DNA of 64,000 nt from Lentisphaerota bacterium (GTDB taxonomy: Bacteria; Verrucomicrobiota; Lentisphaeria; Victivallales; Victivallaceae). The notes beneath the pieces were generated by a model. The model saw only the letters and a program-made list of their open reading frames with translations, was not told where the DNA came from and did no database searches. The stretch covers positions 1-64,000 of the forward strand of contig SUWF01000007.1 of the NCBI GenBank assembly GCA_015061575.1. The letters are read 5' to 3'. The translations under genes and the position numbers were made by a program. This document shows, in pieces, positions 1 through 64,000 of this stretch (positions within the stretch are counted from its first letter, which is position 1; each line of letters opens with the position of its first letter).

Positions 1-5
1 GGGGT

Positions 6-60
6 TCGGGGGAAGGGAAAAAAACACTTTCCTCAAAAGTGGTTTTTTCCCTTCCCCCGA
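6..60 (-). terminator. Long hairpin at 3' end of the AIDA-like gene
   Basis: An inverted repeat of about 24 base pairs (arms 6-30 and 36-60, loop 31-35, one mismatch at A24/G42). It is built from CGGGGGAAGGG, a run of six A and CACTTT, mirrored on the other side. It lies 23 bases past the stop codon of the minus-strand gene, so it probably ends that transcript. It closely resembles the hairpin at 42448-42499, so it may also belong to an interspersed repeat family. Confidence 0.7.
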
Positions 61-82
61 GGCATACCAACACCCCTTTGTT

Positions 83-3000
83 TTAAGATACCGTGGCTAT
101 GTTTTGCCAGCTTTCAAGGTTTTTATCTTTGATTTGCCAGTAGCCGGTTAAGCCGGATTCGGTGTTGCACCAGGCGATGTCGTCGGTGCCGTCGCCGTTG
201 AAGTCGCCGACACCGGCGAGTTCCCAAGTGGCAGTATCAACGGCGCTGAGGATGCTCCAGCTGTTCATGTATCCGTCTGAAACGCTCCAGATGCCGACTA
301 CGCCGTCACCATTGATCATGGCGATGTCGTTGCAGCCATCGGCGTTGAAGTCGCCGGAACAGAGGAAATCCCATTCGTCGGGATTAGCTACACTGACCAT
401 GCGCCAGTCGTTGGCGTTGTCAACGATCCAAGTGCAATAGGCGTTGTAGGTCAAGTCGCCAGCGCCGATAAATTTATTGCGCCAGAGCATATCGGTTTTG
501 CCATCGTTGTTGAAGTCGCCAGTAGCGACCATTTCCCATTCCGGGGAATAACCATTGATCAAAGTCCACTCGGTGCCGGATTTCCAATATCCGAGGAGTC
601 CGACAGTTTCGCTGGCAGCGGTCGGATTGGCGATCAAAACATCGCCTACACCGTCACCGTTGAAATCTCCAGTACCTTCAATCGCCCAGCCGGAAGCAAC
701 CGAGTTAAGCACTTGCGGGGCAAAGGTGGTGTTGCCATTGGAGAGGTCGGCAATAACCAAACCGGAATCATGCTGCCGCAAAATATCCGCCTTACCATCG
801 CCGTTGAAATCTTCCACGCCAACAACGTTCCATCCATCATCCAACTGAAGTTCCGTCCAAACGTCATTGTTGCTATAAATCGCAACTTTTCCGTCTTTAC
901 TGGCCAAAAGCATATCGGCTGAACCACTAAAGTTGCCGGTAAAGAACTGGGTATAACTGTTGATCGTCAGCATCAAGCTACCGTTGGTATTGTCAAGAGT
1001 GTAACTCTTGCCGTTATACTCAAATCCGCCGGTCAGCGAAAGCGTTCCATAAGTTACTGTGCCGTCAGTGATAGTGATAGAACTGCTGAATCCGGCCGCA
1101 CCGGCCGCAAGTTTATAAACCCCATCAGCTTGAGCCGCCGAAACAGTGATCGTATAAGTTGGTGTTTCTTCAATATAAGAAAGATTATTGATCAAGTAAT
1201 CATCATCTGCGCTTCTATTGGTAAGCGTAAAGTCAATAATACTGCCTTCGTCAGTTGAAACCACCGCTCCTGGAGTAAGCAACAAACTGCCACGATGTAC
1301 ACCGCCGCTGAAGATGCTGAAATATCCTCCACTGCTCACCGTGGTGTTGCTCGCTACACCACCACTGGATATGTAGAGATGCCCCCCACTGCTCACTGTG
1401 GTGCTGTTCACTGCACCTTTGTTGTAGCTGCGAATCACTCCGCCACCACTTACCGTGGTGCTGTTCGCCACACCGCCGCTGGAAACAGAGAGATGACCGT
1501 ACCCCATCGTATATCCGGAAATTTCAGCGTCTTTCATTTCAAAAGCAGAACCATTGGAAGCTCCTTGAATGTAGGTATCGGAAGCTACTGTTATTCCCAA
1601 ATAGGCTCCAGCACAAGCGTTAATGTTGTTCGCAGAGCCGCCGCTGTAAACATCGAACCGCCCACCACTGCTTACCGTATATCCTGAAATCTTACCATCT
1701 TTTATTTCAAAAGCGGAACCATTGGAAGTCCCTTGAATGTATATATCAGGAGCTACTGTTATTCCCAGACGGGCTCCAGCTAAAGCATTAATATTATTCG
1801 CTGTGCCGCTGTAGATAAAAAGCATGCCGCCGCTGCTTACTGTAGTATTGTTCGCCACCCCGCCATCGGAGACATACATAACCCCCAGGGAGTTTACCGT
1901 GGTACTGTTTGCCTTGCCGCCGCTGGATATATAGAGACTGCCGCCGCTGTTCACGGTGGTATTGTTCGCCACCCCGCCTCCGGAGATCCGCAGATAGCCA
2001 CGGCTGTTCATCGTGGTGCTGTGCACAACACCGCCTCTGGAAACAGAGAAGCTCCCGCCGCTGTTCACGGTGGTATTGCTCGCCACTCCACCACTCCAGA
2101 TTATAAAACGGCCGTTGAAGTTTACCGTGGTATTGCTTGCCGCGCCGCCAGACATTACATACATTGTTCTGGCACTATTTACGCTCTTATTATCCATACG
2201 CTGGCCATAGGTTAATAACTGATTCCCAGAACCAAAGTAAACTCCGGAATAATTACTGACATAGGTTACATAAGCCCCATCTTCAACCCACACAGTTCCT
2301 TCACAGGGAGTCCAATTTACATTTGTTGCCGTACCACCACTGCAGACAGCAAAACTGCCGCGGCTCACCGTAATATCGTTCGCAACTCCGCCGCTGGAGA
2401 CAGTAAGACTGCCGTAATATTCCACCGTATATCCAGAAATTTTACCATCTTTCATCTCAAAAGCGGAACCATCATAAGTACCTTGAATATAAGTATCAGG
2501 AGCTGCTGTTATATATAAAAAGGCTCCGGACAATGCTTTAATATCATTTACAGTACCGCCGCTGGAAATATAAAGTCTCCCGCCACGACTCACCGTGGTG
2601 CTGTTCGTTACACCGCCAGCATAGACATAAAGATAGCCATAGCTGTTCACTGTGATACTGTTCGCCATTCCGCCGCTGGAGATATGAACGCTGCCTCCGC
2701 TCACCGTGGTACTGTTTGCCGTACCACCGCTGGAGACAATAAGATCACCGTAGAAGTCCACCAAGGTGTTATTCGCCAGCCCGCCGGTAAAAATATAGAG
2801 TTCCCCGCCACGACTCACCGTGGTGCTGTTGGCTGTAGTTCCGGAATGTAAAGTTGCACTGGCAGACATCAATACCATTCCGCTCAGTATATTGGGCGTA
2901 AAAGTTACATTGGCCCCTTCTGCCACATCAACATATCCACCATTTTCGGTAATCGCAATTGCCGTGCCGCCATTGGAGACATGCATACCGCCGCCGGAGT

Positions 3001-5281
3001 TAACTGTGATGCTGTCAGCTACTCCGCCAGCATAGACATGGATATTGCCGTCGTTGTTCACCGTGGTGTCGTTGGCCATTCCGCCGTTAGATATATGCAT
3101 GCTGCCCAAGGTTTTTACCGTAGTACTGTTCGCTACACCGCCGCTGGAGATATAGAGTCTCCCGCCATGACTCACTGTGGTATTATTCGCCATTCCGCCG
3201 CCGGAGATATGAAAATCGTTACCAACCAAGGTGTTGTTGGCCACCCCGCCGCTGGAAACATAGCCGTGACCGTAGGTGCCGATTATTCTTGCGTTATTTG
3301 CGATACCGCCATTGGCGATATAGAGCCTACCACCGTTGACCTCGGTGTCATTTGCCATTCCGCCGCTGGAGACATAGAGACTTCCCGTAATCAACGTGGT
3401 GCTGTTTGCTGCACCGCCAGCGATGACATAGATACTGCCTCCACTTACCATAGTATTGTTGACCACTCCGCTGCTGACAACATAGAGCTCACCGTAGTAG
3501 TCCACCGTTGTGTTATTCGCCAGCCCGCCGCTGAGGACATAGAGGACTCCATCATCCACCAAGGTGTTGTTGGCCACCCCGCCGCTGAAAACCAGAAGCT
3601 CTCCACCATCCACCGTGGCGCTGTTGGCTGTAGTTCCGGAATGTAAAGTTGCACTGCATCCATTACTAAGTACCAATCCGCTTATTGTATTAGGAGCAAA
3701 GGTTACAGCAGCTCCTTCAGCCACGTCAACATATCCGCCATTTTCGGTTATAGCGGTTGCTGTGCCGCCGCTGAAAACATAAAGGCAGCCGTCTTTGTTT
3801 ACCGTGGTGTTGTCAGCCATACCGCCAGCATAGACATACATATAGCCTCTATAATAAAAGGAACCGCTCACTGTGGTACTGTTAGCTGCACCGCCACTGG
3901 AGATGTAGAGATAACAATCTTGGTTCACCGTGGTATTATTCGCCACGCCACCGTCAGAGACAAAGAGATTGCCATATGTCAACGTTGTGCTGTTTGCAAT
4001 AGTTCCGGAATGTAAAGTTGCACTGCATCCATTACTAAGTACCAATCCGCTTATTGTATTAGGAGCAAAGGTTACAGCAGCTCCTTCAGCCACGTCAACA
4101 TATCCGCCATTTTCGATTACAGCTGTCGCCGTGCCGCCACTGGAAACATAGAGCCAGCCGCCCCTGTTCACTGTGATGCTGTCAACCACACCGCCAGCAT
4201 AGACATTGATATCGCCGCCGCTGTTCAACGTAGTGTTACTGGCAGCAGTTCCGGAATGTAAAGTTACACTGTCCCAATAATCTAACACCAATCCGTTCAT
4301 TGTATTTGGTATAAAAGTTACAGTAGCTCCTTCAGCCACATCAACATATCCGCCATTTTCGGTTATAGCTGTTGCCGTGCCGCCACTGGAGATCCATAGA
4401 TAGCCGCCGCCGTTCACGGTGGTGCTGGTCGCTAAGCCGCCGCTTTCGATCCATAGATAGCCGCTGTTCACGGTGGTGTTGTTAGCAACGCCGCCGCTGA
4501 AGATGTATACGCTACCACCACTGTTCATGGTGGTGCTGTTCGCTACGCCGCCGCTGGAGATGTCCATCCAGCCACCGCTGTTCACCGTGGTGCTGGTCGC
4601 TATACCGCCGTTGGAGATGTATACTCTTCCGCCGCCGTTCACGGTGGTGCTGGTCGCTACGCCGCCGCTGGAGATGTCCATCCAGCCACCGCTGTTCACC
4701 GTGGTGCTGGTCGCTACGCCGCCGCTGGAGATGTACAGATCGCCGTCTTCGTTCACGGTGGTGCTGGTCGCTACGCCGCCGCTGGAGATGTACAGATCGC
4801 CGTCTTCGTTCACGGTGGTGTTGTTAGCTATGCCATCAGACATTACACACATAGATCCGAAAACAATTTTATTTTCCATAACTGCTGCATGTGATAATAA
4901 CTGATCATTTGCTCCAAAGTATACTCCTGAATAGCTACTGACAAAGGTTACATAAGCTCCATCTGCAATACTCACAGATCCTTCACATGGAGTCCAAAGC
5001 ACATTTGTTGCTGTGCCGCCGCTGGAGATGTATACGCTGCCGCTGCTGTTCACGGTGGTGTTGTTAGCAACGCCGCCATTGTAAACATAGAGCGCGCCTT
5101 TACTGTTCACCGTAGTGCTGTTTGCTACGCCGCCGCTGGAGATGTGTACGCAGCCGCTCCGGTTTAACGTGGTGCCGATCGCTACGCCGCCAGAGAGGAT
5201 GTCCATCCAATCAACATAAATATTATAACTTGAGAGTATTATACCACTTGAAATTACGCCGCTGGAAATGTAATAAGCCAT
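83..5281 (-). CDS. Giant AIDA-like repeat protein with C-terminal FG-GAP repeats
   Basis: The product has 1732 residues. Residues about 30 to 1395 are imperfect repeats of 19-20 residues of the type GGVANxTTVNSGGxxYISS, like AIDA-I/adhesin passenger repeats and expected to form a beta solenoid. They are broken by longer modules; one containing WTPCEG, VYFG and a NK motif occurs twice. Residues about 1460 to 1732 hold five GDFNGDGxxD units, the calcium-binding FG-GAP/VCBS motif. I chose the ATG at 5281 because AGGA lies six bases upstream, not an in-frame ATG eight codons earlier. No signal peptide and no C-terminal autotransporter barrel are visible, so the export route is unclear; type I secretion is one possibility. 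The likely role is a surface or secreted adhesin; this is inferred from the repeats only. Confidence 0.85.
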   Translation of the reverse strand: MAYYISSGVISSGIILSSYNIYVDWMDILSGGVAIGTTLNRSGCVHISSGGVANSTTVNSKGALYVYNGGVANNTTVNSSGSVYISSGGTATNVLWTPCEGSVSIADGAYVTFVSSYSGVYFGANDQLLSHAAVMENKIVFGSMCVMSDGIANNTTVNEDGDLYISSGGVATSTTVNEDGDLYISSGGVATSTTVNSGGWMDISSGGVATSTTVNGGGRVYISNGGIATSTTVNSGGWMDISSGGVANSTTMNSGGSVYIFSGGVANNTTVNSGYLWIESGGLATSTTVNGGGYLWISSGGTATAITENGGYVDVAEGATVTFIPNTMNGLVLDYWDSVTLHSGTAASNTTLNSGGDINVYAGGVVDSITVNRGGWLYVSSGGTATAVIENGGYVDVAEGAAVTFAPNTISGLVLSNGCSATLHSGTIANSTTLTYGNLFVSDGGVANNTTVNQDCYLYISSGGAANSTTVSGSFYYRGYMYVYAGGMADNTTVNKDGCLYVFSGGTATAITENGGYVDVAEGAAVTFAPNTISGLVLSNGCSATLHSGTTANSATVDGGELLVFSGGVANNTLVDDGVLYVLSGGLANNTTVDYYGELYVVSSGVVNNTMVSGGSIYVIAGGAANSTTLITGSLYVSSGGMANDTEVNGGRLYIANGGIANNARIIGTYGHGYVSSGGVANNTLVGNDFHISGGGMANNTTVSHGGRLYISSGGVANSTTVKTLGSMHISNGGMANDTTVNNDGNIHVYAGGVADSITVNSGGGMHVSNGGTAIAITENGGYVDVAEGANVTFTPNILSGMVLMSASATLHSGTTANSTTVSRGGELYIFTGGLANNTLVDFYGDLIVSSGGTANSTTVSGGSVHISSGGMANSITVNSYGYLYVYAGGVTNSTTVSRGGRLYISSGGTVNDIKALSGAFLYITAAPDTYIQGTYDGSAFEMKDGKISGYTVEYYGSLTVSSGGVANDITVSRGSFAVCSGGTATNVNWTPCEGTVWVEDGAYVTYVSNYSGVYFGSGNQLLTYGQRMDNKSVNSARTMYVMSGGAASNTTVNFNGRFIIWSGGVASNTTVNSGGSFSVSRGGVVHSTTMNSRGYLRISGGGVANNTTVNSGGSLYISSGGKANSTTVNSLGVMYVSDGGVANNTTVSSGGMLFIYSGTANNINALAGARLGITVAPDIYIQGTSNGSAFEIKDGKISGYTVSSGGRFDVYSGGSANNINACAGAYLGITVASDTYIQGASNGSAFEMKDAEISGYTMGYGHLSVSSGGVANSTTVSGGGVIRSYNKGAVNSTTVSSGGHLYISSGGVASNTTVSSGGYFSIFSGGVHRGSLLLTPGAVVSTDEGSIIDFTLTNRSADDDYLINNLSYIEETPTYTITVSAAQADGVYKLAAGAAGFSSSITITDGTVTYGTLSLTGGFEYNGKSYTLDNTNGSLMLTINSYTQFFTGNFSGSADMLLASKDGKVAIYSNNDVWTELQLDDGWNVVGVEDFNGDGKADILRQHDSGLVIADLSNGNTTFAPQVLNSVASGWAIEGTGDFNGDGVGDVLIANPTAASETVGLLGYWKSGTEWTLINGYSPEWEMVATGDFNNDGKTDMLWRNKFIGAGDLTYNAYCTWIVDNANDWRMVSVANPDEWDFLCSGDFNADGCNDIAMINGDGVVGIWSVSDGYMNSWSILSAVDTATWELAGVGDFNGDGTDDIAWCNTESGLTGYWQIKDKNLESWQNIATVS
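3632..3746 (-). repeat. 115-bp exact repeat, copy 1
   Basis: Identical base for base to 4001-4115. It encodes the spacer module with VDVAEGAAVTFAPNTISGL-type sequence between solenoid blocks. Exact identity inside an otherwise diverged repeat gene points to recent duplication or gene conversion. Confidence 0.9.
4001..4115 (-). repeat. 115-bp exact repeat, copy 2
   Basis: Second copy of the exact repeat at 3632-3746, offset by 369 bases. Recombination between the two copies would remove 123 codons in frame. Confidence 0.9.
4701..4814 (-). repeat. Two identical 57-bp tandem units
   Basis: Units 4701-4757 and 4758-4814 are identical and each encodes one 19-residue solenoid repeat (VNEDGDLYISSGGVATSTT type). 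The flanking units at 4560-4700 differ by only a few bases. Such in-frame tandem units can expand or contract. Confidence 0.85.
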
Positions 5282-5305
5282 TTTTTTCCTGCCTCTTGGT
5301 TGCAT

Positions 5306-5813
5306 TATTTTTCTGTAATCAACCTAATTTACCACGGATAAAGATTTAATGCAAGTTTTTTGGGATTTTTTGGGGCTTGTTTTTTGGGTGCAGCTGGCGA
5401 AGTAGAGTTGTAAGGCGCACGCCTGGAGGAAAGCTAAATTGTACGGATAGGTACGGATGTTTACGGAGTTGTACGGAGCTGCCGGGCTTTGGCCACGGCA
5501 TCCACCTCTGCACGAGGCTACGGCGGACAAACTATCGGGTTGGGGGTGGAGCTGTCGGCTCAACTGGCGTAGTTGTAAAGCACACGCTTAGGGTGGTACG
5601 TTTACTTTTACAATCGTCATGGGAAACTTTTTCGGCAAAAAGTTTGAAAAAATTGCCTTTTAAAGTTGAAAATTCATGCAAAATGCAGTATATTTATGTG
5701 ATTATTTGTGATAAAGTTATTTATCAATAAGCCAAGCCCACGGCAGCACTGTTTTTATGAGCTGCCAAGGGCGATAATTTAATAACCCTTTTTGCCAAAA
5801 AGGAATCAGAAAG
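5306..5813. other. Intergenic region with degenerate repeats and the pckG promoter
   Basis: No convincing gene. It contains an imperfect direct repeat of about 35 bases (5391-5427 and 5561-5596, both with CTGGCG, TTGTAA and CACGC), a short run of GTACGGAT/GTACGGAG units near 5440-5480, and a small A/T hairpin at about 5626-5648 (AAACTTTTT and AAAAAGTTT). The pckG promoter candidate is at 5666-5694. Short open frames here look like chance. Confidence 0.5.
5666..5694 (+). promoter_or_regulatory. Sigma70-type promoter candidate for pckG
   Basis: TTGAAA at 5666 and TATATT at 5689 are separated by 17 bases, in a good position before the PEP carboxykinase start at 5814. Confidence 0.5.
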
Positions 5814-7661
5814 ATGGTCAAACATCTGAATGCGATCCCGACCAAGCACGCCAAGCTGGTCAAGTGGGTGGAAGAATGGGCTGAACTTTGCGAGCCCAAT
5901 GGCATCTACTGGTGCGACGGCACCAACACTGAGTATTATGCTCTGTGCGAAGAAATGGTTCAGTCCGGTCTGGCGACCCGTCTGAACAGCAAACTGCGTC
6001 CCGACTGCGTACTGTTCCGCAGTGACCCGTCCGACGTGGCCCGTGTCGAAGCCCGTACCTACATCGCCAGCGAAAAGCAGGAAGATGCCGGTCCGACCAA
6101 CAACTGGATCGCCCCTGCTGAACTCAAAGCCACCATGCGCGAACTCTACAAGGGTTGTATGCATGGCCGTACCATGTATGTCATTCCTTACAGCATGGGT
6201 CCCGTGGGTTCCAACATCGCCAAGATCGGTGTGGAAATCACTGACTCTGCCTACGTTGTGATCAACATGCACGTCATGACCCGCGTCGGCAACAAGGTTC
6301 TGGAAGTCCTCGGCGATGACGGCGAATTCGTTCCGTGCATCCACTCCGTCGGCAAGCCGCTCGAAAACGGCGAATCCGATAACGGTATCTGGCCCTGCGC
6401 CCCGATGGAAAAGAAATATATCGCCCAGTTCCCCGAAACCCGCGAAATCTGGTCCTACGGCTCCGGTTACGGCGGGAACGCCATCCTCGGCAAGAAGTGC
6501 CTGGCTCTGCGTATTGCCACTGTTCAGGCCCGTGACGAAGGCTGGATGGCTGAACACATGCTTATCCTCAAGCTTACCAATCCGGAAGGCAAAGTCAAGT
6601 ATGTCACCGGTGCTTTCCCGTCGGCTTGCGGCAAGACCAACCTGGCCATGCTTATCCCGACCATCGAAGGCTGGAAGGTCGAAACTGTCGGCGACGATAT
6701 TGCCTGGATGAAGTTCGGCAAAGATGGCCGTCTGTATGCCATCAACCCCGAAAACGGTTTCTTCGGCGTTGCGCCGGGTACCTCCATGCAGTCCAACAAG
6801 AACGCTATGCTCTCCTGCCGTCAGGAAACCATCTTCACCAACTGCGCATTGCGTGAAAATGGCGACATCTGGTGGGAAGGCATCGATATTGATCTGGAAC
6901 CCGGCGAAAAGCTCATCGACTGGAAGGGCAACGTCTGGGAAGCCGGTCAGGTCGATGCTGATGGCAAGCCGGTCAAGGCTGCTCACCCCAACGCCCGTTT
7001 CTCTGCCCGCGGCCGCAACTGCCCGGCGATCGCCCCCAACTGGGAAGATCCTGCCGGTGTGCCGATCGACGCCTTCCTGTTCGGCGGTCGTCGTCCCAGC
7101 ACCCTGCCGCTGGTTTATCAGAGCTTGAGCTGGGAACACGGTGTGATGATCGGTTCCAGCGTCGGTTCTGAAGTTACCGCCGCTGCTTTGGACGTCAAAG
7201 CCGGTACTGTCCGTCGTGACCCCTTCGCCATGCTGCCCTTCTGCGGCTATCACATGGCTGACTACTTTGCCCACTGGCTGGAAATCGGCAAGGTTGCCGG
7301 TGCCAAGCTGCCGAAGATTTTCTGCGTGAACTGGTTCCGCAAGACCGCCGATGGCCGTTGGCTGTGGCCGGGCTTCGGCGACAACAGCCGTGTGCTGAAG
7401 TGGATCTTTGAACGCTGCGACGGCGAAGGCAAGGCTCAGGAAACCGCTATCGGTTACATGCCCACCGAAGACGCCATCGACCGTACCGGTCTGGACAGCG
7501 TCAGCGATGCGGATATGAAGGAACTTTTGGCCCTCGATGTCGAAGGCTGGAAGAAGGAAGTTGCCTCCATCCGCGAACACTATGCCAAGTTCGGCGATAA
7601 GATGCCCAAAGAGCTGCTCGCTCAGCTCGATGCGCTGGAAGCCCGTTTGGCCAAGTGCTGA
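5814..7661 (+). CDS. pckG: Phosphoenolpyruvate carboxykinase (GTP)
   Basis: Catalyses oxaloacetate + GTP to phosphoenolpyruvate + GDP + CO2, linking the TCA cycle with glycolysis/gluconeogenesis; in fermenting bacteria it may run in the carboxylating direction. The 615-residue length fits the GTP-dependent family. The hallmark P-loop [13 protein letters not shown] lies at about residues 268-280 and contains the reactive cysteine. Other conserved stretches are [12 protein letters not shown] near residue 120 and [13 protein letters not shown] near 430. AAGGAA lies upstream of the ATG. Codon use is strongly biased to C-ending codons compared with the neighbours, which suggests high expression. 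A strong terminator follows at 7680. Confidence 0.97.
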
Positions 7662-7679
7662 CGGTATAATTCCGAATCA

Positions 7680-7713
7680 AACACCTCCGTTACCCAACGG
7701 GGGTGTTTTTTTA
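7680..7713 (+). terminator. Intrinsic terminator of pckG
   Basis: A 12-bp stem (AACACCTCCGTT and AACGGGGGTGTT, one G-T pair) with an ACCC loop, followed by a run of T, 18 bases after the pckG stop. Confidence 0.9.
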
Positions 7714-7996
7714 TCAGGCTGTAAATACCGGCTGTGACTTGAGGCGTGGAAAACGCCTCATAATTTTTCAAACTTTTCTGTAGCACTTTTGAGGATGTTC
7801 CAGCCCAAAAGTGCCTTTTCATTTTTAAACTCCTCCCACTGACAAATTTACATATTTCAATCAACGGAGCAATAAAAAAACTTCTTGTCCATTTTTGCAC
7901 CAATTTAACTGAACATTTATCCGGCAATTGACGTCTAAACTATAGCGAACTGCCGGGTATGCGGCAAATTATCAATCCCTAAAATCTGGATCAACT
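7714..7996. other. Intergenic region upstream of the sigma gene
   Basis: No gene seen. It has a small perfect hairpin at 7741-7759 (GAGGCGT and ACGCCTC) and a second inverted repeat at about 7784-7814 (GCACTTTTG and CAAAAGTGC). The second shares the AAAAGTGCC arm found in the hairpins at the window start and at 42530. No convincing promoter could be assigned to the sigma gene. Confidence 0.4.
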
Positions 7997-8632
7997 ATGA
8001 ACAATTCAAGTTCCGATTGCCGCAATACGCTGGATGACAACGCATTGGTCGAACAAGTCAAAAACGGCAACCATCTGGCGTTTGAAACTATCGTCAGCCG
8101 CTATTATCAACGTTTATACCAAACTGCGCTGGCGATACTTAATTCGCATCATGACGCAGAGGAAGTTACGCAGGATGCGTTCATCAAAGCGTATCGGGCG
8201 CTGCCAGGCTTCCGTGGCGATTCCATGCTGCTGACCTGGCTGTGCCGGATCGTTATCAATCAGGCTCACAATAAATATCACTGGAACCGGCGGCGGGGCA
8301 GCGAAGTTAATTTGAGCTTGAGCCGCCCTCCGGAACCCGGCGGCGACCAGCAGCAGGAAGATTTCAACATTCCGGATATGCGCCACACTCCCCAGCGGGA
8401 ACTGCAAAATGCTGAACTGGGCAAACTGCTGAATCAGGAGATCGGCAAATTACCAATTTCTTTGCGGGAAACCATGCAGCTGCGCCACCTGCAGAATCTG
8501 CCCTACGAAGAGATCGCTCAAAAACAGCACTGCCAGCTGGGTACGATCAAATCCCGCCTCTCCCGGGGTCGGGATCTGCTGCTGAAAAGGTTGGAAGATT
8601 ACGGAATTACCACCGCCGAAGAAAACGATTGA
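7997..8632 (+). CDS. ECF-type RNA polymerase sigma factor
   Basis: A 211-residue sigma70-family factor of the ECF group. Region 2 is clear, with HDAEEVTQDAFIKAYRAL around residues 51-68 and an aromatic-rich DNA-melting stretch. Region 4 includes LPISLRETMQLRHLQ followed by the helix-turn-helix EEIAQKQHCQLGTIKSRLSR at about residues 170-190. The resemblance is to RpoE/SigW-like factors. No anti-sigma gene follows; the next gene is an unrelated Minf_1886-family protein after a 172-base gap. The control mechanism is therefore not evident from the neighbourhood. The SD before the ATG is weak (GGAT). Confidence 0.92.
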   Translation: MNNSSSDCRNTLDDNALVEQVKNGNHLAFETIVSRYYQRLYQTALAILNSHHDAEEVTQDAFIKAYRALPGFRGDSMLLTWLCRIVINQAHNKYHWNRRRGSEVNLSLSRPPEPGGDQQQEDFNIPDMRHTPQRELQNAELGKLLNQEIGKLPISLRETMQLRHLQNLPYEEIAQKQHCQLGTIKSRLSRGRDLLLKRLEDYGITTAEEND

Positions 8633-8804
8633 CCAGCCGGAAGCAATACAGTATCAGCTCTATAATAAAAAGCTTTTTCCAATATATAGCGACTTGCAAT
8701 ACAAAAAGAGTATAAAAAAGCCGCTTTTTTTGCCGGTAAAAACTTGAACTTTTTCACATTTGCGCTAACTTATACAGACATGTAATTTGTGTAGGATTGG
8801 GTGT

Positions 8805-9206
8805 ATGGAAAAGTATTCAGAAAGCCGCCGCAAGATCGAAGCTTTTTGCCGCCGGAACAACAAGTATTCCCCGGATGCGTATGAGTTTGTCACTGACTGC
8901 GTGATCAGTCAGGTGAACGGCCTTGCCGCCCCCCGCCACCTTAATGCCCGGGAATTGCTGGAAGGCTTCCGGCAGCAGCTGCAGGAGTCATTTGGCTTTC
9001 TATCTGCAGCCATTCTGCAGGATTGGCAGCTTTTCACCGCCTCCGATGTAGGGGAAATCGTCTTTGATCTGATAAGTTTGGGGATCCTCAGTGCATCTGC
9101 CGAAGATCAACGCAGCGATTTTGATATCGACTTTGTACTTCTGCCCCCCGGGACACCGATCCAGCTTACTAATTTTTCAGCGCAGGAGATACCGCAAATT
9201 GACTGA
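8805..9206 (+). CDS. Minf_1886-family protein of unknown function
   Basis: A 133-residue protein matching my recollection of the Minf_1886 family, conserved in Planctomycetes and Verrucomicrobia: an N-terminal YSPDAYEFV motif, then RHLNARELLEGFRQQLQESFG in the middle, then DVGEIVFDLISLGIL followed by a DxRSDFD acidic motif. No function is established. I chose the ATG at 8805, with AGGA at 8793, over the TTG six codons earlier. Its 3' end overlaps the M16 peptidase start by eight bases, suggesting translational coupling. It heads a plus-strand run extending to 16365. Confidence 0.82.
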   Translation: MEKYSESRRKIEAFCRRNNKYSPDAYEFVTDCVISQVNGLAAPRHLNARELLEGFRQQLQESFGFLSAAILQDWQLFTASDVGEIVFDLISLGILSASAEDQRSDFDIDFVLLPPGTPIQLTNFSAQEIPQID

Positions 9207-11769
9207 ACAAGCTTTACTGCCGCTGGCGATCAGACCGCTGCCCGGCGGCTCGGTACTTTATCATATCCGCAATCATTCCCGCATCACCCGGATCGAAGCG
9301 GTGATGCGCACCGGCAGTATCCATGAAGGCGCAGACGCCGGATGCGGGTTGTCGCACTTTTTGGAACACATGCTTTTTCAGGGCTGCAGCAGCTACCCGG
9401 GCAACAGTGCCTCGGAGCGTATCCATCAACTGGGCGGTGACTGCAACGCTTATACCACATTTGACCACACGGCCTACTATGCAGAAGTACCGCTGGAACA
9501 GTTCGCAGCGGCAGCTGATGTGATCACTTCAATGATAACTTCACCGCTGTTTCCGGAAGATAAATTTATTTCCGAAAAGGCTGTGATCGCCCGGGAAGCC
9601 GATATGATTTTTGACCGGGCCAACCATCAGCTGATCCAACAGCTTTGGCAGGGATTGTTTTCGGTACACCCGGCCCGGATGCCCATTATCGGGTATCCGG
9701 ATAAAATCGCCGGGGTAAGCAGAGATACCATGTGCCGATACTACCAAAATCGCTATGGGGCAATGCGTTGTCACTGGCTGGTTTCCGGCGCTCTTGATAC
9801 AGATATGATCCAACAGCAACTGGCAGAAAAACTCGCCAGCTTCACCCGGGGCAATTTATCAGAAATAGAATTGCCGCAGGAACCGCCGGCGTTATTTGAA
9901 AGCCGCTATACTACTGAATTTGCCGACCCGCTCTGCCGTATTGCTTTGGGCATCCGTTCGCCCCGGGCGCAGGCGGTCACCACTCCGGCGCTGGATCTGC
10001 TCTCCGGAATATTAGGCGGCAGCGACAGCTCCTGTTTGCCGGTAAGATTTCTTTATCAGGATCCGCTGGCACTGGCAGTGGATGCGGAATATGACCTTTG
10101 CAGTTTTGGCGGCGTATTGGCTATTACAGCAGCGTGCGAGCCCAATAAGGCGGCTGCTTTGGAGCAAGGCCTCCGGGCGGAACTTGCCAAAATACGCAAG
10201 TGCGGAATAAGCGTTCAAGCCCTTGAACGGGAAAAACTCCAGCAGCGCCTGACCATTTATCAGCAGTTAAAAAACACCTCGTCAACGGTGGCTATGGTCA
10301 ACAGTATGCGCATGAATTTCGGCAACGCCGATGCGCTTGCTCAATACATAAGTATGCTGGAAAATGTCACGCTCGATGAAATCAATGCCGTGGCTGCCGA
10401 CTACCTTGATCCCCGGCGTTTTGTCTGGTCGATCGTTAGTCCCAAGCAGGAAAAAAGCAGCTGCTTCATGCCGCAGCAAACTTTGGAAAATAATCCGATC
10501 CGGGTCGTGGATCTGAGCAGTCAGACCCGGGCTATACTGCTGGAACGCAATCATATACCTATGGATTCCATATCCATACTGCTGCCGGCCGGCCCGGTTT
10601 GGGAAAATGGCTATCCGCACGGCATCAGCCAGCTGCTGGCAAAGGTGCTGGCTACCGGTCCGGCTGATACGGCTGAAGAAGAATTTTATACTGAATTGGA
10701 TGATCTGGGCATTGATTTGGATATCAGCTGCGGTTTCAACACCATGTCGGTAGAAATGTCTTTTCCGCCGGAAGTCCGTCAGCAGGCCGCTGAGATCATG
10801 CAGCGAATCCTGACCAATCCCCGGCAGGATGAGGAAATATTTTTGCGGCTGCAGGATAATTTGATCAATCAGCTGAGCAGCAAGCTTATGGAACCGAAAT
10901 TCGCTGCCATGCTCAAAGCCCGGCGGCAACTCTTTGGCTCCCATCCCGGCGGCAACAGCCGTTTGGAAAGCGTGGAAGATCTGCAGAAAATAACTATGGA
11001 TGTTCTGCAAAAATTCTATACCTCAAGATGGGATAAAACTCTGGTCAAGTTCGGCTCCACCATTGCGCCGCAAGACCCGGCAGCTGCAGCGTCCGCCACC
11101 AGTTTACTGGACAACATAGCTGAGGCTTTGCCGTGGCAGGACAGTTTGTTGGAACGCCCCCGGCCGATCACAGAAGATGAATTGCTCGCCCAGGCAGCAG
11201 ATGAACCGTTTTTCATTGAATTGCCCCGGGAACAGAGTGCGGTGATTTGTGCAATACCCGGCGGTTTTGCCCACACCCGGGAATATTATTCACTTCTGAT
11301 CATGGATTCCGCCTTAAATGGCTTGGCCAGCAACCTCTTCAAAGAAGTGCGCGAAAAACGTTCTCTGGCTTATTACACCGGAGTGTCCGTAAGCTGCGGT
11401 CTGGTGCAAGGCGTCATAGCTTTGTACGCCGGAGTACAGCCGGCCAACGCCCCGGCGGCATTGGAGTGTTTGAAAAATGAGATCTGCCGTCTGGCTGAAA
11501 ACGGTTTGGAAGAAGAAGAATTTGCCGCCGCCAAACTGACCACGATCAGCGCAGCGGCCCGCCAGCTGGAAAGTTCGGATACGCAGTTGCTGCATGTATT
11601 GCTGGCAGATTTTTATGGCGATGATCCGCTGACAAGTTTGGACAGTACCGCCAAACTCAGTTCGATCACCCGGGAAGAATGCAACAATACATTAAATAGA
11701 ATATTTTCAGCCCCGGCGGTGATCAGCGTGATCGCCGGCAGCCGGGCAAAAGCTCACGAGAGGAATTAG
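9199..11769 (+). CDS. M16-family zinc peptidase (pitrilysin-like, fused two-half form)
   Basis: An 856-residue protein when started at the TTG at 9199, which has AGGAG ten bases upstream; an earlier in-frame start would lie well inside the preceding gene. The inverted zinc motif HFLEH is at residues 53-57 and the third ligand Glu at about 133, exactly 76 residues on as in M16 enzymes. The C-terminal half (from about 430) is a second M16-like domain with REKRSLAYYTG near 720 and no HxxEH, which normally shapes the substrate chamber. No signal peptide is visible, so it is probably cytoplasmic. A role in peptide turnover or processing is inferred. One base separates it from the ROK gene. Confidence 0.9.
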   Translation: MTEQALLPLAIRPLPGGSVLYHIRNHSRITRIEAVMRTGSIHEGADAGCGLSHFLEHMLFQGCSSYPGNSASERIHQLGGDCNAYTTFDHTAYYAEVPLEQFAAAADVITSMITSPLFPEDKFISEKAVIAREADMIFDRANHQLIQQLWQGLFSVHPARMPIIGYPDKIAGVSRDTMCRYYQNRYGAMRCHWLVSGALDTDMIQQQLAEKLASFTRGNLSEIELPQEPPALFESRYTTEFADPLCRIALGIRSPRAQAVTTPALDLLSGILGGSDSSCLPVRFLYQDPLALAVDAEYDLCSFGGVLAITAACEPNKAAALEQGLRAELAKIRKCGISVQALEREKLQQRLTIYQQLKNTSSTVAMVNSMRMNFGNADALAQYISMLENVTLDEINAVAADYLDPRRFVWSIVSPKQEKSSCFMPQQTLENNPIRVVDLSSQTRAILLERNHIPMDSISILLPAGPVWENGYPHGISQLLAKVLATGPADTAEEEFYTELDDLGIDLDISCGFNTMSVEMSFPPEVRQQAAEIMQRILTNPRQDEEIFLRLQDNLINQLSSKLMEPKFAAMLKARRQLFGSHPGGNSRLESVEDLQKITMDVLQKFYTSRWDKTLVKFGSTIAPQDPAAAASATSLLDNIAEALPWQDSLLERPRPITEDELLAQAADEPFFIELPREQSAVICAIPGGFAHTREYYSLLIMDSALNGLASNLFKEVREKRSLAYYTGVSVSCGLVQGVIALYAGVQPANAPAALECLKNEICRLAENGLEEEEFAAAKLTTISAAARQLESSDTQLLHVLLADFYGDDPLTSLDSTAKLSSITREECNNTLNRIFSAPAVISVIAGSRAKAHERN

Positions 11770-11770
11770 T

Positions 11771-12757
11771 ATGAGTAAGAAAACTTATCTGCTGGGATTC
11801 GATATCGGCGGAACCAAAATCGGTATCGGCTTGGGCACCGCCGACGGTGAATTGCTGCAGAGCCGCCGCATCGACAACGTAAATACTGACCCGGCGGTGA
11901 TCCTGCCGCAACTGGTGGAAACTGCCCGGAGCGAAGCCGCCGCTGCCAATATAGCTTTGGAAGATATCGCCGCATTCGGCATATCCACCCCTTCCCCGGC
12001 GGATATTGCCAACGGCATAATCACCACCCCGCCCAATAACCCCTACTGGCGCAATGTGCCGATCAAAAAATATCTGGAAGACAACCTCAAGATCCGGGGC
12101 TGCTTTGAAAATGATGCAAATTGTGCAGCGCTGGCAGAATGGTTTTTCGGGGCCGGGAAAGGCTGCAAAGATATGATCTACCTGACCATGAGTACCGGCA
12201 TTGGCGCAGGCATTATCGCCGGAGGTCAACTGATCCAGGGCAAGAGTTTTCTGGCGGGCGAAATCGGGCACAGCGTGCTGGTTCCGTTCGGCCGCCAGTG
12301 CAATTGCGGTCTCAAAGGCTGCTACGAAGCTTATGCCGGAGGCCGGGCGCTGGCCCAGCGTATGCAGCAGGAATTAGCCGGTCAGCCGGATCACGAAATG
12401 CTCAAATATGCCAAAGACAACCAGCTGGAAAAGATCGACTTGCTCGCATTGGAACAAGCCGCCCGGGCCGGGGTGGAATACGCGGTAAAACTTTGGGATG
12501 AAATGTGTCTGCGCGATGCTCAGGCGTTTGGTATGCTTATGAATATATTCAATCCTCAACGGATCGTGCTGGGTACACTGGCTTATGCGGCCGGGGATTT
12601 CTTTATGGAACCGGTGAAAAAGTATCTGCCCAACTTTGCCTGGCCGGAAACTTTGCGGGATTGCGAACTGGTGCCCAGTGCGCTAAAACGGGAAATCGGC
12701 AGCTATGCCGGGATCGCCGGAGCACTCTACGAACTCCAAAAGGAAGGGATCCTCTGA
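11771..12757 (+). CDS. ROK-family sugar kinase (glucokinase-like)
   Basis: A 328-residue ROK protein. The N-terminal ATP motif GFDIGGTKIGIGL is at residues 9-21. A second motif (STGIGAGIIAGG), the EIGH sequence and the ROK zinc site CNCGLKGCYE follow at about residues 140-185. It lacks an N-terminal helix-turn-helix, so it should be a kinase and not a NagC-type repressor. The likely reaction is ATP-dependent phosphorylation of glucose or a related hexose. AGAGGA precedes the ATG. It is coupled to the M16 gene upstream (1-base gap) and hpt downstream (2-base gap). Confidence 0.92.
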   Translation: MSKKTYLLGFDIGGTKIGIGLGTADGELLQSRRIDNVNTDPAVILPQLVETARSEAAAANIALEDIAAFGISTPSPADIANGIITTPPNNPYWRNVPIKKYLEDNLKIRGCFENDANCAALAEWFFGAGKGCKDMIYLTMSTGIGAGIIAGGQLIQGKSFLAGEIGHSVLVPFGRQCNCGLKGCYEAYAGGRALAQRMQQELAGQPDHEMLKYAKDNQLEKIDLLALEQAARAGVEYAVKLWDEMCLRDAQAFGMLMNIFNPQRIVLGTLAYAAGDFFMEPVKKYLPNFAWPETLRDCELVPSALKREIGSYAGIAGALYELQKEGIL

Positions 12758-12759
12758 AA

Positions 12760-13272
12760 ATGGACGTATTGGTAAGTGCTGAATCGATCCGTCAGCGGGT
12801 GGCGGAATTGGGCACTGAGTTGACTGAATATTACCGGGATCAACCATTGACAGTCATTTGTCTGTTGAATGGCGCGTTGCCCTTTGCGGCGGATTTGATG
12901 CGGGCGATCGATCTGCCGCTCTGGTATGATTCGTTTGCGGTTTCCAGCTATGTGAGCACCAAGTCCACCGGGGAGCTGAAAATTCGCAGTGCCCTTAAAC
13001 TGCCGGTCAAAGACCGCCACATTCTGCTGGTCGATGACATTTTGGATACCGGTTTTACGCTGCACTGCATCATCCGGGATTTTGCCCAGATGGGTGCGCT
13101 GAGTGTCAAAAGCTGCGTGCTGCTCAATAAAAAGGTCGATCACAAACTCTTTGCCGCCCCCGATTGGGTCGGCTTTGAGATCGATGATGAATTTGTAGTA
13201 GGTTATGGACTTGATCATAACGAAAAATATCGTAATCTGCCCTATATCGGCAATCTTAAACAACAAGGATAA
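12760..13272 (+). CDS. hpt: Hypoxanthine phosphoribosyltransferase
   Basis: A 170-residue purine-salvage enzyme transferring phosphoribose from PRPP to hypoxanthine/guanine. The PRPP-binding motif HILLVDDILDTGFTL is at about residues 87-101 and the loop GALPFAADLMRAI at about 37-49. The C-terminal DEFVVGYGLDHNEKYRNLPYIG is typical of the family. I chose the ATG at 12760, two bases after the ROK stop and after AAGGAAGGGAT. It ends three bases before the next gene, so it is co-transcribed with unrelated sugar genes. Confidence 0.94.
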   Translation: MDVLVSAESIRQRVAELGTELTEYYRDQPLTVICLLNGALPFAADLMRAIDLPLWYDSFAVSSYVSTKSTGELKIRSALKLPVKDRHILLVDDILDTGFTLHCIIRDFAQMGALSVKSCVLLNKKVDHKLFAAPDWVGFEIDDEFVVGYGLDHNEKYRNLPYIGNLKQQG

Positions 13273-13275
13273 AAC

Positions 13276-15369
13276 ATGCGCACAAATCACTACCGTACAA
13301 TCAGCCAATGGTTCTGGTGGGAAGATCTGGATTTCCCCAATCCCGGCGTGGAAGCACGTATCCGTAAAAACGTGGAAGCTGCGGCAGCAGCCAAAGTCGA
13401 ACTGGCTGTAGTCTTTGGTTATCATTTCCGCTGGGATTATATTTATAATTTTGACCTGGTGCATAAACTTATTGCGTTTGCGGTCGAAGAATACCATAAA
13501 CACGGTATCAAAGTTATTGACCATCATTCGGCCGTACTGACCTACCGCCCCCGTAATTGGAATGACCGGCGGGAAAATTTTGACCAGAATCACCACCATG
13601 TACCGATGACTCCGGATCCGGCGATCATCGACGATTTGAGCTATGCCGGCAAAAAAATCAACAGCTTCCGTCAGCTGCGTACCGATGATAATACGCCGCT
13701 CTTTTTGCCCACTTATCACTGCGAAATATACTGCACTAATAATCCGGATTTCCGCTACGCCTACCGCAGTTATATTCAGCGGCTGTTTTCCGAAACCGGC
13801 ATTGACGGCCTGATGTGTGATGACGTCGGCAAATATGGCCGCTGGAATGCCTGCGGCTGTCAGCATTGCCGTCAGAAATACCGCAATATAACCGGTAAAA
13901 CCCTGCCCCCGACCGATGATTTCACATTTTGGGGCAATTACGACAATCCCGATTTCCGCCAGTGGGTAACCATGCACATCGATGACGGCCGGGATTTTCT
14001 GGCCATGGTGCGGGACTCCATACCCCAGGATGCTTTGCTCACCAGCTGCTGTTCCAGTTCGACCAGCCGCCTGAATGACTGCGTGGGGCTGGATATGTCG
14101 GTTTGGGAGAGTTCGCTCAATACCATGATGCTTGAAATGTGCGGCAATATTTCCGGCGACAAAAACAGCATCGAATCCCGTATACCTGATATGCTGCTCA
14201 ACTGCGGGATCGCTGAACGGCGCAATCTGCCCTGTCTGGGACTGGGTTACGCATTTTTCCCTGACGAAGGTTTCCGCACCTGGAGTTTGAATAAGTTTTT
14301 CAACAGCGACAGCTGGATCTCCAGCCACAAAACACGCTGCGGCTTGACCATCGAAGAACAACGCCAGCTGCCGGATGAACCGGAAATCGTCCACGAAGCA
14401 TACAACTTTGATGCCCGCTATCCGGAATTGAGCGAATTAACTGATACGGCTGAAACGGCCGTCTATTACAGCTGCAATTCCCGTAATTTCAACGGCAGTT
14501 TTTCCGGGGATTATGTCGATGCCCTGCATGGCATAATCAAGATGCTCTTCCGCAAAAATATCGCTTTTGAAGTAACCCCCATCATACCGGAAACCCCCGC
14601 CAAGATCAAGGTATTGATCATAAGCGATGCGGATTGTCTTTCCGGCAGTGAACGCCAGATGCTCGATCGCTTTATTGCCAATGGCGGCAAAGTTGTGATC
14701 GTTGGGTTGTGCGGCGGCCGGGATGAAAGCGGCGCTGATTTCCCGGATGGCAGTTACCTCAAAAAATATGGTATCGAACCGCTGCGGCCGCAGCTTGACC
14801 GCACGCTGAGTCAGGAAGATAAGGAAAAATTCTTTACCTGGAGATTCTTCGGAGTTTCCGGCGATGTTCCTGCCCAGCTGGATCATACCGCCAATCAGCC
14901 GCTGCCGGCAGCCGATAAATATGGTTTTTATCAACTCGCCGACAACGTTTACTGGTCGCCACTGCGGGCCAACTGCGCTGAACAGGCCGCCAATACCGCC
15001 GATCTGGCCAACAGTATGCTGGTCGAAAAACTGCAGATAACGCTGCCGGATACGCTGCGCTACCGCATATATATTGATCGCAGCGGCAATTACATCGTGC
15101 ATTTTATGCCGGTGAATATAACCGGCAATCTCCATAAAGAGATCAGACTGCATAAAACCGGTTCGCAGATCGTGGAATCGCTGAATTACGGTGGTTTGAG
15201 CGGCAAAGTTCAGATCGCTGCAGTCAATGCCAATGTTGCCGGCTGCACACTCTATGCTGCTGACCTGCCCGAAGCCCGATCCTGCGCCATCGAAAATGGC
15301 ACCGCACAAGTGGAACTGCAGGGGCTGAAACGCTTTTTCTCGGTCAAATTGGAGCTGCAAAACAAGTAA
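13276..15369 (+). CDS. Putative glycoside hydrolase (GH42/GHL-like TIM barrel)
   Basis: A 697-residue protein without signal peptide. The N-terminal half looks like a TIM barrel with the sequence GIDGLMCDDVGKYGRWNACGC and then HCRQKY near residues 175-200, a D-rich strand followed by a CxxC(x)nF-like element seen in uncharacterised GHL-type hydrolases. The region around 435-490 (KIKVLIISDADCLSGSE, then GGKVVIVG) resembles the GATase-like trimerisation domain of GH42 beta-galactosidases. The C-terminus is beta-rich. Substrate unknown; catalytic residues could not be assigned with confidence. Cytoplasmic location and a ROK kinase in the same run suggest intracellular oligosaccharide breakdown. 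Confidence 0.7.
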   Translation: MRTNHYRTISQWFWWEDLDFPNPGVEARIRKNVEAAAAAKVELAVVFGYHFRWDYIYNFDLVHKLIAFAVEEYHKHGIKVIDHHSAVLTYRPRNWNDRRENFDQNHHHVPMTPDPAIIDDLSYAGKKINSFRQLRTDDNTPLFLPTYHCEIYCTNNPDFRYAYRSYIQRLFSETGIDGLMCDDVGKYGRWNACGCQHCRQKYRNITGKTLPPTDDFTFWGNYDNPDFRQWVTMHIDDGRDFLAMVRDSIPQDALLTSCCSSSTSRLNDCVGLDMSVWESSLNTMMLEMCGNISGDKNSIESRIPDMLLNCGIAERRNLPCLGLGYAFFPDEGFRTWSLNKFFNSDSWISSHKTRCGLTIEEQRQLPDEPEIVHEAYNFDARYPELSELTDTAETAVYYSCNSRNFNGSFSGDYVDALHGIIKMLFRKNIAFEVTPIIPETPAKIKVLIISDADCLSGSERQMLDRFIANGGKVVIVGLCGGRDESGADFPDGSYLKKYGIEPLRPQLDRTLSQEDKEKFFTWRFFGVSGDVPAQLDHTANQPLPAADKYGFYQLADNVYWSPLRANCAEQAANTADLANSMLVEKLQITLPDTLRYRIYIDRSGNYIVHFMPVNITGNLHKEIRLHKTGSQIVESLNYGGLSGKVQIAAVNANVAGCTLYAADLPEARSCAIENGTAQVELQGLKRFFSVKLELQNK

Positions 15370-15387
15370 CAGAAAGTTATTCCGGCA

Positions 15388-16365
15388 ATGCAAACAATCG
15401 CTTCCATATCCGGCCACCGGCCGACTGTTTCGGTTGCGCTGGCCGCTTACAATGGAGCTGAATACATTGCCGGACAGCTGCAAAGTCTGTTGAAGCAAAC
15501 GCAAGTTCCGGACGAGATCGTTATTTCTGACGACTCGCCGGACGATCGGACTTGGGCTGCAGTCAAACCGTTTTTGACTCATCCGCAGGTCGTATATTTG
15601 CGCAACAATAACCCGCCGGGGATCGCCGGGAACTTTGCCAATGCTTTGCAGCATTGCCGTGGCGAGTATATCTTTTTATGTGATCAGGATGATGTATGGC
15701 TCTCCGGCAAGGTGGAACGCCTTGCCGGAGAACTGGCCAGTTCTCCGGAGCTGGATGGAGTTTTCTGCAACAGCCTGCTGGTCAACAGCAACTTGCAACC
15801 GCTGAAAACCACGCTGTTTGAAGTGCGTAAATTCACCAGTCAAGCTCAAAAGCAATTACTCAACGCCGGAGCGCTTGAACTGTTTCTCAAGCGTGTTCCC
15901 CTTTCCGGGCACAACACAGCTTTCAAACGCCGCTGGCTGGAAAAACTGCTGCCCTTCCCGGAACTGGCGCCATTTTATCCGGATACCTGGATAGCGTTGA
16001 CCATTGCCGCCGCCGGAAAATGGAAAGCGTTAAATGAAATCCACACCCACTACCGGGTGCATCAAAATAACCAATCCTCGCCCCGGTCGGCGCAGTGGAC
16101 AGCCGCCGGTAAGGCCCGCAAAAATCAGGCGCCTTTACGCAATGCGCTGCTGGCAGAAGAGATCCTGCAACGCAATCCGGAGAATATTGCACCGCCGGCT
16201 CAAGCGCAGCTGCAGCAATTCATTGAGCATCACAGTATTCGCAGCAAGTATGCTCCGATGCGCCTGATCCGCAGCTGGCAAATCTTCCGGGAATACTGCT
16301 CCGGACGCTACGATTTGTACTCCAACGGCATAAAAAGTGCCATCGCCGATTGCATCTGGTATTAA
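15388..16365 (+). CDS. Family 2 glycosyltransferase
   Basis: A 325-residue GT-A fold enzyme. VSVALAAYNGAEYIAGQLQSLL at residues 14-35 is the nucleotide-sugar strand. ISDDSPDD at about 48 and the metal-binding DQDD followed by VWLSGKVERL at about 96-109 are typical of GT2 rhamnosyl-like transferases, and a conserved SGHNTAFKRRWLE lies at about 172. It has no membrane segments. It probably adds a sugar to a polysaccharide or lipopolysaccharide. It follows the GH-like gene by 18 bases and ends the run that begins at 8805. Confidence 0.9.
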   Translation: MQTIASISGHRPTVSVALAAYNGAEYIAGQLQSLLKQTQVPDEIVISDDSPDDRTWAAVKPFLTHPQVVYLRNNNPPGIAGNFANALQHCRGEYIFLCDQDDVWLSGKVERLAGELASSPELDGVFCNSLLVNSNLQPLKTTLFEVRKFTSQAQKQLLNAGALELFLKRVPLSGHNTAFKRRWLEKLLPFPELAPFYPDTWIALTIAAAGKWKALNEIHTHYRVHQNNQSSPRSAQWTAAGKARKNQAPLRNALLAEEILQRNPENIAPPAQAQLQQFIEHHSIRSKYAPMRLIRSWQIFREYCSGRYDLYSNGIKSAIADCIWY

Positions 16366-16394
16366 AATATCATCAAATAATTGATATTTACAAG

Positions 16395-16417
16395 TTGTTA
16401 TTGGTTGCAAATAACAA
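16395..16417 (+). promoter_or_regulatory. Operator-like dyad overlapping the pseudopilin operon promoter (site A)
   Basis: TTGTTATT (16395-16402) and AATAACAA (16410-16417) form perfect 8-base arms around GGTTGCA. The dyad overlaps the proposed -35 element at 16405, as expected for a repressor site. The same TGTTA...TGCAA...TAACA plan recurs at 30546-30565. Confidence 0.5.
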
Positions 16418-16433
16418 TAATGTGCATTATATT
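16405..16433 (+). promoter_or_regulatory. Promoter candidate of the 16497-21235 operon
   Basis: TTGCAA at 16405 and TATATT at 16428 with 17 bases between, 64 bases before the start at 16497. A TAATG-TG-CATTA palindrome at about 16418-16429 overlaps the spacer. Confidence 0.5.
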
Positions 16434-16496
16434 ACACAAGGTAATCTGAAAAATAAAGTATACTTCAACAAAATAAAAGTATAGAAAGGGTGTTCC

Positions 16497-17282
16497 ATGA
16501 AAAAATCTGTTGCAAGTGTGGGATTTGGTACATTACAGGGTAATGTACCCGACTGCAGTCGGAAAAGTTCCCGTAAGAATTTTACCTTGATCGAACTATT
16601 GGTCGTGATTGCCATCATCGCCATTCTGGCGGCGATGCTTTTGCCGGCACTTTCCGCAGCGCGTGAACGCGCCAAAGTCAGCAACTGCATTGGCAAACTC
16701 AAACAAATCGGCATGGCTGTCCACATGTATGCCAACGACAACGAAGGCTGGCGGCCGACTTCCGACAATACCCAGCAGGATATAACCAGCTACAACAACA
16801 TCGTTTCCAGTCAGAGCGTAAGCAGCCTTGATCAGGATGGTCTCGGACCGTATTTCAGCCGGGAAGCAGTCAGCGGCGAATCCGGCGCATTAGATAAAGA
16901 ACAGTATATGGAATTGTTCTGGAGGTGTCCTTCCGATACAGTCAATATCAATACCACCTCCAAAGGGGCCCGGAAAGTCGGTTTAAGCAGCTATTTGGCG
17001 ATCTTTCTCGGTCAGGCCGACGTAGCCGGTATCTGGGGTGCCGATGCGGATAAAAAGGAACACCAACATAACCACAACAGCTGCAATCCGGATAATAAAC
17101 TGCATCTGGATTACGGCCTTTCGTGGCATACTACTGCAACCGGTATTCCGCCGATGCCCAACCACCCCAACACGCTGAACATGCTTGCTTGGGGCGGCAA
17201 TGTAGTGAGCACGGTTCGTCCCACCAAAACAGTGGACGGCGGCAAATGGGCCAAAGCAATTCCGTGGATGGACTTACAATAA
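16497..17282 (+). CDS. Pseudopilin-like secreted protein with prepilin N-terminus
   Basis: A 261-residue protein of the Lentisphaerae/Planctomycete prepilin group. After 22 leader residues comes [19 protein letters not shown], the type IV prepilin cleavage/methylation region plus hydrophobic helix. The residue before the cleavage Phe is Asn, not the usual Gly. Near the C-terminus, [12 protein letters not shown] fits the H-X9-DG tail motif with D replaced by G. The function of such proteins is unknown; a place in a type II-like secretion or surface filament is plausible. It is the first gene of an operon of secreted carbohydrate-related proteins, 43 bases before the next start. Confidence 0.85.
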
Positions 17283-17325
17283 TAACAACAGTAGTAAAAA
17301 AATACCAAACATCAAGGATCTGTTT

Positions 17326-19197
17326 ATGAAAAACATTCTTAAAATCACCTGCCTCAGTTTGGCTGCAGCCGGTGCGGTCATGGCAGCTGAGCTGCCGTAT
17401 ATTGCGCCGGAAACGGTCAAGCCGCTGCCGATAAAAAGTCGCATCCTGCCCGGCGGTGCGGTGGAAGTCAAACTTGACAACCAAACTTATGTGGTCAACG
17501 CTGACTTTTCGCTCCAGCCCGGCTGGGCCAAATTCACGGCCGATAAAGCCGAAAATATGACCGTTACGGTCAAAGGCGATGTGCTGGAAGGTTCCGGCAA
17601 AAATTTCACCATCCAGCGCAGCATAAAAAATGTTGACGAAGCAGTTATCGTAACCGACAAGATCACCAATACCGGCAAGGAAGATCTGCCTTTCATGTAC
17701 CGGCAGTATCTCAAATTTTCCGGCAAACTCAAGGAATACCGGCTCTGCGGATACCGCATCTATTCCCGCCGCGGCAACGGCACCAGCAACATCAACTGCA
17801 CGGCGATCATGATGCCGCCCGCCGGCGGCTCGGTCGGCTTGCTGGCACTCAACGACGTTTTCCGGGTACATTTCCGGGCCTTTGCCGCTAAAGGCTTGTA
17901 TGGCATTGGCGACGATAATCTGATCATCCAGCCCGGCGTGACGCAGGAAATGAGCTTTGCCATCTTCCCCTCCGCCAAAGATGATTACTACAGCCAGATC
18001 AATGCCATGCGCCGCTATCTGGGAGTCAATTTTGAGCTGAAACACAACTTTGCGTTTCTCTCGCCCAATCCGCCCAATGTAAAGACCTTTTCGCCCGATC
18101 CGACCGTTGACCGCATCGGTATGCACGACAGCGTGGAAACCCTCCGGGAGTGGATCAACAATAAATCCGCTACCATGCTTTCCGCCGGTGCGGTCAAACA
18201 AAATGGCGAACTCAGCCACGGTTCGGCATGGATGAAAACTGCCAAGCCCGAAATCCACAAAGCTTTTTACAAAAAAATCCGTGAAGCTAAACCCGATGCC
18301 ATAATCCTGCACTACTTCCACAGCTATCTTGATGTCAAAAGCATGATGGACAGCGGTTTTGACGATGCTAAAAACCTCAAACCCAACGGCGAACAGGCCG
18401 ACTACCGCAATCCGGCACTGCCGCTTTTCATCACCATCGAAGGCAGCAAGTGGAGCCAGATGCAGGAAGCCCGGCTGGAACGGCTCCGCACAGAATTTGG
18501 CGTAAACGGTATCTTCTGGGATGAATTTCCCAACAGCGCCAGCAAATACCACTTCGGCGAACCCTGGGATGGTGTTTCCGGCGACATCAACCCCAAGACC
18601 CACAAGATCACCCGCCGCAAAACCTCAGTGGCGCTCAGCAGCCTGCCCTGGCGTAAACGCATGGTCGAAAACTTTGCCAAAAACGGTCTTTTTCTGGTGG
18701 CCAACGGCGGCGGCGGTTACACCAAAACCATGACCGATTTGTTCGTCAAAAACAAATTTGTCGCCTTTATGGAAACCGGCGGTATTTCCAGCCTTTACAA
18801 CTCGCAGCTTTTCACGCCGATCGGGCTGGGCGACCACCTTACGGAACGCACCGAAGTTGATTGTTACCGCAATCAGGTGCGGCATTTGAACTATGGCAGT
18901 TTGTACTATTACTACCATCAGCAGGTGGAACCCTTTACCCACCCGACGCTGGCAAAGTATATGTATCCCATCACCCCGGTGGAACTGCATCAGGGTTACA
19001 TCATCGGCAAAGAACGCATCCTGACCAACCGCTCCGGATATTACAGCTTTGGCGGCAGCGAAGAAGCTGAACTGCACTTTTTCGATGCCGACGGCAAAGA
19101 GGTCAATCGCAATGCCGAAACGGTCATCAAAGATAATAAAAAATACTACAAGGTCGTGCTCGGCGAGCATGAATCCTGCGCTATCGTAAAAAAATAA
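17326..19197 (+). CDS. Secreted TIM-barrel glycosidase-like protein
   Basis: A 623-residue protein with a clear signal peptide (cut near AVMA, residue 20). Residues about 25-230 are beta-rich, like the supersandwich domain found before GH barrels. The rest resembles a hydrolase barrel, with AIILHYFHSYLD near 327, GVNGIFWDEFPNSAS near 394 and LFLVANGGGGYTK near 455; the DE pair is a possible catalytic site. I do not recognise the family, so the substrate is not assignable. AAGGA lies seven bases before the ATG. It lies between the pseudopilin gene and two carbohydrate-binding protein genes. Confidence 0.75.
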   Translation: MKNILKITCLSLAAAGAVMAAELPYIAPETVKPLPIKSRILPGGAVEVKLDNQTYVVNADFSLQPGWAKFTADKAENMTVTVKGDVLEGSGKNFTIQRSIKNVDEAVIVTDKITNTGKEDLPFMYRQYLKFSGKLKEYRLCGYRIYSRRGNGTSNINCTAIMMPPAGGSVGLLALNDVFRVHFRAFAAKGLYGIGDDNLIIQPGVTQEMSFAIFPSAKDDYYSQINAMRRYLGVNFELKHNFAFLSPNPPNVKTFSPDPTVDRIGMHDSVETLREWINNKSATMLSAGAVKQNGELSHGSAWMKTAKPEIHKAFYKKIREAKPDAIILHYFHSYLDVKSMMDSGFDDAKNLKPNGEQADYRNPALPLFITIEGSKWSQMQEARLERLRTEFGVNGIFWDEFPNSASKYHFGEPWDGVSGDINPKTHKITRRKTSVALSSLPWRKRMVENFAKNGLFLVANGGGGYTKTMTDLFVKNKFVAFMETGGISSLYNSQLFTPIGLGDHLTERTEVDCYRNQVRHLNYGSLYYYYHQQVEPFTHPTLAKYMYPITPVELHQGYIIGKERILTNRSGYYSFGGSEEAELHFFDADGKEVNRNAETVIKDNKKYYKVVLGEHESCAIVKK

Positions 19198-19211
19198 AGA
19201 GGTATCGTTCC

Positions 19212-20468
19212 ATGCAGAAATTCTTTTTAAGTGCCGCAGTAAGTGCCTTGACTCTGGCGCTTCCGGCAGCGGTCGAAATCAATGTCAGTTCTGAGCCGGC
19301 CCTGCCGGCAGCCAATCTGGTCCGCAACAGCTCCTTTGAGGAGAGCAAAACGGCTCCGTGGCGCTTCAACGGCGGCAACGGCAGTATTGATACAGAAAAT
19401 AAGTATTCCGGCAACGCCGTGCTCAAACTGACCGGCGATCCGGCCAAAAGGCCCAACGCCGCCCAACACATCAAGGCCGACCATGTCAAAGCCGGGGACT
19501 TGCTGTATATGCGTTTTGCGGCCAAAAACAGTAATTGCGATCCGGATAAGCGTCCCGCATCGGTCGCCTGGCAAGTCAGCATGACGGGCCGGAACAACTA
19601 TCTGCTGACGCCCACCCTGCCCCGTGAAGATTACGATTGGGCGGTATTTGAAAATGTCGCCAAAGTGCCGGCGGATGTCAAAAATCTGACCTTTTATTTT
19701 TGCTACTACAATCAGGAAGGAACGCAGTTTTTCGATGACGTCTATATTCAGGGCGGCTCCACCGAACTGAAGATCGATGTCAAAGGCGAAAATCTCCAGT
19801 CCATAAAAGTCCGTCACAGCGTCACCGGAACTATTTTGAGCCAAAAGATTCAAAATAACGCTTTCAGCCAGACGCTCAAAGTGCCCTATTTCGGCAGCTA
19901 CACTATTGAAGTAACTGACAAGCAAGGCCGGATGACCGCTAAACTTTATCCGGAAAATGTTGATGCCAACCGTTCCGGCGCCAACATTCTGCAGCTCACG
20001 CCCGGTAAACGTGTAGCCATCGCCAGCGGTCAGCCGGAAAGTTTTACCTTTGAACTGCCGGAAAATGTCAAAGATAAAAAGATCTTTCTGGAATTTTCTG
20101 CCCGCTGCAATCAGACTACGCCGGTGGCCGGTTATACTGCCATGCTGCGTCCTTCGGTCAACGGCAAAGTCTGCCGTGCTGCCGAGCTGGTCAAGCCGCT
20201 CAAGCGTTCCGAAACCGCCAGCGGCGGCGAACTGCTCTTTGCCCGCAACAACGGTTATGTAGTCTACTACAGCAACGCCTGCTACAATATCAGTACCGAA
20301 AGCAACTACTGTCCGGTCAGTCTGCCCGACCGGAATCCCTTCAACTTCAAACTCGATATAAGCAAACTGGTCAAGCCGGGGCAAAATACGCTCAAGCTGG
20401 AAAATGTGCTGCCCGCACGTATGAAAAAAACACTTTATATCGACAATCTGGTTTTGGTAACTGAATGA
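19212..20468 (+). CDS. Secreted carbohydrate-binding-module-like protein
   Basis: A 418-residue protein with a signal peptide. Residues about 30-190 begin LVRNSSFEE and contain GNAVLKLTGDP and FFDDVYIQG, the pattern of CBM4/9-type beta-sandwich domains. Residues about 190-418 look like a second beta-sandwich ending in TLKLENVLPARMKKTLYIDNLVL. No catalytic motif is visible, so it probably binds glycan or stabilises the neighbouring hydrolase. It starts 14 bases after the TIM-barrel gene (AGAGGT upstream) and overlaps the next gene by four bases (ATGA). Confidence 0.75.
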   Translation: MQKFFLSAAVSALTLALPAAVEINVSSEPALPAANLVRNSSFEESKTAPWRFNGGNGSIDTENKYSGNAVLKLTGDPAKRPNAAQHIKADHVKAGDLLYMRFAAKNSNCDPDKRPASVAWQVSMTGRNNYLLTPTLPREDYDWAVFENVAKVPADVKNLTFYFCYYNQEGTQFFDDVYIQGGSTELKIDVKGENLQSIKVRHSVTGTILSQKIQNNAFSQTLKVPYFGSYTIEVTDKQGRMTAKLYPENVDANRSGANILQLTPGKRVAIASGQPESFTFELPENVKDKKIFLEFSARCNQTTPVAGYTAMLRPSVNGKVCRAAELVKPLKRSETASGGELLFARNNGYVVYYSNACYNISTESNYCPVSLPDRNPFNFKLDISKLVKPGQNTLKLENVLPARMKKTLYIDNLVLVTE

Positions 20469-21235
20469 AAAAGCGTACATTATTATTTGGTGCAGCAGCA
20501 GTCGCTGCTGCTTTGACCGCCACCGGCACATTGTGGGCTGCAGCAGCCAAACCGGTGATCACCTGTCCGCAGAAACCCGATCCGCCGCCGGTGATCGACG
20601 GCGACCCCAACGATTGGGAACAGGTTCCGTGCGCCATCGTACTGGATAAATCCCACGTCACCTGGGGCCAGGCTCAATATCAGGGCGAAGAAGATCTTTC
20701 CGGCACAGTGCGGCTCTGCTTTGACAGCAACTATCTGTATTTGCTGGTCGAAGTAATTGACGAAGTGATAAAAACAGCCAGCGATAAAGAGCTCTTTCTC
20801 TCCGACCACATTGAGTTGGATTTTGCCCCTGTTTACAAAGAAAACGGCTTTGGCCCCAAACCATCTGACTGGCGGATATTGGGCTTCACCCCCGGCACCG
20901 TGGAAGAATCCGGCGACCCGCTGGCGGATATGGAAGCGGACGCCACCGTGGCCGCCCCGCCCGGTCTGGAGTGGAGCGGCATTGATACAGCAGCTTCCAT
21001 CACCGAAGACGGCTACATACTTGAAGCGCGTATTCCGTGGAAAGTTCTGGGCGTTAAAGGCGCCGTAAAAGTCGGTCAGGTCTTTGGCGTGGATGTCCAC
21101 ATATCTGACTCCGACAAAGACTTTGTGCAGGAATGTATGACCAGTTTGAACAACACTGTCCGCTGGCGGGGCCGCCGGCAGGAAAACATCCTCAAGATGG
21201 TACTCTCCGGTACAGACGGCAAGATAAAAAAATAG
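20465..21235 (+). CDS. Secreted CBM9-like protein
   Basis: A 256-residue protein with signal peptide (residues 1-25). The mature part is one DOMON/CBM9-like domain: PVIDGDPNDWEQ at about 41, VRLCFDSNYLYLLVEVIDE at about 80, DHIELDFAP at about 110, YILEARIPWKVLGV at about 180 and GVDVHISD near 205. CBM9 domains bind glycan chain ends. It is coupled by an ATGA overlap to the upstream gene and closes the operon before a strong terminator at 21268. The related N-terminal domains of the proteins at 27528 and 52332 suggest similar ligands. Confidence 0.82.
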   Translation: MKKRTLLFGAAAVAAALTATGTLWAAAAKPVITCPQKPDPPPVIDGDPNDWEQVPCAIVLDKSHVTWGQAQYQGEEDLSGTVRLCFDSNYLYLLVEVIDEVIKTASDKELFLSDHIELDFAPVYKENGFGPKPSDWRILGFTPGTVEESGDPLADMEADATVAAPPGLEWSGIDTAASITEDGYILEARIPWKVLGVKGAVKVGQVFGVDVHISDSDKDFVQECMTSLNNTVRWRGRRQENILKMVLSGTDGKIKK

Positions 21236-21267
21236 CGGATCGACCCACTTTTCCGGAAAATTTTCAA

Positions 21268-21319
21268 CCCGGGATTATTCAGGTGTAAAAAACGCCTCAA
21301 TAATTCCGGGTATTTTTTT
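21268..21319 (+). terminator. Terminator of the pseudopilin/CBM operon
   Basis: A stem of about 19 bp (from CCCGGGATTATT to AATAATTCCGGG, a few imperfect pairs, A-rich loop) followed by TATTTTTTT. It lies between convergent genes. Confidence 0.85.
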
Positions 21320-21351
21320 GCTCTTTTATAAGTGTTTGGACAAATTTATTT

Positions 21352-22470
21352 TTATTGAGCAACGCTCTTGCGGAAACGCTGCAGCGACAGCGCAAACAGC
21401 ACGCCGCCGATCACTATCAGCATAACAAAGGGTTTCCACACCACCGACAGCCCGGCGCCCCGGAACAGGATCGCCTGACAAAACTCCACAAAGTGCGTAG
21501 TCGGCGCTATCTGCATAACATACTGCACCCAATGCGGCATACTTTCCATCGGCGTGGAACCGCCGGAAAGCATCTGCATGGGAAGCAGCACCAGAATAAG
21601 CAGCATCCCCAGCTGCGGCATATTTTGCGCAATGCACGCCAGAAAGATCCCCAGCGAAGTCACCGCAAACAAATGCAGCGCCACGCCCACAGCAAACAAT
21701 GTCAGCGAGCCGTTGACCGGTACCGACATCATCTGCATGATCACCACCGTGATCGAAAGCATGGAAGCCGCCAGCACCACCAGCAGCATCGACCACACTT
21801 TGGAAAACATGATCTCAAACGCCGTTACCGGCATGACCAGCAAATGTTCCAGGGTGCCGTTTTCCCGTTCCCGGATCAGCGCCGCCCCGGTCAGAATGAT
21901 CGCCAGCATAGTTATATTGCTGACCAGCTGCATTACCGCCTTGAACCAGCTCTGAGTCAAGTTGGCATTGTAGCGGTTGCGGATAACTGTCTTCACCGGT
22001 TCTTGCGGAAGTTGGCCTTTGTGTTCAAAGACAGCGATTTCCCGGGAGATCATCTGCTGGATATATCCGCCGCCGGAAAATGCCTGCGACATACGGGTGG
22101 CATCGATATTCAGCTGGATCTCCGGCTTGCGTCCGGCCAGATAATCTTTTTCAAAATTGCTGGGAATGACCAGCACAAAAGTGTATTTGCCTTCGTCCAT
22201 GGCCGGGTCGATCTCATCTAACGAAATCTCCTCTGCCGGCAGAAACATCGGCAGAAAAAACGAATCAAAGATCCGCTCCGACAACTGCGAATGATCCTCA
22301 TCCACGATCGCCACTGTCGCCCGGGTGATCGTATCGCTGGTGGCATTGCCGGTTATGTATATACCCAGCGAAAATGCGTAAACTATCAGCACAATAAGCA
22401 TATAGTCACGGCCCAGCCCACGCAGTTCTTTTACCCCCAGGAAAAAGATATTTTTCAATGTTTGTTTCAT
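21352..22470 (-). CDS. ABC-2 type permease (YhhJ-like)
   Basis: A 372-residue membrane protein. One N-terminal helix (residues about 22-42) is followed by a large extracytoplasmic domain with NIDATRMSQAF near 125. Five C-terminal helices begin at about residue 180 and include the ABC-2 signature RERENGTLEHLLVMPVTAFEIMFSKV. Length and plan match Escherichia coli YhhJ. It is the last gene of the HlyD / RbbA-like / permease operon, seven bases after the ATPase gene. With the permease half of that protein it should form the membrane channel of an exporter; substrate unknown. Confidence 0.9.
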   Translation of the reverse strand: MKQTLKNIFFLGVKELRGLGRDYMLIVLIVYAFSLGIYITGNATSDTITRATVAIVDEDHSQLSERIFDSFFLPMFLPAEEISLDEIDPAMDEGKYTFVLVIPSNFEKDYLAGRKPEIQLNIDATRMSQAFSGGGYIQQMISREIAVFEHKGQLPQEPVKTVIRNRYNANLTQSWFKAVMQLVSNITMLAIILTGAALIRERENGTLEHLLVMPVTAFEIMFSKVWSMLLVVLAASMLSITVVIMQMMSVPVNGSLTLFAVGVALHLFAVTSLGIFLACIAQNMPQLGMLLILVLLPMQMLSGGSTPMESMPHWVQYVMQIAPTTHFVEFCQAILFRGAGLSVVWKPFVMLIVIGGVLFALSLQRFRKSVAQ

Positions 22471-22477
22471 AATTTCT

Positions 22478-25264
22478 TCACTTTTCCTGTTTTTTAAGGA
22501 ACATTACTCCGCAGCCGATAACTATTGGCACAGTGATCGCCAACGCCAGTATTTCCCAATAGAGATCACCAAAGCCCAATGCTTTGTTGAACACACCCCG
22601 GCTGATAAGCAGCATGTAGGTCGTCGGATAGATCGTACCAATGACCCGGCCTGCACCTTCCTGCGCCGTCACCGGATCGATCATACCGCAGAACTGCACC
22701 GCCGGCAGCATCGTACCCAGCATGGTCATAAAAATCACCGCAATCTGACTGCGGGTGACTGAAGACGCCAGCAATCCGAATCCGGTCGAACACATACTGT
22801 AAAGTATCAGCGATACAGCCAGCACCAGCGCACTGCCCTTGACCGGCACGTCAAAAATCGTCACTGCCATCGCCGCCAGCATAGCTCCGCTCATCAGCGA
22901 AAACAATACATAGGGTATTTGTTTGCCCAGCATGAATTCCAGCCGGCTCAGCGGAGTGACGTACAAATTGATGATCGATCCCATCTCCTTTTCGCGCACC
23001 ACCGCCAAAGCGGCCAGAATCGCCGGGATCATCATCAAAAGCAGCGGAATGACCGCCGGAACCATGGCCGGCAAACTGAGTACATCCGGGTTGTAGCGAT
23101 AGCGGGTTTCCACCGCAACAGCATTGGCACTCTGCACTCCGGTGCCGTGTTCCCGCTGACGTTCTTCCAGCCACTGCCGGTGCAGACTGCTGACGTAGCC
23201 GTTGACCGTTTCCGCCCGGGAAGGCATGGCGCCATCGATCCAGAACGCCACCTCCGGAGTTTTTCCACGCTCCAGATCCTGTCCGAAATTGGGGGGTATT
23301 TCAATAGCCACGCTCAAATCGCCGCTGCGCAGCCGCCGTTCCAGATCATCATAATCCCGCAGCGGCGGTTGCTCGATAAAGTAACGGGATCCGGCAATAT
23401 TCAGTGCGTAATTGCGGCTCAACCCGCTGCCATCCCGATCCAGCACGGCAAAGGTCAGATCTTCCACATCCATACTGATGCCGAAGCCCATGACCAGCAT
23501 CAGCAGCAGCGCCCCGAAAATCGCCAGAGTAGCCCGGATCGGATCCCGCATCAGCTCCATATTTTCCCGCCAGCAGCAGCAGAGCAGCCGCTGCAGACTG
23601 AAGTGGGACTGGCTGTTGTTGGCAAACAATTTCTGATACCATTTTTTGTGGGACGATTTTTCGCTGCCGCTGCTTTCCACAGCTTCCAGCACCACCTTTT
23701 CCCGGGACGCCGGATCAGCATCTTCCAGATACCCGATGAATGCAGCTTCCAGCGTAGGCGCCTGCCGTTCGGCAACCAACGCCGCCGGGGTATCGCAAGC
23801 CAGCGACTTACCGGCGTGCATAAGCGAAATACGGTCACAACGCTCAGCTTCATTCATAAAGTGCGTCGTTATAAAGATCGTCACCCGATCCCGGCGGGAC
23901 AACTCAATAATCATTTCCCAAAAGAGATCCCGGGCCACCGGATCAACACCGGAAGTCGGCTCGTCCAGAATCAATATCTGCGGCCGGTGGATAACCGCCG
24001 CCGCCAGCGAAAGCCGCTGTTTGATCCCCAGCGGCAGCGACTGCGGAGTATCCTGCGCATAGGCTTCCAGCTGAAAACGTTTCATCATTTCCTGCACCCG
24101 ATTGGCTACTTCGGCCTCCGGTATCCGGTATAGCCGGGCGTAGAGAGTAAGGTTTTGCAGGATCGTCAACTCGTTGTAGAGCGAAAACAGCTGCGTCATA
24201 TATCCCAGCCGCAGCCGGGTTTCCATACTTTCTGCATCAATGGGGCTGCCAAAAAGTTCCGCCCTGCCCTCGGTGGGAGTCATCAAGCCGGTCAGCATCC
24301 GCATGGTAGTGGTTTTGCCGCAGCCGTTGGAACCGAGGAAGCCAAAAATTTCGCCCTCCCGGATCCGGAAACTTACATGATCCACCGCCGTAAAAGAGCC
24401 GAAACGCTTGGTCAGATTTTCTGCAGCAATAGAAATTACCTCTTTACCCTCATCCGGCAGCGGCGGAACAACCAATTTACTGTGACCGGAACGTTTTTCC
24501 TCCGGCAGCAGCTGAATAAACGCATCGTCCAGATTATTGCAGTGGGTTTTCTCAAAAATCTCCTCCGGCGTACCGGTATCGAGGATCTTGCCGTCATCCA
24601 TAGCAATAAGCCACTCAAAACGTTGCGCTTCATCCATATACGCAGTGGCCACGATCACGGTCATCTGCGGCTGCATAATGCGCACGCTGTCCACCAGATC
24701 CCAGAACTGCCGCCGGGCCAGCGGATCGACCCCGGTAGTAGGTTCATCCAGCACCAGCAGATCCGGATCATGGATCAACGCACAGCACAGCCCCAGCTTC
24801 TGCTTCATCCCGCCCGAAAGCTTACCTGCGGGGCGATCCAGAAAGTTGTACAAGCCGGTACTGCGGGTAAGGTGGTCGATCCGGCGGCGGCGTTCAGCAG
24901 CATCGTGTCCGAAAAGTTTGCCGAAAAACTGCAGATTTTCTTCGACAGTCAATGTAAAATAGAGATTTTTACCCAGTCCTTGCGGCATATACGCAATCTT
25001 TGGACACACCTTGTTGCGGTGTTCTTTGGAGCGCATATCGCCGCCCAACACGGTGATTTCTCCGCTCTGCATAGCCCTTGCACCGGTGATCAGCGAAAGC
25101 ATCGTTGACTTGCCGACCCCATCCGGCCCGATCAAGCCCACGAGTTTGCGCGGAGCTATTTCCAGCGAAAAATCGTTCAACGCCAGTGTCTTGCCAAATC
25201 TGAAACTTACATGTTCAAGTTTTACCACCGGCGTTTCGATCATACCAGCAGTGTTCTTGCTCAT
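22478..25264 (-). CDS. RbbA-like fused ABC transporter (two ATPase domains plus permease)
   Basis: A 928-residue protein with the plan of RbbA/YhiH. ATPase 1 (about 10-240) has Walker [10 protein letters not shown], signature LSGGMKQKL and Walker [13 protein letters not shown]. ATPase 2 (about 280-510) has GSNGCGKTT, a degenerate signature LPLGIKQRL and [11 protein letters not shown]. Residues about 565-928 form an ABC-2 permease with [21 protein letters not shown]. The ATPases drive export by the paired permeases. E. coli RbbA has been reported to bind ribosomes, but here the operon suggests an efflux role. Its start overlaps the HlyD gene by four bases (ATGA). Confidence 0.92.
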
Positions 25265-26340
25265 TTGGCAGCTTGCTTTCGTTCACTTTTGAGCTTGAGA
25301 AATTCCGGCCACTTGGCAGCCGGGTCGATCTGCACCCAGGCTACGCCCGGCAGCCCGGTTTTGATATATTCCATATAGGCACTCAGCAATTCCGGAGCGA
25401 TCTTGGCTTTGACCCGGAACATGAGTTTCTGGCGTTCGATCTTGGTTTCCACCGTTTTGGGCGTGAATTGCGCCACGCTGGAAACAAACGAAATTTTGGC
25501 CGGGATCGGCGTATCGGCGATCGCATCCAGCACGATCCGGACGTCGGCACCGATCTTGACTTTTCCGGCCACGGCTTCCGGCAGGAAGAAAGTTATATAT
25601 ACATCTTTGAGATCCACCAGATTCAACACGCCGCCACCGGCATTGAGTACTTCGCCGGCTTCCGCAATGCGGTACTGAATACGGCCGTCAAGCGGCGAAA
25701 CCAACAGTGAGTCATCAATATCGGCCTGCACCCGGGCAACCTGCGCCTTGGCCGCCTGAATATTGGCTTGAGCGCCCAACGTTTCCGCAATGGCGGCATT
25801 GAGAGCGGCTTTAGCCTGCATGACTTCTGCCGATGCAGCTGCCAGCTGGGCTTCGTGGGTCAGATAATTGGTTTCATCATTTTCGTAGATCTGTTCCGAA
25901 ATCGCCTTGCCTTTTTTCAGTTCTTTGGCCCGATCAAAACGTTTTTTTGCGCCGTCAAAACTGCTTTTTTTCTGTTTCAAAGTAGCTTCTGCCGCTGCCA
26001 ATTCGCTTTTCTTGACTCCGACCTGCGCCTGCGATTCGGCCAGCTGGGCCTGGGCTTGCGACAATTTGGCCTGTGCCTGAGCTAATTCAGCATTGAGCAC
26101 ATTCAACTGCATCAAAGCAAGTTTATCACCTTTTTTCACAAAGTCGCCTTCATCAACATAGACTGCATCGATGCGGCCGGAAAGTTTGGTGGCAATGGTT
26201 ACTTCAGTAGCTTCCAGACGCCCATTGCCATTGGCAAATCCGGGTTGATTGAGCATGGCATTTTCCCGATAGCTCTTGATTCCGTAAAAAACCAAAGCTG
26301 CCGCACAGATGGCCAACATGACAATAATGAGTTTTTTCAT
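25261..26340 (-). CDS. HlyD-family membrane fusion protein (YhiI-like)
   Basis: A 359-residue periplasmic adaptor. The N-terminal anchor [18 protein letters not shown] is followed by a biotinyl-lipoyl half ([22 protein letters not shown] near 50-70), a long Ala/Gln/Lys-rich coiled coil (about 80-195), the second lipoyl half ([22 protein letters not shown]) and a beta-barrel domain. I started it at the ATG at 26340, which begins the anchor and follows AGAGAGG; an upstream in-frame ATG would add 24 atypical residues. It is the first gene of the exporter operon and should connect the inner-membrane ABC parts to an outer-membrane channel encoded elsewhere. Confidence 0.9.
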
Positions 26341-26523
26341 AGCCGATGAACCTCTCTTGTTTGATGTTTCAGGTAATATCTCTGGTGGAAATATAGCATG
26401 GCAAAATATCATTTACAAGCATTAATCTGGCGGTTTTTTGAAAAAAAAATACGTTTTTTCGCAAATTTATGCTATATTTCAAGCGCTTCAACTCTTAAAA
26501 CCAAACTTTGAAAGGAAAAAACT

Positions 26524-27453
26524 ATGCGTTTTCTGTTAACGTTGTTTTGTCTGAGTCTGGCGTTCTGCACGCTGGAAGCCAAAGAACTTAAAGTGCTGAT
26601 GATCGGCAACAGCTTTTCCACCAGCGTGACCAAATTTCTGCCTCAGGTGGTGAATTCCGTCCCCGGACACACACTGCAGCTGACCAGCGCCTATATTGGC
26701 GGCTGCCAACTGGAACGGCATTACAACAACTTGCTCAAAAGCGAAAAAGATCCGCAGTTTCACCCCTACGAAATAACGACCTTTGACTCCGCCAAAACTC
26801 CGCACAAACAAACTCATCGCAAAGGCAGCATCAACGAGCTGCTCAAAAACAACCAGTACGACATCATCACTCTCCAACAGGGCAGTATAAAGTCTTTTCT
26901 GACCGAAAGCTACGAACCTTACACCACTGAGCTGATCAAATATATCCGCAAATATCAGAAAAATGCCGAAATCGTTATCCAGCAAACCTGGGCATACCGC
27001 TACGATTCCGCCCGTTTTGCCAAGTGGTCGCTGACGCAGGATCAAATGTATGAGCAGCTCAATCAGGCTTACAAAAAAGCGGCCGCAGCCCATCATCTGC
27101 GCATGATCCCCATGGGCGATGCAGTGCAGCTTTACCGCCAGCTGACGCCCCAAAAATATCAGCGTCCGCAGCCGCCACTGATCTATCCCCAGCGTGACTC
27201 CAACGCCGGAGATCCGGTCGGCAAATCAGCGTGGCGTACCAACAAAAAGACCGGCGAACGGTACAAAAACTACGATTGTCACCATCTGAACCGCAACGGT
27301 GAATATATGCAAGCACTGCTCTGGTTTGCGTTTCTTTATAACGAACCGGTCAGCAAGGCAGCCTACCGCCCCGTCAAGATGGAAGATCAGGAGATCCAAC
27401 TGCTGAAAAAATGCGCCCAAACTGCGCTGGATAATCTGTCGAAAATGCGCTGA
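26524..27453 (+). CDS. Secreted DUF4886-type SGNH hydrolase
   Basis: A 309-residue protein with a signal peptide (about residues 1-19). LKVLMIGNSFS at residues 22-32 is the SGNH block I with the nucleophilic Ser. IITLQQGS near 117 resembles the DUF4886 middle block, and the late DCHHLNRNGEYMQALLW supplies the Asp-x-x-His dyad. These enzymes are esterase-like; deacetylation of a polysaccharide is a reasonable guess. AAAGGAAA precedes the ATG. It is a single gene with a shared terminator at 27467. Confidence 0.83.
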   Translation: MRFLLTLFCLSLAFCTLEAKELKVLMIGNSFSTSVTKFLPQVVNSVPGHTLQLTSAYIGGCQLERHYNNLLKSEKDPQFHPYEITTFDSAKTPHKQTHRKGSINELLKNNQYDIITLQQGSIKSFLTESYEPYTTELIKYIRKYQKNAEIVIQQTWAYRYDSARFAKWSLTQDQMYEQLNQAYKKAAAAHHLRMIPMGDAVQLYRQLTPQKYQRPQPPLIYPQRDSNAGDPVGKSAWRTNKKTGERYKNYDCHHLNRNGEYMQALLWFAFLYNEPVSKAAYRPVKMEDQEIQLLKKCAQTALDNLSKMR

Positions 27454-27466
27454 TCATCCGGAACAA

Positions 27467-27510
27467 AAAAACTGCGGCCGACTGTTAAAAGTTTGCCGCA
27501 GTTTTTATTT
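27467..27510. terminator. Bidirectional terminator between convergent genes
   Basis: Stem AAACTGCGGC / GCCGCAGTTT with runs of A before and T after, so it can serve the SGNH gene (+) and the 994-residue protein gene (-). Confidence 0.85.
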
Positions 27511-27527
27511 TCAGTAATTTGTACAGC

Positions 27528-30512
27528 TTACTGCATTACTTCCACCTCGCTGAGCAGACGGCTGAAAGGCCGTTTGAGCTTGTCCAGCACCAGCCGGACT
27601 TTGGTGGTTTCCACCGCAGGAAACGCAATTTCAAAGCTGGCGGCGGTGTTGCCGGAAACCGCTCCGACCTTTTGGAACTGACCGTTCACTTCCACTTCCA
27701 CATGAGCATCCAGCACCGGGGAATCATCGCCGGTTTTATTGATGATAGTGTGTACGTTGACCTTGCTGACTTTGGACTTTTGCGGCAGCGCAAATTCGAT
27801 CCACGGCTGAACGTCGTTATCCGCCGGGGCCCAGGTCGGCCAGACGGTTTTGGGGATATTTTCCACAATACCATCCTGCAAAAAGTATTCATAAGCCTGC
27901 GCCCGATCGGAGATCGGCTTGCTGCTGGATGCAGTGATTTTGGTCACATTTTCCGGAATGATACCTTTTTTGTACTCCCGTATCTCTGCCAGCGAAAGTT
28001 CTCCGGCAGCCGCCAGATTACCGGGTTTGAAACGCGCTTCGTCCGCTTTTTTGATCTCATTGCGCACCGCCGCAAGATCGATACCATTGCTGTTGAGCCC
28101 GCCGGATACATACACATGAGTACCCAAAGCGTCAAAGTGATCGCTCAACACTCCATCAACAACTTTGACCGTGCGTTTTTCGCCGGAAACCGCCAGCTCG
28201 CCGGCAGTCGGGAATTTGACTTTGATTTGAGCTTGTATGGGCTGCAAAGTCGGATTGACCGCAATGATCACATATTCATTGCCCAGTTTTTTGACTCCGG
28301 CGATCAACGGTTGGGGAGCAATAACCGCCTGCATATCGCTTTTTTCCATCAATATATTGCCCAGCGCTGCCGGTTCTTTCATTATATGCAGCAAGCCGAT
28401 ACGCAGCTGGTGGCTGTAACTGCCGCCAACGCTACTGTAAGAAAAAGGCACCATACCTTTGGCATCGCCCAGAAAGGCCATAAATATTTGGATGCGCATT
28501 TCATCAAATTTTGGAGCCCGGGAGCGTCCGCCGAAGCGGTTTATATGCCCCCAGTCAAACGCCTGCGGAATAAAAACCAGCGGCTTGTTAAAATTGCTGA
28601 TGATCCGGGCATTTTTGTAAGAAATATCCGGCGGCATGTGGTATTTATTATCCTTGAAAAAGTCCCAATAGCAATCCAGCCCCACCACATCGGCGATCCC
28701 CTTGAAGCGCGTTGCGCCCTCCACGCCGTAATGGTTGATCAGAGTCGGGTGATAAGGATCGATATCTTCCAGATAAGCTTGAACCGCCCGGAAAAATTCC
28801 GGATTTTCGCTGCGGCCTTCCGGCTCATCGGTCAAAAAGTGCCCCAGCAGACCACGGTGCTTGCCGGTCAATTCCACATATTCTTTCAGGATCTTTTTCT
28901 GTTCTTCGCTGAGGGAACTTTTCTGCATATCCTGCGAGGCAAAAGGCGCCCAGCTGTAGGTGTAAGGCTTCGGGAACCGGTGATAAGGATAGATCCAGGC
29001 GTAACGGCCGTTTTGTTCGCATTGATCCAGCCAGGCGATCAGTGCCTCCCGGCTCCGGAAAGGCGAAACGAAAGTCAGATTCACATTCAAGCCTTCGCCC
29101 CGTCCGAAGTTCATACCGAACACGCCCAGCGGCATGATCTTTTTGCCTTCCCGGTGCAAGATTCCCTGCCGGTCAAGCCAGACTTCGCCGGGCGAAAACG
29201 GCAGCTTGCGGATACGCACTTTAACTCCGGAAGCAGTTACAAAGTATTCGCCGTCCGGCATATTTTTGAAATCAAAACTGAACGGATTGACCCGATCTGC
29301 CGCTGCTATTTTTTTGCTCTGCACAACGCCTTGGGCGCCGGAAAGCGTGATTTCCAGCGGCGCACCGATATTTTCTTCCAGAATCACTGAGCCTTCGATC
29401 TTTTCCACCGGCGGCATGGAAGCATAAATATTGTTGCGGTACCACGGCGTAGTCAATTTGATCGCTGCGGCCTGATAATCGACCATCAACGTCCGGAACA
29501 CTCCGCACAGCAGTTCATTTTTGGCATTGCGTACTTCCAGCTGCAATTTATGTTCGCCGTTCTTTTCCACCTTGAGCGGAATTTCAAAGTTCTGCAATTT
29601 GCGGGGTTGGGTTCCAAAGACTTTTTCTGCTCTGTCCACGACTTTTCCGCTGCGGTCAACCAATACTGCTCTGAGCTTGCCCATCGCAAAACGCTTGCCG
29701 CAGTTGACCAGTGAACCGGCCAGCTGACAGACCACAGAATTGTCTTTTTTGACCGTTTTGACCGTGCTGTCGTTAAGCTGCCAGACGTAGTCGGCGGCGT
29801 TGAAATCCTTGAGAACTACCGGTGCAAAAGCAGATACTTCGCTGAAAGTTACTTTGCCGGTCGGAGTTGAAGCACTCATTTCCAGCGTTTTACGGCCCTG
29901 ACTATCCAGCAGAGTGCGCCGGGTGCGGCCGATTTGCATATCAAAAAACTTGAATTTGCCATCGCTGCCGGAATTGAACGCCCCCATCGGAATTGCAATT
30001 TCCAGCGTCCAGCAATCTTTATTGACTTGGGCAGAAATAACTTTGACGCTGCTTTCAAAACTGTAATCCAGCGCAAACTTATTCAAACCGGTATTGTCAT
30101 CTTCTCCGGCGGCATCAGCCACGGCGCCCAAACTGTCGATCATTATTTTGTACAAATATTTATCGTTCCCGCGATTGATAAAGTTCAGCTCCACGCAGTC
30201 CGAACGCCAGATTTTCTCAGAATCGTGAACATTTTCATTGCGCACCATGCTGCCCGGATCGGGTTCCATGGCCCGGATCGCCACATACAAATTTTTGTCA
30301 TCATGAAAAATCTTGTAAAAAGTTTGCACTGTTACCGCTTTATCGGTTCCCAGCAAGCAAAAATTGCCGTATTCCGGAACCGGAGCAGCCAGCACACTGC
30401 CTGCTTTGCCGCTGATATTCAAGCGGGGAGCTTCAACTGCCGGTGCAGCAGCAGCCGAAAAAGCAGCCAGAAATCCGAGTAAACCATACACGATCATGCT
30501 TTTGATACTCAT
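27528..30512 (-). CDS. Secreted CBM9 / GH-like barrel / C-terminal beta-domain protein
   Basis: A 994-residue protein with a signal peptide. Residues about 25-215 are a CBM9/DOMON-like domain (KNLYVAIRAMEPD, CVELNFINRG, WTLEIAIPMGAF). Beta-rich linkers follow to about 420, then a probable TIM barrel (430-740) with EVWLDRQGILHREGKKIMPLG at its start and GHFLTDEPEG near 575, where the DE pair may include the acid catalyst. The C-terminus (about 850-994) looks like an F5/8-type discoidin domain. It is a paralogue of 52332-55286 with the same order and shared motifs. Substrate unknown. GAAAGG lies before the ATG, and a dyad lies in the promoter. Confidence 0.8.
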   Translation of the reverse strand: MSIKSMIVYGLLGFLAAFSAAAAPAVEAPRLNISGKAGSVLAAPVPEYGNFCLLGTDKAVTVQTFYKIFHDDKNLYVAIRAMEPDPGSMVRNENVHDSEKIWRSDCVELNFINRGNDKYLYKIMIDSLGAVADAAGEDDNTGLNKFALDYSFESSVKVISAQVNKDCWTLEIAIPMGAFNSGSDGKFKFFDMQIGRTRRTLLDSQGRKTLEMSASTPTGKVTFSEVSAFAPVVLKDFNAADYVWQLNDSTVKTVKKDNSVVCQLAGSLVNCGKRFAMGKLRAVLVDRSGKVVDRAEKVFGTQPRKLQNFEIPLKVEKNGEHKLQLEVRNAKNELLCGVFRTLMVDYQAAAIKLTTPWYRNNIYASMPPVEKIEGSVILEENIGAPLEITLSGAQGVVQSKKIAAADRVNPFSFDFKNMPDGEYFVTASGVKVRIRKLPFSPGEVWLDRQGILHREGKKIMPLGVFGMNFGRGEGLNVNLTFVSPFRSREALIAWLDQCEQNGRYAWIYPYHRFPKPYTYSWAPFASQDMQKSSLSEEQKKILKEYVELTGKHRGLLGHFLTDEPEGRSENPEFFRAVQAYLEDIDPYHPTLINHYGVEGATRFKGIADVVGLDCYWDFFKDNKYHMPPDISYKNARIISNFNKPLVFIPQAFDWGHINRFGGRSRAPKFDEMRIQIFMAFLGDAKGMVPFSYSSVGGSYSHQLRIGLLHIMKEPAALGNILMEKSDMQAVIAPQPLIAGVKKLGNEYVIIAVNPTLQPIQAQIKVKFPTAGELAVSGEKRTVKVVDGVLSDHFDALGTHVYVSGGLNSNGIDLAAVRNEIKKADEARFKPGNLAAAGELSLAEIREYKKGIIPENVTKITASSSKPISDRAQAYEYFLQDGIVENIPKTVWPTWAPADNDVQPWIEFALPQKSKVSKVNVHTIINKTGDDSPVLDAHVEVEVNGQFQKVGAVSGNTAASFEIAFPAVETTKVRLVLDKLKRPFSRLLSEVEVMQ

Positions 30513-30545
30513 TGATCTTCACCTTTCTTTATAAGATTATATTTT

Positions 30546-30565
30546 TGTTATTACTGCAAGTAACA
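30546..30565 (-). promoter_or_regulatory. Operator-like dyad (site B)
   Basis: TGTTA and TAACA arms separated by ten bases, centred on CTGCAA. It overlaps the proposed -10 of the minus-strand gene at 27528-30512. Plan and core resemble site A at 16395-16417. Confidence 0.45.
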
Positions 30566-30589
30566 TACCTACTTTTGCAACATCTGTAA
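30562..30589 (-). promoter_or_regulatory. Weak promoter candidate for the 994-residue protein gene
   Basis: On the minus strand TTACAG (30584-30589) and TATGTT (30562-30567) are 16 bases apart. Confidence 0.35.
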
Positions 30590-30787
30590 TTATTGCTTAT
30601 AATAATTATACAGTTTTTCCGCAAAACTTCAACCCCCGACAGTAAATATTTTGCAAGAAATGTGACAGCCCTACTTTTTTTTCAAAAATCCATGCGTTAC
30701 CCCAACCAGCCAACAATATTCAAACTTGCAATTTGCCGTAACGGGTGTATCTTATATACCTGACTGAAACAAGGAGTTGCTGCAGCT

Positions 30788-31312
30788 ATGAACAACCATA
30801 TTGTAATTACCGCCTATTCAGCTGAATATATACAACAGGCAATTGAAGTTTGGAACTCGATCGTCCGGCATGGGCAGGCTTTTCCGCAGGAAGAGGAGCT
30901 TGACGAAAAATCCGGCCATGAGTTTTTTACCCGTCAAAGTTTCACCGGTATAGCTTGGGATACCAGTCAGAAAATGGTGGCCGGACTTTACATACTGCAC
31001 CCCAATAACGTGGGCCGCTGCGGTCATATTTGCAACGCCAGTTTTGCCGTGTCGGAAAAGTTCCGCCAGCAGCATATCGGAGAGCAGCTGGTCCGGCACT
31101 GTATGCTTCAGGCGGTGCGCTGCGATTTCCGGATCCTGCAGTTCAATGCGGTGGTCAGCAGCAATACTGCCGCTTTGAATTTATACCAAAAACTGGGATT
31201 CACCCAACTGGGCGTCATTCCCGGCGGTTTCCGCAATAAAGCCGGCGTCTGGGAAGATATTATTCCACATTACATTGACTTGACCGGTCTGGAAAAGCAG
31301 TTGGACGCATGA
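30788..31312 (+). CDS. GNAT-family N-acetyltransferase
   Basis: A 174-residue protein with the GNAT acetyl-CoA fold. The central region [25 protein letters not shown] (about 83-107) carries the V...R/QxxxxG/A pattern of motif A, and [19 protein letters not shown] (about 130-148) is the typical motif B. The substrate could be a protein N-terminus, an amine or a small molecule; nothing here decides. AAGGAG is well placed before the ATG. The next gene overlaps by four bases (ATGA). Confidence 0.88.
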
Positions 31313-31572
31313 GCAAATTTTCCTGCCGGAGCAACTGCGGCGCCTGCTGCATAGCTCCATCGATAAATTCACCGCTGCCGGGTATGCCCGACGGCAAGCC
31401 CGCCGGAGTACCCTGCGTGAATTTGGATGAAAATATGCGCTGCAAAATTTTCACCTCGCCGGAACGCCCGGCTTTCTGCGGGTCGCTGCAGCCATCGCCG
31501 GAAATGTGCCAGAACTGCCGCGAAGCGGCCTTGGATTATTTGAGCGAACTGGAAAAACTTACTCAACCGTAA
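31309..31572 (+). CDS. YkgJ-family cysteine cluster protein
   Basis: An 87-residue protein with the YkgJ pattern CRSNCGACC near the N-terminus, GxPC in the middle, [13 protein letters not shown] and a final CQNC, eight or more conserved cysteines expected to bind zinc or an Fe-S cluster. The exact role is unknown. It is translationally coupled to the GNAT gene by an ATGA overlap. Its last 14 bases overlap the convergent CE7 esterase gene. Confidence 0.85.
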
Positions 31573-32509
31573 AATTTTTCCGACACCACTGCAATATATC
31601 TTCATTAAGTTTTTTGTCGTGCAAAGTCGGAGCAAAGTGGCCTACTTCCCGGATAAACAGGGTTTTTATCTTATCACTCAAAGCGTTGGCGATCGAAAAT
31701 TGCCCGACCGGCGCTACACACGGGTCGAATTGCGCCGGAGCGCAAGCCGTGGGTATGGATATATATTTAGCCGCCGCCGAAGCATCGAACCAGCGCAAAA
31801 CCTCCAGCGCCTCAGGGTGTTCAAGCACATACATTCTACACGCCTCGCCGCTGCCGGTGGATTGGTGATCAAAACGGACTTCCGAACCAAAGGTGGGAAT
31901 GTTCAAATAAGCCGCCCGGAAGCGCTTATCCCACGCCAGCAGCAAGGCTCCCATGCCGCCGCCCATACTGCCGCCGGTGTAGCAGAGATTTTCCTCCGTA
32001 TCCGGGAACATATCCAGCAACACCCGGGCGGCCATCCACTGATCGGCGATCACCCCCCGCAAGATATAATTTTCTTTGCAGTCAATGCCGTGCAGCACAT
32101 GTTTATGCGGCATCCACGGAATATTTTTGCATTGCGAAAATCCCAATCCCCGCACACATGCGTAAGCAGTCGTCAAACCAAATTCGCTTACACACGGCGC
32201 CCCGGGATTGCTGTAGCCCTGGCCTTGCAGCAGTCCGCCGCAGGAATTTTCGGGCCGGGCGATCCACATGGTTATCGACTGGCCGTCATAATTTTCAAAT
32301 TTGATCCGGTAGGTCTTGTCGGAATCAACACTGCTCCAGACTTCAGCTTCCACCTTATAGCGCAGCGGAGCTTCCATCACCTGTTGGTAATTATTCTGCC
32401 AAAACTCTGCAAAACCGTCAACTTCGTTTCCGGGAGCGATTTGCAAAAGCATTTCCAAAGTATATCCATTGGACGGATCAAACGGAAAATCATGCGCTAC
32501 AGTCATCAT
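31559..32509 (-). CDS. Acetyl xylan esterase / cephalosporin-C deacetylase (CE7)
   Basis: A 316-residue alpha/beta hydrolase of the CE7 family, which removes acetyl groups from xylo-oligosaccharides and related esters. The nucleophile motif [15 protein letters not shown] is near residue 177, with an acid in AQFDPCVAP near 262 and the His in GHFAP near 293; [10 protein letters not shown] before the nucleophile is also typical. No signal peptide, so it is probably intracellular. I used the ATG at 32509, five bases after AGGA, although a TTG lies directly before it. It suggests use of acetylated hemicellulose or a similar glycan. Confidence 0.9.
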
Positions 32510-32547
32510 CAAAGTCCTTTTTTAAACTTGGTTGAAGCTTATGTATA

Positions 32548-32576
32548 ATATATATCCCTTTGGGATGATATACCAA
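32548..32576 (-). promoter_or_regulatory. Promoter candidate and dyad for the CE7 gene
   Basis: On the minus strand TTGGTA (32571-32576) and TATATA (32549-32554) are 16 bases apart. The spacer contains the inverted repeat ATCCC-TTT-GGGAT (32554-32566), a possible operator. Confidence 0.4.
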
Positions 32577-32657
32577 TGAAAAATCAAACTTTGCGGAATT
32601 TCAGCTGTACTTTTCCGGAAATGCAATATATTTTTTCAATAAATCCGCCGAATGAAC

Positions 32658-32686
32658 TTGACAAGGCCGCAATAGAGTGCTAATGT
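32658..32686 (+). promoter_or_regulatory. Strong sigma70-type promoter for the beta-helix gene
   Basis: A perfect TTGACA at 32658 and TAATGT at 32681, with 17 bases between, about 100 bases before the start codon at 32790. Confidence 0.65.
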
Positions 32687-32696
32687 AGTTGCAGAT
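32687..32696 (+). promoter_or_regulatory. TTGCAG element just after the -10 (site F)
   Basis: AGTTGCAGAT directly follows the -10 element, where a bound repressor would block initiation. It shares the core of sites B, C and D. Confidence 0.3.
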
Positions 32697-32789
32697 TCGG
32701 GGATTTCGAGGTTTGGTCATATAAACCGTCCCTGATGCCTGAAATCAATTCCGGCTGATTTACCGGAATAACAAGGAAAATTGGTGATT

Positions 32790-34115
32790 ATGAGCAAATT
32801 CAAACTGATCGCCTGTATCGGGGTTGCCCTTCTTGCCGCAGCCAATCTTTCCGCCAAAGATATTTTTGTATCATTGGCGACTGGTAAAAACAAAAACGCC
32901 GGAACCAAAGAAGCTCCTTACAAAAACCTCTGGAAAGCGTTGAGCGTGGCCAAAGATGGCGACGTAATCCACCTGGCCGAAGGCAACTACCCCGGCCGGA
33001 TGAAAACCGGCTGGTTCAAGATGGAAAAACCAATTTCGCTGATCGGCGGTTATTCGGCGGACTTCACCCAGCGCAATCCGCTGGTCTACAAAACTATGTT
33101 CCAACCCAAAAACGAAAATAACGATAAAAAATCCGGTGCTTTGGGCCTGCTGCATATAGAATTTGAAAAAAATCCGATGAAAGCTCCCAAAGGTTTCGAC
33201 ATCGTGATCGACGGTTTGATCTTTGATGATGGTTTTGCCTCCAGCTACCACGCCGTCAAAGGCAAGCCCGAAGGCTTCGATACCGGCATGTGGCTGGAAG
33301 GTCCCGCCAAAAATAAAGCCGATAAATTCCCCAGCGCCAACCGTTACAGCATCTATTCGGCTACCGCCTCCCGGGGCGAAGGCAATATAACCATCCGCAA
33401 CTGCACCTTTGTCAACGGTTCCAATTACGCAGTCAACCTCAACTGGTTCAAGGGCAAAGTAGCGATCACCAACAACGTTTTCTGCAATAACCGGATGATT
33501 TCGATCAACGTTACCTGCTCCAACGGCCGGGAAAAATTGGATTGGGAATGTGCCTACAATACCGTGCTGTTCACCTGGAGCCGCCTCAACGACCTGGCGG
33601 ATATGGGTTTTGCCATCCGCAACAACACCAACTGCAACGCCAATATCCACCACAACATCATCGGTTTGAACGTGCTGACCGGGTTTGACAACACCAAGGG
33701 CAACCCCAAGCAGAAAACCACCAAGCTGGATAACAATATCTTTTTCCTGAACCGGGAATCCGACGTGCAGATGACCGTATCGCCCTCGATCGCCAAGATC
33801 CGGGTGGATTCCTTTGAAGATCTGGAAGAAGTTGACGGCATCGTATCCATCGACGGCAATATCGACCTCAAAGACCCGGCGATTTTCAAGGGCCGGATCA
33901 ATGCCAAATATCTCAATGCGTTCCTTTCCATGAAGTATTCGGAAAAGACCAGGCTTGATCCCGGCAAGTGCAATGCTCTGCGCAGCGTGCTGGGTCTGCC
34001 GCTGCAGGGATCGATCACTACCACCTGCGATATGTACGCCAACCGCTACCCGCAGGAAGATGCACTGAAACTCTTTGGCGCGGTGTCCACTCACGGAGCC
34101 CAGATGCCTAAATAA
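32790..34115 (+). CDS. Secreted right-handed beta-helix protein
   Basis: A 441-residue protein with a signal peptide (about 1-22). IFVSLATGKNKNAGTKEAPYKNLWKAL at 25-50 is the DUF1565-type N-terminus found before parallel beta-helix domains. It is followed by VIHLAEGNYPG and helical rungs such as ITIRNCTFVNGSNYAVNL, VAITNNVFCNN and NIHHNIIGLNV. The fold is that of pectate lyases and other polysaccharide lyases, but no catalytic residues could be assigned. I chose the ATG at 32790 over an in-frame TTG at 32781 that would crowd the AAGGA. Terminator at 34149. Confidence 0.82.
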   Translation: MSKFKLIACIGVALLAAANLSAKDIFVSLATGKNKNAGTKEAPYKNLWKALSVAKDGDVIHLAEGNYPGRMKTGWFKMEKPISLIGGYSADFTQRNPLVYKTMFQPKNENNDKKSGALGLLHIEFEKNPMKAPKGFDIVIDGLIFDDGFASSYHAVKGKPEGFDTGMWLEGPAKNKADKFPSANRYSIYSATASRGEGNITIRNCTFVNGSNYAVNLNWFKGKVAITNNVFCNNRMISINVTCSNGREKLDWECAYNTVLFTWSRLNDLADMGFAIRNNTNCNANIHHNIIGLNVLTGFDNTKGNPKQKTTKLDNNIFFLNRESDVQMTVSPSIAKIRVDSFEDLEEVDGIVSIDGNIDLKDPAIFKGRINAKYLNAFLSMKYSEKTRLDPGKCNALRSVLGLPLQGSITTTCDMYANRYPQEDALKLFGAVSTHGAQMPK

Positions 34116-34148
34116 AATCAGCTGCGGTCAACGCAAAAATCAATTCTT

Positions 34149-34190
34149 AAGCCGGTTGCCAGTACAATACATTGGCGGCCGGCTTTTTTT
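34149..34190 (+). terminator. Terminator of the beta-helix gene
   Basis: AAGCCGGTTGCCA pairs with TGGCGGCCGGCTT (two mismatches in the stem), followed by seven T. Confidence 0.85.
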
Positions 34191-34221
34191 GTTATTTTTT
34201 GATCGACTTTGATTATTAAAG

Positions 34222-34250
34222 TTGGCAAACCAATTTTCCTGAGTTATATT
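34222..34250 (+). promoter_or_regulatory. Promoter candidate for the nitrilase-family gene
   Basis: TTGGCA at 34222 and TATATT at 34245 separated by 17 bases, 46 bases before the ATG. Confidence 0.5.
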
Positions 34251-34296
34251 AGCAGCAGAAACAGTTTAGTTATTGTTATTTTGAGGTAAAATAAAA

Positions 34297-35103
34297 ATGC
34301 GTGTTACTATTATGCAGCCGCCCTACCCGGCTCCGGGCGAAGCGGCCAAGACCTTGAACTGGCAGCTCGAACAGCTGCAGAAGCTTGAAGTAAATTCCAC
34401 TGATCTGGTGATCTTTCCCGAAAATGCCAACTGTACCGGCTACACTGATTTGGCTGACCTCAAACGAATGGTGCAAAACGAAGGCGCAGTTTTTGTTGAG
34501 GCAATGCGGCAAACCGCCCGCCGGGTCAACTGCACGATCATGAGCGGATTGGAAAATATCGGAAGCGACGGTGTTTTGCGCAACCAGCTGACCGTTTTCA
34601 CCCCGGAAGGCGAAGAATTTTCGCCCTACACCAAAGTGCATCTGGTTGAACCGGAACTGGTCAAAGGCATTGAACCCGGGCAAAAACCGGAATCGTTTCT
34701 GTACAAAGGTGTCCGCTATGGAGCGGCGATTTGTTTTGATTCCTATTTTCCGGAACTTTTTGTGGAATACGCCAAACAGCGCATCGATGTGATGATCGTT
34801 ATCAGCCACCAGCGGCAGGAACGGCCGGATATTCTGGAGTTTCTCAACCAGACCCGGGCCTTTGATTGCGGCTGTACGCTTTTGCGTTCCGCTCCGGCCA
34901 TGCAGAACCCCGATATCGGCGGCCGCAGCATGGTCATTGCTCCGGATGGCAAGATCCTGGCCAACGCCGGCGGTACGCCCGGAGTGATAACTTACGACAT
35001 TGATCCGGGAGCCCGTTTTATGCGGGCAGCATCCTATGGCGAACCCGACCGGATCGGGGACTACCGGGAAGTGCTGATGGTTTCCAGAAATCACTTTGAA
35101 TAA
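34297..35103 (+). CDS. Nitrilase-family carbon-nitrogen hydrolase
   Basis: A 268-residue member of the C-N hydrolase superfamily, cleaving amide or nitrile bonds of small molecules. The catalytic triad is visible: Glu in VIFPENANCTGY near residue 42, Lys in YTKVHLVEPEL near 112 and Cys in AAICFDSYFPELF near 147. Subfamily and substrate (amidase, carbamoylase or deaminated glutathione amidase type) cannot be fixed. It is probably cytoplasmic. The next gene begins 42 bases downstream, so the two may share a transcript. Confidence 0.9.
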   Translation: MRVTIMQPPYPAPGEAAKTLNWQLEQLQKLEVNSTDLVIFPENANCTGYTDLADLKRMVQNEGAVFVEAMRQTARRVNCTIMSGLENIGSDGVLRNQLTVFTPEGEEFSPYTKVHLVEPELVKGIEPGQKPESFLYKGVRYGAAICFDSYFPELFVEYAKQRIDVMIVISHQRQERPDILEFLNQTRAFDCGCTLLRSAPAMQNPDIGGRSMVIAPDGKILANAGGTPGVITYDIDPGARFMRAASYGEPDRIGDYREVLMVSRNHFE

Positions 35104-35145
35104 ATTATTTCAGCCTGATGATCCAACAATAAAAAGGAGGACCGA

Positions 35146-37488
35146 ATGAGTGCAATAAAATACTCAGTCAAAAAGGGCAAGGTTACTTTAAAGTGGGACA
35201 AAATCAAAACTCTCAACGGAGTCAAGGTCATTGGCTACATTCTGGAATACAATGGTCGGGAGATCCCGCTCGTCCGTAACAATTACACAGTAAAAAATGC
35301 CAGTATCGGCGGTAATCACAGCATCCGGATCAGGGCGGTCACGCTTACCGGACTTGGCGACTGGAGCGATATGCAGCTCTTTGACGTCGATGATGAAATT
35401 GCCCCCAAAGCCGGAAAAGTGAAAGCTGAGCAAATTTCGCAGGACAGTGTAAAACTTTTTCTCAGCGGTTTCAGCGATAACGATGCAGTGGATCATTACA
35501 ATATCTATTTGAATAAAAATTTGCTCACTTCGACTTCGGATCTGACTTTTTTGTATAAAAATGAAAATCTGGGCGGCAAGCTGAATTTTACGGTCGAAGC
35601 TGTCGATAAATACGACAATAAATCCAAAGCCGCCAAAGCCAGTATCAAAATAGCGGATAAAACTCCGCCGGAGCAGGTCAGCGGTCTGCAAGTTAAGGGC
35701 GAAGCCAACGAAAAAGCCACCGTTATTACCTGGGATATTCCCTACGATTATGTAGGCGTGACCACCTATCAAGTCAAGGTGGATGGAAAAGTCTACACCA
35801 GTAAAAAGAATGAAATCACGTTGAAAAAGCTTTCTGTCGGTCAGCATACGATCAGTGTTGCAGCGGGTGATAAAGCCAAAAATTACGGCGAAGCATCTGT
35901 TATTACCATTGATGTAAAAGATACTACCGACCCTAAAAAAGGCAAGATCAAACTTACTCAGCTTGCTGCAGACCGCATCCAGATCGCAATCAGCGGTTTT
36001 TCTGACAAGAACGGCAGCGGCATTGCCCAATACAGTGTGTATTTGAATGGCGAGTTTGTCGGCAATACAGTCCAAAACATCTACACTTACGAAGGCAAAA
36101 ATCTGAGCGGAACTTTGAATTTTGCCGTTAAGGCGATAGACGCTGCCGGTAATGAATCGGCGCTGGCGGCGGCCAAAATTAAAATTGCTCCGGCCCCCAC
36201 GCCGGAACCGGATGTGAACAAAGGCTTGAACAAGACTCTTGCCGGTATCGATGCGGCTGTGTTTCTGGAAAAATACAATCATTATGATTCCACTTCGGAA
36301 CTGCCGTCCGCAGCCAAATATAAATCCATCACCGGCACGGCCGAAAAAGATGTAATAACCTTTGCCGCCGATAAATACAGTCTGGTCAACGGCAAGATCA
36401 CGCTCGCTGGCGGCGATGATGAAATCATTGTCCGCACCAACAGTGTTATGGATTGCAACGGAATGGTTGATTTCGGTGAAGGAAACAACTCTTTTACTGC
36501 GGAAAAAAACTCCTCTGTTTCCGTCTGGGATGAAGCTTCGCTCAAGTTCGGTTCCGGCAATGATACGATCAAACTGACCGACTGTGATGATGTTGATTTT
36601 GATGATGGCGGATTTTATACCGGCAACGGCAACGATGTATTCACAGCTCATAATGTTAAAGATATGGACGGAGTGCTCAATATGGGTGGCGGTAATGACG
36701 TACTCAAACTTACCGGCAGCACCTATTTTGAGACCGAGATTTTCGATATGGGCGATGGCAACGATTCGGTTCATATCAATAAGGGGTCGCTTCTGGCAAT
36801 TGATATGATGGATGAAGATCTGCGCTATGGCGGGATCACTTTCGGTGCCGGCAATGATACGCTGGTGCTGGATGGTATGCTCAAGCTCACGAATATGAGT
36901 GATTTTTCGCATGGCAACTTTGATATGCTCACGGGCCTGGAAAATATTTCCGGCTCCGGTCAGCTGGTACTTGAAAATATCCAGCAGCTTGACAGTGCCC
37001 TGGTGGATGATTTAATAGAGGCCGGGATCACTATAGTACAGGTTCCCAATGTCTGGGCATTTTATGACGACGGCCGACCCGAAAACAGCGATGACACCAT
37101 GAAAACTGCCCGCACAGTCCTCTATGATAGCGATTACGCTGTATGGCTCAATGGCGGCAACTGGGGCGATGGGTCAAATTGCCCCACCGACACGGTTGAC
37201 TGGTTCCGGCTGGATATCGGCGGCAGCAGCGATATAACCACCAAGCATAAACTGTTTTTGAATGATCCTTATGTTTGGCATGACGGCTTTGTTAAACTGG
37301 ATGTTTATGACCGGAACGGCTCTTTTGTGAAGAATATTTCTCCGGAAGATTACAGCCGTTATTCCGATGCAATGATTGACCTCAAAGAGTTTGGTAACGG
37401 TACATTCTATCTCAAGTTCAGCATTGAAGGCGGTAACTGCGGGGCCATGAACTTTGGCGTCAGCACCGAAAGCGAGTGGTACGATTGA
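35146..37488 (+). CDS. FN3-repeat protein with RTX-like acidic repeats
   Basis: A 780-residue protein. Three or four fibronectin-III-like domains (about 1-345), with recurring units such as DNDAVDHYNIYLNKNLL and GSGIAQYSVYLNGEF, are followed by an Asp/Gly-rich region (about 415-600) with GGDDEIIV, GSGNDTIKL, GNGNDVFTA, GGGNDVLKL, GDGNDSVHI and GAGNDTLVL. These are RTX-like calcium-binding nonapeptides. The last 150 residues resemble a PPC-type beta-sandwich. There is no signal peptide, which fits type I secretion. A strong AAAAGGAGGA precedes the ATG. It may be an adhesin or part of the glycan-binding surface; no enzyme motif seen. Confidence 0.82.
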   Translation: MSAIKYSVKKGKVTLKWDKIKTLNGVKVIGYILEYNGREIPLVRNNYTVKNASIGGNHSIRIRAVTLTGLGDWSDMQLFDVDDEIAPKAGKVKAEQISQDSVKLFLSGFSDNDAVDHYNIYLNKNLLTSTSDLTFLYKNENLGGKLNFTVEAVDKYDNKSKAAKASIKIADKTPPEQVSGLQVKGEANEKATVITWDIPYDYVGVTTYQVKVDGKVYTSKKNEITLKKLSVGQHTISVAAGDKAKNYGEASVITIDVKDTTDPKKGKIKLTQLAADRIQIAISGFSDKNGSGIAQYSVYLNGEFVGNTVQNIYTYEGKNLSGTLNFAVKAIDAAGNESALAAAKIKIAPAPTPEPDVNKGLNKTLAGIDAAVFLEKYNHYDSTSELPSAAKYKSITGTAEKDVITFAADKYSLVNGKITLAGGDDEIIVRTNSVMDCNGMVDFGEGNNSFTAEKNSSVSVWDEASLKFGSGNDTIKLTDCDDVDFDDGGFYTGNGNDVFTAHNVKDMDGVLNMGGGNDVLKLTGSTYFETEIFDMGDGNDSVHINKGSLLAIDMMDEDLRYGGITFGAGNDTLVLDGMLKLTNMSDFSHGNFDMLTGLENISGSGQLVLENIQQLDSALVDDLIEAGITIVQVPNVWAFYDDGRPENSDDTMKTARTVLYDSDYAVWLNGGNWGDGSNCPTDTVDWFRLDIGGSSDITTKHKLFLNDPYVWHDGFVKLDVYDRNGSFVKNISPEDYSRYSDAMIDLKEFGNGTFYLKFSIEGGNCGAMNFGVSTESEWYD

Positions 37489-38291
37489 AAAATCAATTTC
37501 AAAGCTTTTATCTGGATTCTCCGCTGGTCGAGGGACGGGTTTTTGACCTGTTTGACGCAGCGGAGAATGTTCCCACGCAGGATGTGGCAGTATTTTTCGT
37601 CCATGGCGGCGGCTGGAACAGCGGTTCCCGTACCCTCTTCCACAAATTGATGGAAGAGCTGGGAAATTTAGGGTACATAACCGCCACCACCGACTACCGG
37701 CTGGGCGGAGTGACCGCCTTTGAGCAACTTGCCGACATCCGCGAAACTTTTGACTGTTTTGTGGAGCTGCTCAAAAAGCGCGGCCACTCCGGCAAAGTCG
37801 CAGTGCATGGATCATCAGCCGGGGCGCATCTGGCCTCGCTTTTAAGCTGTGCCAAGCCCGGCGAATGCGGCGAAGATATTTCCCGACTCAAGTATCCGGA
37901 AATACGTCCGGTTCGGGCTTCGCTGCAGGCTACGCCCTACAACTTCAAACATTGGGAAGGCATGATGCCGCCATTTTGGAGTCAGATGCAGCGGGTCGCC
38001 GGAAAAAGCTACGCCGAAGATCCGGAGCGTTACGAACGGCTTTCGTTGTGCAATTATATCAATGCAGATAATCCGCCGCTCTTTTTTATGGAAGCGGAGT
38101 TGGAACATTTGTTCCCCTCGGAACTGACCTTCCAGCTGGCAGAAAAACATCGCCAGATGAATATCGCCACTCAGTGGAAAGTCTATCCCCGGGTCGAACA
38201 CGGATTTTTCTATGCGCTCGACCGCAAGATGCAGCAGGCTGCATTCAAAGATCTCTGCAGCTTTCTGCAAGGTGAATTGACCACATTCTGA
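37485..38291 (+). CDS. Alpha/beta hydrolase (HSL/carboxylesterase type)
   Basis: A 268-residue hydrolase. FFVHGGGWNSGSR at about 36-48 is the oxyanion-hole HGGG motif of hormone-sensitive-lipase-like esterases, HGSSAGAHLASL near 106 holds the nucleophilic Ser, MEAELEHLFPS near 205 probably the acid, and RVEHGFFYAL near 240 the His. A small-ester or glycan-acyl substrate is likely. The start is uncertain: a TTG at 37485 that overlaps the previous stop (TTGA), or a GTG at 37476. Both have poor SD sequences, so translational coupling with the RTX-like gene is probable. Confidence 0.85.
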   Translation: MKNQFQSFYLDSPLVEGRVFDLFDAAENVPTQDVAVFFVHGGGWNSGSRTLFHKLMEELGNLGYITATTDYRLGGVTAFEQLADIRETFDCFVELLKKRGHSGKVAVHGSSAGAHLASLLSCAKPGECGEDISRLKYPEIRPVRASLQATPYNFKHWEGMMPPFWSQMQRVAGKSYAEDPERYERLSLCNYINADNPPLFFMEAELEHLFPSELTFQLAEKHRQMNIATQWKVYPRVEHGFFYALDRKMQQAAFKDLCSFLQGELTTF

Positions 38292-38303
38292 ACTTTTGCT
38301 ATC

Positions 38304-38353
38304 AAAAAAACGGAACTGCCGCCCGGTAAACGTGTGCGGCAGTTCCTGTTTTT
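38304..38353. terminator. Bidirectional terminator between hydrolase and DtxR-type genes
   Basis: Perfect 11-bp stem GGAACTGCCGC / GCGGCAGTTCC (38312-38322, 38336-38346) with A and T runs on the two sides. Confidence 0.9.
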
Positions 38354-38371
38354 CAAACAAGCTCAAGCAGC

Positions 38372-39064
38372 TTACTGTACATTTTTCAGCAGAATAAATG
38401 CTGCATCGCTGCCCCGTAATGATATTACACTGTCCAGCAGGCGGATACGCAGCAGATCACCCAGCGGCGCCCGACCTTCCATGGTCAGCTGGGCTCCGGG
38501 TACCAATCCCATATCAGCAAACTTTTTCATGCCTTTAAGCGATACACTTATGTAGGCGATCGTACCGCTCTGACCATCTTCCAAGTCATTGAGGGCAAGC
38601 AACTCTTCCGGTTCGGCTTCCTCCGGCACCCCGGCCAGAGCTTCCGACAATTTTTTACGGAGCATTTCAGCCTCAGGATCGCTGACCAGCGTTTCGGTCA
38701 AAACCAACAGCTTTTTCAGCACATTTTCGTTGATATCGTGTTCGACCTTGCAGGCGGTTGCATCGGATTCTTCGTGCGACATCAACAGCACCTGCTCAAA
38801 AAAACGGCACAAACACTGATGACGTTTGCGGATACCCGCTGCCGCCTGCGCTCCAGCCGCCGTCAGCACCACCGGCTGATGCGGTTTGTAAACAATAAGA
38901 TCCCGGGCAGCCAACGCCTGCAACGCATTGGTCACCGACGGCATCTTGACCATCAAACGATCAGCCAATTCTTTACTGTGGGCGTGTCCATTGGCATCTA
39001 TCAAATCAGCGATAGCTTCCAAATAATCTTCAAGGCTGCTGGAGATAAGCCGGTTTTCGTTCAT
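38372..39064 (-). CDS. DtxR/MntR-family metal-dependent regulator with FeoA-like domain
   Basis: A 230-residue regulator. The N-terminal winged helix (LEDYLEAIADLI, then AHSKELADRLMVKMPSVTNALQALAARDLI) binds DNA. The metal and dimerisation domain contains ATACKVEHDINENVLKKL near residue 105, with the Cys-x2-Glu-His ligands of DtxR. The C-terminal 75 residues form a FeoA/SH3-like domain (GTIAYISVSLKGMKKFADMG). It probably senses Fe(II) or Mn(II) and represses uptake genes, none of which are nearby. The ATG at 39064 follows AGGAAA; an earlier ATG would add 11 residues. Confidence 0.9.
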   Translation of the reverse strand: MNENRLISSSLEDYLEAIADLIDANGHAHSKELADRLMVKMPSVTNALQALAARDLIVYKPHQPVVLTAAGAQAAAGIRKRHQCLCRFFEQVLLMSHEESDATACKVEHDINENVLKKLLVLTETLVSDPEAEMLRKKLSEALAGVPEEAEPEELLALNDLEDGQSGTIAYISVSLKGMKKFADMGLVPGAQLTMEGRAPLGDLLRIRLLDSVISLRGSDAAFILLKNVQ

Positions 39065-39196
39065 TGTAAGTTGTTTCCTGTGATTTAAAAGCGTCATTGC
39101 CGCTATGGATTTACATTTTTACACCCTTAACGGTATAATGTAGCACCGGAATAAAGAATTTCAATTTTACGAAGGTATTTTTTGCCGCAAACTGTC

Positions 39197-39240
39197 AAAA
39201 AAAACGGGCTGCCGCACTTATTATGTTGCAGCAGCCCGAA
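39197..39240 (-). terminator. Terminator of trigger factor gene
   Basis: On the minus strand CGGGCTGCTGC...GCGGCAGCCCG followed by eight T, starting 21 bases after the tig stop. Confidence 0.88.
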
Positions 39241-39261
39241 TCGGCAATACTTCAGCAAAGA

Positions 39262-40578
39262 TTATTTGTCAGCCTTGACCGCATCCGCCACAAAGTTCCA
39301 AACTTTGTTGTTCAGGATTTCGCTCTGCAGAGCTTCGATGGCACCGTTCTTTTCCATCAGCGCACGCAGTTCAGCGGGCTTTTTGCGATAGTAACGGCTC
39401 ATCATTTCGATTTCACGATCGACTTCGCTGGCGGCAACCGTGATATTTTCCAGCTTGGCTACCTTGCGGAAGATCAGTTCCCGGCGCAGCTTGGCGCTGG
39501 CTTCGACCTTGGCATCGGCGCGATGCTGTTCCATATTCTTCTTGAACTCTTCGGCATCAGCTTCACTCTTGACGATTTCCTGCGCTTTGCGCTGCAAAGC
39601 TTCGTCGGTTTCGGCTTCCAGCAGGCCCTGAGGCAATTCAAAGTCGCCGACCGCAGCCGAGATCTTGTCATAAACCGCCGTGCGGACAGCTTCCCGGCGT
39701 TTGCCTTCAGCTTCAGCCTGCAGACCGCTCTTGAGCATATCGCGCAGCTTGTCGATGTTGTCCAGACGCAGTTTGGCGGCCAATTCGTCATCGGTCAGTT
39801 CCTTGCGGCGCTGCACGTTGATAACTTTGACCGTGTATTTAACGGTTTTGCCCGCCAGCGCAGCATCCCGGTAATCGGCGGGATAAACGCTGTCAAAGGT
39901 GTATTCCTTACCGGCTTCGGCACCGGTCAAAGCGGCCACGCAGCCGGGGATGTATTCGGGTTCGGCCAGCCACAGGAAAGTGCCTTCGGCCTTGACCTGA
40001 CGTTTCAGGCTTGCTTCGGCATCTTCGGCGAGTTCAAAGTCAGAAGTGTAATCGACTTTGAGCATATCTTCGGCCACCGCAGCTTCGTTCACTTCGGCAA
40101 ATTCGGCATACATCTTGCGATACTGTTCCACGCGTTCGTCGAGTTCTTTTTCGTCGATTTCGGCAGCCGGAACATCGACTTCCAGACCTTTGTATTCAAA
40201 GTCGGCGATCTGGGGAGCCAGATCAATGCGCAGCGTAAACTTGTATTCCTTGCCCAATTCGATAGCGCTGTCTTCGGGCATCCGGCAGTAGACAACTTCC
40301 AGCTTTTCGCCGTCGGAAAGACGTTCAAAAGCCGCCGCCATAAAACGACGCTTGAGTTCATCCTTGAGATCGCCTTCAAAACGCTTGACGATCATAGCTT
40401 CCGGAGCCTTGCCGCGACGGAAACCGGGCACAGCTACATAGTTGGCAAAAGCCTGAGCTGCCACGCTGGTTTCAGCTTTCATGCGGTCTGCAGCTACCGT
40501 AAATTCGCAATTCCGGCACAGTGCACCATCTTCGGTCACTGCCAGCAAAAGAGCCTGAGAGAGGGTCTGTTTGGCCAT
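39262..40578 (-). CDS. tig: Trigger factor
   Basis: A 438-residue ribosome-associated chaperone and peptidyl-prolyl isomerase. The ribosome-binding loop VPGFRRGKAPEAMIVKRF is at about residues 49-66 (usual form GFRxGKxP). The FKBP-type PPIase domain (about 160-250) includes KVDYTSDFELAEDAEASL and IPGCVAALTGAEAGKEYTF. The helical substrate-binding C-terminus is rich in Lys, Glu and Ala. It is usually next to clpP/clpX, but not here. Its C-ending codon bias suggests high expression. Confidence 0.95.
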   Translation of the reverse strand: MAKQTLSQALLLAVTEDGALCRNCEFTVAADRMKAETSVAAQAFANYVAVPGFRRGKAPEAMIVKRFEGDLKDELKRRFMAAAFERLSDGEKLEVVYCRMPEDSAIELGKEYKFTLRIDLAPQIADFEYKGLEVDVPAAEIDEKELDERVEQYRKMYAEFAEVNEAAVAEDMLKVDYTSDFELAEDAEASLKRQVKAEGTFLWLAEPEYIPGCVAALTGAEAGKEYTFDSVYPADYRDAALAGKTVKYTVKVINVQRRKELTDDELAAKLRLDNIDKLRDMLKSGLQAEAEGKRREAVRTAVYDKISAAVGDFELPQGLLEAETDEALQRKAQEIVKSEADAEEFKKNMEQHRADAKVEASAKLRRELIFRKVAKLENITVAASEVDREIEMMSRYYRKKPAELRALMEKNGAIEALQSEILNNKVWNFVADAVKADK

Positions 40579-40757
40579 TTTATTAAACTCACTTTCTCTT
40601 GTTTTATACTTAATATTGATGGTTTATTTTCTCTCAACTATCACGGCCGGCCCAATGGCCGTGTGTAATCTGAATTGATTAATATAGCACCTTTTCTGTT
40701 AATTTCAAAACTCAATAAGAATTTTTCCGAAAATTCCTGCCCGGTCAGCAAAAAAAT

Positions 40758-40785
40758 TTGTATTTTCAGTCCGCCGGGCTATCTT
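40758..40785 (+). promoter_or_regulatory. Promoter candidate for the phosphodiesterase gene
   Basis: TTGTAT at 40758 and TATCTT at 40780 separated by 16 bases, 51 bases before the chosen start. Confidence 0.4.
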
Positions 40786-40836
40786 TAAATAAACAACAAG
40801 TAATATTTGCATAATTTACAAATGAAAGCAACAACT

Positions 40837-42441
40837 ATGAAGAAGCTGTTATTATTGGGTGCGATCCTGCTGACTGCATGGAATTTCTGTTCAGCAGATA
40901 ATACCACTGTCAACAACAAAAAAGTGCTGGTGATCATGCTTGACGGAGTGCGTGCAGATGCAACTTTGCACGCCTTTATGCCGACCTTGAACCAGCTTAA
41001 AGCCGGCAAGTGGCAAAAACAATATCATTGCGCCTACACCGATGCAGCTATGGTCGTGCAGGATGCTCCGCCGCACAGTGCGCCCAATCACGCCTCTATT
41101 GCCACCGGTGTGACCGCCGCCAAACACCACGTCACCCGCAACGGCAAAACCAAAACCGGCAACTATCAGAAGTATCCGCACTTTCTGGGGCATATTGCAA
41201 AAAAATACCCCGATTTCAAATGCGGATTTTTCTATGTCTGGAAAGAATCCGGCTACATTGCCAGCAATTCCGACCAAGTGCTTTATCAGCGCGGCACCGA
41301 TGAAGAAACTGTCAATAACGCCTGCAAATTCCTTGCCGACGGCGATGCGGCTGCTGTTTACATAAACATGCCGGATTATTACGGACACATGATCGGATTT
41401 TATCCCCGCAATCCGGGCTATCTGGCCAGTTTGACTACCTGCGATACTTTTTTGAAAAAACTGCTTGATGCCGTTGCCAACCGGCCCAATTTTGACCGGG
41501 AAAATTGGCTGATTTTACTGACAGCCGACCACGGCGGCTACCGCACTTTTCACGATGGCTTGCCGCATTCCGGCAACATGACCACCATTCCGCTGCTGGC
41601 GGCCGGTAAAGATGTCAAACAAGGCATGATCAAAGGCACCGCCTACACCTATGATATAGCAGTTACGGCGCTGGAATTTTTGAACATAAATACCCAAAAG
41701 CTGGATCTGGACGGCCGGGCGCTGGGTAAGGAAGTACAAACTCAAAACGCCTTGCCGCTGAGCGAAAAAATGGTTTTTCATTACGATTTTGCTGCCAGCA
41801 AGCTGCCGGTAAAATATGACAAAAAAGCCATTCAGCTCAATGAGTTGGGCTGTTTCGGCAACTCGCTGAAACTGACCGGAGCAGCGATCCGGATCCCCGG
41901 CAGCGAAAAACTTGCCCTGACCAATCACAACAACTTCACCATCACACTGTGGGCCAAACTTCCGGCGCAAAGCAGCAAAGATGTGGTGATCATCGGCAAC
42001 AAAGATATGAGCAGCGCCGCCAATCCGGGCTTTGCCCTGCTGGCCAACCGCCAGGGCGATCAACAGCGCAAAGCCGAAAATGCCGGTATCGCTCTGAGCG
42101 TGGGAGTCAAAAACGGCAAACCAATCGAACTGGCTCAATTCGACCGCAGTGACAACTGGAATTTTTACGCCATAAGCATTACCGGAAACGGCACACTCTA
42201 TTTCTGCAACGGCGCCGATGACGGTTATTTCTACCACATGGCCTTTGCAGCTCAAGATGCCGTGATCGCCAACGGCCTGCCAATTTATATAGGTCAGGAC
42301 GGTACCGGAAAAAAGACTCAAAAATTTCAAGGCGAAATCGACGACCTGACCTTCTGGAGCCGCGGCCTCTCACGCCTCGAACTGCAAAAGATCTACGAAG
42401 CCGGCCGTCAGGGCCGGGCTTTGCAGGCAAAGGGCAAGTAA
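40837..42441 (+). CDS. Secreted alkaline-phosphatase-superfamily phosphodiesterase with LamG-like domain
   Basis: A 534-residue protein with signal peptide MKKLLLLGAILLTAWNFCSA. The catalytic domain (about 25-300) has KKVLVIMLDGVRADAT with the metal Asp, APNHASIATG around the nucleophile, VYINMPDYYGHMIGF and LLTADHGGYRTFHDG. This is the type I phosphodiesterase / nucleotide pyrophosphatase plan. Residues about 320-530 form a LamG/concanavalin-like domain ending in GEIDDLTFWSRGLSRLEL, probably for glycan binding. Substrate could be a phosphodiester or sulfated/phosphorylated glycan. An in-frame ATG lies five codons earlier. A long hairpin follows the stop. Confidence 0.87.
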   Translation: MKKLLLLGAILLTAWNFCSADNTTVNNKKVLVIMLDGVRADATLHAFMPTLNQLKAGKWQKQYHCAYTDAAMVVQDAPPHSAPNHASIATGVTAAKHHVTRNGKTKTGNYQKYPHFLGHIAKKYPDFKCGFFYVWKESGYIASNSDQVLYQRGTDEETVNNACKFLADGDAAAVYINMPDYYGHMIGFYPRNPGYLASLTTCDTFLKKLLDAVANRPNFDRENWLILLTADHGGYRTFHDGLPHSGNMTTIPLLAAGKDVKQGMIKGTAYTYDIAVTALEFLNINTQKLDLDGRALGKEVQTQNALPLSEKMVFHYDFAASKLPVKYDKKAIQLNELGCFGNSLKLTGAAIRIPGSEKLALTNHNNFTITLWAKLPAQSSKDVVIIGNKDMSSAANPGFALLANRQGDQQRKAENAGIALSVGVKNGKPIELAQFDRSDNWNFYAISITGNGTLYFCNGADDGYFYHMAFAAQDAVIANGLPIYIGQDGTGKKTQKFQGEIDDLTFWSRGLSRLELQKIYEAGRQGRALQAKGK

Positions 42442-42447
42442 GAAGAC

Positions 42448-42499
42448 TTGGGGAAGCGGGAAAAACCTTTTCAGGAAAGGTTATTTCCCGCTTCCCCAA
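42448..42499 (+). terminator. Long hairpin of the GGGGAAG family
   Basis: Arms TTGGGGAAGCGGGAAA + AACCTTT and their complements with one bulged A (about 23 bp), loop TCAGG. It starts seven bases after the phosphodiesterase stop and probably ends that transcript. It shares order and bases with the hairpin at 6-60. Confidence 0.7.
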
Positions 42500-42529
42500 A
42501 CCCCTTCACCCTTTTCCAAACCTTTTACT

Positions 42530-42565
42530 GGCACTTTTTTATGCCATGCGGCATAAAAAAGTGCC
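42530..42565. repeat. Perfect 16-bp inverted repeat (GGCACTTTTTTATGCC)
   Basis: Both arms are exact complements with an ATGC loop. The GGCACTTTT/AAAAGTGCC ends also occur in hairpins near 7784-7814 and, partly, at 25-41. It could be a terminator-like or mobile palindromic element. Confidence 0.8.
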
Positions 42566-42611
42566 TTGCAAATTTTGTAAAAAACAATCCTCTTTTTTTA
42601 CTAATAAAACT

Positions 42612-42640
42612 TTGCCTTTTTGCTGTATTGGTTGTATCTT
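42612..42640 (+). promoter_or_regulatory. Promoter candidate for the HAD/AraM-like operon
   Basis: TTGCCT at 42612 and TATCTT at 42635 with 17 bases between, 41 bases before the ATG at 42682. Confidence 0.5.
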
Positions 42641-42681
42641 ATTGAATAATTTTGATCACTGTTGAAAAATAAGGTTGTTTT

Positions 42682-43482
42682 ATGAATATTTCGGGTAAAC
42701 TCTCTGCGGTCAAGGCGGTTTTTCTGGATATGGATGGAACTATATACCATGGCAGCAAACTCTTTCCCACTACCATACCGTTTTTGAATTTTCTTAAAGA
42801 ACACAATATAAAGTATCTCTTTTGCACCAATAACTCCAGCCGCAGCAAAGCTGATTATGTCAAGCATCTGGCCGGATTCGGACTCGCAAGCTCTACCGGA
42901 GAGTTTTACACTTCAGTAGATTTTTTGATCGATACCTTGCGCGAAGCACACCCACATGCCAAACGGCTCTTTGTTTTGGGCGTGGATTCCATGCTGCAGG
43001 AATTGACCGAAAACGGTTTTGAAATCGTGGATGACAATCCGGATGTCAATGTCGTTTCGTTTGATAAAACCCTTACTTATGAACGACTTTGCAAAGCGGC
43101 GTATTTTCTGCAGTCCGGCGTGCCCAGTTACTCCACCCATCCGGATCTCTTCTGTCCGACCGATCAGGCGACGGTGCTGGTGGATTGCGGAGCCATTTCC
43201 CGCTGCGTGGAGTTAGCTGCCGGTAAAAAGCTTGTTCAGTTGGGCAAACCACACGGCGGATTTTTGCAGCACGCCGCCGCCCGGCTGGGACTGCCGCCGC
43301 AAGCAACAATCATGTGCGGCGACCGGATGGCGACCGATATTGCTTCCGGAGTCAATGCCGGAACTCTGACCTGCCGGATCACCGGTGAAGGCGCGGATCT
43401 TACCAGTCAGGCCGACGTTACACCGGATTTTTGCTGCGAGGATCTGGGCGAACTGCAACAGCTCTGGCAAGCGATTTTTTGA
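42682..43482 (+). CDS. HAD-superfamily phosphatase, NagD/AraL type
   Basis: A 266-residue class IIA HAD phosphatase. Motif I FLDMDGTIYHG (residues 14-24) carries the nucleophilic Asp, motif II is FCTNNSSRS, the Lys is in LGKPHGGFLQ near 194 and motif IV is CGDRMATDIASG near 212. It acts on small phosphorylated metabolites. The following gene encodes an AraM-like sn-glycerol-1-phosphate dehydrogenase, as in Bacillus subtilis where araL and araM are adjacent. Glycerol-1-phosphate or a sugar phosphate is therefore a reasonable candidate substrate, but this is inference. Confidence 0.88.
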   Translation: MNISGKLSAVKAVFLDMDGTIYHGSKLFPTTIPFLNFLKEHNIKYLFCTNNSSRSKADYVKHLAGFGLASSTGEFYTSVDFLIDTLREAHPHAKRLFVLGVDSMLQELTENGFEIVDDNPDVNVVSFDKTLTYERLCKAAYFLQSGVPSYSTHPDLFCPTDQATVLVDCGAISRCVELAAGKKLVQLGKPHGGFLQHAAARLGLPPQATIMCGDRMATDIASGVNAGTLTCRITGEGADLTSQADVTPDFCCEDLGELQQLWQAIF

Positions 43483-43512
43483 AAACACCACAGTGGATTA
43501 AGGAATTTTATC

Positions 43513-44793
43513 ATGCGCTATGTAACTTTACCCGCAGGCATTGAAACCGCAGTTTTTGTGCTGGATTCCGGAGCGGTAACCGAAACTCCGGCGGTGCTGA
43601 AAAAATATTTTCCCAACTATCGGCCGCTGATCATTGCCGACGGCAACACCTGGCAGGTTGCCGGTGAAACTGTGCATAAACTCTGCCGGGCGGCGGGGTT
43701 GATTGATTACGAACCGATCATCTTGCCATCTGATCCCAAACCGCACCCGGATTACACGCTTTCGGAAAAATTGGCCGCTCAGCTGCCGGAAGATTGTGTG
43801 CCGCTGGCAGTGGGTTCCGGCGTGATCAACGATTTGGTCAAATGTGCTTCCAGCCTGAAAAATCTGCGCTATTGCTGCGTGGCGACTGCTGCCAGCGTGG
43901 ATGGTTACACCGCCAGCGGCGGAGCCATGAGCGTGGATGGCCAAAAGAAGACTGTCCCCTGCCCTGCACCCTACGCCTTGATCGCTGACCGGGATATTCT
44001 GCAGACTGCGCCACCGGAGATGATGGCTTCCGGCTATGCTGATTTGATGAGCAAAGTTACCGGCGGAGCAGATTGGATCATTGCTGATGAACTAAAGATC
44101 GAAGCCATCGACCCGGCCATCTGGAGCATGGTGCAGGATGATTTGCGGGATAATCTGGCTGATCCCAACGATCTGGAAAAACTTTTTCTGGGCTTGGCGG
44201 CCACCGGTTATGCCATGCAGCTTTATCACGATTCCCGTCCTGCCTCCGGAGCAGAACATTTGTGCAGCCACGTTTGGGAAATGGAGCATCTGGCGATCAA
44301 CGGCGAAGAAATTTCGCATGGATTCAAGGTCGGCATCGGTGTGCTGGCCATTGCCCAACTGCAGGAATTTGTGATCAATACCCCGCTGGAAACAGCTCAA
44401 AAACTGGCCGCCGCTCCGCTGGATAAAGCCGCCCGCCAAGCTGAAATCGACCAGCTTTTGATCAAAGGCTGCTATGGCAGCGCCATTGCACCGCTGGCGT
44501 TGAATAAAACGCCGTTTGATGCAGCGATGACCGCCCGGCGGGAACTTATCTGGCAGCATTGGACAGCCTTGCAGCAGCGGTTGCAGCAACAGCTGCTGCC
44601 TTCAACAACTTTGCGGAAAATGCTGCAAAAAGCTGCGGCGCCAACGTTGTTTGAAGAAATCGGTCTGGATGCGGCACAATATATCCACGGCATCAAAACC
44701 GCTCAGTTGATCCGCAACCGCTACACTGTGCTGGATATGCTTTACGAAACAGGTCTTCTGGATGCAGCCATAAAAACCATTAAAAACGCTTGA
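43513..44793 (+). CDS. sn-Glycerol-1-phosphate dehydrogenase, AraM/EgsA-like
   Basis: A 426-residue member of the iron/zinc alcohol-dehydrogenase superfamily that interconverts dihydroxyacetone phosphate and sn-glycerol-1-phosphate using NAD(P)H. Visible are the nucleotide site GSGVINDLVKCAS near 96, ATAASVDGYTASGGAM near 118, metal-site motifs GYADLMSKVTGGADW near 172, SGAEHLCSHVWEMEHL near 246 and EEISHGFKVGIG near 266. In archaea this stereoisomer starts membrane lipids; bacterial AraM serves archaeal-type glycerolipid-like compounds in some Firmicutes. Here it is paired with a NagD-type phosphatase 30 bases upstream. Confidence 0.88.
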   Translation: MRYVTLPAGIETAVFVLDSGAVTETPAVLKKYFPNYRPLIIADGNTWQVAGETVHKLCRAAGLIDYEPIILPSDPKPHPDYTLSEKLAAQLPEDCVPLAVGSGVINDLVKCASSLKNLRYCCVATAASVDGYTASGGAMSVDGQKKTVPCPAPYALIADRDILQTAPPEMMASGYADLMSKVTGGADWIIADELKIEAIDPAIWSMVQDDLRDNLADPNDLEKLFLGLAATGYAMQLYHDSRPASGAEHLCSHVWEMEHLAINGEEISHGFKVGIGVLAIAQLQEFVINTPLETAQKLAAAPLDKAARQAEIDQLLIKGCYGSAIAPLALNKTPFDAAMTARRELIWQHWTALQQRLQQQLLPSTTLRKMLQKAAAPTLFEEIGLDAAQYIHGIKTAQLIRNRYTVLDMLYETGLLDAAIKTIKNA

Positions 44794-45092
44794 AATCAAA
44801 CCGGAAAAATATAGGAGGGCGCACATCAATATCAAGCAGTTTTTGATATGCGCCCCAAAAAAATGGACACAACTGAAGGTGGGGAATATTTTATGGCAAA
44901 AGGAACGCCCCCCAAAAAAGTACAGTGCAAATTTTAACTTGCGAATTATTAAGATAAAAGGAATGGGCCCAGTTGAATACCGAGCCCATTTCATGTAATT
45001 AAATTATCCAACTTTTTGGTGGCACTTCAAAGATTCTGCCCCCCAGCTGCTTTATCTCCGGCAGCAGTGCAGGCAGAAAATTTGCGAAATAC
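44794..45092. other. Intergenic region with two hairpins and a possible coding remnant
   Basis: Hairpin 1 is at 44818-44856 (GGGCGCA and TGCGCCC arms). Hairpin 2 is at about 44962-44991 (AATGGGC and GCCCATT) and could end the minus-strand transcript. On the minus strand 45004-45110 reads as an open frame ending FLPALLPEIKQLGG-RIFEVPPKSWII-stop, without its own start; it may be a gene fragment. Confidence 0.4.
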
Positions 45093-46178
45093 TCATTTTC
45101 CGTCAACTGAAAACGGCTTTTTAGCTTCCGGATGAGCGGCTAAATAATCACTTATTTCCTTTTCCAAAACCTTGCTCCAGACAAACCAATCGACCCAGTA
45201 GTTAAAGCGATTGCCTTCAACCGACAGCACCGGAGTACCTTCCGCTTTGCTGCCTTTGTAGAGTTTGGATCCATCCGCATTGATGCAGGCAATAGGTTCA
45301 GCACTCGTTGATCCGGCATAAATCAACCCTTTGCTGCCCATGTGCAGCAGCGGTTCACCTTCCACACCGGAACCGGAAATCAATGCGTACCGCACAATAT
45401 TCTGAGCAGTGCAAAGCGGCACAAAAGTTTTGTTTTTCAAATCAAAGAAATGGATTATATACGGTTTTTTTATTTTCTTTTTACCAACAGCGGCAAATTT
45501 ACCCAGACTTACAGCATACCGGGCCGCATTCGTATCATCTTTAAGCGCTTCACCTTCATAGATGAATCCATTGCGAAAGGTGTAAATAACCTTACCATCC
45601 TGCAGATATTTGGTGACAGCCTGCTTATTAAAGGGCAGCGAGAGTATATGTAATTTTACTTCCTTGACCTGAGGTTTCGGTGCAGAAAAGTCCAGGGGCT
45701 TAAATCCCAGATCATCAGCCAGATAATACTGGGCGGCAACAGTCAGCATCAAACCTGTCGGCAAATTACCGTTACGGAAGTTGGCAATACATTTGCTGCC
45801 TTTAAATAAAGCATTGTTTTTACAGACAGCAACGGCGCTGCTGCTGCCGGGCTTGTAAATATTGCCATTGCGGTATTCAAGAATGACTTTCCCCTGTTTG
45901 TTGACCAAACGATCAGGCGTGGAGTTTTTTAACTCCAACAGCCATCCACCCCGAATCGGCATGATCCGCCGGGTGTTTTCGTCATAACGAAAAATCCGGT
46001 TGGTCGTTGAACGGCCTTTACCCACCGTCCAATAAGGTTTATTGTACTCTACGGAAAATTTAACATCCGTACTGCCGTTACCGTTGCAGATTGTTACCAC
46101 CGGCGCTGCACCAAGTACCGTGCAACTCAGCAATATGAACAAGCTGTAAATAATATTCTTCATATTTTCAAATTTCAT
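45093..46178 (-). CDS. Secreted protein of unknown function with YxGS-type beta-repeats
   Basis: A 361-residue protein with signal peptide (hydrophobic to about residue 23, cut near LGA). The body has recurring short units that end in a Tyr/Phe-x-Gly turn: GNIYKPGS, NALFKGSKCIANFRNG, GFIYEGEALKD, GLIYAGSTSAEPIACINADGSKLYKGSKAEGTPVLSVEGNRF. The pattern resembles small beta-hairpin repeat domains, but I do not recognise the family. It follows the 190-residue gene by eight bases, and that product has the same YKG units. A second possible start lies at 46163. The SD is poor, so coupling is likely. Confidence 0.75.
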   Translation of the reverse strand: MKFENMKNIIYSLFILLSCTVLGAAPVVTICNGNGSTDVKFSVEYNKPYWTVGKGRSTTNRIFRYDENTRRIMPIRGGWLLELKNSTPDRLVNKQGKVILEYRNGNIYKPGSSSAVAVCKNNALFKGSKCIANFRNGNLPTGLMLTVAAQYYLADDLGFKPLDFSAPKPQVKEVKLHILSLPFNKQAVTKYLQDGKVIYTFRNGFIYEGEALKDDTNAARYAVSLGKFAAVGKKKIKKPYIIHFFDLKNKTFVPLCTAQNIVRYALISGSGVEGEPLLHMGSKGLIYAGSTSAEPIACINADGSKLYKGSKAEGTPVLSVEGNRFNYWVDWFVWSKVLEKEISDYLAAHPEAKKPFSVDGK

Positions 46179-46186
46179 TAAATTTT

Positions 46187-46759
46187 TTATTTTGCAAATT
46201 CAATTGCCATGAAAAGCAGTCTTGCGCCGTTAAAATTACCTGTCCAGTTAAGTACGCAATCTTTTTCGTCCGTGGAATCGCCACGGTACATCTTGCGATC
46301 TTTGATCGTATAAAGCGCCGTCATGGGAACAACTTTGCTGCCGTCTGACGAAAGATTGTAAGAGGTGATGATCTTTACGCCGCCTTTTTCATTTTTTTCT
46401 ACAAAATCACGGGCGACCACAAAACCCTTATAAATTTTGGCCTCAACAATATCGCCTCGCTTGGTTTTGGTTTCCACAATAGTTGCCAAACAGGAATTTT
46501 TGTCAATAGCAGCACCTTTGTAGATCCGGCCTCCGCTCAAGCGGTATAACGATTTTCCGTAAGGGATATTGGCTTCTTTGCCCACTTCATTGCCAGGATG
46601 ATTGAAAATCATGTTTTTGCAGGCGGCATCGCTATAAAATTTGCGGGATTTGTAGTAGCAAACAACATCTTTTTTAGCGCTGCCCTTATAAATGGAATCT
46701 GCAGCTACCGCTCCCATGATCATACCCATTGCCAGAATGCAAATCATGATTTTTTTCAT
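46187..46759 (-). CDS. Small secreted protein with IYKG repeats
   Basis: A 190-residue protein with signal peptide MKKIMICILAMGMIMGAVAA. The mature part has about four units built round YKG or YRG turns: DSIYKGSAKKDVVCYY, GGRIYKGAAIDKNSCLATI, EAKIYKGFVVARDFV and DRKMYRGDSTDEKDCVLNWTG. Each is followed by a hydrophobic strand, so a beta-propeller- or MORN-like arrangement is possible. No known function. AAGGA lies before the ATG and a consensus promoter lies at 46884-46912. It is the first gene of a two-gene operon with the 361-residue protein. Confidence 0.78.
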   Translation of the reverse strand: MKKIMICILAMGMIMGAVAADSIYKGSAKKDVVCYYKSRKFYSDAACKNMIFNHPGNEVGKEANIPYGKSLYRLSGGRIYKGAAIDKNSCLATIVETKTKRGDIVEAKIYKGFVVARDFVEKNEKGGVKIITSYNLSSDGSKVVPMTALYTIKDRKMYRGDSTDEKDCVLNWTGNFNGARLLFMAIEFAK

Positions 46760-46883
46760 TTTTCCTTCTCCCGTTTTTATAAATTACATTTATTCCGTTT
46801 TACCACGGAAACTCTGTTCAGCCGGAAGATGTTCCACCGTTTCGTATTCAAAAAAACGCCGGATCTCCACCCTGTCCTACCAA

Positions 46884-46912
46884 AAGATAACATACAAAAA
46901 GTATTTTGTCAA
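46884..46912 (-). promoter_or_regulatory. Sigma70 promoter for the YKG-repeat operon
   Basis: On the minus strand TTGACA (46907-46912) and TATCTT (46884-46889) are separated by exactly 17 bases. Confidence 0.6.
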
Positions 46913-47136
46913 GAGTCATAAAGATTTTTTTAGCATATATTTGATAATAATACAGCTTTTTCCGGTATATATCGCTTCATAACTTACTCAGGAGAAGCGT
47001 TCACTCCTCCAAAAGCTTCGCAGGCCAGCTGCCTGGTCTCCGGATAACAGCTGTGCCTGCAAGGCCATACGTTCACGGCTTGCTGCGGCATAGTAAAAAC
47101 GAAGACGGCCCCTGAGTTCTGCATTAAGTTTTGATA

Positions 47137-47178
47137 GCAAAAAAGCTGTTGCAAAACCTGACAGCTTTGCAACAGCCC
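47137..47178 (-). terminator. Terminator of the lpxC-fabZ-leuA-like operon
   Basis: On the minus strand GCTGTTGCAAA, a nine-base loop, then TTTTGCAACAGC and six T, 25 bases after the leuA-like stop. Confidence 0.9.
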
Positions 47179-47203
47179 CATGATAATACTTGCTTAATTA
47201 TGC

Positions 47204-48748
47204 TCAGACCAATACCAGATTGAGCATTTTTTCGGTAGCCTGGATCGCCGCCGCCAGCTGGTCACTGTCTACCCCAACGGTGATCAGCGGACGGTCATTT
47301 TCCCGCTCCCAGGTGATACGGGTTTCCACCAACGCATCGGTTTTACCGCCCGGCGGGATACGCACTTCGTAATCGCTGAGCTTCGGGAAGGTCTTGCCCA
47401 CACCTTTGAGCGCTTTGCGCAGCGCTTTTACAAACGCATCGTAGCCCCCGTCGCCGTTGGCACTGCCGTGGATAAGTTCATTTTCGTACTTCACAGCCAC
47501 GACCGAATGGGGCGTTACGCCGTGACGGGTTTCGATCTGATAATCCACGATCTGCACCTTGCCGGATATGGGCTGATTCAGCACGCTGCCGATCACGAAC
47601 GGCAGATCGGCGGCTGTGACCTGTTTTTTCTTATCGCCCAGACGGATGATTTCAGCCAGCACCCGTTTGCGCTGTTCGTCATCCAATTCAATTCCGATTT
47701 CCTCAAGATTTTTTTCCAGCGAGGCTTTGCCGGAAAGCTTGCCCAAGGCGTAGATGCGGTTGCGGCTGAAACGCTCCGGCAGCAATTTATTGGCGTAAAG
47801 ATCGCCCTTTTTGTCGCCGTCGGCATGAACTCCGCAAGTTTGGGTAAATACGTCAGAACCGATCACCGGCGTGTTCCATGCACAGCGTTTGCCGGAGAGC
47901 GTCTGCACCAGACTGCTGACATAGAGCAGCTGTTTTTCGGCAATCTTGATCTTGCGGTCGGTCATATCCTGCACCGCCACGGTCAGCGTAGGCAGCGGCT
48001 GATTGCCGGTGCGTTCACCCAAGCCGTTGATCGTGGTATGCACCCCGGAAACCCCGGCTTTGATCGCCGCAATGCTGTTGGCCGTTACCATGCCATAATC
48101 GTTATGGCCGTGGAAATCCACCTTCAAATCCGGGAACGCTGCAAAGATCCACTCCATATAGCAGCTGACTTCATCCGGCGTCAGCACGCCCAGCGTGTCC
48201 GGCAGCATTATCCGCTCGACCGGCAAATTCTGCAGCATTTTTATGAAGTTATACACATAACCGAAGTCATCCCGGGTGCCGTTTGACCAGTCTTCCAAAT
48301 AGACATTCACAGTCAATCCCAGCCGGTGCGCAAGTTCAATTTCCTCTGCGACCTTCCGATAGTGTGCTTCCGGTGTGCTGCGCAGCTGGATGCGGCAATG
48401 TTTTTCGGAGCCTTTGGCCAGCAGATTTATTACTTTGCCGCCAACATCACAAACCCAGTTGGCAGATTTTCCGCCATCAATGAAGCCCAGAATCTCCATC
48501 CGCTCCAGCACACCATGTTTTTCCGCCCATTCCAGAATATTGCGCACACCGATGCGTTCACCTTCAGAAACTCTTGCGGAACCGATTTCCACCCGATCAA
48601 CTTTGGCACGCAAGATCAACGCCTTGGCGATCTGGAGTTTCTCAGCGGGGGTAAACGCTACCCCCGGCGTCTGTTCTCCGTCCCGCAAAGTCGTATCCAG
48701 AATCTCAACGTATGCACTTTTGTTTTTTTTCTGTCCGCTTGCGTTCAT
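47204..48748 (-). CDS. Alpha-isopropylmalate synthase-like enzyme (LeuA/CimA family)
   Basis: A 514-residue Claisen-condensing enzyme of the DRE-TIM family. VEILDTTLRDGEQTPGVAF at residues 14-32 carries the catalytic Arg and metal Asp, DFHGHNDYGMVTANSIAAIKAG near 205 the HxH metal site, and GVHTTINGLGERTGNQPL near 230 a conserved glycine motif. Residues about 385-514 match the LeuA allosteric domain. The form with DRVEIGSARVSEGE and FIDGGKSANWV resembles a Bacteroidetes-type variant, so 2-isopropylmalate, citramalate or a related product is possible. It lies 26 bases after the tandem FabZ gene, an unusual partner. Confidence 0.88.
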   Translation of the reverse strand: MNASGQKKNKSAYVEILDTTLRDGEQTPGVAFTPAEKLQIAKALILRAKVDRVEIGSARVSEGERIGVRNILEWAEKHGVLERMEILGFIDGGKSANWVCDVGGKVINLLAKGSEKHCRIQLRSTPEAHYRKVAEEIELAHRLGLTVNVYLEDWSNGTRDDFGYVYNFIKMLQNLPVERIMLPDTLGVLTPDEVSCYMEWIFAAFPDLKVDFHGHNDYGMVTANSIAAIKAGVSGVHTTINGLGERTGNQPLPTLTVAVQDMTDRKIKIAEKQLLYVSSLVQTLSGKRCAWNTPVIGSDVFTQTCGVHADGDKKGDLYANKLLPERFSRNRIYALGKLSGKASLEKNLEEIGIELDDEQRKRVLAEIIRLGDKKKQVTAADLPFVIGSVLNQPISGKVQIVDYQIETRHGVTPHSVVAVKYENELIHGSANGDGGYDAFVKALRKALKGVGKTFPKLSDYEVRIPPGGKTDALVETRITWERENDRPLITVGVDSDQLAAAIQATEKMLNLVLV

Positions 48749-48774
48749 GGTAATGCCCTGATTTTATTGGTTGT

Positions 48775-49704
48775 TTACGCAGGATCGACGATCGCAAACA
48801 TCAGCGAGCTGGTAAAGACCAGTTTGCCGTCCACATAGATCTTGCCGGTGCCTTTGCCGAAAGATTTGCGGGCCGGCGGCAGATCCACATCCACCACCAG
48901 CTGATCGCCGGGATAGACCGGCGCAAAGGATTCAGCATCCATCAAAGCGGCAAATAAGCCCAGCTTGCCGGCATTTTCCGGACGGGCCAGCACACAGGCG
49001 CAGCCCGCCTGAGCCATGATTTCGCACAGAATGCTTTCGGGCATGATCGCATAATCTTCGGCTGCGTGCATAAACATAGCTTCGCCGCCGGTCAGATTTT
49101 TGACCGCCACCGCCTTGGTTTCTTCCATCTTGCTGATACCATCGATCAGCAGGAAGGGGAACCGGTGAGGCATAACGGCAATAACGTCGCCGATTTCCTT
49201 GGCATAGCCGCTAGAGCGGTCATATTCGTTGAAAAGCTGCGGCATGGCCGTGGGGGCACTCTTGGCACGCATTTTGAGCGTAAACTGCGCTTCGCAGGTA
49301 ATGCCGCCGGAGTTGGAAACAGTTCCGGTGATGGAGGCTGCGCCATCTTCAATACCATTGACCGTGATTTCCACCTTGGCCCGGTCGCCGGGGACGTTGG
49401 GATTGCGGAATTTGGCTTTGGAAAGTTTCCACAGATAAACATCGCCCTTGTTTTCGGGATCAAGTTCGCCGCGCACGGCGATTTCGGCCAGCTGCTTCAT
49501 AGCTTCGACCTGCAGCACGCCCGGCATGATCGGGTGTCCCGGGAAGTGTCCCTGGAAAAACGGTTCGTTGATACTGAGATTTTTGACCCCGATCAGGTGG
49601 TTGGGTTCCAGAACCTGAACCCGGTCAAGCATCAAATTGGGGTTGCGGTGCGGCAAAATGGCTTTGATCGCACTCAAATCGAGAATTTGGTTGGCTTGCA
49701 GCAT
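48775..49704 (-). CDS. Tandem FabZ-like hot-dog protein, second half degenerate
   Basis: A 309-residue protein made of two 3-hydroxyacyl-ACP dehydratase domains. Domain 1 (1-150) has the catalytic His53 in [14 protein letters not shown] and Glu67 in VLQVEAMKQ, so it should dehydrate 3-hydroxyacyl-ACP. Domain 2 (about 165-309) aligns through [12 protein letters not shown] and [16 protein letters not shown]. It keeps Glu228 but has Ala214 at the His position and Glu in place of the conserved Gly after Pro, so it is probably inactive. The ATG at 49704 follows AGAGG; an upstream in-frame extension is not supported. It lies 32 bases after lpxC. Confidence 0.9.
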
Positions 49705-49736
49705 AAAATACCTCTTTCTGTTATGTTTATGTAAAA

Positions 49737-50585
49737 TTACTGCTGTTTGGCTATTTCCTGCATGATCGATGCGGCCAGCTCCGTATTGCGGTGATGACCG
49801 GGCTTGACGGCAATAACGTGACCATTCACCCGGCGCCCGCACAAATACAGATCGCCGATCAAATCCAATATCTTGTGCCGGACGATCTCATTTTCGTAGC
49901 GCAGACCATCTTTGCAGACGATTGCTCCGTCGTGGATGATTTCGGCATTATCCAGACTGCCGCCTTTGCACAAGCCCATGGCAATAAGTGCGCCCAGATC
50001 CCGGTAATCCACAAAGGTGCGGGCGCCGCAAATATCCTGATCAAAACTTCCGGCAGTTACAACTATATCCAAAAACTGCGGATCGATCGGGCAGCCTTTG
50101 AAAGATGTAGTGCAGCTTACACGCAGTTCCGGCTGTTCGTTGGGCAGCAGCACCAGCGAAGTAACTCCGGCATCCACAAAAAGCGCCCGGCTGGGATTAA
50201 AATACTTTGCTTCGGCATCCTGTTCAATGGTTCCGGCGGCTTTGAGTACCTCCCAGAACGGCAGACTGCTGCCATCGGCGATCGGCGGCTCCGGCCCATC
50301 CATTTCGATAACACAGTTATCGATCTGCATGGCGTGCAAAGCAGCCATGATGTGTTCAACGGTGTGCGCTACACAAGCGCCTTCGCCAATGGTAGTACCC
50401 CGCCGGACGTCCACGACTTTGCTGGCCAGGGCAGCGACTTCGGGTTTTCCCGGCAAATCGACCCGCCGGAAAACGATACCGCTGTTGATTTCAGCCGGCA
50501 AAAAACGCAGCGTCGAGCGCACGCCGGTATGCAACGCTATGCCCGAAAAGAGGGCAATTTCACGCAATGTTTGCTGTTTATTCAT
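49737..50585 (-). CDS. lpxC: UDP-3-O-acyl-N-acetylglucosamine deacetylase
   Basis: The committed step of lipid A synthesis: removal of acetyl from UDP-3-O-acyl-GlcNAc. A 282-residue protein with SGIALHTGVRSTLRFLP near 14, the zinc ligand in AHTVEHIMAAL (His78), VRHKILDLIGDLYLCGRR near 237 with the other ligands and GHHRNTELAASI near 264 with the catalytic His. In Bacteroidetes and Chlorobi LpxC is fused to FabZ; here the two are separate but adjacent genes. It marks a Gram-negative with lipopolysaccharide. The start has little SD; overlapping divergent promoters lie upstream. Confidence 0.96.
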   Translation of the reverse strand: MNKQQTLREIALFSGIALHTGVRSTLRFLPAEINSGIVFRRVDLPGKPEVAALASKVVDVRRGTTIGEGACVAHTVEHIMAALHAMQIDNCVIEMDGPEPPIADGSSLPFWEVLKAAGTIEQDAEAKYFNPSRALFVDAGVTSLVLLPNEQPELRVSCTTSFKGCPIDPQFLDIVVTAGSFDQDICGARTFVDYRDLGALIAMGLCKGGSLDNAEIIHDGAIVCKDGLRYENEIVRHKILDLIGDLYLCGRRVNGHVIAVKPGHHRNTELAASIMQEIAKQQ

Positions 50586-50614
50586 AAAAATCCGTAATTA
50601 TATGTGTTTTTTTC

Positions 50615-50642
50615 TTGTAAATATCCAAAATAGTAATATAGT
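50615..50642 (+). promoter_or_regulatory. Promoter candidate for miaA
   Basis: TTGTAA at 50615 and TATAGT at 50637 with 16 bases between, 26 bases before the miaA start. It overlaps the lpxC promoter on the other strand. Confidence 0.45.
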
Positions 50643-50646
50643 TCAA
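50618..50646 (-). promoter_or_regulatory. Promoter candidate for the lpxC operon
   Basis: On the minus strand TTGAAC (50641-50646) and TATTTA (50618-50623) are 17 bases apart. The overlap with the miaA promoter suggests competition for polymerase. Confidence 0.4.
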
Positions 50647-50668
50647 TAAATGGAAATGTAAAGTAAAA

Positions 50669-51637
50669 ATGAGTTTTTTTCCCGAAACAATTGTTGTAAC
50701 CGGGCCGACAGCAACCGGCAAAACCGCTTTGGCTGTCCGTTTGGCGGAAATTTTCAATGGCGAAATCGTCAGTGTTGATTCCCGCCAGGTTTTCCGTCAC
50801 ATGGATGTTGGCTCCGGTAAAGATCTTGCTGAATACGGCAGTGTGCCGTATCATCTGATCGATGTGGCCGATCCCGGCACTCCCTACGATCTGTTTACCT
50901 ATCTTGAGCAGGCCCAGGCTGCAATCAGAAATATTGCCTCCCGGGGGCGACTGCCGATTTTGTGCGGCGGTACGACCATGTATCTGGATGCGCTGCTGCG
51001 GGGATATGCTCTGCAAGGGGCGCCGCCGGATGCAGCGTTGCGGCAGGAGTTGGATCAACTGCCGCTGGCTGAGCTGAATAAAAAATTAGATGAGCTGGCG
51101 CCGGCTGATTTGGCGGAGTTCAAAGACCGCTGCAACCCGCTGCGGGTACGCCGGGCGATAGAAAATGCTTTGAGCTGCGGCCGCTGCGGCTGCGTGAAAA
51201 ACTCCGGCGCCCTGCTGGCCAACAGTCTGATCATTGGTGTATACTTTCCCCGTCCGGAAGTACATAAGCGAGTGGAGATCCGGCTGGATGAGCGGCTGAA
51301 AAATGGCATGATCGAAGAAATCAAAGCTCTGCACGATGTGCATAATGTCAGTTTTGAAGCCCTTGACCGCTACGGTTTGGAATACCGCTACGTTGCCCGT
51401 TATCTGCAAGGTTTGATGGATTATCAGACCATGCGCAACACGCTGCTTTACAGCATACGGAAATTCGTCAAGCGACAGGATATATGGTTCCGGAAAATGG
51501 AGCGGGAAAATATCAATATACATTGGATCCCGCGCGGCGACATAAATGAAGCCGGCGAGCTGGTCAGAAAATTCCTGGCGCATCAGGAACTGCCGCCCAG
51601 CCCCATAAAATTATCTGAAATATTTTACGGCAAGTAA
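50669..51637 (+). CDS. miaA: tRNA dimethylallyltransferase
   Basis: Transfers the dimethylallyl group to adenosine 37 of tRNAs that read U-starting codons. A 322-residue protein with P-loop VVTGPTATGKTALAVRLAE (9-27), the catalytic Asp in IVSVDSRQVFRHMDVGSGK near 35-53, VPYHLIDVADP near 60, LPILCGGTTMYLDALLRG near 97 and the late FVKRQDIWFRKM. Family length is normal. It stands alone on the plus strand, divergent from lpxC. Confidence 0.96.
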   Translation: MSFFPETIVVTGPTATGKTALAVRLAEIFNGEIVSVDSRQVFRHMDVGSGKDLAEYGSVPYHLIDVADPGTPYDLFTYLEQAQAAIRNIASRGRLPILCGGTTMYLDALLRGYALQGAPPDAALRQELDQLPLAELNKKLDELAPADLAEFKDRCNPLRVRRAIENALSCGRCGCVKNSGALLANSLIIGVYFPRPEVHKRVEIRLDERLKNGMIEEIKALHDVHNVSFEALDRYGLEYRYVARYLQGLMDYQTMRNTLLYSIRKFVKRQDIWFRKMERENINIHWIPRGDINEAGELVRKFLAHQELPPSPIKLSEIFYGK

Positions 51638-51692
51638 AAAGATTCAACTATTTTGAAACGTTAATTTTCTGAAAAATACAGGAGTGAAAATC

Positions 51693-52244
51693 ATGTTTTG
51701 TTACCCGACTGCAGAAAATTCCGTCTGCGTGATCGTTGACATCCAAGCCCGGCTGCTGCCGGCAATGAATGATTCTGAACAAGTGCTGAACCGCACCCAG
51801 ATGTTGCTCAAAGGCTTGAAAGAGCTGCAAGTACCTGTGGTCGTCACCGAACAGTATCCGCAAGGACTCGGCAACACCGTTCCGGAACTGACCGAACTTT
51901 TGGATGAGCAGACAGCTGTGATCGCCAAAACCAGTTTCTCCTGCTTTGGTGAACCGGCTTTTGCCGAACTTATGGATGTGGAAAAACGCCCGGTCATGAT
52001 CATTGCCGGGATCGAATCGCATGTGTGTGTGGCGCAAACTGCGCTGGATGCCTTGAACCGCGGCTTCAAAGTGTTTATCGTCAGCGATGCCGTCAGTTCC
52101 CGCAAGCAAGCTGATTTGGCTGCTGTTCTGCCGCAGCTGCGCCATGCCGGCTGCTGCGTGGCCAGCGCCGAAGCCATATTATTTATGTTGTTGCGCACGG
52201 CCAAAAACCCGGCCTTCAAAGCAATCAGCAAACTCGTCCGCTGA
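51693..52244 (+). CDS. Isochorismatase-family hydrolase
   Basis: A 183-residue cysteine hydrolase. The catalytic triad is visible: Asp in CVIVDIQARLLPAM near 16, Lys in VIAKTSFSCFGEP near 80 and Cys in IAGIESHVCVAQTALDAL near 112. The short form resembles YcaC-type proteins of unclear substrate. I chose the ATG at 51693, eight bases after AGGAG, instead of an in-frame GTG inside that SD. It is 55 bases from miaA and ends before a bidirectional terminator. Confidence 0.9.
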   Translation: MFCYPTAENSVCVIVDIQARLLPAMNDSEQVLNRTQMLLKGLKELQVPVVVTEQYPQGLGNTVPELTELLDEQTAVIAKTSFSCFGEPAFAELMDVEKRPVMIIAGIESHVCVAQTALDALNRGFKVFIVSDAVSSRKQADLAAVLPQLRHAGCCVASAEAILFMLLRTAKNPAFKAISKLVR

Positions 52245-52259
52245 AAAATTTTTCCGATA

Positions 52260-52312
52260 AAAAACGGAGCCGCTGTCACGTTTTTTTGTGCCTGACAGCG
52301 GCTCCTTATTTA
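52260..52312. terminator. Bidirectional terminator
   Basis: A perfect 13-bp stem GGAGCCGCTGTCA / TGACAGCGGCTCC (52266-52278, 52293-52305), with A-rich and T-rich flanks serving the convergent genes on both sides. Confidence 0.92.
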
Positions 52313-52331
52313 TTCAGTTTGAGCAACTCTA

Positions 52332-55286
52332 TTATTCAGCGTAGACCTCCAGTTCAGTCAACAGACGATTGGGCAGCTTTTTATCCCGCTGGATGGAGTC
52401 AATCCGCAGCTTGCGCAGTTTTACCGGAGTAAATACAACTTCCGACTTGTGCGCAGTATTGTTCTTCAGTTCGCCTAAAACTTTGCCGTTTTCGTCCAGC
52501 ACTCTGGCGCCGGTAAAGGCGCTTTTGCCGTTGAATTCAAAGGCGTAAAATACAACTCTGCCCACGGTAACAACCTTGCCGAAATCGATTTCCAACGCAG
52601 GCGCTTTATCTTCAGGCCGCGGCGAGTAATACATCATTATATCCCGCAGCTCTTTTTCGATAATGCCGTCCTGCAGCCAGTATTCTCCGCAAACTGAATA
52701 AGGTTTCTGCACGATGGCACTGCTGGCTTTGATGCGGGGCACATGTTTGGGCACAATACCCCGGGAGTATTCTTCCATCTGGCGGTAACTCAACTCGCCG
52801 GCTGCCAGCAGATTGCCCGGCTTAAACCGCTCTCTGTCCAGCTGGGCGATCCGATTGCGCACGGCCGCCAGATCAATACTGTTGCTTCGTAGCGAGCCGG
52901 CAATATATACATGTGTATGCTGCGGATCGAACCGGTCGGTGATCGTGCCGTTTTTGACCTCCACAAACCTGTTTTCGCCGCTGACCGCCAGCTTGCCTTT
53001 GATGTAATCAGGAACCTGCAGCGTGGCCGTAAAAGGTTTATCGCTGACACTTACAGCTATAACTATAGCCTCATTACCGTAACGCTTGGCCCCGGCGATC
53101 AGTTCATCGATGCTGCGATCGCTCGGCAAAAGACCGTTATCTGTAGGCTGCAGCAAAAGATCCTGCAATACTTCTATTTCGGCCCCCAGCACAAAAGGCG
53201 CTTCCCGCAAACTGTGCGCCGCCATCCCCCGATAGACCAGAGAATATGGCATGATCCCCTTGGCATTGCCGATAAAACCAAGCATATTCTGCTGGCGCAG
53301 TTCGTCAAAGCTGGGCGCCCGCCCGGCCACGCCATGCGGATTGACCCGGGCAAAGTCAAAGGCTTGCGGCGCCAGATAACCGGAAACGCCCAGTTCATTG
53401 GCCAACCGGGCAAAATCGTAGCTGGCCCGACGTTTTTTGCTGGTAGTGCCGTCCAGATAATAATCCACATAGCAATCCGGCATCAATATATCGCCGCCTG
53501 CGGCAAACATGCGCAGCCCATCCAGACCATAGTTGAGCATGATCACCGGGTGATAAGGATCGACAGCAGCCAGATAATCCCGCAGCTCCTTCTGCCAATC
53601 CACGCTGAATCCCCAGCCTTCCGGTTCATCGGCGGCATAATAACCGAAAAATGCCGGATGATTTTTGACCACTGCCACCAGACGATCCAGCACTTTTTTC
53701 TGCTCGCTGCCAAGCTTGCTCTGCTGGCGGGATTCTTTATCAAAGTATTTAAGTTTCCAACTGCCGGAAAACTCCACATAAGGCGGCATCATAACCTTCA
53801 AATTGGCCGCATGAGCCTTATCAAGATAATCGATCAGATGTTCCGGACTTTTGAAATTATATGCATAAGTATGCAGCATGGTCATACCGGGATATTTGTG
53901 CGCAGCACTCAACCCGAAGTAACCATTAGGCATAAATCTTTTACCGTCGATATAAGTTATGCCGTCTTTGTCGAACCAGACCTCGCCTTTGCACGGCGGC
54001 AGTTTGCGGATAACAGTTCTGGCGCCGCCGGCAGAGAGAACATATTCACCGTCCACAAGTTTATCGGCCGGAAAAACCACTTTGTTGACCTTTTCTGCTG
54101 CGGCAATAACTTGCTGCAGTTCCACATTTTTGCCTTGCAGTTTGACGGTCAATTCTTTGCCGATATTTTCCTCCAGAGTGATGACCGCTTTGATGGAGTC
54201 AACTTTTTGCGACGCATAAATATTATTGCGGTACGCCGGATTCACCACCTTTATTTTGACCGGCTGATAATCCAGCAGGTGCTTGGAGATATGCTCGGCC
54301 AGCAGTCGCTTGCGGCCGTCAAAAAGCTCCAGCCGAACCGAATACAGTCCCGCTTCGGGCAGTTCGATGGCCAGCGCTTTTTGGGCGATGGTGTTGACCG
54401 GACAGGAACAGCCGCAGCTGGAGCTGATCTCCCGGTTCTTTTTATCGATCAAAGTCACTTTGATCCGGGCATTGGCCCGCTTATCGGTGCGGTTGATCAC
54501 TGAATTATGGATATTGGCATAAAGTTTGCCGCCATCTTTAAAGCATTTTACGATGGGAGCTTCCAACTGCCAGCGGTAAAAATCCTTCTGGAAATTCTTC
54601 AATACGACTGGCCGCATGGCAGCGGGCGACACAAACACATTCCGTTTGCTTACCGTATTGGCCGATGCTTCATAAGTTTCCCGCCCGACATAGCGGTTAC
54701 GGCCGATGACCATAGCTAATTCCGGAGCCCCGGCACTCTTGCCGCTGCGGAACGCCCCCAGCGGGATCGATAGTTCAACACTCCAGAAGTCCTTGCCGAT
54801 TTCGCTGGATATGATCCTGGCATTGCTCTTCCAGGCTTCGGAGATCACATAAGTTTCGGTACCGGTATTGTCATCTTCACCTGAATTATCGGCATAGACA
54901 CCATTGGCCGTTACTATGAGCTGATAGAACTTTTCCGGCTCCGCCTGAGGTATAAAGTTCAGATCCAGCGAATCAGTACGCCAGGCGTAAGGATTTTCCC
55001 GGCCGGTATTTTCAAGCAGTTTCAACTTGCCCGTATTGGGTTCATCGGCAATTACTGCCACATACAAATTGTGATTATCGTGAGCAAGTTTGTAGCGGGT
55101 CCCCGGTTCGGCCGGACGACTGCCGCCCAGCACTTTGAAATCACTTTGCCAGTCAACAGGCAAATTTTTGACCGATCCGGGTTCACCGGATACCTTGCAG
55201 AAAGGTATATCAAGCGGTTCCGCAGCTGCAAGAGTACAAGCCATTACTGCTGACACGCCTCCGACAACTAATTTTCCAATGTTCAT
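52332..55286 (-). CDS. Secreted CBM9 / GH-like barrel / C-terminal beta-domain protein, paralogue
   Basis: A 984-residue protein with signal peptide (1-22), a paralogue of 27528-30512. The CBM9-like domain (about 30-230) has HNLYVAVIADEPN, DSLDLNFIPQ and WSVELSIPLGAF. The GH-like barrel (about 430-740) starts EVWFDKDGITYIDGKRFMPNG and carries YYAADEPEGWGF near 560, matching the LTDEPEG of the paralogue. A conserved block DLAAVRNRIAQLDRERFKPGNLLAAGELS follows, then a C-terminal discoidin-like domain. The shared DEPEG motif suggests the acid/base residue. GAGGT precedes the ATG. It is the third gene of the operon begun by the pseudopilin at 56949. Confidence 0.8.
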   Translation of the reverse strand: MNIGKLVVGGVSAVMACTLAAAEPLDIPFCKVSGEPGSVKNLPVDWQSDFKVLGGSRPAEPGTRYKLAHDNHNLYVAVIADEPNTGKLKLLENTGRENPYAWRTDSLDLNFIPQAEPEKFYQLIVTANGVYADNSGEDDNTGTETYVISEAWKSNARIISSEIGKDFWSVELSIPLGAFRSGKSAGAPELAMVIGRNRYVGRETYEASANTVSKRNVFVSPAAMRPVVLKNFQKDFYRWQLEAPIVKCFKDGGKLYANIHNSVINRTDKRANARIKVTLIDKKNREISSSCGCSCPVNTIAQKALAIELPEAGLYSVRLELFDGRKRLLAEHISKHLLDYQPVKIKVVNPAYRNNIYASQKVDSIKAVITLEENIGKELTVKLQGKNVELQQVIAAAEKVNKVVFPADKLVDGEYVLSAGGARTVIRKLPPCKGEVWFDKDGITYIDGKRFMPNGYFGLSAAHKYPGMTMLHTYAYNFKSPEHLIDYLDKAHAANLKVMMPPYVEFSGSWKLKYFDKESRQQSKLGSEQKKVLDRLVAVVKNHPAFFGYYAADEPEGWGFSVDWQKELRDYLAAVDPYHPVIMLNYGLDGLRMFAAGGDILMPDCYVDYYLDGTTSKKRRASYDFARLANELGVSGYLAPQAFDFARVNPHGVAGRAPSFDELRQQNMLGFIGNAKGIMPYSLVYRGMAAHSLREAPFVLGAEIEVLQDLLLQPTDNGLLPSDRSIDELIAGAKRYGNEAIVIAVSVSDKPFTATLQVPDYIKGKLAVSGENRFVEVKNGTITDRFDPQHTHVYIAGSLRSNSIDLAAVRNRIAQLDRERFKPGNLLAAGELSYRQMEEYSRGIVPKHVPRIKASSAIVQKPYSVCGEYWLQDGIIEKELRDIMMYYSPRPEDKAPALEIDFGKVVTVGRVVFYAFEFNGKSAFTGARVLDENGKVLGELKNNTAHKSEVVFTPVKLRKLRIDSIQRDKKLPNRLLTELEVYAE

Positions 55287-55308
55287 ATTTTACCTCAAAT
55301 CCAATACC

Positions 55309-56202
55309 TTATTTAACCGATACCGGCAGCAGTTTGGTCCGGTAAAAACCTTTGCCCGCTGCATCATGTCCGTAAAGCTGCACAATAAAGGAATATTCTC
55401 CCGGCACCAGCCTCAAGCTGTCATTTTTTATCACCGCACTGCCCTTGCCGCCGCTGACTGTCACAGCCCGGTTGCCCTGCACTTCGATCCGGTCAGCTTT
55501 GCTGTTCGCCGGATTCTTGATAACCTTGGCGGCATTGGCCGCAAAAAATGCTTCCGGCCCCCAAACCCGGGTGATAAAACAGCTGTAAAGCCGGATTTTT
55601 TTGGCAGGATCAACCTGAAAATCCAGCTTGATTTCCGGCAGCGTGCTGTTGGCTTGCAATTCGATTTTTCCGGGGGTAAGTTTTATATATTCTACCATTG
55701 GCGCCGCCCCGCCCGGCACGATGCTGCTGTTGTCACCGGCACTAATGGTCAAAAAAAACTGTCCGCCTGCATAATAGCGCCTGTTGTTTTTATCCAGATA
55801 CGAACCGACAGCCAGAATCGCATAATCGCCTTCCTTATAACCGGCAGTATTGATTTTAAGTGCAACTTCCGCAGTAGACTTGCGCTCAGTAAATCTGCTG
55901 TAAGGCTTGACCACAAAGGAATCGTAATTTTTGTGAGCGTGCTTTACGATCTTGAGGTTGGGTATATCAAAAAAAGCCTTGGGGGCATCTTTACGCAAGA
56001 TCTTCACATCGTAGCCATCGACCACAAAACCTTCCCGGGCTGTGATTTTCAAGCTGCATTCCACCACCTCGCCAGCTTTGGCTTCGACCATATCCGGCGT
56101 AAAAATAAAGCTCTTGACCGGATTGACCGGAGCAGCCACCGGATCATCGCCAAAAATCTCAACAGCACAGCTGAGCAGTATCAGCAAAAACAATCTTTTC
56201 AT
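55309..56202 (-). CDS. Secreted protein with two Ig-like beta domains
   Basis: A 297-residue protein with signal peptide MKRLFLLILLSCAVEIFG. The two halves (about 30-155 and 170-297) each read as an Ig-like beta-sandwich: FTPDMVEAKAGEVVECSLKITA in the first and LTPGKIELQANSTLPEIKLDFQV in the second, both with alternating hydrophobic strands and a final GEYSFIVQLYG-like strand. No catalytic motif. Perhaps a binding or linker subunit for its neighbours. It lies three bases after the pseudopilin gene and 22 before the GH-like gene, with GGAG before its ATG. Confidence 0.72.
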   Translation of the reverse strand: MKRLFLLILLSCAVEIFGDDPVAAPVNPVKSFIFTPDMVEAKAGEVVECSLKITAREGFVVDGYDVKILRKDAPKAFFDIPNLKIVKHAHKNYDSFVVKPYSRFTERKSTAEVALKINTAGYKEGDYAILAVGSYLDKNNRRYYAGGQFFLTISAGDNSSIVPGGAAPMVEYIKLTPGKIELQANSTLPEIKLDFQVDPAKKIRLYSCFITRVWGPEAFFAANAAKVIKNPANSKADRIEVQGNRAVTVSGGKGSAVIKNDSLRLVPGEYSFIVQLYGHDAAGKGFYRTKLLPVSVK

Positions 56203-56205
56203 TTA

Positions 56206-56949
56206 TCAATCTCCAACTTCATTGATTGCAGCATAACGTTTGACAAAAGTCGCATAAGAATCCCGGGGGAAGGTTTTGGTTTTGACGTATCCAGCCATAT
56301 AAAGGGCGTTGATCTGCCCCGGATGACTGAGATCATCGTAAGTTTTGGGTTCGATCAGATTGATCTGGTGGTCATTGGCAATGACCCGCCCCGGATCATC
56401 GGTTCCATAAAGAATACAACGGTGCGTACCATATTTGGCTGCATCCGTTTCGTTATGGTTCCAGCCGTAATAACTGGTGAAATACTGCCCGGGGGAAGAG
56501 GGATTTACCTTACCGCCATTGATCGTATCGCTGGGGCAGTTGTAAGCCTGAGCCATTTTATCCAGCCAGACTTTGTAGTTGGTTATTTCGCCATCACCGA
56601 CTGTTAAATACCCCTGATAGACCAATCGGGCCTGCGGAGAAATATAATTGGCCAGAGTTGACGAATTATATGTGTAATAATAGTAGTATTCGGTGCAATG
56701 CGCTCCGTTGAAACCATCGACACGCCGCGAATTGCTGTCTTGCGCATAAGACAGATCTGCCAGCCCGATCTGCTTGAGCTTGCTTATGCAGCTGGCATTG
56801 CGCGCCCGCTCCCGGGCCGCCGACAACGCCGGCAGCAGCATTGCTGCTAAAATCGCAATAATGGCAATTACGACCAGCAGCTCAATAAGGGTAAAACGGC
56901 GCAGTCTTGGGACTGCGCCAACGGGTGGATTGGATTGGTTGCGTTTCAT
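56206..56949 (-). CDS. Pseudopilin-like secreted protein
   Basis: A 247-residue prepilin-like protein: a 17-residue basic leader, then [17 protein letters not shown] and the hydrophobic helix. The helix region is almost identical in protein to the pseudopilin at 16497, through ALSAARERA. The residue before the cleavage Phe is Arg, not Gly. The C-terminal [12 protein letters not shown] follows the H-X9-DG plan with D replaced by A. It is the first gene of a secreted-protein operon, just like its homologue. AAGGAG lies before the ATG. It is divergent from the GntR/LacI-type regulator. Confidence 0.85.
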
Positions 56950-56973
56950 TTTTTCTCCTTTGGTATATAGGTT

Positions 56974-56993
56974 GATACAAATAACTGCAACTG
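56974..56993 (-). promoter_or_regulatory. TTGCAG-type operator candidate (site C)
   Basis: On the minus strand CAGTTGCAGTTATTTGTATC, 25 bases before the pseudopilin start. It shares ACTGCAA with site B and CTGCAA(A)CTGTT with site D, and lies in the region shared with the divergent regulator gene. Confidence 0.4.
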
Positions 56994-57120
56994 TTTTTTT
57001 ATTCCACTTGTCTTACAGCTTTATAAAAGCGGCAAGGCTACAATATCACTTTCCGATTAATATTATAAATCAAAACAACGCTTATTTCAAGAGATAAAAG
57101 CACTTTTTTCACCTAAAATG

Positions 57121-57149
57121 TGGCAAGACCACTTTATCAGTGCTATATT
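57121..57149 (+). promoter_or_regulatory. Promoter candidate for the GntR/LacI-type regulator
   Basis: TGGCAA at 57121 and a better TATATT at 57144, 17 bases apart. A short GTGG-CAAGA-CCAC dyad overlaps the -35. Confidence 0.35.
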
Positions 57150-57176
57150 AAAATTGATCGCTATTGGAGGTGCAGC

Positions 57177-58220
57177 ATGAATAAACTTGATAAGATCCTT
57201 GAAACTTTGCGTTGTGAATTATCAACCGGGAAGTATCCGCCGGGCAGCCGCTTTCCGTCCGAATACGACCTGGTTCGCCGTTTTGATGTCTGCCGGGGCA
57301 CGGCCAACAAAGCTGTGACCATGCTCTGCAATGCCGGTTTTCTTAAACGCGGCCAGCGGGGGTCCGGAACTATGGTGATCAAAAAATCTCTGCCGGATAC
57401 CCGGAAAATCGTCTTTTTAGGCGGCCTGGCAGGGATTTTTGCCACTTCGATCATCAATGGCGTTTTTGCCGCCGCTGATGAACGCAATGCCCAGCTTATT
57501 TTGCAGGCGCCCCCCATCAAAAATCTGCAGCAGATGCTGGAAAATATCGTCCACGATATTGACGGGATCGTTACTTACGGCTACCGGATGCTGCCGGATG
57601 ATCTGCCCATACCGGTAGTTTACATCGACGAGGCCATCCCCGAATATACCCCCAACTGCCACCATGTGGTCAACCGCAATTACGAAGGCGCCCAACTGAT
57701 GATGCAAGCATTGTGGGAGCGTGGACATCGCAATATAGCTATCTGCGCAAACAGCAGTTATTTGCAGACTCACCGCTGGTATCGGGTGCGGGGATTTATG
57801 GAAACGTTGGAAAACTTGAGCGGCCAGCCCGCCGACAAGCTTTTATACTCCACCGTGGAAGGCACGATCCTGGAGGCCCGTCTGCTGCTGGAAAGAATTC
57901 TGCAGCGCAACTGCAATACTACTGCCATCGCCACTGACTGCGACGATTTGGCTTTGCTGCTGGTGGCCGCGTCCCGGCAGCTGGGAATCACAGCGCAGGA
58001 TCTGGTGATCACCGGTTACGGGAATTTGATGGAAATGCTCCCCGGGGCGGCTTCATGTATAAATATACCCAACGTGGAGCAAAGTCCTTTTTTGCTGGGG
58101 GCTACCGCCGTCAACACGTTGCTGGATATTATTGAAGGCAGGATCAGCAATGAACCAACTATGCAATATATAGATGCCATACCGGTAAATCTGGATCAAA
58201 TCCCCGTGATCAAACCATAA
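57177..58220 (+). CDS. GntR-type HTH / LacI-type sugar-binding transcriptional regulator
   Basis: A 347-residue regulator of the AraR-like chimeric type. Residues 1-70 are a GntR winged helix (ILETLRCELSTGKYPPGSRFPSEYDLVRRFDVCRGTANKAV, then LKRGQRGSGTMV). Residues about 75-345 resemble the LacI/periplasmic sugar-binding domain, with NRNYEGAQLMMQALWERGHRNIAICAN, WYRVRGFMETL and TAIATDCDDLALLLVAASRQLG. It should bind DNA and release or bind with a sugar effector. GGAGG lies six bases before the ATG. Divergent from the pseudopilin operon, it is the natural candidate controller of that operon. Confidence 0.9.
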   Translation: MNKLDKILETLRCELSTGKYPPGSRFPSEYDLVRRFDVCRGTANKAVTMLCNAGFLKRGQRGSGTMVIKKSLPDTRKIVFLGGLAGIFATSIINGVFAAADERNAQLILQAPPIKNLQQMLENIVHDIDGIVTYGYRMLPDDLPIPVVYIDEAIPEYTPNCHHVVNRNYEGAQLMMQALWERGHRNIAICANSSYLQTHRWYRVRGFMETLENLSGQPADKLLYSTVEGTILEARLLLERILQRNCNTTAIATDCDDLALLLVAASRQLGITAQDLVITGYGNLMEMLPGAASCINIPNVEQSPFLLGATAVNTLLDIIEGRISNEPTMQYIDAIPVNLDQIPVIKP

Positions 58221-58252
58221 CTGCCGCTCAGCCCGGCAGCAATGGTTATTTT
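58213..58252. terminator. Weak terminator between convergent genes
   Basis: AACCAT-AA-CTGCCG pairs with CGGCAG-CA-ATGGTT, followed by ATTTT. It overlaps both stop codons. Confidence 0.5.
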
Positions 58253-60039
58253 CCGGCGGCAACGCCTGGATAATCACGTTCGACAAAGAAATCTTTGCGC
58301 ATGATTTCCTGAACTTTGCCATCCGGAGTTATGCTTATATGGTCAAAGACCTGATTGTTCACATCCCGGTGGATAACTTCCAGCGCATTGCTGTTTACAT
58401 TTACCAGCATATTGGTAAATTGCAGATTTTCCGGCATGGAGCTATTGGGTCCGCCCATGATCAACACCGGAAATTGATACTTTTCGCCGATCGCCGGATG
58501 CTTGATCACCGGCGGCTGATATTTTTTGTTTAACGGCCAGAAACAGCGGTTCTGCCCCGGCACACTGCGGAAAGGCCGGTGCACATGCCCGCCGATCCAC
58601 AAATGGATCCGGTGTTCAGGCGTCTTTCCGGCAAAGAGCGGATCGATCAATTTGCGTACATTGCCGGGCATAAAACCATAACCATACCCCAGCGGCGTTG
58701 CGTGAGCAAGCACGATCCGGTATCTGGCCGTGCGGAACATATCCATTTTTACCGCCTGCCGGAGCCATTTGGCCTCAGCGGCAAAATACGGTTCCAAATC
58801 GTTCAAAAAACGGGTCCCGGGAGGCGCTTCGCCGGGCGCATCATCACCAAAGTCCAACACCAGAAAACAGACCTCGCCGTAGCGGAACATGTAATACCCC
58901 TCCCGCCCCGGCTCCGGAGCCGGGAAATAGTCAAAATATTTACCGGCATCCCGTCCGTAATATTCGTGATTGCCCCGCACCATCACCAGCGGCTTATCCC
59001 GTCCGGCGGCGTCACAATAATAATTGACAAACTCCTCAACGATCGTTTGGTTGAAATCGCTGTTCCAGTCCACATCGCCGATAAAAGCAAAAAAATCACA
59101 CTGCCGCGCCTCCGGAAAATCAAACAGCTTTTTCAGCAAAGCCTGGCGCCGGGGGGCCGGGAATTGTATATCGCTGGAAGCCAGAAAGCTGAATTGCTTT
59201 TTATCCATGGCCGGAGCGGAGCGGAAAGTATATATTTTTTGCGGCAGCAGCGCAAAGTTTCTGGTTTCGTCCATCACCACAATTTTGTATTCATAAACTT
59301 TATCCGGCTCCAGATCCGTCAAACGGATGCTATGCACGCTCAGATCCCGCCGGATTTGTCCGCCCAAATTGTTATAAATGCGCTTCCACTGTTTTTCTCC
59401 CTTGACCCGGAAATCCACTCCGCACGGCGCCGGACGGTTAAGCGCAAACACTATCGACACAGCATTTTCAGCGCTATCCGGAGTCATTACCCACGGTTGA
59501 TAAAGCACCTCCAGAGTTGGAATGTTTTTAAGCTGGGCACACAGCCAAAATTCACATCTGCCGCCCAAAACCTCCCAGATCAGCTGATTGTGTCCGGCTT
59601 TCAGATCCAGCTGCACATAGTGATCATTATTGCTGGGCGGTGTGGCATCATTGCCGCAAATCATGGAATCGAACACTTTCCGGCCATTGCAATAGAGTCT
59701 GCATTTCCAGTCCACGCCCAAACCCAGAACAACTTTTTGAGCTTTTTCAACTTCAAAATCGCTGGTGACGACTGTCCTTTCCAACACTTTCGGCCGTTGT
59801 TTGAGGACTTTGTACAAATCGATCTTTCCCTGCCGGGGATATACAAATTTCTGAGCTTTGACCACCCGTTTATCCGGCAGAGTCAGCGTTCCATCCAACC
59901 GCTGAGCTTTATCAAACAAGCCATCCGGCATTCCCGGTACATAGTAGTAATTCCACTGCCACTGATGTGTGGGCGCTACTCCATTGGCACATAACACGAT
60001 CACCACAAAAAACGACATCAAAAATATTAATTTTTTCAT
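58246..60039 (-). CDS. Secreted purple-acid-phosphatase-like metallophosphoesterase
   Basis: A 597-residue protein with signal peptide (1-18). Residues about 20-200 are beta-rich and 200-280 resemble a purple-acid-phosphatase FN3 domain (VHSIRLTDLEPDKVYEYKIVV). The metal-site motifs follow: SDIQF near 290 (in place of the usual GDxH), FIGDVDWN near 318, VRGNHEYYG near 355, VLAHATPLGYG near 445 and IGGHVHRPF near 482. It hydrolyses phosphate esters, perhaps on phosphorylated glycans. It lies at the edge of the regulator locus and has its own promoter and a TTGCAG site. Confidence 0.88.
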   Translation of the reverse strand: MKKLIFLMSFFVVIVLCANGVAPTHQWQWNYYYVPGMPDGLFDKAQRLDGTLTLPDKRVVKAQKFVYPRQGKIDLYKVLKQRPKVLERTVVTSDFEVEKAQKVVLGLGVDWKCRLYCNGRKVFDSMICGNDATPPSNNDHYVQLDLKAGHNQLIWEVLGGRCEFWLCAQLKNIPTLEVLYQPWVMTPDSAENAVSIVFALNRPAPCGVDFRVKGEKQWKRIYNNLGGQIRRDLSVHSIRLTDLEPDKVYEYKIVVMDETRNFALLPQKIYTFRSAPAMDKKQFSFLASSDIQFPAPRRQALLKKLFDFPEARQCDFFAFIGDVDWNSDFNQTIVEEFVNYYCDAAGRDKPLVMVRGNHEYYGRDAGKYFDYFPAPEPGREGYYMFRYGEVCFLVLDFGDDAPGEAPPGTRFLNDLEPYFAAEAKWLRQAVKMDMFRTARYRIVLAHATPLGYGYGFMPGNVRKLIDPLFAGKTPEHRIHLWIGGHVHRPFRSVPGQNRCFWPLNKKYQPPVIKHPAIGEKYQFPVLIMGGPNSSMPENLQFTNMLVNVNSNALEVIHRDVNNQVFDHISITPDGKVQEIMRKDFFVERDYPGVAAGK

Positions 60040-60050
60040 AATTGTCAGCT

Positions 60051-60063
60051 TAACAGTTTGCAG
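60051..60063 (-). promoter_or_regulatory. TTGCAG-type operator candidate (site D)
   Basis: TAACAGTTTGCAG, directly downstream of the -10 of the metallophosphoesterase promoter. It matches site C over CTGCAA(A)CTGTT. Confidence 0.35.
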
Positions 60064-60092
60064 ATTATATAAATAAAGTTATAACTATTTCA
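60064..60092 (-). promoter_or_regulatory. Promoter of the metallophosphoesterase gene
   Basis: On the minus strand TGAAAT (60087-60092) and a perfect TATAAT (60064-60069), 17 bases apart. The -35 overlaps the stop codon of the upstream FAD-protein gene. Confidence 0.5.
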
Positions 60093-61700
60093 TGGAAGGC
60101 CTGCGGCTTTTCCGGCAATTTTCAAGCCGTCGATCGCGGCCGAAACGATCCCACCGGCATAACCGGCGCCCTCGCCTGCAACATAAAGATTGCGGCAGGA
60201 ACTTTCCAGCGTATCCGGATCGCGCAGCAGCCGCACCGGACTGGATACGCAGCTTTCGATCCCCACGCAGTTACCATCGGCAAAGCCCCGCATAAGTTTA
60301 TCAAAATGCTTGAACGCCAAAGTAAAACGCTCGGCTATCTCTGAAGAAAGTATTTCAAAAAGCGGAGCTGCCTTCAACCCCAGCCGGGCGGAAGTGTCAT
60401 GTTTTTTAAGCTCCACACTGCGCCGCATAAAGGATTTGATCGACTGCGCCGGAAAAGTGTAATCGCTGCCGCCGTGCGTAAAACAGCTTTTTTCCAAATT
60501 GCTCAAAAACTCATACGCAGCTTTTACACTGCCAAAAGCGCTGCCGTCCAGCGTGGTTATGATCGCCGAATTGGCAAAACGCCCGTCCCGGGCCCGCATA
60601 CTCATGCCGTTGCTACACAGCTGATTGCTCCAGCCGGTCGCCGGAACGATCTCGCCGCCCGGACACATACAAAAAGTGGTAACGCCTTTGCCGGCCACCC
60701 GATCCGGAGATTTGCAGACCATATTGTATTCTGCCGCCGGCAAAGCCACCGGCCTTGGCGAAAAACGGTATTGCCGGAAATCCACAAACTCCTGTTCATG
60801 TTCCACCCGGCAGCCCAGCTGAAAACCTTTGAATTGCCATTTGGCATATTTACAGAGCATTTCTGTTAAATCCCGCCCGCCCAGACCATGAGCAAAAATC
60901 ACTCTGGGAGCCGGAATTTTTTCCCCATTGGCCAGCACCACGCCCTGACAGACATTATCTTTGACTATCAAATCCGTCACCCGGGCGCCAAAGCGGAAAC
61001 TCCCGCCCAATGCTTCGATCCGGCGCTGCAGTTTTTTGACGATTTCCCGCAAAAGATCGCTGCCCAGATGGGGGCGTTTGAGGTAAGCTGTATCCGCCGG
61101 AGCCCCGGCTTCGATCAACGCCTGCAGCACAAAATCAGCCCGCGGATCATGTACCCGGGTGTAGAGTTTGCCGTCTGAAAAAGTCCCGGCCCCACCGGAA
61201 CCGAACAGCAGATTGCTCTCGCTGTCCAATACCCGGCTCTGAAAAAAACGTTCACAATCTTCAACACGCTTATCCACATCCATTCCCCGGTCAAGCACCA
61301 GCGGAGCGGTATTGGCCTTGGCCAAAAGCAATGCCGCCAGCAGTCCGGCGGGCCCGCCGCCGACTACAATGGGATTGCGCAATACGCTGCTGCGGTCAGC
61401 GATTTCCGGCAGCGCCTGCAATCCGGTTGAAAAATACTCTTTTCCACCGATTACTGCAGCGTATTTGCCCGCCGCAGCTCCCAGAGAATCGTCAACTTCC
61501 ACACCCAGATTGTAGATCAATTCCGGATCGCCCCGCCGGGCATCGATGCTTTTGCTCCAAATGCGGTAATTGGTATGCAAAGCCTGAAGAGGTATGTGCA
61601 GAAATTCCGCCAGCGCCTCATGCAGATTATCATCCACATAATCGCTGCTGAAAGGCATTTTTAGGGCATTTACCCGGAAATTATCCAAACGCAAAAACAT
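60090..61700 (-). CDS. FAD-dependent oxidoreductase (COG2509 type)
   Basis: A 536-residue flavoprotein of the uncharacterised FAD-dependent dehydrogenase group. Residues 1-95 form an N-terminal domain with RIWSKSIDARRGDPELIYNL, typical of this group. The FAD Rossmann motif is NPIVVGGGPAGLLAALLLAK near 108-127. Further motifs are SGGAGTFSDGKLYTR near 168 and LYVAGEGAGYAGGIVSAAIDGLK near the end, the second FAD-contact motif. The substrate is unknown. It lies eight bases downstream of the LptF/G gene, so the two are probably co-transcribed. Confidence 0.9.
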   Translation of the reverse strand: MFLRLDNFRVNALKMPFSSDYVDDNLHEALAEFLHIPLQALHTNYRIWSKSIDARRGDPELIYNLGVEVDDSLGAAAGKYAAVIGGKEYFSTGLQALPEIADRSSVLRNPIVVGGGPAGLLAALLLAKANTAPLVLDRGMDVDKRVEDCERFFQSRVLDSESNLLFGSGGAGTFSDGKLYTRVHDPRADFVLQALIEAGAPADTAYLKRPHLGSDLLREIVKKLQRRIEALGGSFRFGARVTDLIVKDNVCQGVVLANGEKIPAPRVIFAHGLGGRDLTEMLCKYAKWQFKGFQLGCRVEHEQEFVDFRQYRFSPRPVALPAAEYNMVCKSPDRVAGKGVTTFCMCPGGEIVPATGWSNQLCSNGMSMRARDGRFANSAIITTLDGSAFGSVKAAYEFLSNLEKSCFTHGGSDYTFPAQSIKSFMRRSVELKKHDTSARLGLKAAPLFEILSSEIAERFTLAFKHFDKLMRGFADGNCVGIESCVSSPVRLLRDPDTLESSCRNLYVAGEGAGYAGGIVSAAIDGLKIAGKAAGLP

Positions 61701-61708
61701 ATTTTCTG

Positions 61709-62887
61709 CTACGCCTGATTCCGAACCACCCGCTCAATACCGTAAGCAATAAATGCCGCCGTAGGCGCCAATCCGGCAATCACCGGCGGTATGTAGCCTT
61801 GCTTGCCGATAACCAGAAATATCTGCGCAACCACAATGTAGCCTACAATAATAACTACAGCTGTGATAATAGAAGTCAAAATCCCGGTACGTTCACTCTT
61901 GGTCGCCAGCGGAATGCCCAAAAAGACCGCCAGAAAACACGACCACGGGAAAGCCAGCCGGTAGAAAAACACTGTCCAGTAGACATTTTTGCTCCGCTGC
62001 GACATATCTTTAGTGCGCACCACCAGATCAAAGATCACCCAGCTGGGCAGTTCTTCAACCGGCTTAACGGAGTATTGGATATCCACCGGAGTTTCGGTGG
62101 CAATTTTATCAGAGAGTTTCCAGGTTTTAAGATTTTTGGAAGGCTTGGCAAAAAGTCCGTCCGAGCTGTATTCGGTCATTACTATATCTTCAAAGAACCA
62201 TCCTTCGTCGTCTTTGTAAATAGCCTGCTTGGCGGTCAAGTCTTTTTCCAGCGAACCATTTGCCCGGTAGAACTTTACTGATACATCATACTGTTTGCCG
62301 TCTTTGGCTGCCACGCCCAATGCACCGTCAGATTCCTCCGGCAGCTGAAAGAGCCAGGTGCGGCGCTTATCCGGACTGCGGTAGGTAAGCTTCTGATCCT
62401 CAATTTTATGGCTGCGCCGGTCATTGGAACCGATCGCCAGCAATACTCCGGCTTTCCGGTCTGTGTAGGGAACCAAACCTTCGTTGAACCAGATATTGAC
62501 CAGCGTAGTCAGCAGTCCGACAAAGAGGATGGAGCGGCCGCAGCAAAACAGCGATACCCCCGATGCCCGCATGGCCGTAACTTCCATATTTTTACCGAAA
62601 GTAGCCATTGTCCACATGCACCCCAGCAGCATCGCTATCGGCAGAATAAAACGGATGTTGCCCGGTATTTTCAAAAAGAAATAGGGCAGATAGACCCGCC
62701 ACGAAGCATCGTTTTCCACAAAGTCCGAAAGGTCGTTAAGCACATCGCTGAGCAGAAAAAGTATGGTCGAAACCAACAGCAGGATCGAGAATTTGATCAT
62801 AAACTCTCTGAATATATACCCGTCAAGGGTCGGCATAAAATGCCACACCCGTTTTTGATTATCCGGTAAAATCACTTTTTCAGCCAT
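61709..62887 (-). CDS. LptF/LptG-family lipopolysaccharide export permease
   Basis: A 392-residue YjgP/YjgQ-family inner-membrane protein of the LptBFGC complex that extracts lipopolysaccharide for transport to the outer membrane. LDGYIFREFMIKFSILLLVSTILFLLSD is the first helix. Two more helices precede a large periplasmic beta-jellyroll (about 150-290) and three helices close the protein (FYRLAFPWSCFLAVFLGIPLA and following). VTAMRASGVSLF near 100 is the family's coupling region. Whether it is F or G cannot be said. The ATG at 62887 follows AGGAAAG; an ATG ten codons earlier lacks support. Confidence 0.9.
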   Translation of the reverse strand: MAEKVILPDNQKRVWHFMPTLDGYIFREFMIKFSILLLVSTILFLLSDVLNDLSDFVENDASWRVYLPYFFLKIPGNIRFILPIAMLLGCMWTMATFGKNMEVTAMRASGVSLFCCGRSILFVGLLTTLVNIWFNEGLVPYTDRKAGVLLAIGSNDRRSHKIEDQKLTYRSPDKRRTWLFQLPEESDGALGVAAKDGKQYDVSVKFYRANGSLEKDLTAKQAIYKDDEGWFFEDIVMTEYSSDGLFAKPSKNLKTWKLSDKIATETPVDIQYSVKPVEELPSWVIFDLVVRTKDMSQRSKNVYWTVFFYRLAFPWSCFLAVFLGIPLATKSERTGILTSIITAVVIIVGYIVVAQIFLVIGKQGYIPPVIAGLAPTAAFIAYGIERVVRNQA

Positions 62888-63234
62888 CAAAAATATTCTT
62901 TCCTGCAATAGAGGCAATGATCAAATCCTGCTGTCAATTCGCAACGGGCAATTTGCATTTCATCGAGTCATGCACATTCTGCCCGCACAAACACAATATC
63001 AGCCTGCAGAACAGGACTTCCTGATCACCGTCAATTAATAACCCCAGCTGCATTGCTTCCATCAAGTTTCCGTTCCCGGGCAGCTGCATCTTCAATACTA
63101 TACCCCGCAACGGACTCTATTTCCAGTCCATAATCGTCTTTTTTGGCAAAAAAATCGTTTTTTGCTATTGCGCTGAGGGCATTTTGGCGATATATTAATA
63201 AAAATCGTAAATTTTTAAGTTGTGGAAATGTTTT
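62888..63234. other. Intergenic region between divergent genes
   Basis: Contains the promoter of the plus-strand gene at 63168-63196. A minus-strand open frame at 62934-63089 (51 codons, ATG start, no clear SD) lies 46 bases upstream of the lpt gene. It is Leu- and Cys-rich and could be a small protein, but I see no family or SD support. Confidence 0.35.
63168..63196 (+). promoter_or_regulatory. Promoter candidate for the last gene
   Basis: TTGCGC at 63168 and TATATT at 63191 with 17 bases between, 38 bases before the ATG. Confidence 0.45.
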
Positions 63235-64000
63235 ATGACTACCGAGGAATTATTGCTTAATGCTGCCGAAAACTGCAGCCAGTCCGCCCTTAAATCTCTG
63301 CTTGACAACTTGCGGGAACACAACAACAGCCGGGAATTGAGCGAGTTCGCCGAACCGCTGCAGCTGTTGTGGGAAAAATTTCCGGAAGAACCCGATGCAG
63401 CACAGGCTGTTTTCTGTATGGAAATTGCCAAACTGCGCATTCCGGACAGTGCCATATTCCGGCAGGTGCTGGCAGCTGCGGTCAAGACAATAATTCCGCC
63501 GTATCTCTGCAAAGCCGGCGTCTTGCGGGCCATCGGATTGCGTGACAACTCCATTCACGCCAGCGAAGTCATCCGCCGCATCGAACGGCTCATGGCGATC
63601 AAATCCGGCGTAGTTACTTACATTTTTGAATCCAACCGCTGGGGTATGGTCACCAATGTGGATGCACTTAACGCCACCGTGGCGGTAAACCTCAACGAAG
63701 GCGGAGCTTTGGCCATCGGGCTGGACAAAATGCTCACCAAAGGCTATTTCTTCAAAAACTCCATTGCGACCACTAAACTGATGACACCGGCCAAACTTAT
63801 GCAGCTCTCCGGAGCCGATTTCCGCAAGATCACTGCCGAACAGAGCGTAGCGCATTTGAGCGAAGGCGCAGTGCGCTCCATGGCGGAACGGCTGCTGGTG
63901 CCGCAAACGCTCAATAACGATGCTTTTGAAAGCTGGTTCAACAGCGAAAGCAGCCCCAAACCGGCGGCAGCCCCTGCCAAGCGCACCTCTGCCAACGCCC
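63235..64000 (+). CDS. N-terminal part of a protein resembling long GreA-like factors (cut by window end)
   Basis: An open frame from the ATG at 63235 (GGAAA upstream) to the window edge, 255 residues and still open. The first 110 residues are helical. Then IHASEVIRRIERLMAIKSGVVTYIFESNRWGMVTNVDALNATVAVN reads as a small beta domain. A helical part and a Pro/Ala linker (SSPKPAAAPAKRTSANA) follow. The order recalls long GreA proteins of PVC bacteria such as Chlamydia, which carry a large N-terminal region before the coiled-coil GreA domain. The GreA part, if present, is outside the window, so the function is only a guess. Confidence 0.55.
   Translation, partial: MTTEELLLNAAENCSQSALKSLLDNLREHNNSRELSEFAEPLQLLWEKFPEEPDAAQAVFCMEIAKLRIPDSAIFRQVLAAAVKTIIPPYLCKAGVLRAIGLRDNSIHASEVIRRIERLMAIKSGVVTYIFESNRWGMVTNVDALNATVAVNLNEGGALAIGLDKMLTKGYFFKNSIATTKLMTPAKLMQLSGADFRKITAEQSVAHLSEGAVRSMAERLLVPQTLNNDAFESWFNSESSPKPAAAPAKRTSANA

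Follow-up and report, generated by a model that had tools for sequence, protein, structure and literature searches.

A tandem FabZ of the Lentisphaeria: a probable intrachain dimer with a single composite active site

The window analysed here, a stretch of 64,000 nucleotides from a Lentisphaerota bacterium (contig SUWF01000007.1), encodes on its minus strand a 309-residue tandem FabZ (48775-49704, ATG start at 49704) that very probably folds as a dimer within one chain and has a single composite active site, formed by His53 of the first domain (D1) and Glu228 of the second (D2). FabZ ordinarily has a single hotdog domain per chain and forms homodimers or hexamers with equivalent sites. The tandem would be the housekeeping β-hydroxyacyl-ACP dehydratase of FAS-II in the form of a single-chain pseudodimer, D1 and D2 packing as paired FabZ subunits do and only one of the two possible sites surviving. 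A class-wide conversion of this essential FAS-II enzyme to an obligate single-chain, one-site heterodimer, independent of the PKS/FAS dehydratases, is well supported.

The open reading frame contains two stretches that match PF07977, the only Pfam family found in the protein (whole-protein E-value 2.2e-33, window 48775-49704). The protein passes the curated NCBIfam models for FabZ, TIGR01750 (203.2 against a cut-off of 155.15) and NF000582 (215.7 against 113), and fails the FabA model (25.1 against 238). D1 (residues 1-146; 49267-49704, minus strand) is the His side and keeps FxGHFP...PGV; the codon of its catalytic His53 lies at 49546-49548 and that of Glu67 at 49504-49506, both on the minus strand. 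D2 (residues 164-309; 48778-49215, minus strand) is the Glu and tunnel side, keeping PHR-P-F, Phe251 and the catalytic Glu228 (49021-49023, minus strand), which is followed by Gln232 in an E-x-x-x-Q arrangement. Its GHFP loop is lost: at residues 213-216 (49057-49068, minus strand) His-Ala-Ala-Glu stands in place of Gly-His-Phe-Pro, so that Ala214 occupies the His position, and Glu223 replaces the Gly after Pro. The first-pass annotation had described a FabZ-FabZ fusion with a dead second domain; the fusion is borne out, and the residues it named (His53, Glu67, Glu228, the Ala at the D2 His position and the lost Gly) are all correct.

How the two halves divide the enzyme between them is best seen by aligning both with 78 single FabZ domains, a check proposed at the first pass. 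Columns conserved in at least 90% of the single FabZs prove to be split, with F50, G52, H53, F54, P55, P58, G62 and V63 kept chiefly in D1, and P179, H180, R181, F184, A231, F251 and V291 chiefly in D2. The pattern was followed through 113 distinct tandems, of which family f43 contributes four and the class Lentisphaeria (or records so labelled) 109. His53 and Glu228 are present in all of them (113/113 each, 109/109 each in the class). D1 retains the motif F-x-GHFP...P-x-x-PGV, and D2 retains PHR-P-F, Ala231 and Phe251 (97%), with Glu228, His180, Arg181, Pro183, Phe184 and Leu239 invariant; that invariance rules out D2 as an unconstrained remnant. Gln71/Gln232, Gly106/Gly266 and Asp27/Asp188 stay in both halves, and residues kept in this way, such as the Gln and Gly pairs, are expected to be structural.

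In crystal structures of FabZ, one subunit gives the His of the site and its partner the Glu. In the FabZ of H. pylori the active site consists of His58 and Glu72' of the other subunit, and the acyl tunnel is lined by Pro22, His23, Phe83, Ile98, Val99, Tyr100 and Phe101 on the Glu side and by Phe59', Lys62', Ile64' and Pro112' on the partner side (PMC2692856). The Tyr-Pro loop lines the tunnel, whereas the His-Phe peptide bears the catalytic His (PMC2698920). Mapped onto the H. pylori numbering by alignment and spacing, the Glu-side list is kept by D2 and the partner-side list by D1. Thus, D1 (His) and D2 (Glu) would make up one complete site, while the mirror site is broken from both ends. 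At the column of tunnel residue Phe83, D2 has Leu in 113/113 and D1 mostly Arg, Lys or Trp.

These assignments suggest a mechanism in which D1 would give the cap loop with the base, His53, and the PGV turn. D2 would give the acid, Glu228, positioned by Gln232, together with the acyl tunnel (His180-Arg181...Phe184, Leu239 and Phe251). The mirror site, made of D1 Glu67 and the D2 loop, would have decayed. Three such pseudodimers may assemble into a trimer, each chain serving one ACP. We infer the dehydratase catalysis itself, the joint use and proximity of His53 and Glu228 within the chain, the binding of one ACP per chain and the oligomeric state.

The chief rival is that D2 is a dead pseudo-subunit which affects only assembly or regulation, the activity coming from D1-D1' sites between chains (His53 with Glu67'). 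This would suit the window protein, whose D1 retains both His53 and Glu67 and whose D2 has no His loop, but the relatives make it very unlikely. Glu67 is kept in 86 of the 113 tandems; the other 27, all of them among the 109 class members, have Ala, Gly, Ser, Met or Thr instead, whereas Glu228 is never lost. Comparing 27/113 with 0/113 by a Fisher test yields 2.6e-9, though the rows lack independence and the count of events on the tree is the better guide. That count is at least two, one event in a deep clade of 26 rows (with the Glu in one member) and another in a pair from family f13, with three changes in an undirected reconstruction. Moreover, the His of PHR is left in the D1 of only 7/113 and the tunnel Phe in 0/113, while D2 keeps both. 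A D2 that is dead in the catalytic sense is therefore not supported, given Glu228 in 113/113 and the tunnel residues in the same domain, although it is true that D2 cannot be a complete FabZ subunit.

Conversely, both composite sites might be active, the missing D2 His being replaced by the neighbouring His213 or by another residue. His213 lies directly beside Ala214, where a His is expected, and is present throughout the window's genus; in addition, the f43 tandems have both motifs intact. Across the 113 tandems, however, any His at all occurs in just 34 D2 loops, at shifting positions; the loop is shortened in many, the G-F-P framework is gone, and D1 is without matching tunnel residues. We consider this reading extremely improbable, and a displaced functional His in D2, which the first-pass annotation had listed among the findings that could overturn it, is ruled out as a feature of the family. 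A GHx motif in D2 is found in 5/113, that is, in 4/4 from f43 and in 1/109 of the others, the lone class member being L167 (GHS). In three single species (L167, L187 and L210) a solitary His stands in or close to the D2 catalytic column, often occupied by Tyr in their relatives; these cases are probably drift.

As a counterpoint to the single composite site, Glu67 is still found in the window protein and in 82/109 class members, and these, like L167, may have a weak second site. In a deep mutational scan of E. coli fabZ, viable substitutions were reported at H54 and E68, a result that its authors treat with caution (PMC9842644). Because of these substitutions, activity can be read from the His/Glu dyad only imperfectly.

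Two genomes bring the question to a point. In G037, assembled as a single contig, the tandem is the sole FabA/FabZ-family locus over the cut-off, and remains so even at E<=1; a search for PF01575 (MaoC-family) gave no match in this genome, and fabF is present. Its D1 reads GHFP...LQVAAMAQ, with the His and without the Glu, whereas D2 lacks the His and has the Glu. The draft genome G017 shows the same pattern. Since the only FabZ of G037 has its His in D1 alone and its Glu in D2 alone, its site, judged from the sequence, must be composite, unless an unrelated enzyme took over the dehydration step. This FabZ could not operate by sites between one D1 and another, as a dead D2 would demand.

An AlphaFold2 model of the window protein, computed with ten window/Lentisphaeria sequences, has a mean pLDDT of 83.5 and a pTM of 0.85; confidence drops over residues 51-60 and in the linker (around 151-180). 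Its best full-length PDB match is 2cf2_C (TM 0.81 by query length), a dehydratase chain of 342 residues from an early model of animal FAS; 2cf2_C also matches FabA-like sequence. Next come the PKS dehydratases (DHs) GphF, RzxB and CurK (TM 0.54-0.58 by query length) and double hotdogs of the TesB type. Single FabZ chains cover just one half of the model. On these matches, the prediction is that the tandem chain forms a dimer within itself. Predicted with good confidence, this intrachain pseudodimer is a further point against a dead D2 with sites between chains. Together with the partition of residues between D1 and D2, it fits the built-in pseudo-subunit pictured at the first pass, which had also proposed the structure prediction.

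The tandem is the sole FabA/FabZ-family gene found in the window's genome: apart from its own two stretches there is no other PF07977 match, and a PF01575 (MaoC-family) search of the whole genome gave no match. fabF is present. As the genome is a draft, about 94% complete, these absences are strong rather than absolute. They bear on a third reading, in which the tandem is not the general FAS-II dehydratase but a specialist, either enzyme or regulator, with a role linked to lipid A. What speaks for such a role is the neighbour: lpxC (49737-50585, minus strand) lies directly upstream on the same strand, 32 bases away, and adjoins the tandem in this way in 84/120 tandem loci, a figure lowered by contig ends and divergence. 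Yet a genome with fabF and no other FabA/FabZ or MaoC-family gene found is difficult to reconcile with it, and other bacteria also combine lpxC and fabZ, some even in a fusion (NCBIfam PRK13188). We regard a lipid A specialist as highly unlikely. Somewhat less so, but still improbable, is that the conversion to a one-site heterodimer was accompanied by re-use of the vacated second site, for example as a sensor of acyl-ACP or of a lipid A precursor that balances fatty acid against LPS synthesis.

Here lpxC and the tandem are separate open reading frames, which rules out an LpxC-FabZ fusion. The likeness to the bifunctional PRK13188 proteins lies in having lpxC and fabZ together; the differences are the separate frames, a score under the cut-off of that model and a FabZ that is itself doubled. 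Downstream of the tandem lies a gene of the citramalate/isopropylmalate-synthase family (47204-48748, minus strand), whose best match is the Leptospira CimA model (626 bits, below the cut-off of 950), so the gene does stand between lpxC and a leuA-like gene, as first described. The downstream gene is probably unrelated to the tandem because it adjoins it in just 3/120 loci, a count that speaks against a link. Upstream of lpxC is a divergent miaA-like gene (50669-51637, plus strand), an arrangement repeated in 61/120 tandem loci. Two further frames of the window (45093-46178 and 46187-46759, minus strand) have signal-peptide-like N termini and repeated IYKG/YKGS segments, and appear by eye to be related to each other.

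Nearly all of the class Lentisphaeria has the tandem FabZ, in most cases with lpxC immediately before it. A FabA/FabZ match occurs in 182/198 genomes of the class, mostly in an open frame of ~310 residues, and this ~310-residue tandem recurs in over 110 distinct proteins of different species. This class-wide conservation rules out an assembly artefact or frameshift, the other possibility that the first pass had held open. The first pass had also suggested a search for tandem FabZ in PVC genomes. Within the phylum, the tandem profile has full-length matches throughout the class; among the sampled genomes outside the class, family f43 alone has them. The other listed members of the phylum match as one FabZ domain, in some cases within a frame as long as LpxC-FabZ. 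Other phyla were covered by a scan of genome contigs, for which the distribution given here is that among the matches listed. One record, L039 (JAIPIM010000134.1), is labelled Candidatus Paceibacterota, has a tandem of the Lentisphaeria type and groups with class sequences in the tree; it is probably from a mislabelled or contaminated bin. Three genomes of family f11 (G003, G004 and G005; e.g. L006 and L007) have pairs of FabA-family domains in frames of 1500-2300 residues, which are probably polyunsaturated fatty acid synthase genes in the class.

In the order of f43, 6/10 genomes have the tandem, and 5 of those 6 also have a separate single-FabZ match. The f43 loci (L228-L231, L263-L268) resemble the two-site ancestor state of the tandem, with His and Glu kept in both halves where read (L228-L231). 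In a quick domain tree built on a short alignment, the D1 of f43 groups with the D1 of the class (support 94) and its D2 with the D2 of the class (98). Because each half groups with its counterpart, the fusion has a single origin, with f43 sister to the class. The simplest order of events begins with fusion; the class would then have lost the D2 His, and some lineages later the D1 Glu. The f43 tandem with both sites is a plausible intermediate.

The conversion can be traced within primary metabolism, from a single FabZ through a two-site fusion (f43) to loss of the D2 His and, in some, of the D1 Glu as well. From this series one can test directly why a site is given up where there are two, and which residues form which half-site. 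It also carries a warning for annotation, since second domains like D2, without the His, may still hold an essential-looking residue and are not to be called dead.

The double-hotdog dehydratases of PKS and animal FAS are thought to be products of gene duplication, their halves having diverged beyond easy comparison. A composite site with a split dyad is known from PKS; no description of a FabZ in tandem, fused or duplicated form turned up in a literature search, a weak result given that most subscription papers lay outside it. With FabZ (TIGR01750; H. pylori, P. aeruginosa and E. coli) the tandem shares the sequence family, the fold of each half, the His...Glu dyad across two hotdogs and the FAS-II context. 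It differs in having two diverged domains in one chain instead of a single hotdog, probably with one site. The GHFP His with a Glu 14 residues later, found in each FabZ subunit, is present in D1 of the window protein and absent from D2.

Other one-site dehydratases and hydratases are arranged differently. ApeI/ApeP of the aryl polyene clusters is a two-chain dehydratase with one site that takes the place of FabZ (PMC8041823), but it is a heterodimer of separate chains and belongs to secondary metabolism. Eukaryotic hydratase 2 (MFE-2) and mycobacterial HadAB are also double hotdogs, fused or heterodimeric, that have lost one site; in these, both catalytic residues lie on one half (PMC2698920, PMC4491049). 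The other half of these MaoC-type enzymes binds the acyl chain, whereas the tandem splits the dyad between its halves.

In arrangement the tandem resembles the PKS and animal-FAS DHs, in which the N-terminal hotdog gives the His, the acid sits on the acid-x-x-x-Gln helix of the other, and each chain has one site. In modular PKS DHs, one half of the double hotdog provides the His and the other an acid that is kept in place by the Gln four positions after it (PMC3422181, PMC9135731). The tandem likewise has its His in the N-terminal half (His53, 113/113) and its acid in the C-terminal half (Glu228, 113/113), and in the predicted model one chain forms a two-hotdog pseudodimer. Its acid, however, is a Glu (Glu228-x-x-x-Gln232) and not the Asp of D-x-x-x-Q, and Pfam finds PF07977 only, with no match to the PKS DH family. 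Unlike the PKS and FAS enzymes, the tandem is free-standing and built from FabZ, and its halves are still clearly similar in sequence.
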